Virus record (IMG/VR): IMGVR_UViG_3300032011_000148
Location: 1 to 22,510 of that record
Reading direction: 5' to 3' (one strand)
DNA from: a virus
DNA length: 22,510 nucleotides
The notes below the pieces were generated by a model that was given only the letters and a program-made list of their open reading frames with translations, made no database searches and was not told where the DNA came from. Both the position numbers and the translations under genes were made by a program. Position 1 is the stretch's first letter; each line of letters starts with the position of its first letter. Shown one piece after another: positions 1 through 22,510 of this stretch.

Positions 1-2232
1 ATAAACATCTATACTAGGATCAGTTGTAGCATTTGGAATTTTGTATCCATCAAACATTATGTGTATAGCATTAGCTACATTCTCTAATTGAACTTTTTTA
101 GTCATATAGATTGCTGCGTTACTATCACCTTTTGATTCTGTTGATGATACATAAGCACCTGCTTCTATGTCTGTTGTTGAATCTATCTTATTAATTCTGT
201 TTTGTATCATTATTGCTCCCAATGAATCAACATCTAATACAGGAGAAACATTGTTTGCTGTAGAACTTAATTGACAAAGTACTTCAAAACTTTTAGCACT
301 ACCCATTTCACTTGATTCATTTATTCCAGATGCTACTAACTTTGGTGTAATCAACTGGTTATTATCATTTAATGTAATGGTTGTTGAACTAGAATCTTTT
401 GCATAAGAATCTGTTGGACTAGCTAAATAAGTAGCTGCTGTTGCACTTGATGCTTTAAAGGTACTTGTAATTGCTGTGTTTGGTAATTCAATACTAGGTA
501 TTGCTGTATGTATTATGTCAAAATATGCATTTTGTGTAGCTGTGACTGACTCTCCACCTCCAGATGTATTTTCTACCATCTGTGGAGATGCATCTGTTCC
601 ATAGTTAGGAGTTGTAGCTGTTCCATCTACTCTGGCTGGCCATGTGGCATCTGGTATTGTAATTAAATATTCATCTATATCTGACATAATCTTGGCACCA
701 GATGTTGAACCTGATGCACTTGTTCCAGCACTGTGAGTTGTATTAATATATTCAATCGGTATTCCACCTAAAGTTTCTTTAATAGCAGCTATTGTTACAT
801 TAATATCTACACTATCTTTTTCAAATTTAACAGTATCACTCGCTGCATATCCTTGACCCACATTTGTTATTTCAATAGCAGTTGATGCTGTTGTAGTTGT
901 AGTAACTTTAGCCTTTAATCCTGTTCCAGAACTTGAAACATTAACAGCTGCTAATTCTTGTTCATCTGCTGTTAAACCTGATAATCCTGTAATTGTATCA
1001 TCTGAAAATGAGAATACTGAACCTGTTCTATCTCCTACGACTCCAGCTATTGTAATATTAGATTTATTTTGATCATAATTACCATGTGAATAATGTTTAA
1101 CTCTAAATGTTTTTGTTCCTGCGATTGGTTCAATAGGAGAATTTTGTAAACTATCAGTTGATAAGGTTGCATTCTCAAAGACTACAGATGCTGCTGTTCC
1201 TGTTGTGAAAGAAGCTCTGTTGAGAGTCATTTTTAAATCTCTCATTTGATCTGGAGTCCATGTTGAGTTATTTTGTGATTTAAACAATGAACCAGCATAT
1301 GGTTGTTGATCTATAAAGTCATTTGTTGTAATATCTCTTTGACCCATTTCTGATACCCAACAAGTGTATTCATTAGAATTTGACATTACTACTATACAAA
1401 ATTCTCTTTTGTTTTCTAAAAATACAGGTGAAGGGAAAGTGAATTTAGTTGATACACTAGCATCACTTGATGTATTGATTGATGCAGGATATAAAACTTT
1501 TTCTCCAAAAGGTAATATCTTTTGTGTTGGAAAACCATTTTCCATGTGTCTTAATTGAATTGTTGCTGGAAGTGCTGTGTCTTTAGCTCCGAAATATACT
1601 TCTACAGAAGTGACAAATATACCACCTCTCGTATCTATAACGAATGATTGTGCTAGTGGATCAACATATCTAACATCTTCTGATGATTCAACAGAAGTTG
1701 TCATTCTAGAATCTGAAAGTTCAGTTTGAACAACTCTTGCACCTCTTGTTGATACAATTTCTTCTTGTACAACATTAATTGTTCCTGAAGCTTCGTATTG
1801 ACTAATTCCTTGTGATAGAGAATCAGCTGAATTATCTGAACTGTCTGTAACTTTTAATGTCTTTGTTCCTGTACCAAAATTTAATTCATCTGTATTTGGA
1901 ATAGTAAATGTAGCCGATACCTTACCTAAAGCATCTGATCTTAAACCTGTTCCTTTACTTGTTGCTCCACCTATACCATATGCAGTAGCTGTAGGTGTCA
2001 TGTGTGAATTAACATCTAAACCATCAAAGAAAATATAATATCTTGTATTAGGTTTAAAGTTTTCTCCAGTAACAGTAATATCTCTACTTCTCATAGTCTG
2101 TGCTATGTTAGTAGATACAATTCTGTCATTTCTTGATTCAGAAAAATCTTCTACTATAGAAGTTTCTACACCGGACCTAATCTGTCTTTGATTAGTAGTT
2201 GTATTTGTAACTGTTTTTACTTCCCATACCAT
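1..2232 (-). CDS. Large fibre-like virion structural protein (3' end missing)
   Basis: An open frame of 744 codons runs from an ATG at 2232 to the left edge without a stop, so the C-terminus is missing. The start lies 13 bases after the preceding stop, with AAGGA about 10 bases upstream of the ATG. The N-terminus begins MVWEVKTV. Residues 47-80 contain MRSRDITVTG and FKPNTRYYIFFDGLDV, and residues 188-198 read VRYVDPLAQSF, followed by GGIFVTSVEVYF and LPATIQLR. I recall this combination from large virion structural proteins next to the DUF4815 gene in marine T4-like phages. The rest is Ser/Thr/Gly/Val-rich, as expected of beta-structured fibre or baseplate-rim proteins. A GxGY motif lies at 841..879. 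The likely role is a peripheral baseplate or fibre component; the exact function, including any relation to T4 gp10, is not established. No signal peptide or membrane segment is visible. Confidence 0.8.
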   Translation of the reverse strand, partial: MVWEVKTVTNTTTNQRQIRSGVETSIVEDFSESRNDRIVSTNIAQTMRSRDITVTGENFKPNTRYYIFFDGLDVNSHMTPTATAYGIGGATSKGTGLRSDALGKVSATFTIPNTDELNFGTGTKTLKVTDSSDNSADSLSQGISQYEASGTINVVQEEIVSTRGARVVQTELSDSRMTTSVESSEDVRYVDPLAQSFVIDTRGGIFVTSVEVYFGAKDTALPATIQLRHMENGFPTQKILPFGEKVLYPASINTSSDASVSTKFTFPSPVFLENKREFCIVVMSNSNEYTCWVSEMGQRDITTNDFIDQQPYAGSLFKSQNNSTWTPDQMRDLKMTLNRASFTTGTAASVVFENATLSTDSLQNSPIEPIAGTKTFRVKHYSHGNYDQNKSNITIAGVVGDRTGSVFSFSDDTITGLSGLTADEQELAAVNVSSSGTGLKAKVTTTTTASTAIEITNVGQGYAASDTVKFEKDSVDINVTIAAIKETLGGIPIEYINTTHSAGTSASGSTSGAKIMSDIDEYLITIPDATWPARVDGTATTPNYGTDASPQMVENTSGGGESVTATQNAYFDIIHTAIPSIELPNTAITSTFKASSATAATYLASPTDSYAKDSSSTTITLNDNNQLITPKLVASGINESSEMGSAKSFEVLCQLSSTANNVSPVLDVDSLGAIMIQNRINKIDSTTDIEAGAYVSSTESKGDSNAAIYMTKKVQLENVANAIHIMFDGYKIPNATTDPSIDVY

Positions 2233-2245
2233 ATCTTATTATTCC

Positions 2246-5200
2246 TTATCTAAGCGGTCTCTCGTCCCAATCGTTCCAACGATTACCTCGTCCACCTCGT
2301 CTGCCATTTCCTCTTCTATTCTGTCCTCTCTCAGGACCCATTTCAACTAGGCCTCCGGCCCATACAGCTTGAGCTTCAGCTCCAGTTAGCCACCTTCTTG
2401 TTGTTTCTGAGGTTGCAGTAGGTTCTCCGACCCAATCTGTTTGCCAATTATTCCATACTGTTCCTAGAGCATTTCCTATTCCTTTTAATACAGTATCGTA
2501 ATCTCCTTCTACTGTTCTTCTAACTGAAGGTAATCTCTCTGAATCAAACCACATATCTTTAGAAGGACTTAATGTTACTGTACCATTAAATAATACAACA
2601 TCATATGGATTAACATATTCTGTTGTTGAAGCTTTACCAATAGTTATATAGGGTGATTCTGTAAAAGGTAATGTAATTAAATCACCTGTTTTTGTATATC
2701 CAGATGAACTACTTGCGTTTAATGATATATCAACAAATTTAGTATTATGTTGTGGTCTTAATTGTCCTATAGTTCTATCAACACCGATCTTATAATCTAC
2801 ATGATCAACATTTCCTACTTTATGACCTTTAAAGTTATCAGTTACAAATCCTGATTTAAACCTATCTAATCCGTCCGCGTCTTTAATGTTTTCCATATTT
2901 GTCTGCATTTCTAATGCATTAAAACTTGTTACTCTTTCAAGATTTTTAACTCTACCTTGGATTCTACCAATATCTTTCATTGTGAATCGTCTATGATCTT
3001 CTGATGTTACTACAACATCACTTAAAGATTTTGTATAAGGTGGAATCAGTAATGTATGTAATAATATTGAATTAGTTGGAGTTGCTGGTGGAGTTGGACT
3101 ATTGGCTGCAGTTCCTGTTGTTGTAATAAATCCACCATCTGAACTTAATGAAATCTTATCTATTCTTGGTAAGTAATGAACCATAGCTGTTGTTGACATT
3201 GATGTTTCACTCTGTGGTAAATCCATTGTTACAGCTCTTGCACTTGTAAATTCTTCTGTACCATATGCTAATGGATAATCTGTTATATCTGAAACATTAG
3301 TTTGAGATGCTACATTAAATGTACTTAATGTATGTAAAGAATGTACATAAGACCTGAAATCAACTGCATCAGCTAATTCAACTTGTCCATCTGCTTCTAT
3401 TCCTAATGGATCAATTATGTTTGGAATATAATTTGGTACTGCTGACCAATTTAAACCAGCATATGAATCAACTGTATAAAAACTTCCACCACCAGATGTA
3501 AAGTAATCAAATATTATTAATATGGTAGCTTGTGGTGTTGGTGCTCCAGCCTTTCTTTTAATTGAAGCTAAACCATAATAACCATCTCTTTGGCCATCAT
3601 CTAATACATAATTTTGTGTAATATCTTTTGAATCTATTGTTACGGCAGTACATTGTCTACTATTTGTAGCACTGTCTGTACTAGCTTCATTCTTTACTAC
3701 ATCACTTGTTGTAAAGGTTGTGTCTGTTAAATAATAAAAATATATGTCATTACTTGATTTTTGAATAACTCTACCTACTGCACCTGAAACACTACCTGTT
3801 ATTCTATCTCCTGCAGCACAAGCACCCATTCCACTTGCTAAAGTTAGCATAGGTGGTAAGGCATCTGTTGTGTCATTTGATTCATATACTCCTTTTAGAG
3901 CATATGCATCTGGAACACCTAATGTTATTATTTGATCTTTATAGTTTGTTCCATAAACTGCTGTATCATCAGTTGTAACTTTAACACCTATTGATTTGTT
4001 TAATGTTTTAGATGCAGTATTATTAGCTACATCTTTAGTAGCTCCATATACAATTTTAAGTTGATCTGAATTTGAAAGTGGAGTTGAGTTAGTAGCACTA
4101 ATTGATACTGCACCACCAGAACCACCTGCAGCTACTAAAACAGTTGCATGTTCTGTAATGTCTATTACATCTCCTTCATCTCCATCACCACCTTCTCCAT
4201 CTTCCATAATAGTAATCATATAATCATTAACATCTTCTGCTAATAATACTTCATCTGCAACTCCTGCTATTGAACCTGATCCACTACTTAATGTTACTGT
4301 AGCTTGTTTTCTAATTACCATTGAATTAGGTGTCATTGATGATACATAATCTTTTGGTGTAGGTGCTATTGCTATTGTTTTTTCTGGTTCCATTAATCGA
4401 GCTCTTTGTCTGAGGTACTTTCCGTTCTCAGCGACACCATTTCCTGTCAGCTCTATTGATGTATCACTTGTAATTGATGATACAATTTTTTCTGTTCCTG
4501 AAGGAGCTATTATAACATCTCCCTCTTTTAATTCTTGACTAAATTTAGTATTAACACCTGTTTGTGTTGGATCACCTGATGCTCCAACTACTGTTCCTGT
4601 TAATACATATTGACTGTCTGTTGTAGCTACATCAGCTGTAAAGTTTGCTGAGTTACTTGTTCTTGATGCTTGATAAAGACTTCTTACTCTATCTGATGAA
4701 TAAACCTTGATCGCTGAAACAGCTTTACCACCACTTGTATCATTTTCTTTTCTAAGCGTGTCTGCTGTAGAGAATGTTCCTTCTACATCCATTAACCAAG
4801 CTGTTGTACCTGATGCTCCGACATTTACTGCTATTGTTGCTTTAGCTCCTGAAACTGTTCCTTTAACTCTTTGTCCTGCTGTTAGTGCATATGATGTTGA
4901 TGCTACTGTAAGTTTAGTGAACATACGAACATCAAACAAGTATATACGGTGTTCTGACGCCGCTGTATGAACTCCTGAGCCTACTGTAGGACTAGTACAG
5001 TTAAAGTATCTTACTCTAGCTTTACCTATTAAATCTCCACTAGATGAATTATCAGCTTGATTAGCTTTTGCATCTGTATATAAATCAACTATTCCGAAAG
5101 GTGTAACTGCTGAATCACCTGTTCCAAATTCTGGTTGACCATAGACGCTATCAACTGTAAAATAATTTCCTATTTCAAAAGGAACGGCTAACGCACCAGC

Positions 5201-6361
5201 ATCTTCCGTAGTCCTTGCTTTTGAAATAGTAATTAAACTTTGAGAAGGCTTATCAACTTCAAACCCCTTGACATAAGCTTTACCTGGTGACATAATACTT
5301 ACAAATTTTGATGTATCACCTGGAGTAACTGTATTTGATGCAAGAAATACACCATTGTTATCTCTACTATTTAAATGTTGTCTCAATTCTAATTGAAATG
5401 GTTTAACAACATAATCACCACTTTCATCAAAAGTTCTTCTAGCTAATGTCTTTTCTAATGTCGCATAAGCAGTTATTTCAACTTGTTTAGTTATAATACC
5501 AGCTTCTACTCTTGACAACTCAATAAAGTTATCAATATCTTGAGTTCCACCTATAGCCTTCTTAACTAATGATAGTGCAATCTTTAATCTATTAGCACCA
5601 GGAGCATTTTCGTTAGTTGTTCCTGAAGCATTATCTAATAAACTGTCATCATCTGTTGATGATATTAAACTTTCAGATATTAGTAAACCTATTCTGTATG
5701 TAGGTGTATTTGAATACTTGTCTAGTAATATTGTTTGTTCATCACATCTTACAAAGAAACCTCGTGTGTAGAATACACCAGATCGAACTGTGGCAGCTGA
5801 ACCTATAAAGGTCGCATCTGTTTCTATTGTTTTGAATTCGTTGTTTGAATTTCCAGAATTATCGTAAATACCATCTGCATCTAAAGATACTTCTTCTATT
5901 TCTTCATTATCTGTAAATGTATCGTAATAAGTTGTTCCAGAAGGATTACCAGATTTAACATAAGTGAAAAATAAAGTTAATGGATCTCCGTCAGTAGTTT
6001 TAGCAGCTGAATTAATACATTTCCCTACTGTTCCAGATGTTTTTCCTTGATAATATTTTCCAACTGCAGCTGTTCTGAATGTTTCAGCTGTTGCAGTTCC
6101 ACTACTATTAGGATTTGCATCATTAACTTTAACAGAATAATATTCTTTATTAACTGTTATGGTTCCACCCATAACAAGAGAACCTTCTTGAAAGATATGA
6201 TTACCAAATCTCTCAACCTGGTTCTGTAATATACTCTGTAGTTGAGTTAGTTCTCTTGCTTGTATCGCGTTCGCCGGACGAAATAGGATTCTATGAAAGC
6301 TCTTAGATTCGCTATAATCATCATAATAAGGCGATACATTTAAATCTGTATTCTGCGCCAT
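2246..6361 (-). CDS. DUF4815-like virion structural protein, 1371 aa, Arg/Gly-rich C-terminus
   Basis: The start is ATG with TAAGG eight bases upstream; the TAA of that motif is the gp8 stop codon. The N-terminus reads LNVSPYYDDY, FHRILFRPANAIQARELTQL and QSILQNQVERFGNHIFQEG (residues 7-60). I recognise this as the opening of the DUF4815 family of virion proteins in marine T4-like phages, which lie next to gp8. Residues 496-551 and 848-907 are two copies of a small beta-type module also found in gp53, gp8 and the gene 7-like protein. Residues 720-733 form a Gly/Asp/Glu-rich acidic run. Residues 1121-1210 (DIGRIQGRVKNLE onwards) look like a helical segment followed by a conserved C-terminal region. 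The last 28 residues are packed with Arg and Gly. The protein is probably a peripheral baseplate or fibre-attachment component; its function is unknown. The frame is intact over 4.1 kb. Confidence 0.85.
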   Translation of the reverse strand: MAQNTDLNVSPYYDDYSESKSFHRILFRPANAIQARELTQLQSILQNQVERFGNHIFQEGSLVMGGTITVNKEYYSVKVNDANPNSSGTATAETFRTAAVGKYYQGKTSGTVGKCINSAAKTTDGDPLTLFFTYVKSGNPSGTTYYDTFTDNEEIEEVSLDADGIYDNSGNSNNEFKTIETDATFIGSAATVRSGVFYTRGFFVRCDEQTILLDKYSNTPTYRIGLLISESLISSTDDDSLLDNASGTTNENAPGANRLKIALSLVKKAIGGTQDIDNFIELSRVEAGIITKQVEITAYATLEKTLARRTFDESGDYVVKPFQLELRQHLNSRDNNGVFLASNTVTPGDTSKFVSIMSPGKAYVKGFEVDKPSQSLITISKARTTEDAGALAVPFEIGNYFTVDSVYGQPEFGTGDSAVTPFGIVDLYTDAKANQADNSSSGDLIGKARVRYFNCTSPTVGSGVHTAASEHRIYLFDVRMFTKLTVASTSYALTAGQRVKGTVSGAKATIAVNVGASGTTAWLMDVEGTFSTADTLRKENDTSGGKAVSAIKVYSSDRVRSLYQASRTSNSANFTADVATTDSQYVLTGTVVGASGDPTQTGVNTKFSQELKEGDVIIAPSGTEKIVSSITSDTSIELTGNGVAENGKYLRQRARLMEPEKTIAIAPTPKDYVSSMTPNSMVIRKQATVTLSSGSGSIAGVADEVLLAEDVNDYMITIMEDGEGGDGDEGDVIDITEHATVLVAAGGSGGAVSISATNSTPLSNSDQLKIVYGATKDVANNTASKTLNKSIGVKVTTDDTAVYGTNYKDQIITLGVPDAYALKGVYESNDTTDALPPMLTLASGMGACAAGDRITGSVSGAVGRVIQKSSNDIYFYYLTDTTFTTSDVVKNEASTDSATNSRQCTAVTIDSKDITQNYVLDDGQRDGYYGLASIKRKAGAPTPQATILIIFDYFTSGGGSFYTVDSYAGLNWSAVPNYIPNIIDPLGIEADGQVELADAVDFRSYVHSLHTLSTFNVASQTNVSDITDYPLAYGTEEFTSARAVTMDLPQSETSMSTTAMVHYLPRIDKISLSSDGGFITTTGTAANSPTPPATPTNSILLHTLLIPPYTKSLSDVVVTSEDHRRFTMKDIGRIQGRVKNLERVTSFNALEMQTNMENIKDADGLDRFKSGFVTDNFKGHKVGNVDHVDYKIGVDRTIGQLRPQHNTKFVDISLNASSSSGYTKTGDLITLPFTESPYITIGKASTTEYVNPYDVVLFNGTVTLSPSKDMWFDSERLPSVRRTVEGDYDTVLKGIGNALGTVWNNWQTDWVGEPTATSETTRRWLTGAEAQAVWAGGLVEMGPERGQNRRGNGRRGGRGNRWNDWDERPLR
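2249..2332 (-). other. Arg/Gly-rich C-terminal tail of the DUF4815-like protein
   Basis: Residues 1344-1371 (ERGQNRRGNGRRGGRGNR and onward) contain nine Arg and eight Gly, then a WNDWDE segment and the stop. The composition is unlike the neutral-to-acidic Ser/Thr-rich body of the protein. The DNA here is visibly richer in G and C than its surroundings. This is a low-complexity, strongly basic tail; its role is unknown. Confidence 0.75.
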
Positions 6362-6369
6362 TTGTTACC

Positions 6370-7839
6370 TTACATTTCTACTATAAGTTTGATATCTTCA
6401 ATCTGATCAGACGCTCTTGAAACTGCTGTCCGATTTTCCAAATAGATTATATCTCCTGAATGTTTTGCAACTTCTTCATTAGCTAACGCACTGATTGTTC
6501 CGTGGTTAGTACTAGCACTTGAATAAACAGTATCACTAGTTGAGAATGTTGCAAAGTTTCCTGCTTCATTAGGATATGGTAAATAAGATATTATTCTATT
6601 TGTTGAATCAACTGATACAACAACTCCTACTGCTGAAGTTTTCAGTTCAGTAGATGCGTTTCTAATAACAGTATCTACAGATGGAGCTGAAAATCCAGAA
6701 GAAGCAAAAGTCATTGTCTTATATCCTGTTCTTGTTGGAGCTGAACATAAAGAGTTTCCACCATAGTCGGTTGGATTTAATACTACACCGATTTGTCTAA
6801 AATCGTTATCGGTTGGAAAATCACCATCTCCTTCACCATATTCTAATCTTGAATTTAGAATTACATAGTTACCACCTAGTTCTTCAACTGGATCTGCACC
6901 ATGTCCACCTTTTGGTGGAATAACAAATTCTAAATTTGCAGAAGCGTTTGTTCCATCTGCTGGTTGATTAGCATTGTCATATCCTGGAATATCTTCATTT
7001 GCTAGATAAGCATATGTATATCCAGAACCAGCTGTCGTTACAGACACTGCACTGACTACTCCAGAACCATTAGTTGTTACTGAAGCTACACCACTTGAAC
7101 CATCTCCATAAATTGGTAGAGAACCTGTAGTTGTTGATGCTGTATATCCAGAACCCCCTGCTACTATTCTAACTCTACTTAAAGCTCCGTCTACTGCTCC
7201 ATTCTCAACATCCCATTGAGCTGAACCATCATCTGAAGCTGCGTCTCCTAATCTTCCGTCTTGTGAACCTGTATCAACTCCACCAGCTACTGTTAGTTGA
7301 GCTCCTAGTGTTTTTACAGGTATAAAATCGTTAGTTACGAATTTAATTACATCTGATGCTGAAGTGGAATACATATATTTCCATTCATATCCATCTGATT
7401 CTGTTGGTGTTGCAAGTGTAGTATGATCTGGTTTTACAGTTGATGCTGTGTTACCATCATTATTTAAACACTTATAAACATTGTAATCATCAGTCACAAC
7501 ATAATATGTAGAAGAATACAAAGATGTAGCTCCACTATTTGCTGCGTTTGATGAAGTATAATTATGACGATATTCGTCATAAGTTGTTCCGCTTGTCCAA
7601 TCCCTTCTTACAATGGCATGTGATACATCAGTTGTAGCGATCTTCTTCATGGCCACCATATTTCGATACGCGTCAAATTCATCATTTGGGTTATCTACGG
7701 GAGTTGGCGGACTAGAATCGTCTGTCCAAGCGTGTCCTCTACCGATGAATGAATAAGCTACAGAATGTGACTCTGTTACATCTTCGATAAACTGTTTCGC
7801 GTTGTTCAAACGAAATTTTTCAGTTATTATTGCTGCCAT
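6370..7839 (-). CDS. gp8: Baseplate wedge subunit gp8, expanded
   Basis: This 489-residue protein matches recalled T4 gp8 at scattered but ordered landmarks. These are an N-terminal ITEKFR, GRGHAWTDD near residue 33, IVRRDW (76-81), VYKCLN (121), GYEWKYMYS (150-158), FRQIGVVLNP (347-356) and a C-terminal HSGDIIYLENR (460-470) then SDQIEDIKLI. In T4 gp8 the last region reads HSGEMIYMENR. gp8 dimers form part of the baseplate wedge with gp7, gp10, gp6, gp53 and gp25. T4 gp8 has 334 residues. Most of the extra length falls in residues about 180-305, which carry two GxGY motifs, and about 380-455, which carry a G.V...D..N unit. Both appear to be insertions between conserved gp8 blocks. The gene is preceded by its own late promoter and a weak AAGGG ribosome site. 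Confidence 0.92.
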   Translation of the reverse strand: MAAIITEKFRLNNAKQFIEDVTESHSVAYSFIGRGHAWTDDSSPPTPVDNPNDEFDAYRNMVAMKKIATTDVSHAIVRRDWTSGTTYDEYRHNYTSSNAANSGATSLYSSTYYVVTDDYNVYKCLNNDGNTASTVKPDHTTLATPTESDGYEWKYMYSTSASDVIKFVTNDFIPVKTLGAQLTVAGGVDTGSQDGRLGDAASDDGSAQWDVENGAVDGALSRVRIVAGGSGYTASTTTGSLPIYGDGSSGVASVTTNGSGVVSAVSVTTAGSGYTYAYLANEDIPGYDNANQPADGTNASANLEFVIPPKGGHGADPVEELGGNYVILNSRLEYGEGDGDFPTDNDFRQIGVVLNPTDYGGNSLCSAPTRTGYKTMTFASSGFSAPSVDTVIRNASTELKTSAVGVVVSVDSTNRIISYLPYPNEAGNFATFSTSDTVYSSASTNHGTISALANEEVAKHSGDIIYLENRTAVSRASDQIEDIKLIVEM

Positions 7840-7877
7840 TGTTTTTACCCTTGGTTATTTAATTGTTTTGTTATAGT

Positions 7878-7885
7878 TATTTATA
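7878..7885 (-). promoter_or_regulatory. T4-type late promoter TATAAATA upstream of gp8
   Basis: On the minus strand the sequence TATAAATA is an exact match to the T4 late promoter -10 element, which is read by RNA polymerase carrying gp55-type late sigma. It sits 4 bases after the stop of the gene 7-like protein and 38 bases before the gp8 ATG. That leaves a leader of about 30 bases containing AAGGG. It is the only exact match in an intergenic position in the window. It should allow gp8, the DUF4815-like gene and the fibre-like gene to be transcribed apart from the long upstream operon. Confidence 0.75.
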
Positions 7886-7889
7886 TCAG

Positions 7890-10800
7890 TTATCCTGTTT
7901 GAATTACGGCTGAATGATTTAAATTTGTCTTTCTTCCGAATTCTCTTTGTAAATTACTTACAAATCTATTCGGATATATAGTACTTATGTCACTAATCCT
8001 AAGTCCTTCTGAAGGAGACTCTTGTAGCATATGCTCTCCAGTCTCTAACATTATGTCATCAGTATTACCTTCTTGTTGTACTTTCTTCATCATACTGTAA
8101 TTTTCAGTAAACATCATATTCCCTAAATCACCTATACTTGGTCCTGATTGATTTGATTCTTTCTGACCAACCATAAGTGCTTGTTCGTGAATTAAAGGTA
8201 AACTATCTGTTTCATCAATTAGTTTTACACCTTCTACTTCACTTATTATATTGAATGAGCCAACCTGAGTTGAATCTTCACTTACAAAATAATATGTTTC
8301 GTCTACTACTGTAGCATCTTCCCACATTAAATTTGTATCATCTTCTAATATTACGGCTCCACCTTGAGAGAAATCTTCTCCCAAGACTTGACCATGATCA
8401 GGTTCCATCACTATTGGTTCCTGATTTTCGGAAACTATTTGTTCCGAAAGAAAATTCGTTGTTTCAAATAATTTTTGTCCAGCTGGTCTATGACCCCAAC
8501 TAACACCAACAGAATTATCTGTTACTGTTGTATTCCATGCTGAGTCTATTCTTAATGCTGAACCATTACTATTATTTGCTGTTGTATTTGTGCCTTCTGT
8601 TCTTGTATTCTGTGTATTTAAAACTCGTATCTGTTTCACACCTGCTGCATAAGCTCTTCCTCTTTGTGTCGTTGCTTGTGTGAATAAAGGAGATGAAATT
8701 ATATTGACTTTTCTTTGTCTCATCTCTGAATCGTATGTCTCATTTGGATCGTTTGCTGTTAATACTCTACCTCTACCTTGGAATCCTGATATGTAGTTAG
8801 TATGGTTGTATGCAGCTCCACCACCTTCTACACCATTACTTATTTTTTGATTAGCTGATATTAATGCTGTGTCTGCAGTAATAGAAGCTGGGTCTTGTTT
8901 AGTTATAATATCTTCTGGTATATAATGTAATTCTATTGATGTTGCTGTAAAGTAATTTGTAGAAGCTGCTACATTTTGAATAATTTCTGTTCCAGAAAAT
9001 TCTGAACCCTTTTGTCCAATGTCGTGAAAATCTCTATGAATTATAATATACTTATTTGTTGTATCATGTTTTACTACAACACCTAATGCAGTTGAAGTTG
9101 CACCTCTTACTTTAGTTCCTACAGCTAATGCATTATTTAATGTTCCATATGATATCTTATGTTGATTCCAATGTGGAGATATATCTAATTCTTTAGTTAC
9201 TTTATTCCCTTTAGCTCTAGCTTCAGCTGTTAATACCCTTTCAAAGAAATCTTTATCTGTTTCTACTATTGGATCAACAATATCTGGTATATAAATTCTT
9301 TGACCAGAAGATTGATCTTTAATATTGTGTGAACTATGATTAGTAGCTGTAGTATCTGTACATATCCATCTTTGAGTTGAAATTACACCAGAGTCATCTT
9401 CTAATTCTATACGACCCATACCTGCACCAAAGACATCATCTTCTATTCCTACTGTCGCAGTTTCTAATTCAATATCTGCTAAATCTATTTTAGAACCGAT
9501 AATTAATGTTGGTATAAATGATCTTGAAGTTTGAGTTGAATCAAAGAATTCACTTCCAGCCAATCTTCCACCAGTTTCATCTGGTGTTGAAATTCCTCTC
9601 GCGCCATACATACTTCCTGTTGCATCTATTCTATTTCTTATAGAAACTTCTCCAAACATGATTGTTCCAGCTGGAGATAATAATGATTTAACTAAACTTC
9701 TATATTCATTAATACTTCTACCAACTTTAATTTTATATGAGAAGTCTTGATATTGAGAACTGTCATGTATTCTCATAGAAGTTACTGAAGGAAATCCTGT
9801 ATCGTTTGTATAATTTCCATCATACAATGCTGTCCCACTTAATTTACCTCTAGCCGTACAAGGATTAATCTTACCAATTATAAAATTCTTACTGTCGCTT
9901 GTTGTACAATAATCTCCATCATTAAAAATACCTTTAACATCTTTTAATGTAAGTATATTTAAATCACCATCAAATCTATCAACTGTTGCAGTAGCTCCTG
10001 TTAGATTTGCTGTAACTGTTGTTGTAGCAGTTGGTGTATTTGACATATCTTTAATGACTGCATGTTGTTTATAATTACCGATACCACCTTGAACAAAGTT
10101 ATGTCCAACATCTTGCATCTTTAATTTTTTAACTGAACCAATGTTGTCTCCATAAGCCCATAGTTTAGCTCCTGTTCCTGCTGTAACATTTGTCTGTAAG
10201 ATAGTACAAACTGAACTTGATGTTCCACCTGTTACTGTTCCTGTAGGAACTCCTGCTGGGTCTGTTACTCTTTTATAAACTAATACTCGTTTCTTTTCTA
10301 GGTCATGTTTTACTACTACTACTGTTTTACTATTTGTTGAAGTTAAAACTTCTCCAACAGAAAATTCTGTTCCTGTTGTCATAGTATCGTAGTAAATAAA
10401 TCCACCCATAAAGACTTTAGGTAGTGATTTATAGTTTTCACCTGGATGCGTTATTTGAATTCTTGAAATTGTACCATCACTTTCTTGAGTTAAATAATTG
10501 TTATTTGGATGGCCAGATTGATAATGTGGATTTGGATTGTCTGCATCTTCAAGTCTTATACCTTGAAAGGCTGCATAGACTTCAACTAGATCATTAACTG
10601 ATGCACCTGATGTTAAAGTTATTTTACCACCAGATTGATCTGTAGTGAATTGTGTCTCTCTTGTTTTTTCTGTTCCGTTGACATATACTTTTACTTTTCT
10701 AGGATCAAATCCCATAATAAGACCAGCATTATCTCTACCTGAGAAAACTGTTTGACTAGCTGTTGCTGTATATGAATAAATTGTATGTTCGTTTAATGTG

Positions 10801-12494
10801 CCTGCTTCTAATGATACAAATGCTCTGATTGTTTTTACTTGTGCCTCAGCATTTTCACCTTCTGTACCTGAATTAACAAATACTAATTGATCTCCTTCTG
10901 CATACCCAGTACCAGTATCGTCAATAATTATATCAGTAATACCACCTCTACCAATTCCACCAATAACATTAATTGATTGTGTAGCTACTCCACCAACTGG
11001 AGTTTTATAATTGAAAGTATCTGATTCAGAATATAATGAACCTAGAGATGCTTGTTCTTGATACATACCTCCACCAAATCTTCTAGTGGCTGGACCTGTA
11101 CTCCATAATGGATCAAGAGATGCATCATATAAATCTGTTTGTTCGTTTATTAAAGCATAGTCTGAAACTAAATTACCATTAATATCATAACTTGATTCTT
11201 CTGTTAATAATATTCCTGTACCTGTTCCTGTTTCTAATCCAAATGCTCTAGCTTGATATGATTCTCCACCTAATGCATGTTCAAATATAAGCTTACTTTC
11301 ATCTTCCATTAAAATAGTAGTTGCGTCTTGATTTAAAATGTAGATAGGAGTATAATCTTCTAGACGAATAACATCTTCATTATCTCCTCTAACACCATCT
11401 TCTAATCCGACATAAATACTAGATTCATCGGGGTCAATATCACTCATTACTCCTCGAACTGTTGCTGTAGCATCAATCCTAAATCCATCTCTATCAGAAA
11501 TAATAACTGAATCACCAGGAGAGAATGTTCCTGTGAAGGGAGTAACTAGTTCTAATTCATAAGCATTTGCACTATCATTTGTAGCACTCATTCCGGATGC
11601 ATCGTTAATATATGCTTGAGTTGTAATAGTAGAGCCTGTGTATTTTTTTATTAAACCTCTTTTGTATTTTGTTATATCGTATGTACTGTATAATCTCATT
11701 ACAGTAGGCTCAGAGAATTCTGATTCAGAAGGCTTTATAACATTGTCACCAGGATAAACTACCTCGGCTTCTTCTCCATAAAGTATTCTGAATAAAAACT
11801 CGTATGATTCTTTTGTACCTTTAGATAGATACAATTCTTTAACATGCTTTTGTAATAATCGTTTATTAACTAATACATCTCTATCAATGAATGGCATAAA
11901 GTCTCGTCTAAAGTACTCTATGAAATCTCCTGATGTCTTATCAACATCGGCATATGATAACAGATTATTAGCAGCATGTAAAGGACTAGCTTTGAAACTA
12001 GCTACCTTTGCTTCCATTCCAGAAGTCATTCCAGTTATAGTTTCATCTATATCAAATTGAGATTCTGAAAATTGTTCTATATAAAGGTTAGAACTTGTAC
12101 CTATGACATCAATTCTTCCTACAGCACCTGTAGAAGCACCTACAATATATTCATCTTTTTCAAAAGATGTTTTTGCTATTATTGGTTCATCTTGAGTATC
12201 AACATCATGTTCATAATTAAACTTAGCACTGGCTATGGAAGATGGAGCGTAGGTTGTTGGTTCTTGTAGTAGATTGCCTCTCTGGCCATCTGCATTAAAA
12301 GCCTCTCCCGCTACTGTTCCATCTTCTAAACCAATGTAATCAATGTCTGCCGCATCTTTATAAATCAGTTGTCCTTTTTCTAAAAACTCAAAATAAGCTT
12401 TTATAAAGGATACAAACCGAGGTCCATCTGTCTGATAAAACTCAGGTAGAAGTTCCTCGATTTGATCTGCAACTCTATCGTAAAAAATAGGCAT
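7890..12494 (-). CDS. Very large baseplate wedge protein in the gene 7 position (gp7-like), 1534 aa
   Basis: The gene lies between gp6 and gp8, where T4 has gene 7 (wedge initiator, 1032 residues), and I assign it mainly on that position. The N-terminal quarter is the best conserved part: DRVADQIEELLPEFYQTDGP (6-25), FVSFIKAYFEFLEKGQ (27-42), then DFMPFIDRDVLVNKRLLQKH (198-217) and LYLSKGTKESYEFLFRILYG (221-240). I recall similar blocks from large structural proteins of marine T4-like phages. Residues 571-643 resemble a phage fibre beta-domain (VKVYVNGTE, then ITLTSG). Residues 924-952 (VGRSINEYRSLVKSLLSPAG) form another helical block. Residues 54-1497 contain more than ten Phi-x-LED-type acidic repeats and at least four copies of a G.xSGA.G module. 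No strong ribosome site precedes the ATG; it probably depends on translation of the gene 12 bases upstream. The structural-protein call is firm, the gp7 identity moderate. Confidence 0.8.
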   Translation of the reverse strand: MPIFYDRVADQIEELLPEFYQTDGPRFVSFIKAYFEFLEKGQLIYKDAADIDYIGLEDGTVAGEAFNADGQRGNLLQEPTTYAPSSIASAKFNYEHDVDTQDEPIIAKTSFEKDEYIVGASTGAVGRIDVIGTSSNLYIEQFSESQFDIDETITGMTSGMEAKVASFKASPLHAANNLLSYADVDKTSGDFIEYFRRDFMPFIDRDVLVNKRLLQKHVKELYLSKGTKESYEFLFRILYGEEAEVVYPGDNVIKPSESEFSEPTVMRLYSTYDITKYKRGLIKKYTGSTITTQAYINDASGMSATNDSANAYELELVTPFTGTFSPGDSVIISDRDGFRIDATATVRGVMSDIDPDESSIYVGLEDGVRGDNEDVIRLEDYTPIYILNQDATTILMEDESKLIFEHALGGESYQARAFGLETGTGTGILLTEESSYDINGNLVSDYALINEQTDLYDASLDPLWSTGPATRRFGGGMYQEQASLGSLYSESDTFNYKTPVGGVATQSINVIGGIGRGGITDIIIDDTGTGYAEGDQLVFVNSGTEGENAEAQVKTIRAFVSLEAGTLNEHTIYSYTATASQTVFSGRDNAGLIMGFDPRKVKVYVNGTEKTRETQFTTDQSGGKITLTSGASVNDLVEVYAAFQGIRLEDADNPNPHYQSGHPNNNYLTQESDGTISRIQITHPGENYKSLPKVFMGGFIYYDTMTTGTEFSVGEVLTSTNSKTVVVVKHDLEKKRVLVYKRVTDPAGVPTGTVTGGTSSSVCTILQTNVTAGTGAKLWAYGDNIGSVKKLKMQDVGHNFVQGGIGNYKQHAVIKDMSNTPTATTTVTANLTGATATVDRFDGDLNILTLKDVKGIFNDGDYCTTSDSKNFIIGKINPCTARGKLSGTALYDGNYTNDTGFPSVTSMRIHDSSQYQDFSYKIKVGRSINEYRSLVKSLLSPAGTIMFGEVSIRNRIDATGSMYGARGISTPDETGGRLAGSEFFDSTQTSRSFIPTLIIGSKIDLADIELETATVGIEDDVFGAGMGRIELEDDSGVISTQRWICTDTTATNHSSHNIKDQSSGQRIYIPDIVDPIVETDKDFFERVLTAEARAKGNKVTKELDISPHWNQHKISYGTLNNALAVGTKVRGATSTALGVVVKHDTTNKYIIIHRDFHDIGQKGSEFSGTEIIQNVAASTNYFTATSIELHYIPEDIITKQDPASITADTALISANQKISNGVEGGGAAYNHTNYISGFQGRGRVLTANDPNETYDSEMRQRKVNIISSPLFTQATTQRGRAYAAGVKQIRVLNTQNTRTEGTNTTANNSNGSALRIDSAWNTTVTDNSVGVSWGHRPAGQKLFETTNFLSEQIVSENQEPIVMEPDHGQVLGEDFSQGGAVILEDDTNLMWEDATVVDETYYFVSEDSTQVGSFNIISEVEGVKLIDETDSLPLIHEQALMVGQKESNQSGPSIGDLGNMMFTENYSMMKKVQQEGNTDDIMLETGEHMLQESPSEGLRISDISTIYPNRFVSNLQREFGRKTNLNHSAVIQTG
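8004..8414 (-). repeat. Cluster of Phi-x-LED/ME acidic repeats at the C-terminus of the gp7-like protein
   Basis: Residues 1361-1497 contain a dense series of short degenerate units: IVMEPDHG, VILEDDTN, LMWEDATV, LIDETDSL, LIHEQAL, IMLETGEH and MLQESPSEG. The same unit occurs earlier, for example IGLEDG at 54, VGLEDG at 362, ILMEDES at 394 and IELEDD at 1029. Each consists of two or three hydrophobic residues, an acidic core and a turn, suggesting a repeated beta-hairpin. Confidence 0.6.
10566..10784 (-). other. Fibre-type beta-domain embedded in the gp7-like protein
   Basis: Residues 571-643 run through YTATASQTVFSG, GFDPRKVKVYVNGTEK, FTTDQSGGKITLTSG and VNDLVEVYAAF. This order (ATA.QT.F, then V.VY.NG, then a Gly-rich turn, ITLTSG and D.VEV) is one I associate with a small beta-sandwich module repeated in many phage tail fibres. 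The call rests on pattern recall. Confidence 0.5.
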
Positions 12495-12505
12495 GACTTA
12501 ATTAA

Positions 12506-12967
12506 TTACGCTACTGCAACTCCGTTGCCAGCAACTAATACCCAATTTGTACCATTGAAGTACATAATTGCGGCATCACCAACTGCATCGAAAGTTAATG
12601 TAGTACCATTTGCGAAATTAGCAGGTGTTACTACACTTGTTTGACCAGATGAAGCTTCTGTTTTTGTATAAAGAATCTTTATTTGACCTGTAGTACCATT
12701 AGCTAATGTTACAGCGTTTGCATTTGAATTATCAGTATTAGTTACAAAAGCTGTAACTGCACTAGTAATATTTGCTGCACCAGCACCGGTTAAAGTTTGT
12801 TCTGCCTGTGCGAATGCTAGGAATGTAGGAATGTAATTTAATACATTAGCGACTGAGACCTTTTTATTTACTGGAGTTCCAGAAGGATCATCAATCACAT
12901 GCAATAAATCTTCTGCTGCGATTCCTGTGCTTAAATCCGTAAGCGCGGTTATTTTTTTATCTGCCAT
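12506..12967 (-). CDS. Small phage structural protein, 153 aa, between gp6 and gp7-like
   Basis: The protein starts [20 protein letters not shown] and continues [20 protein letters not shown] recognise this opening in small structural or fibre-associated proteins of T4-like marine phages and at the N-termini of many phage fibre proteins. The rest is Ala/Thr/Asn/Gly-rich, predicted beta, ending [17 protein letters not shown]. The YFNGTNW..V segment is common in C-terminal trimeric fibre tips. There is a clear AGAGGAAA ribosome site about 7 bases before the ATG. It is the only gene here separated from its upstream neighbour by a sizeable gap, which contains two hairpins. Its function is unknown; a virion decoration or short-fibre role is an inference. 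There are no cysteines and no membrane segment. Confidence 0.8.
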
Positions 12968-12995
12968 TTTAGTTTCCTCTTAAATAAGCATTGTT

Positions 12996-13014
12996 AAAAC
13001 CCTCACCATGAGGG
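12996..13014 (-). terminator. Possible intrinsic terminator after gp6
   Basis: On the minus strand a perfect 6-bp stem with a 3-base loop (CCCTCA TGG TGAGGG) is followed directly by TTTTAAC. It lies 33 bases after the gp6 stop and ends 28 bases before the ATG of the 153-residue protein. The stem is GC-rich in an AT-rich context, but the T-run is only four bases, so partial termination or mRNA 3'-end protection is as likely as full termination. Confidence 0.5.
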
Positions 13015-13022
13015 AATTCTAC

Positions 13023-13040
13023 TCCATGCATATACATGGA
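13023..13040 (-). other. Second hairpin in the gp6 downstream gap
   Basis: A perfect 6-bp inverted repeat with a 6-base loop (TCCATG TATATG CATGGA on the minus strand) begins 7 bases after the gp6 stop and lies immediately upstream of the GC-rich hairpin. The pair forms two tandem stem-loops in the only sizeable gap before gp8. It has no T-run of its own, so it may be a stability or processing element; this is inferred from structure only. Confidence 0.4.
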
Positions 13041-13047
13041 TCATAGT

Positions 13048-14916
13048 TTAGGAGTAACTTGAGGAGGTAGTATAACCAACTCCAGCACTCGTTTCACCAC
13101 TAGCAACTGTATCTGCTACACCCGTAACAGAAATCTCGGCTGCTGTGATATCCAACAATTGGTTCCGAACTGAAATGACATCATTTGAGTTTGGAATAAT
13201 TGTGAAATCTATTGTATTATCAGTATTAGATGTTGAACCCAATGTTAATGAGTTTACACTAATCTTACCTGATGAATATGTTATTGTTCCAGCTGTATTA
13301 TCTTTATAGACTCTTGTTGAACCTGATAAATAATATCTTCTTACATTACCTGAACCATCGTCATCTAAATAATATTCTGTATTTACATCACCTGAAACAT
13401 AAAAACCTGTTGTCGTTAAAATACCACCTGCTGCTGAATTGTGTCCTGCATGTGGATTATAAATTACATTACCAAAATCTAAAGTCATACTAGATGCAGT
13501 ACCATCAACTGTTGCATTGAAATTCTTTCTCAACTTAACAGTTGTAATGTTTGAAAGAACTGATGTTTCAACTGAATCTATTTTATTTGTCATTGGTGAA
13601 TGTCTGAACAATGTATCAAACCCAGATAAATTGTCATTATCGTAAGCTAAGATAGATGCTCTTACTAATGTTTCTAAAGCTGATTTAGTAAGAGATGTTT
13701 TTGAAGGATCGTATTTAAAATTAGTTGATACTAATATTTGTAGTATCTCTGAATCAATTACTTGTGGTCTAACTGTTAGAACGCTTAGTTTACTTAAATC
13801 ATTTTTTAATTGTGTCTTTTCAGCTGTTGTTAAATTGTTTGAATATTGAGAAGGTTTAATAGAACAAAATACTTTACCATATTGTATAGGGTCTGCATCT
13901 TCTCCACCCCATACAGCTATTGAATCTGCTCCTGGATATAAGTCTTGTAATTTGGCTTTATAATCTTGAACTGTAACTAATCTATTTTGTGAAGTGTAAA
14001 ACTTCGAAGCTGAGAATTTAATTTGATCTGGTGTTTCAATATCTTTACCACCTGATGCACTAACTGTATTTGTAAATGTTACATCTGAATTTCCATTAAT
14101 AGATGTAGTCATTGAAAAAACTTTAGCACCATTAGCATGGCTGTTATCAGTTATTAAATAAGATATAGAAATCTCATCACCATCTATTGGTTCTTTACCA
14201 ATTACACCATCTCCGAAATATACTTCAAATAATCCATCATCATTTTCTTGTAAATAAAATACAGTTGAAGTTGTTGTAATACCAGTTAAATCTCCAGCTC
14301 TATTCCAAGCTGTTACTGTATTATTTGAAGTAACATTAATTTTAATTGTTGATGTGTCTACATTACGATTTAATATTGGAAATCTTTGATTAGCTATTTG
14401 ACTATTGTATCTATAAACATCAGTAGCTAATCTACCCTGATATATATTTAAATCATCAAATCTAAATGCACCACTTGTTGGTGTAATTGTTTTATCATCT
14501 AATGCTATAAATGTATATGATGTTCCATCAAAAACTGTTGTGAATTCGTGGCCTCTACTGATTGTTAAATTGTTAGGTGTTACACCACTTACTGATGGAC
14601 TATTAACTGTTAAATTAAAAGAAGCAGAAGCAGCTGCTCTAGATGAAGGAGTATATCCTAATTCTTTAGCTCTTGATACTACATTCTTTCTGATCTGTGC
14701 TGTGTCTAAAAACATTTCAGAGGCAACCATGTTTGCATTGAATGCTGAAGTATGTGCTGAATAGGCTAACAAGTCTATAAGTATAGACAGGTTAGATCCT
14801 TCGAAATTATAATCTTTTAAAGTTGTTTGTCCTTTTAGATATTCCTTTAGACTTGTTTCTACTTGTTCAAAGTCTAAATCTGTTATATTAATGTTTGAAC
14901 TTTTTATTGTTGCCAT
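13048..14916 (-). CDS. gp6: Baseplate wedge subunit gp6
   Basis: The 622 residues are close to T4 gp6 (660). Landmarks of the gp6/GpJ baseplate family are visible. The N-terminal block has LKDYNFEGSNLSILIDLLAY (33-52), NANMVASEMFLDTAQIRKN (60-78) and ELGYTPSSRAAA. The central block has LFEVYFGDGVIGKEPIDGD (229-247). Near residue 313 comes LVTVQDYKAKLQDLYPGADS, followed by a GGED...YGKVFCSIKP segment. gp6 forms the ring that joins the wedges around the hub and changes shape during sheath contraction, together with gp25 and gp53. The start codon overlaps the gp25 stop by one base (TAATG), which implies translational coupling. The C-terminus from about 560 is Ser/Thr/Val-rich. Confidence 0.95.
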   Translation of the reverse strand: MATIKSSNINITDLDFEQVETSLKEYLKGQTTLKDYNFEGSNLSILIDLLAYSAHTSAFNANMVASEMFLDTAQIRKNVVSRAKELGYTPSSRAAASASFNLTVNSPSVSGVTPNNLTISRGHEFTTVFDGTSYTFIALDDKTITPTSGAFRFDDLNIYQGRLATDVYRYNSQIANQRFPILNRNVDTSTIKINVTSNNTVTAWNRAGDLTGITTTSTVFYLQENDDGLFEVYFGDGVIGKEPIDGDEISISYLITDNSHANGAKVFSMTTSINGNSDVTFTNTVSASGGKDIETPDQIKFSASKFYTSQNRLVTVQDYKAKLQDLYPGADSIAVWGGEDADPIQYGKVFCSIKPSQYSNNLTTAEKTQLKNDLSKLSVLTVRPQVIDSEILQILVSTNFKYDPSKTSLTKSALETLVRASILAYDNDNLSGFDTLFRHSPMTNKIDSVETSVLSNITTVKLRKNFNATVDGTASSMTLDFGNVIYNPHAGHNSAAGGILTTTGFYVSGDVNTEYYLDDDGSGNVRRYYLSGSTRVYKDNTAGTITYSSGKISVNSLTLGSTSNTDNTIDFTIIPNSNDVISVRNQLLDITAAEISVTGVADTVASGETSAGVGYTTSSSYS

Positions 14917-15338
14917 TATCTTACTCTCTCTAATATTAGGTCTAATGAATGTGGTTGAGGACTATTTCTAACAGTAAACATAATTGTAATATTTAATGCA
15001 TTTTCATTAATATCTGGTGATGTCATTATATTATTAAATGTTGCTCTAGGTTCAAATGTATTTAACAGTTCTTTTAATTCATCCTCTAATACTATTCTAT
15101 TTGGAGCATCATTTAGTTCAAACAACTTACCTCTAAGATTAGCACCTAAACTAGGTTTAAAAGGTCTTTCATAATAATTGGTCATTACTAAATTCATAAC
15201 TGCTCTCTTGATTGCATTTAAATCATATTTTAAAACTATATCACCTGTTATTGGATGATTCTTCATATTGATATCAAAATCGGTGAACCACCTTCGTGCC
15301 ACTCTGTCTGCTTTATTTTTACTATTAAATTGAGCCAT
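14916..15338 (-). CDS. gp25: Baseplate wedge subunit gp25
   Basis: The 140 residues match the family size (T4 gp25 has 132). The sequence shows the gp25/TssE hallmarks: FTDFDINMKNHPITGDIVLK (18-37), a helix NAIKRAVMNLVMTNYYERPF (41-60), SLGANLRGKLFE (63-74) and the EPR motif at residues 96-98 (LLNTFEPRATF). gp25 sits in the inner wedge core, binds gp6 and gp53, and primes sheath polymerisation; the same fold is used in type VI secretion and other contractile machines. The gene starts 8 bases after the preceding stop and shares one base with gp6. No Shine-Dalgarno sequence is evident, but CATAAATA lies directly before the start. Confidence 0.96.
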   Translation of the reverse strand: MAQFNSKNKADRVARRWFTDFDINMKNHPITGDIVLKYDLNAIKRAVMNLVMTNYYERPFKPSLGANLRGKLFELNDAPNRIVLEDELKELLNTFEPRATFNNIMTSPDINENALNITIMFTVRNSPQPHSLDLILERVR

Positions 15339-15346
15339 ACTACTAT

Positions 15347-16630
15347 TTATGTCGCTGGAAGAGGTGAAACTACCTTGTTTTCAACTTCTTTAATGTGATC
15401 TGAAAAACTTAAATCAATACTCTTTGGAAATCCTATTAATCCTAGAAAAGTACAAAAATCACAACCTATCCATTGTGTTAATGCACCTAAACCAATAGCA
15501 TCAAAGAAAGAGGTTACTACTTCCATCCATTTTCTAAGTAAATAGAATTGATAGTTGTCTTTAAACCTTCCTATTTCTTCACATATTCTTTTCTTCTTTA
15601 AAGCTAAACACTCAACTGGATCATCAATAGGTCCACCTATTAAACTCATTACATCAAAGCCTGCTATTGAAAGTCCTTCTAATCCTTCAGTCATTGCATC
15701 GCCCATTTTATCGAATGCTGCTGTTTTAGCATTAGTTAAAGCCTCACCTGTTAATTCTCCTGCATCTAAAGATTCTATCTCAGCTGTAAACTTTGCTTTC
15801 TCAGCATCTACAACAGCTGAAATCATAGCTCCTACATCTAAACTTAATGGGATTGGTAATTCTGGTAATCCTAAAGCATCCCATATTAGATCAAACATAC
15901 TTATCAAACCACCAAACGCATCAAACAACATTCCTACTCCAAGTCCACTCATTTTAGATTCAAGAAAAGCTATAACAGCTTGACCCTTTAATTCTGAAAT
16001 TTCTAAACCTTCTTCACCACCAAATGACTGCCATTCAGGTGGAAGTATTGCATACAACGGGTCTATAATACTACCCTTCAATCCATTCACTTCATCCATA
16101 AACGCATCAACACCCATTGCTGCAGGATCAAGAGCCGCTATCTGTGCTTTGATATCTTCACCGTTACCTGTTAGTTCCGCTACTAACTTAGATTTATAAT
16201 CTTCATCAGTAACAAACTTAACTATATCAACACTAATCCCAAGTGGTGGAACAGGAACTTCAACTGTTATTGGTAAAATTTTAGTTATTAATTCTATCAT
16301 CTTAACTTGAAGAAAGACTGGATATTTCTGAAAGAGTTTGTCTATACCAATTTCAGCTCTTAGGTCTGGCCAGTCAATACTCTCAAAATTAGGAGCATCT
16401 ATTACATCTAAAATAGTTTCAACTACTTCTTTTAACTTGTCTACTTCTTCTGTTAATTTATCAACTTCATCTTGAGCCATGGTTGCTGCTTGAACTTCCA
16501 TCATAGCTCCTAGTTTAGCTGGCATAGCCGCTAACTGTTTAGTCATATTTTTCATGTTTGCCGGAGTCGGTAACATGACTGCTGGACACTCCATAGGCGG
16601 AATTTCAACGACTGCTATAGCTGTACTCAT
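15347..16630 (-). CDS. Unrecognised 427-aa baseplate-operon protein
   Basis: I do not recognise a T4 homologue. The protein lies between the gp5-like spike and gp25, with its ATG overlapping the gp5 stop (ATGA). The N-terminus is Met/Pro/Ala-rich. Residues 52-78 form a probable coiled coil (DEVDKLTEEVDKLKEVVETI). Residues 119-132 are Pro-rich (LPITVEVPVPPLGI). Residues 218-255 form a long hydrophobic, Gly-rich stretch (GLGVGMLFDAFGGLISMFDL) that is amphipathic rather than a clean transmembrane helix. The C-terminal third carries CLALKKKRICEEIGRFKDN (341-359) and a CDFC motif at 390-393 followed by TFLGLIGFPKSIDLSF. The largely helical composition contrasts with its beta-rich neighbours. Position suggests a hub accessory, chaperone or internal tail protein, perhaps filling the place of T4 gp26, gp28 or gp51; that is only inference. 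Confidence 0.75.
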   Translation of the reverse strand: MSTAIAVVEIPPMECPAVMLPTPANMKNMTKQLAAMPAKLGAMMEVQAATMAQDEVDKLTEEVDKLKEVVETILDVIDAPNFESIDWPDLRAEIGIDKLFQKYPVFLQVKMIELITKILPITVEVPVPPLGISVDIVKFVTDEDYKSKLVAELTGNGEDIKAQIAALDPAAMGVDAFMDEVNGLKGSIIDPLYAILPPEWQSFGGEEGLEISELKGQAVIAFLESKMSGLGVGMLFDAFGGLISMFDLIWDALGLPELPIPLSLDVGAMISAVVDAEKAKFTAEIESLDAGELTGEALTNAKTAAFDKMGDAMTEGLEGLSIAGFDVMSLIGGPIDDPVECLALKKKRICEEIGRFKDNYQFYLLRKWMEVVTSFFDAIGLGALTQWIGCDFCTFLGLIGFPKSIDLSFSDHIKEVENKVVSPLPAT

Positions 16631-18606
16631 TCTTGTAGCTTAACTTTCTTAACTGCTTTCATTATAACATCTTTAAGAGATGTTATTTTTGTCTCTCCTG
16701 ATGAAACTATATCAGTCTTACCTTGAGTAACTATTTTTACTCCATCACCTAGAGCATTCATAAGAATTTTTCCAGCGGACCTAATGTTTAAAGTTCCAAT
16801 TCCGTAATCATTTATATTAACATTCTTACCCTGTATATTAACATCTTGACCTCCTGCAGCCACCATGTGAATTTCACCTTTATTATTAATTTCTATTCGT
16901 GCACCTTTCCTATGAAATAAATTAATTCTTTCAAATCCTGGTGTATCATCTATTTCAACTACATGGCCTGATTCAGATTCGTAAACATGATTGAATGGAT
17001 ATTTTGGTTTTACCCATTCTCCTCTATCCTCATTTCTACCACCATCTTTGAGGGTACCATCAAATAAAGTTTTGTCATTCCCAGCAGTTCCACCTTCTTC
17101 GATAAAGTTATTTGGATAAATTTCTTCATTATATTTTCCATCTTGTCTAGCTAATTTGTTTACAGAAGATTCTCCTTCTTCTATATATTCTTCTTTAGGA
17201 TATCTTTGTCCTATCTCATCACCATCTCGTTTAGGTGAATTTTTTAAATCTAATTCTAATCCATAAGTTCTATTAGACATATGTTGAGGGTTTTTTCCAT
17301 CAGCAGTTCCTTTATATTGTTTGGATATTTTGCGTCGTGGATCTTGAAATCCTTCTGGAATATTTATATTTTCTTCATCAATTTCAGTTACAGTCACTTT
17401 GATTTGATTTACATTTTTAATATTTCCTATTGCTTTACCTTCTGGTATAGTGTCACTTACTGTATAACGCTCCATCTCACCGACATTATCAAACTGTAAT
17501 ATATCTCCAACAACATAGTTATCACCAGACACATTTTCTGGAGTTACTAGAAATTCTTCTATTTTACCATCTGGTCCTACAAGTATTTTAGCTGTAAACC
17601 CTTCTCCAGACTCCATCTGTCCAGTCTGTTCATTCTTTGTTTTAGTAGAAAATGTAGGAGTAATTGTAATATAGTTTTTTTCATCCCAACCTACTGCGGT
17701 TGCTTTAGCATGTGGTTCATCCTCATTCCTTAAATCTCCTACTTTTTTACCATCTGGTATGTCTGTAGCTCCTTCTTCATAGTCTATGCCACCACCTGAG
17801 AATGTAATTGTAGGAGCTTCTGTATAACCATATCCATAATTTGTTAATGTAACATCAAAGAGTTCTCCTCCACCTTCTTTACCAGGCTCTCTGATAGTAG
17901 CTCTACCAACAGCAGGTATACCACCATTTAAATTAGTATCTCCTACTTTTTTGCCTTCTGGTATAATACTTGCTTTTTTAACATCTCCAACTTGTTTACC
18001 TTCTGGTAGTTCATCTCCTTCTTCAAATAAAATCTCATCATCACTTTTTGTATAAACAGATGGAGAACTAATTGTTACTGTTGGAGCTGATTTATAAAAT
18101 CCACCTCTATCTTCTATCGTTACATCAGTTATTGTTCCTTTTATACCTGGACTTTTGATGTCTCCTGTAATTTCTATATTTTCTTCATCAACAGCAGTAA
18201 CAGGACCTTTAAATTGTTCATCATCAGTATTTTCAAATCTTTTTATTTTATCTTCTTTTCTTTTTCCCTTGTCATCTAAAGTTCTATCCAGCCTAATAGT
18301 CTTTGAAGGCTGTCCTATTAATGACCCCATAATTACAGGTTGTTGGTTAGCTGCACCATCTCTAAAAAATCCTATTACCCAAGATCCTTCAACAAGACCA
18401 TGCACTGTCGTACCTAATCCAGATATAGAAGAAGATGTTGTAGGCATCATTACTGTCGCCCATGGTAAATCTGGTGTAGCTATCTTTTGTTTATTTTCTG
18501 TATGAATACCAAATATTCTTACACGAACTCTATTCAAAGCTTTTGGATCATTCCTATCTTCAACAACCCCTGTAAACCATTCAAATCCATCTCTACCTTC
18601 AAACAT
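16627..18606 (-). CDS. gp5: gp5-like baseplate hub/spike protein without a recognisable lysozyme domain
   Basis: I place the start at ATG 18606 (659 residues). AGGAGG lies 6 bases upstream and the ATG overlaps the hub gene stop by 8 bases; the TTG five codons earlier is unlikely. Residues about 1-100 form an OB-fold-like domain typical of gp5/VgrG: FTGVVEDRNDPKALNRVRVR, PDLPWATVMMP, GLVEGSWVIGFFRDG and QQPVIMGSL. Residues about 156-410 hold three tandem repeat units instead of the T4 lysozyme. Residues about 540-659 look like a spike beta-helix: HVVEIDDTPG, INLFHRKGARIEI, then short V-x-I steps such as VNIQGKNVNIND and VKIVTQGKTDIVSSGETKI. In T4, gp5 trimerises on gp27 to form the membrane-piercing spike. 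I see no catalytic Glu motif of the T4 lysozyme type, so peptidoglycan-cutting activity is doubtful here. Confidence 0.92.
   Translation of the reverse strand: MFEGRDGFEWFTGVVEDRNDPKALNRVRVRIFGIHTENKQKIATPDLPWATVMMPTTSSSISGLGTTVHGLVEGSWVIGFFRDGAANQQPVIMGSLIGQPSKTIRLDRTLDDKGKRKEDKIKRFENTDDEQFKGPVTAVDEENIEITGDIKSPGIKGTITDVTIEDRGGFYKSAPTVTISSPSVYTKSDDEILFEEGDELPEGKQVGDVKKASIIPEGKKVGDTNLNGGIPAVGRATIREPGKEGGGELFDVTLTNYGYGYTEAPTITFSGGGIDYEEGATDIPDGKKVGDLRNEDEPHAKATAVGWDEKNYITITPTFSTKTKNEQTGQMESGEGFTAKILVGPDGKIEEFLVTPENVSGDNYVVGDILQFDNVGEMERYTVSDTIPEGKAIGNIKNVNQIKVTVTEIDEENINIPEGFQDPRRKISKQYKGTADGKNPQHMSNRTYGLELDLKNSPKRDGDEIGQRYPKEEYIEEGESSVNKLARQDGKYNEEIYPNNFIEEGGTAGNDKTLFDGTLKDGGRNEDRGEWVKPKYPFNHVYESESGHVVEIDDTPGFERINLFHRKGARIEINNKGEIHMVAAGGQDVNIQGKNVNINDYGIGTLNIRSAGKILMNALGDGVKIVTQGKTDIVSSGETKITSLKDVIMKAVKKVKLQE
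17377..18141 (-). repeat. Three tandem units with IPEGKxVGD motifs in gp5
   Basis: Each unit has a beta-hairpin (VTIEDRGGFYKSAPTVTIS; VTLTNYGYGYTEAPTITFSG; and a diverged third copy ending VVGDILQFDN). An acidic stretch and the motif follow: LPEGKQVGDVKK, IPEGKKVGDTN, IPDGKKVGDLRN and IPEGKAIGNIKN. A short strand closes the unit (VGRATI, AKATAV, IKVTVTEI). The first unit has the motif twice. The repeat is also visible at DNA level on the plus strand as recurrences of accttctggta and close variants. Confidence 0.75.
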
Positions 18607-20125
18607 TTCCTTCCTCCTCAAGACTTTTATCCTTAATCATACCTGGTAGTTTCACAGTTGTTGTTTCAATTCTATTCATTAATGAATCTTTAATACATCT
18701 AATATTAACTTTACATTGACTTAAAGCTAATTCCCATTGGATATCTGTAATTAAATATGTACCAGTATGAAAAACATTCTCTGCGGATGGATCACCTTCT
18801 CCAGCTTTAGCTACTGGTATTGCTAATTTAATCATTGCTCCTGCAGTTATATTAGTCCTAGCTGGCAATGTTACATTTAATGAATTATATTTAAGTAGTT
18901 GATCAACAGCTTGTCTATACATATATTTTCCTTTATCATTTCCTTCCGAAAGTCCTGTAAACCAATTGCTTCCACTTTCTTCATATGCATAAGGAGTATC
19001 ACTATTAAATATTACATTTGAATCTTTATAAGAACTTATAGGTTTTAACATACTAACAGTTGATACTATTGGTTCTGCAGACTCATCACCTTCAACTGCA
19101 CTTCCTGAATGTAATATTTCTGGCATTTCTCTAACTAATGGAAATTGTTTTGGTTCATCATCAGCTCCCTTATCTAGGTTTTTATTTGCATTAAACTTCG
19201 CATGATAGTTATAACTCTGTTCGTCCATCTGTTGATTAATTGGATCTATTGTTATTTGTTTTGAAGCAAAAAATCCATTGACTGTTCCTTCTAATACATT
19301 TGCTATAGACCCTATTTGATAACCTTGTATTCTTCTACCCATTCCCATTATCCCAATCTCTTTGCCTTCAACATCTGTTCCCGCAAAATCCCAACCAAGT
19401 AAGGTATCGTCCTTATCTACTAAAGGTGGTGTATATGCAAATAAAGGGATTCCTTCAGATGCTACGAAAGATTCGCGTTTAATCATTTTAGACATATTAC
19501 CAAACCTAAAACCACTATTAGCTGATTCATAAAAGAAATAGCTATCATGTAAAGCATCGTGTTCATCACACTCCTGTGCATTTTTACATAACCAATTGAT
19601 TGCATAGTTTACAGACCAGTTAGGAATAACTATATGACATGATTTAGATTCAGTTACATCTTTTTTATCTACCTCAATACCTAAATGATCTCTAGCTATT
19701 TTTTCTGCAGTGTCAATCATTCCACCTTTTAAGGCTTGATTGATTCTAATTCTTTTTGATTGTATAAGTTCTGGTGAACAAAATTTTAAATTATAAATTA
19801 AAGTATCTTGACCGCTTCTTTGAACTTCTCCTACATGATATATACGAAAAAGTTTATCTATTCTATGTTCTTGTGGTGCATCGTCATAACTTGTTCCATA
19901 TGGTGAACAAAATCTTAAATGTAAAGTTTCTTGACCAAATAACTTAGCATTTTCTAAAAAGCCTGTTCCATCTAATATGGATACTTCTCCTGATAAGAAA
20001 TTTTGAGTAATAGATTCATGGAGCTTAAGACCCATAAAAGCTTTTCTAATATCAAATCCGACTCCCTCATTATTAACAAGAGTTAAACACTCCAACTCGT
20101 ATTGAAAAGGATCATCCCAAATCAT
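18599..20125 (-). CDS. gp27-like baseplate central hub protein
   Basis: The 508-residue protein sits directly before the gp5-like spike gene with an 8-base overlap (ATGTTTGA), where a gp27 partner would be expected. The N-terminal third reads YELECLTLVNNEGVGFDIRK, LKLHESITQNFLSGEVSILD (33-52) and ETLHLRFCSP. It continues with LFRIYHVGEVQRSGQDTLIY (92-111) and LKFCSPELIQSKRIRINQA, the barrel-like organisation of hub proteins that mimic the tube. The C-terminus has LNVTLPARTNITAGAMIKL (416-434) and GTYLITDIQWELALSQCKVN (455-474), which reads like the closing strand of a gp27/VgrG-type hub domain. T4 gp27 is shorter (391). gp27 trimers join the six-fold tube to the three-fold spike. The identity rests on position and overall pattern; sequence similarity to T4 gp27 is not obvious. 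An AGAGG ribosome site lies upstream. Confidence 0.75.
   Translation of the reverse strand: MIWDDPFQYELECLTLVNNEGVGFDIRKAFMGLKLHESITQNFLSGEVSILDGTGFLENAKLFGQETLHLRFCSPYGTSYDDAPQEHRIDKLFRIYHVGEVQRSGQDTLIYNLKFCSPELIQSKRIRINQALKGGMIDTAEKIARDHLGIEVDKKDVTESKSCHIVIPNWSVNYAINWLCKNAQECDEHDALHDSYFFYESANSGFRFGNMSKMIKRESFVASEGIPLFAYTPPLVDKDDTLLGWDFAGTDVEGKEIGIMGMGRRIQGYQIGSIANVLEGTVNGFFASKQITIDPINQQMDEQSYNYHAKFNANKNLDKGADDEPKQFPLVREMPEILHSGSAVEGDESAEPIVSTVSMLKPISSYKDSNVIFNSDTPYAYEESGSNWFTGLSEGNDKGKYMYRQAVDQLLKYNSLNVTLPARTNITAGAMIKLAIPVAKAGEGDPSAENVFHTGTYLITDIQWELALSQCKVNIRCIKDSLMNRIETTTVKLPGMIKDKSLEEEGNV
18613..18618 (-). promoter_or_regulatory. Shine-Dalgarno AGGAGG that decides the gp5 start
   Basis: AGGAGG followed by AAGGAA precedes ATG 18606 with 6-base spacing. 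It is the strongest ribosome site in the window and is written inside the last codons of the hub gene (Glu-Glu-Glu-Gly). It excludes the upstream in-frame TTG at 18621, which would place the site inside the coding sequence. Confidence 0.8.
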
Positions 20126-20127
20126 AA

Positions 20128-20883
20128 TTAACCTCTTACTAAGTCTTTAAACTCTCTTACTATTTTTTGTACATATTGTGGTTGAATATATCTTATTTCA
20201 TGTTTATCTTCATTCACATCTCTTTCATAACTTAAATTTGATACAGCTGTATTTCCTGTTGATACTGTTGTTCTGAAATCGTTTGAATCTGTATAATGAT
20301 GAATTGCATTCTGTTCACTTACAACAGAAGATATTGTAAAACTCTTTCCTGAATCAGCACCTGTTGCTGTACTGTCAGCAGTAAAACTTCCAATAACACT
20401 ATTTAATGTAATTCTATTATGTGTCGGGTTTATATCAGTTATAAATCCATATACTGATGATGATTGTGAAACCTTTTCTCCTAATATAAATTTACGACTA
20501 GCTACTTGTTCATCTTCGGGTTTTGAATGATCGTATGAAACTATATCTGTTGATGAAGAAGCTTCTAAACAAGTACCTGGATATTTTCTATCCATAAATT
20601 TAACAAACAAAGAATTTGATTTAGGCCAATCACTCAAGTCTTGTAAATTTTCATTAACTAAAAAGAATAACCAATAAAGAGTACTATCTCCGTATAATCT
20701 ACCAGCCACAACATCAGGTCTTTCACCTTCTATTATTCTGTAATAACTATATCCTGTAATACCTTCTTGAAGATAACTCCATGTAGATACTTTACGAAAT
20801 AAATCTTTCGCTTGAAAAAATTTACCATCACTCTTAAAATCATAATAGATATCGGGTATATGTCGAAAAAATCCTGTTGCCAT
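20128..20883 (-). CDS. gp53: Baseplate wedge subunit gp53
   Basis: The N-terminal half carries gp53 family features: FRHIPDIYYDFKSDGKF (6-22), then YSYYRIIEGERPDVVAGRLY (45-64) and DSTLYWLFFLVNEN (66-79), a LysM-like fold, and DLSDWPKS. The C-terminus KHEIRYIQPQYVQKIVREFK (227-246) fits the family's closing helix. gp53 clamps gp6, gp7 and gp25 together in the wedge. At 251 residues it is longer than T4 gp53 (196). The excess lies around residues 130-188, which carry a GEKVSQSSSVYGFI, then D..HNRITL...G.F unit resembling the module seen in gp8 and the gp7-like protein. The start has AAGGAG seven bases upstream and follows the gp48 stop by 3 bases. Confidence 0.93.
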   Translation of the reverse strand: MATGFFRHIPDIYYDFKSDGKFFQAKDLFRKVSTWSYLQEGITGYSYYRIIEGERPDVVAGRLYGDSTLYWLFFLVNENLQDLSDWPKSNSLFVKFMDRKYPGTCLEASSSTDIVSYDHSKPEDEQVASRKFILGEKVSQSSSVYGFITDINPTHNRITLNSVIGSFTADSTATGADSGKSFTISSVVSEQNAIHHYTDSNDFRTTVSTGNTAVSNLSYERDVNEDKHEIRYIQPQYVQKIVREFKDLVRG

Positions 20884-20886
20884 AGT

Positions 20887-22510
20887 TTACTCCTTATTAC
20901 CGAATAAAATACCATAATCAACTTGTAAATAACCACTCTCATGTGTAGATACTACATTAGGTATATGTGCAACTTCTTGTGCAGTAACTCCGATTTCTGG
21001 ATCGGTTATTCCAAGAGATTGTGCTATATTATTCCAAGTCCAACTATAGATATTATGTCCTTGATATTGACCTAGTAGTGTGATATTATCTTTTAATGCA
21101 GTATCACTCCTTAAAAGAGAATCACTATGCTGCATCCGTTGTATGATGTAAAACTCCTTGTCTATCTGTTCTTGAGATTTTTCAGGAGGTTCAGGAGGTC
21201 CAACAAATCCTTGTTCATTAGATCCATCCGTTAAATACTCAGCTACTGGACCATATATATCAGGACTCAGCTGAGTTGTTCTGTCAGCAGCTATTCTGTT
21301 ACCTCCGGCCGCCGAATATGCGGAAACCTGTCTTTCATATTTTTGTCTTGACATTTGAGTTGTTTCTTTAAAGGTTAATGTCAGTTCAATAGCTTGTGGT
21401 GAACCATCTTCCATAAGTGCATATCCACCCCCTGCAGCATAATTAACATCACATGATTCAAGTGCAACAGTTAATGGAAAGTCAATCCATCTTTTGATAG
21501 GTCCTTGAAATTTAATTAACCATTCATTTGGCATAGTCCAAATTCTGTCATTATTTCCAGCTGTGCCTGGTAACATTGAAACTTTAAATGCATGAATAAT
21601 ATGTCTAATAGTTTGTGCTTCTAGTGTTGATGAAGGTTTTAATGTAAATTTATAAGTATAACTTCTGAACTCTAAACCAGTGAATGATTGAAACTTCATC
21701 GGATTTGATATAGCGCCTGCAGCTCTTTGTATAATAGCTCCTCCTGGTAACATTCCTTGAAACATTTTCATTACTTCAGACATATCAAAACCTCTATTAC
21801 CCATTAAATCATCAGTAGTACCATCACCACCAGTAAACAATCTTGCAAAGAAAGTATCTACCATTCCACCTTCAGCTGATTCATAAGTAACTTTAATTCC
21901 ATCACCCAAATCATGTGGAAGATATAAGAAAATATCAAACACTTCTTCATTAGCGGGATCATTAGCTTTTGATTTTGTTTCTTCTGTTTCATTAGACCAC
22001 CAACCTAGAGTTGTATCAACTTTTGGTCTAGGCAATGATCTAAAATGTATTGAATTAGGAAAGGCCATAGTTTGTGCTTTATATGATTCTTTCAGGTTTT
22101 GGGCCTTTGCTCCGGCCTGTTCCTCGGATCCAGGCTTAAAACAATTTTCATCTAATAAATTAGCGTTATATCCTGTTGACCTTCCTTTTTCATTAAAAAA
22201 GTGTTCAGGAAAGACTAATACTGTTTGTTTTTTAGGTACAGCTGCAGCCCCTTTTCTCTCTGCACTTTGGTTCAAAGCTAAGGTTCTTTCTTCATAAGCT
22301 CTTTTGTTAGCGTCTTTTACTTTTTGTGAAATGTCATGGATATTAGATGTTCTAACACCTATTGCTCCACTTAATAAATCTGTTAAACCATCTCCTACTC
22401 TTTGATCAAATCTATTTGATAGATTTCTGCCTATACCAAATTTGCTTGTAAGTGAATTACCATCTCCCGCGGTCGATTGTATAATTGGTCTATCTTTAGA
22501 TGAAGTTCCA
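20887..22510 (-). CDS. gp48: gp48-like baseplate tail-tube cap protein with C-terminal S74-like domain (5' end missing)
   Basis: The frame stays open from the stop at 20887 to the right edge (540 codons visible) with no in-frame ATG, so the N-terminus lies outside. The in-frame TTG at 22275 has no ribosome site and is not a credible start. The core matches the T4 gp48/gp54 tube-cap family: EVFDIFLYLPHDLGDGIKVT, then NPMKFQSFTGLEFRSYTYKF, LKPSSTLEAQTIRHIIHAFK, WTMPNEWLIKF and PQAIELTLTFKET. In T4, gp48 caps the hub and starts the tail tube. The protein is much longer than T4 gp48 (364). After the core there is a Pro/Glu linker (GPPEPPEKSQEQ) and then a domain that looks like the autoprocessing chaperone of tail fibres. 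The gene lies 3 bases before gp53, consistent with one operon. Confidence 0.88.
   Translation of the reverse strand, partial: GTSSKDRPIIQSTAGDGNSLTSKFGIGRNLSNRFDQRVGDGLTDLLSGAIGVRTSNIHDISQKVKDANKRAYEERTLALNQSAERKGAAAVPKKQTVLVFPEHFFNEKGRSTGYNANLLDENCFKPGSEEQAGAKAQNLKESYKAQTMAFPNSIHFRSLPRPKVDTTLGWWSNETEETKSKANDPANEEVFDIFLYLPHDLGDGIKVTYESAEGGMVDTFFARLFTGGDGTTDDLMGNRGFDMSEVMKMFQGMLPGGAIIQRAAGAISNPMKFQSFTGLEFRSYTYKFTLKPSSTLEAQTIRHIIHAFKVSMLPGTAGNNDRIWTMPNEWLIKFQGPIKRWIDFPLTVALESCDVNYAAGGGYALMEDGSPQAIELTLTFKETTQMSRQKYERQVSAYSAAGGNRIAADRTTQLSPDIYGPVAEYLTDGSNEQGFVGPPEPPEKSQEQIDKEFYIIQRMQHSDSLLRSDTALKDNITLLGQYQGHNIYSWTWNNIAQSLGITDPEIGVTAQEVAHIPNVVSTHESGYLQVDYGILFGNKE
20890..21108 (-). other. Peptidase_S74-like (intramolecular chaperone) domain at the gp48 C-terminus
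   Basis: The last 73 residues follow the order of the S74 chaperone family: SDTALKDNITLLG, GHNIYSWTWN, GVTAQEV, a P..V segment and GYLQVDYGILFG. In the family the motif is SD.RLK.NI, W.WN, GV.AQEV and GY..VDY. The Ser (codon 21106..21108) and Lys (21091..21093) are five residues apart, the spacing of the autocleavage pair known from endosialidase tail spikes. The usual Arg of SDxRLK is Ala here. Confidence 0.8.

Follow-up and report, generated by a model that had tools for sequence, protein, structure and literature searches.

The window, meaning the whole stretch of 22,510 nucleotides analysed here, ends inside a gene of the minus strand. The open frame (20890-22509) comprises 540 amino acids and is closed by a stop codon at 20887-20889. 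The ATG of this gp48 gene lies just past the end of the window and is seen at G001:3383, a position of the 46.6-kb contig G001, in which the full gene occupies 3383-5008 (541 aa). The features of the locus are the following:

20887..22509, minus strand: gp48-like tail-tube cap gene with a C-terminal S74 domain, from codon 2 to the stop codon
21325..22509, minus strand: gp48 core, residues 1-395 (alignments A1 and A3)
21325-21663, minus strand: well-modelled tube-like domain, residues 283-395 (AF2 pLDDT block means of 69-93 over residues 281-390)
21109..21324, minus strand: linker, residues 396-467 (AF2 pLDDT; the gp48 of most isolates stops near residue 395)
20890..21108, minus strand: short S74 domain (residues 468-540) that lacks a C-terminal coiled coil (Pfam, PHROG, AF2, BFVD)
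21106..21108, minus strand: Ser468, predicted nucleophile, aligned with MyRF S587 and endoNF S911 (PMC8326128) and invariant in alignment A8
21091..21093, minus strand: Lys473, predicted general base, aligned with MyRF K592 and endoNF K916 (PMC8326128) and invariant in A8
21031-21048, minus strand: YSWTWN motif
20971..20991, minus strand: GVTAQEV motif
20914..20934, minus strand: GYLQVDY motif; the protein ends 8 residues on, where a trimerising helix follows in full-length S74 domains
20128..20883, minus strand: gp53-like baseplate wedge gene, directly downstream of gp48 (PF11246, 3.4e-8; phrog_232, 1.9e-28)

A previous sequence-only reading had described the S74 motifs as lying in order in one open frame, with a spacing of five residues between the Ser and the Lys. 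Translation of the frame bore this out, Ser468 being followed by Lys473 at that distance.

Concerning the upstream part of the protein, PHROG profiles identified it as gp48-like (phrog_230, "baseplate tail tube cap", 1.8e-32), and its core aligns with gp48 of isolate phages. The gene is flanked by a gp4-like head-closure gene and by gp53, and its gp48 context is fixed because the gp53-like wedge gene lies directly downstream. Foldseek searches with the well-predicted part of the AF2 model retrieved the baseplate cup of Klebsiella phage KP1 (9f4b and 9f4a) and T4 (9mkb), as well as chain 5iv5_BE of the T4 baseplate, at 3.8 A and with a TM of 0.74 on the target. Profile, modelled fold and gene order place this protein in the T4 gp48 tail-tube cap family. 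After the core, linker residues 400-436 have a pLDDT below 50 in AF2, followed by the stretch PPEPPEK and a predicted helix at residues 446-465, and YIIQRMQHSDSLLR precedes Ser468. The whole-protein AF2 run left the S74 part unmodelled because its alignment had no S74 rows.

The rarity of the fusion among relatives would be in line with a frame error or a chimeric assembly that joined gp48 to a separate S74 gene, but this explanation is extremely improbable. The window aligned with G001 over 22,509 bases at 99.96% identity, and pieces of it aligned with three further contigs (L014, L015 and L016) at 99.86-99.97%. A read error between about positions 21110 and 21250, which the sequence-only reading had raised as an objection to its own claim, is unlikely because the same frame continues through the S74 part in three other contigs (G001, L014 and L015) from three other metagenomes, at about 99.9% DNA identity. 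A convincing start for a free-standing S74 gene was not found either: translation from the in-frame ATG at 21133-21135 was considered and rejected, as the nearest AAGGAG is 18 nt upstream, too far away.

The last 100 residues were searched against Peptidase_S74 (PF13884), as had been proposed, and scored 22.6 bits (E 1.3e-4), above the curated cut-off of 22 bits. The score was 22.7 bits in the genome search and 21.0 bits, just under the cut-off, when the whole protein was used. PHROG matches were obtained with phrog_4287 (1.3e-9) and phrog_6121 (4.8e-8), and as a sequence comparison the S74 match is beyond chance. When a profile built from an alignment of 40 short S74 domains was compared with the PDB, the five best matches were all S74 proteins, namely MyRF (7dc3, 7.5e-5), a long tail fibre (6f45), the GA-1 neck appendage (3gud), a tail spike (6eu4) and a tail fibre (8jov), of which only the first three were below 0.01 and the last two above it. 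A direct phmmer search of the sequence against the PDB found nothing. Regarding the fold, the monomeric AF2 model of this S74 reached a pLDDT of 84.6 (about 87-94 over most of the domain) and a pTM of 0.72. Its matches in BFVD (best E 6e-7, TM up to 0.76) included proteins that bear the name "intramolecular chaperone auto-processing domain". The same model gave no match at E<=0.001 to solved structures in Foldseek. The profile match, the SDxxxK motif, and a C-terminus with GVxAQEV followed by GYLxVDY mark the region as a Peptidase_S74 domain.

In published descriptions, S74 domains assist fibres and spikes in forming trimers, and the example studied best does so by means of a coiled coil at its C-terminus. 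The domain had been read as showing the full motif order of Peptidase_S74 and as a fibre-type S74 fused to a tube cap. The globular core motifs, the position on gp48 and the Ser-Lys pair were confirmed; the C-terminal coiled-coil helix is absent, and the domain is not of the fibre type, having no trimerising helix and having its relatives on ejection proteins. The protein ends 8 residues after GYLQVDY, AF2 models only a 5-residue helix, and no beta-helical or fibrous stalk precedes the S74 part, where the tube-cap core is followed by the low-confidence linker and a helix. The domain lacks both the coiled coil and the stalk of the classical trimerising intramolecular chaperones (CIMCD/ICA). In MyRF, trimerisation is driven by the C-terminal coiled-coil helix, and mutations in the coiled coil block both the trimer and cleavage (PMC8326128). 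Since the helix needed for both is missing in gp48, trimer-guided folding is not directly transferable to its S74 domain. It is therefore very unlikely that the domain works as a classical fibre-type chaperone that trimerises by itself and then self-cuts, although the profile match and the Ser-Lys spacing of five would fit; besides the missing coiled coil and stalk, its closest relatives are on ejection proteins and far from the S74 domains of the phage's own fibres. With fibre g19 it shares about 31% identity (E 0.015), and with g28 there is no meaningful match. An own-fibre origin of the domain was ruled out by these values and by the place of g19 as the farthest tip of the tree.

The closest isolate relatives of the domain found by tblastn were in Pseudomonas phage AH02 gp11 (47%, 3e-11), Vibrio phage 199E37-1 (46%) and Roseobacter phage CRP-235 (43%), and many isolate matches are in the P22 gene-7 position or are annotated as DNA injection or ejection proteins. 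Identities ranged over 33-49% for isolates and reached up to 62% for metagenome loci. A scan of viral contigs yielded 80 loci; other short S74 domains, always at the C-terminus, were present in 77. The loci retrieved contain 78 distinct S74 frames, and 75 of these have the short form, which ends no more than about 20 aa after YxxL and has no coiled coil; of the remaining three, two are copies of fibre g19 and the third is a long S74. Among the 39 parent proteins scanned, 31 matched phrog_4287 ("DNA ejection protein") and 30 phrog_6121, partly via the shared S74 domain itself. When the baseplate and hub proteins of the window were compared with the short-S74 loci, gp48 alone matched, essentially over its S74 part. 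In a FastTree phylogeny the gp48 domain was nested among ejection-protein domains, with support of 0.83 and 0.89 for two enclosing nodes and 0.18-0.69 for the others, and g19 was the most distant tip. By form and by inferred tree, the gp48 S74 groups with the short S74 domains of DNA-ejection proteins. The parent is nevertheless gp48, and the hydrophobic or Gly/Ala-rich stretch expected before the Ser in an ejection-protein parent is not present.

Several side observations concern this family. It is large and coherent, it occupies the C-termini of DNA-ejection-like proteins (L132-L208), and its Ser-Asp...Lys is invariant in the aligned set. One viral contig (L135) carries a long coiled-coil S74 protein together with a short-S74 ejection-like protein; L193, L198, L200 and CRP-235 (L020) encode proteins of about 840-880 aa with a C-terminal short S74, and one member of the scanned parent set has a LysM domain. 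In the literature searched, no description was found of self-processing in short-S74 ejection-like proteins. Separately, phrog_8215 ("baseplate wedge initiator") was discarded as a precedent for S74 in a baseplate: fibre g19 (L012:6322-8721) matches it over about 475 residues, so it is apparently a family of fibres whose name misleads.

With regard to catalysis, SDxxxK keeps its Ser, Asp and Lys without exception in A8, that is, in 40 of 40 aligned short S74 domains that are 36-54% identical to that of the window, and also in 10 sequences including nine isolate phages. The pattern used to search for short S74 loci covered the G..YxWxW stretch only, with SDxxxK not imposed, and invariance outside this pattern argues for retained chemistry, as judged from the alignments. 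Ser and Lys could also be conserved for folding alone. In MyRF, S587A and K592A abolish cleavage, while R590A only impairs it and partial cutting remains (PMC8326128); the catalytic motif has been given as SDxxxK, and S782A loses cutting (PMC10769870). The Arg position, two before the Lys, varies among short S74 domains (SDPSLK, SDESLK, SDIALK, SDPALK, SDPKLK, SDMALK). The replacement of this Arg by Ala had been put forward as a doubt on cleavage. This doubt is weak, since Ala is common to other short S74 domains (SDIALK, SDPALK, SDMALK), the published motif leaves the position free and the corresponding MyRF mutant still cuts partly. The missing Arg is not diagnostic for cleavage.

Whether the fusion is common in related marine phages had been left as a question, and the survey answers that it is rare. 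S74 was found on gp48 in one of 43 clusters, this phage's own; the clusters, at 95%, represent 54 gp48 frames with a complete C-terminus, isolate genes included. The frames were gathered by scans with gp6, gp48, gp27-like and gp53 (gp6 identity being 53-94% for the closer relatives), all of which gave S74 only in copies of the same population, so a widespread fusion among relatives was rejected. A gp48 match was obtained in 108 isolate phage records; at no place did it cover 80% of the query and, among the matches listed, none reaches the S74 part. A scan of bacterial and archaeal genomes found no gp48 relative. The closest gp48 (L127, 52% identical) is on a contig that ends inside the gene, before the C-terminus. 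The fusion is thus known from one marine T4-like phage population, and among titles and abstracts of the literature on S74 with gp48 or ejection, none describes a gp48-S74 fusion.

After the gp48 core, relatives carry tails of 0-91 residues, variable in length and sequence and often of low complexity, which are apparently disordered. Such tails, and the single cluster with S74, are what would be expected if the domain had been grafted by chance onto a C-terminus that tolerates almost any small folded domain, and did little or nothing there. This is unlikely, given that the 73-residue domain is intact, keeps all conserved residues and is identical in four contigs. Moreover, its GC content (0.333) matches that of the core (0.349), and there is therefore no sign of a very recent insertion.

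The genes around gp48 form a mosaic:

15347-20883 of the window, and G001:903-12847: mosaic hub region, with divergent gp48, g9, gp5 and gp25 interleaved with gp53, g11 and gp6

Compared with the sister contig L039, identity is high for gp53 (92%), g11 (89%), gp6 (94%) and g14 (97%), whereas gp48 (46%), the gp27-like g9 (47%), gp5 (52%) and gp25 (75%) are divergent. Between L039 and L042, gp48 and g9 are 77% and 80% identical. Judging by these identities, gp48, gp27-like and gp5 seem to have been exchanged together, even though native genes lie between them, suggesting that the S74-bearing gp48 arrived with the swapped hub set. This set may also include the tail tube (54% identical to that of L042) and g3, a gene of the baseplate hub (63%). 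The g11 gene, between gp5 and gp25 (window 15347-16630, 427 aa), has no convincing family match; it was not found in L040 or L042.

In this gp48, the S74 domain of 73 residues and a linker of about 70 residues stand in place of the variable, probably disordered tail of relatives. The reading preferred here, with a probability of roughly 45%, is that the S74 domain could be a tethered assembly aid, located outside the tube wall and predicted to cut itself off once the ring forms. T4 gp48 is listed at six copies (PMC3004832). Six gp48 proteins would gather on the hub, and their linkers would let the S74 domains meet at a high local concentration, so that the gp48 ring would supply the oligomerisation otherwise given by the missing helix. 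The Ser-Lys pair would then cut just before Ser468 and release a domain of about 8 kDa, leaving gp48 with a free linker, and gp54 and the tube would stack on top. The in-frame fusion in four contigs, the conserved SDxxxK and the flexible linker predicted by AF2 are in favour of self-cutting. This reading is weakened because MyRF without coiled-coil contacts neither trimerises nor cleaves (PMC8326128), and the gp48 S74 has no such helix. The lack of a Foldseek match between the monomer model and solved structures at E<=0.001, and a possible conservation of Ser and Lys for folding only, also speak against it.

The same absence is consistent with a domain that is not cut and remains attached, small and folded, where tube and baseplate meet, perhaps serving neighbouring parts of the hub, wedge or tape measure in docking or solubility. 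This is quite possible, nearly as likely as self-cutting: AF2 folds the S74 confidently as a single chain, and the linker could place it outside the ring. However, a purely structural role does not obviously require a Ser and a Lys that are invariant in all 40 short S74 domains, and six extra domains of about 8 kDa at a crowded junction would have a steric cost.

It is conceivable, though rather doubtful, that short S74 domains are a distinct class, self-cutting without a coiled coil of their own via the oligomer of the parent, and that they act as release-on-assembly checkpoints on parts of the DNA path (ejection proteins and tube cap); the gp48 fusion would then be the first example from the baseplate of a contractile tail. 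A helix-less S74 with an intact catalytic pair on a ring-forming cap offers a clean test of the chemistry on a borrowed oligomer, and of possible cutting, in the course of assembly, of the tails of ejection proteins, which are a conserved class. From the fusion it is also clear that a folded domain can be accommodated at the C-terminus of gp48.

In comparison with known systems, this protein shares with T4 gp48/gp54 the tube-cap fold and, as seen in relatives, the gene order head closure-gp48-gp53, but the gp48 of most isolates stops after the core and carries no folded domain at its C-terminus, and among the 43 gp48 clusters surveyed only that of this phage has a tube cap fused to an ejection-type S74. 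With endoNF, the T5 L-shaped fibre, GA-1 gp12 and MyRF, it shares the Ser-Lys dyad, the core motifs and profile similarity (3gud, 7dc3, 6f45); unlike it, classical ICA domains trimerise, in MyRF mainly via the C-terminal coiled-coil helix, and sit after beta-helical stalks. The phage's own fibre domains (G001 g19 and g28) are S74 domains of the same genome with Ser and Lys present, but they are full-length and have long helix-like C-terminal ends. The S74 domains of P22-type ejection proteins (AH02 gp11, 199E37-1, CRP-235; phrog_4287, phrog_6121) share SDxxxK, YxWxWN, GVxAQxV and GYxxV[DN]Y in order, lie at the extreme C-terminus and end no more than about 20 aa past the last motif; they usually follow a Gly/Ala-rich or hydrophobic stretch, whereas the gp48 S74 follows a proline-containing linker.
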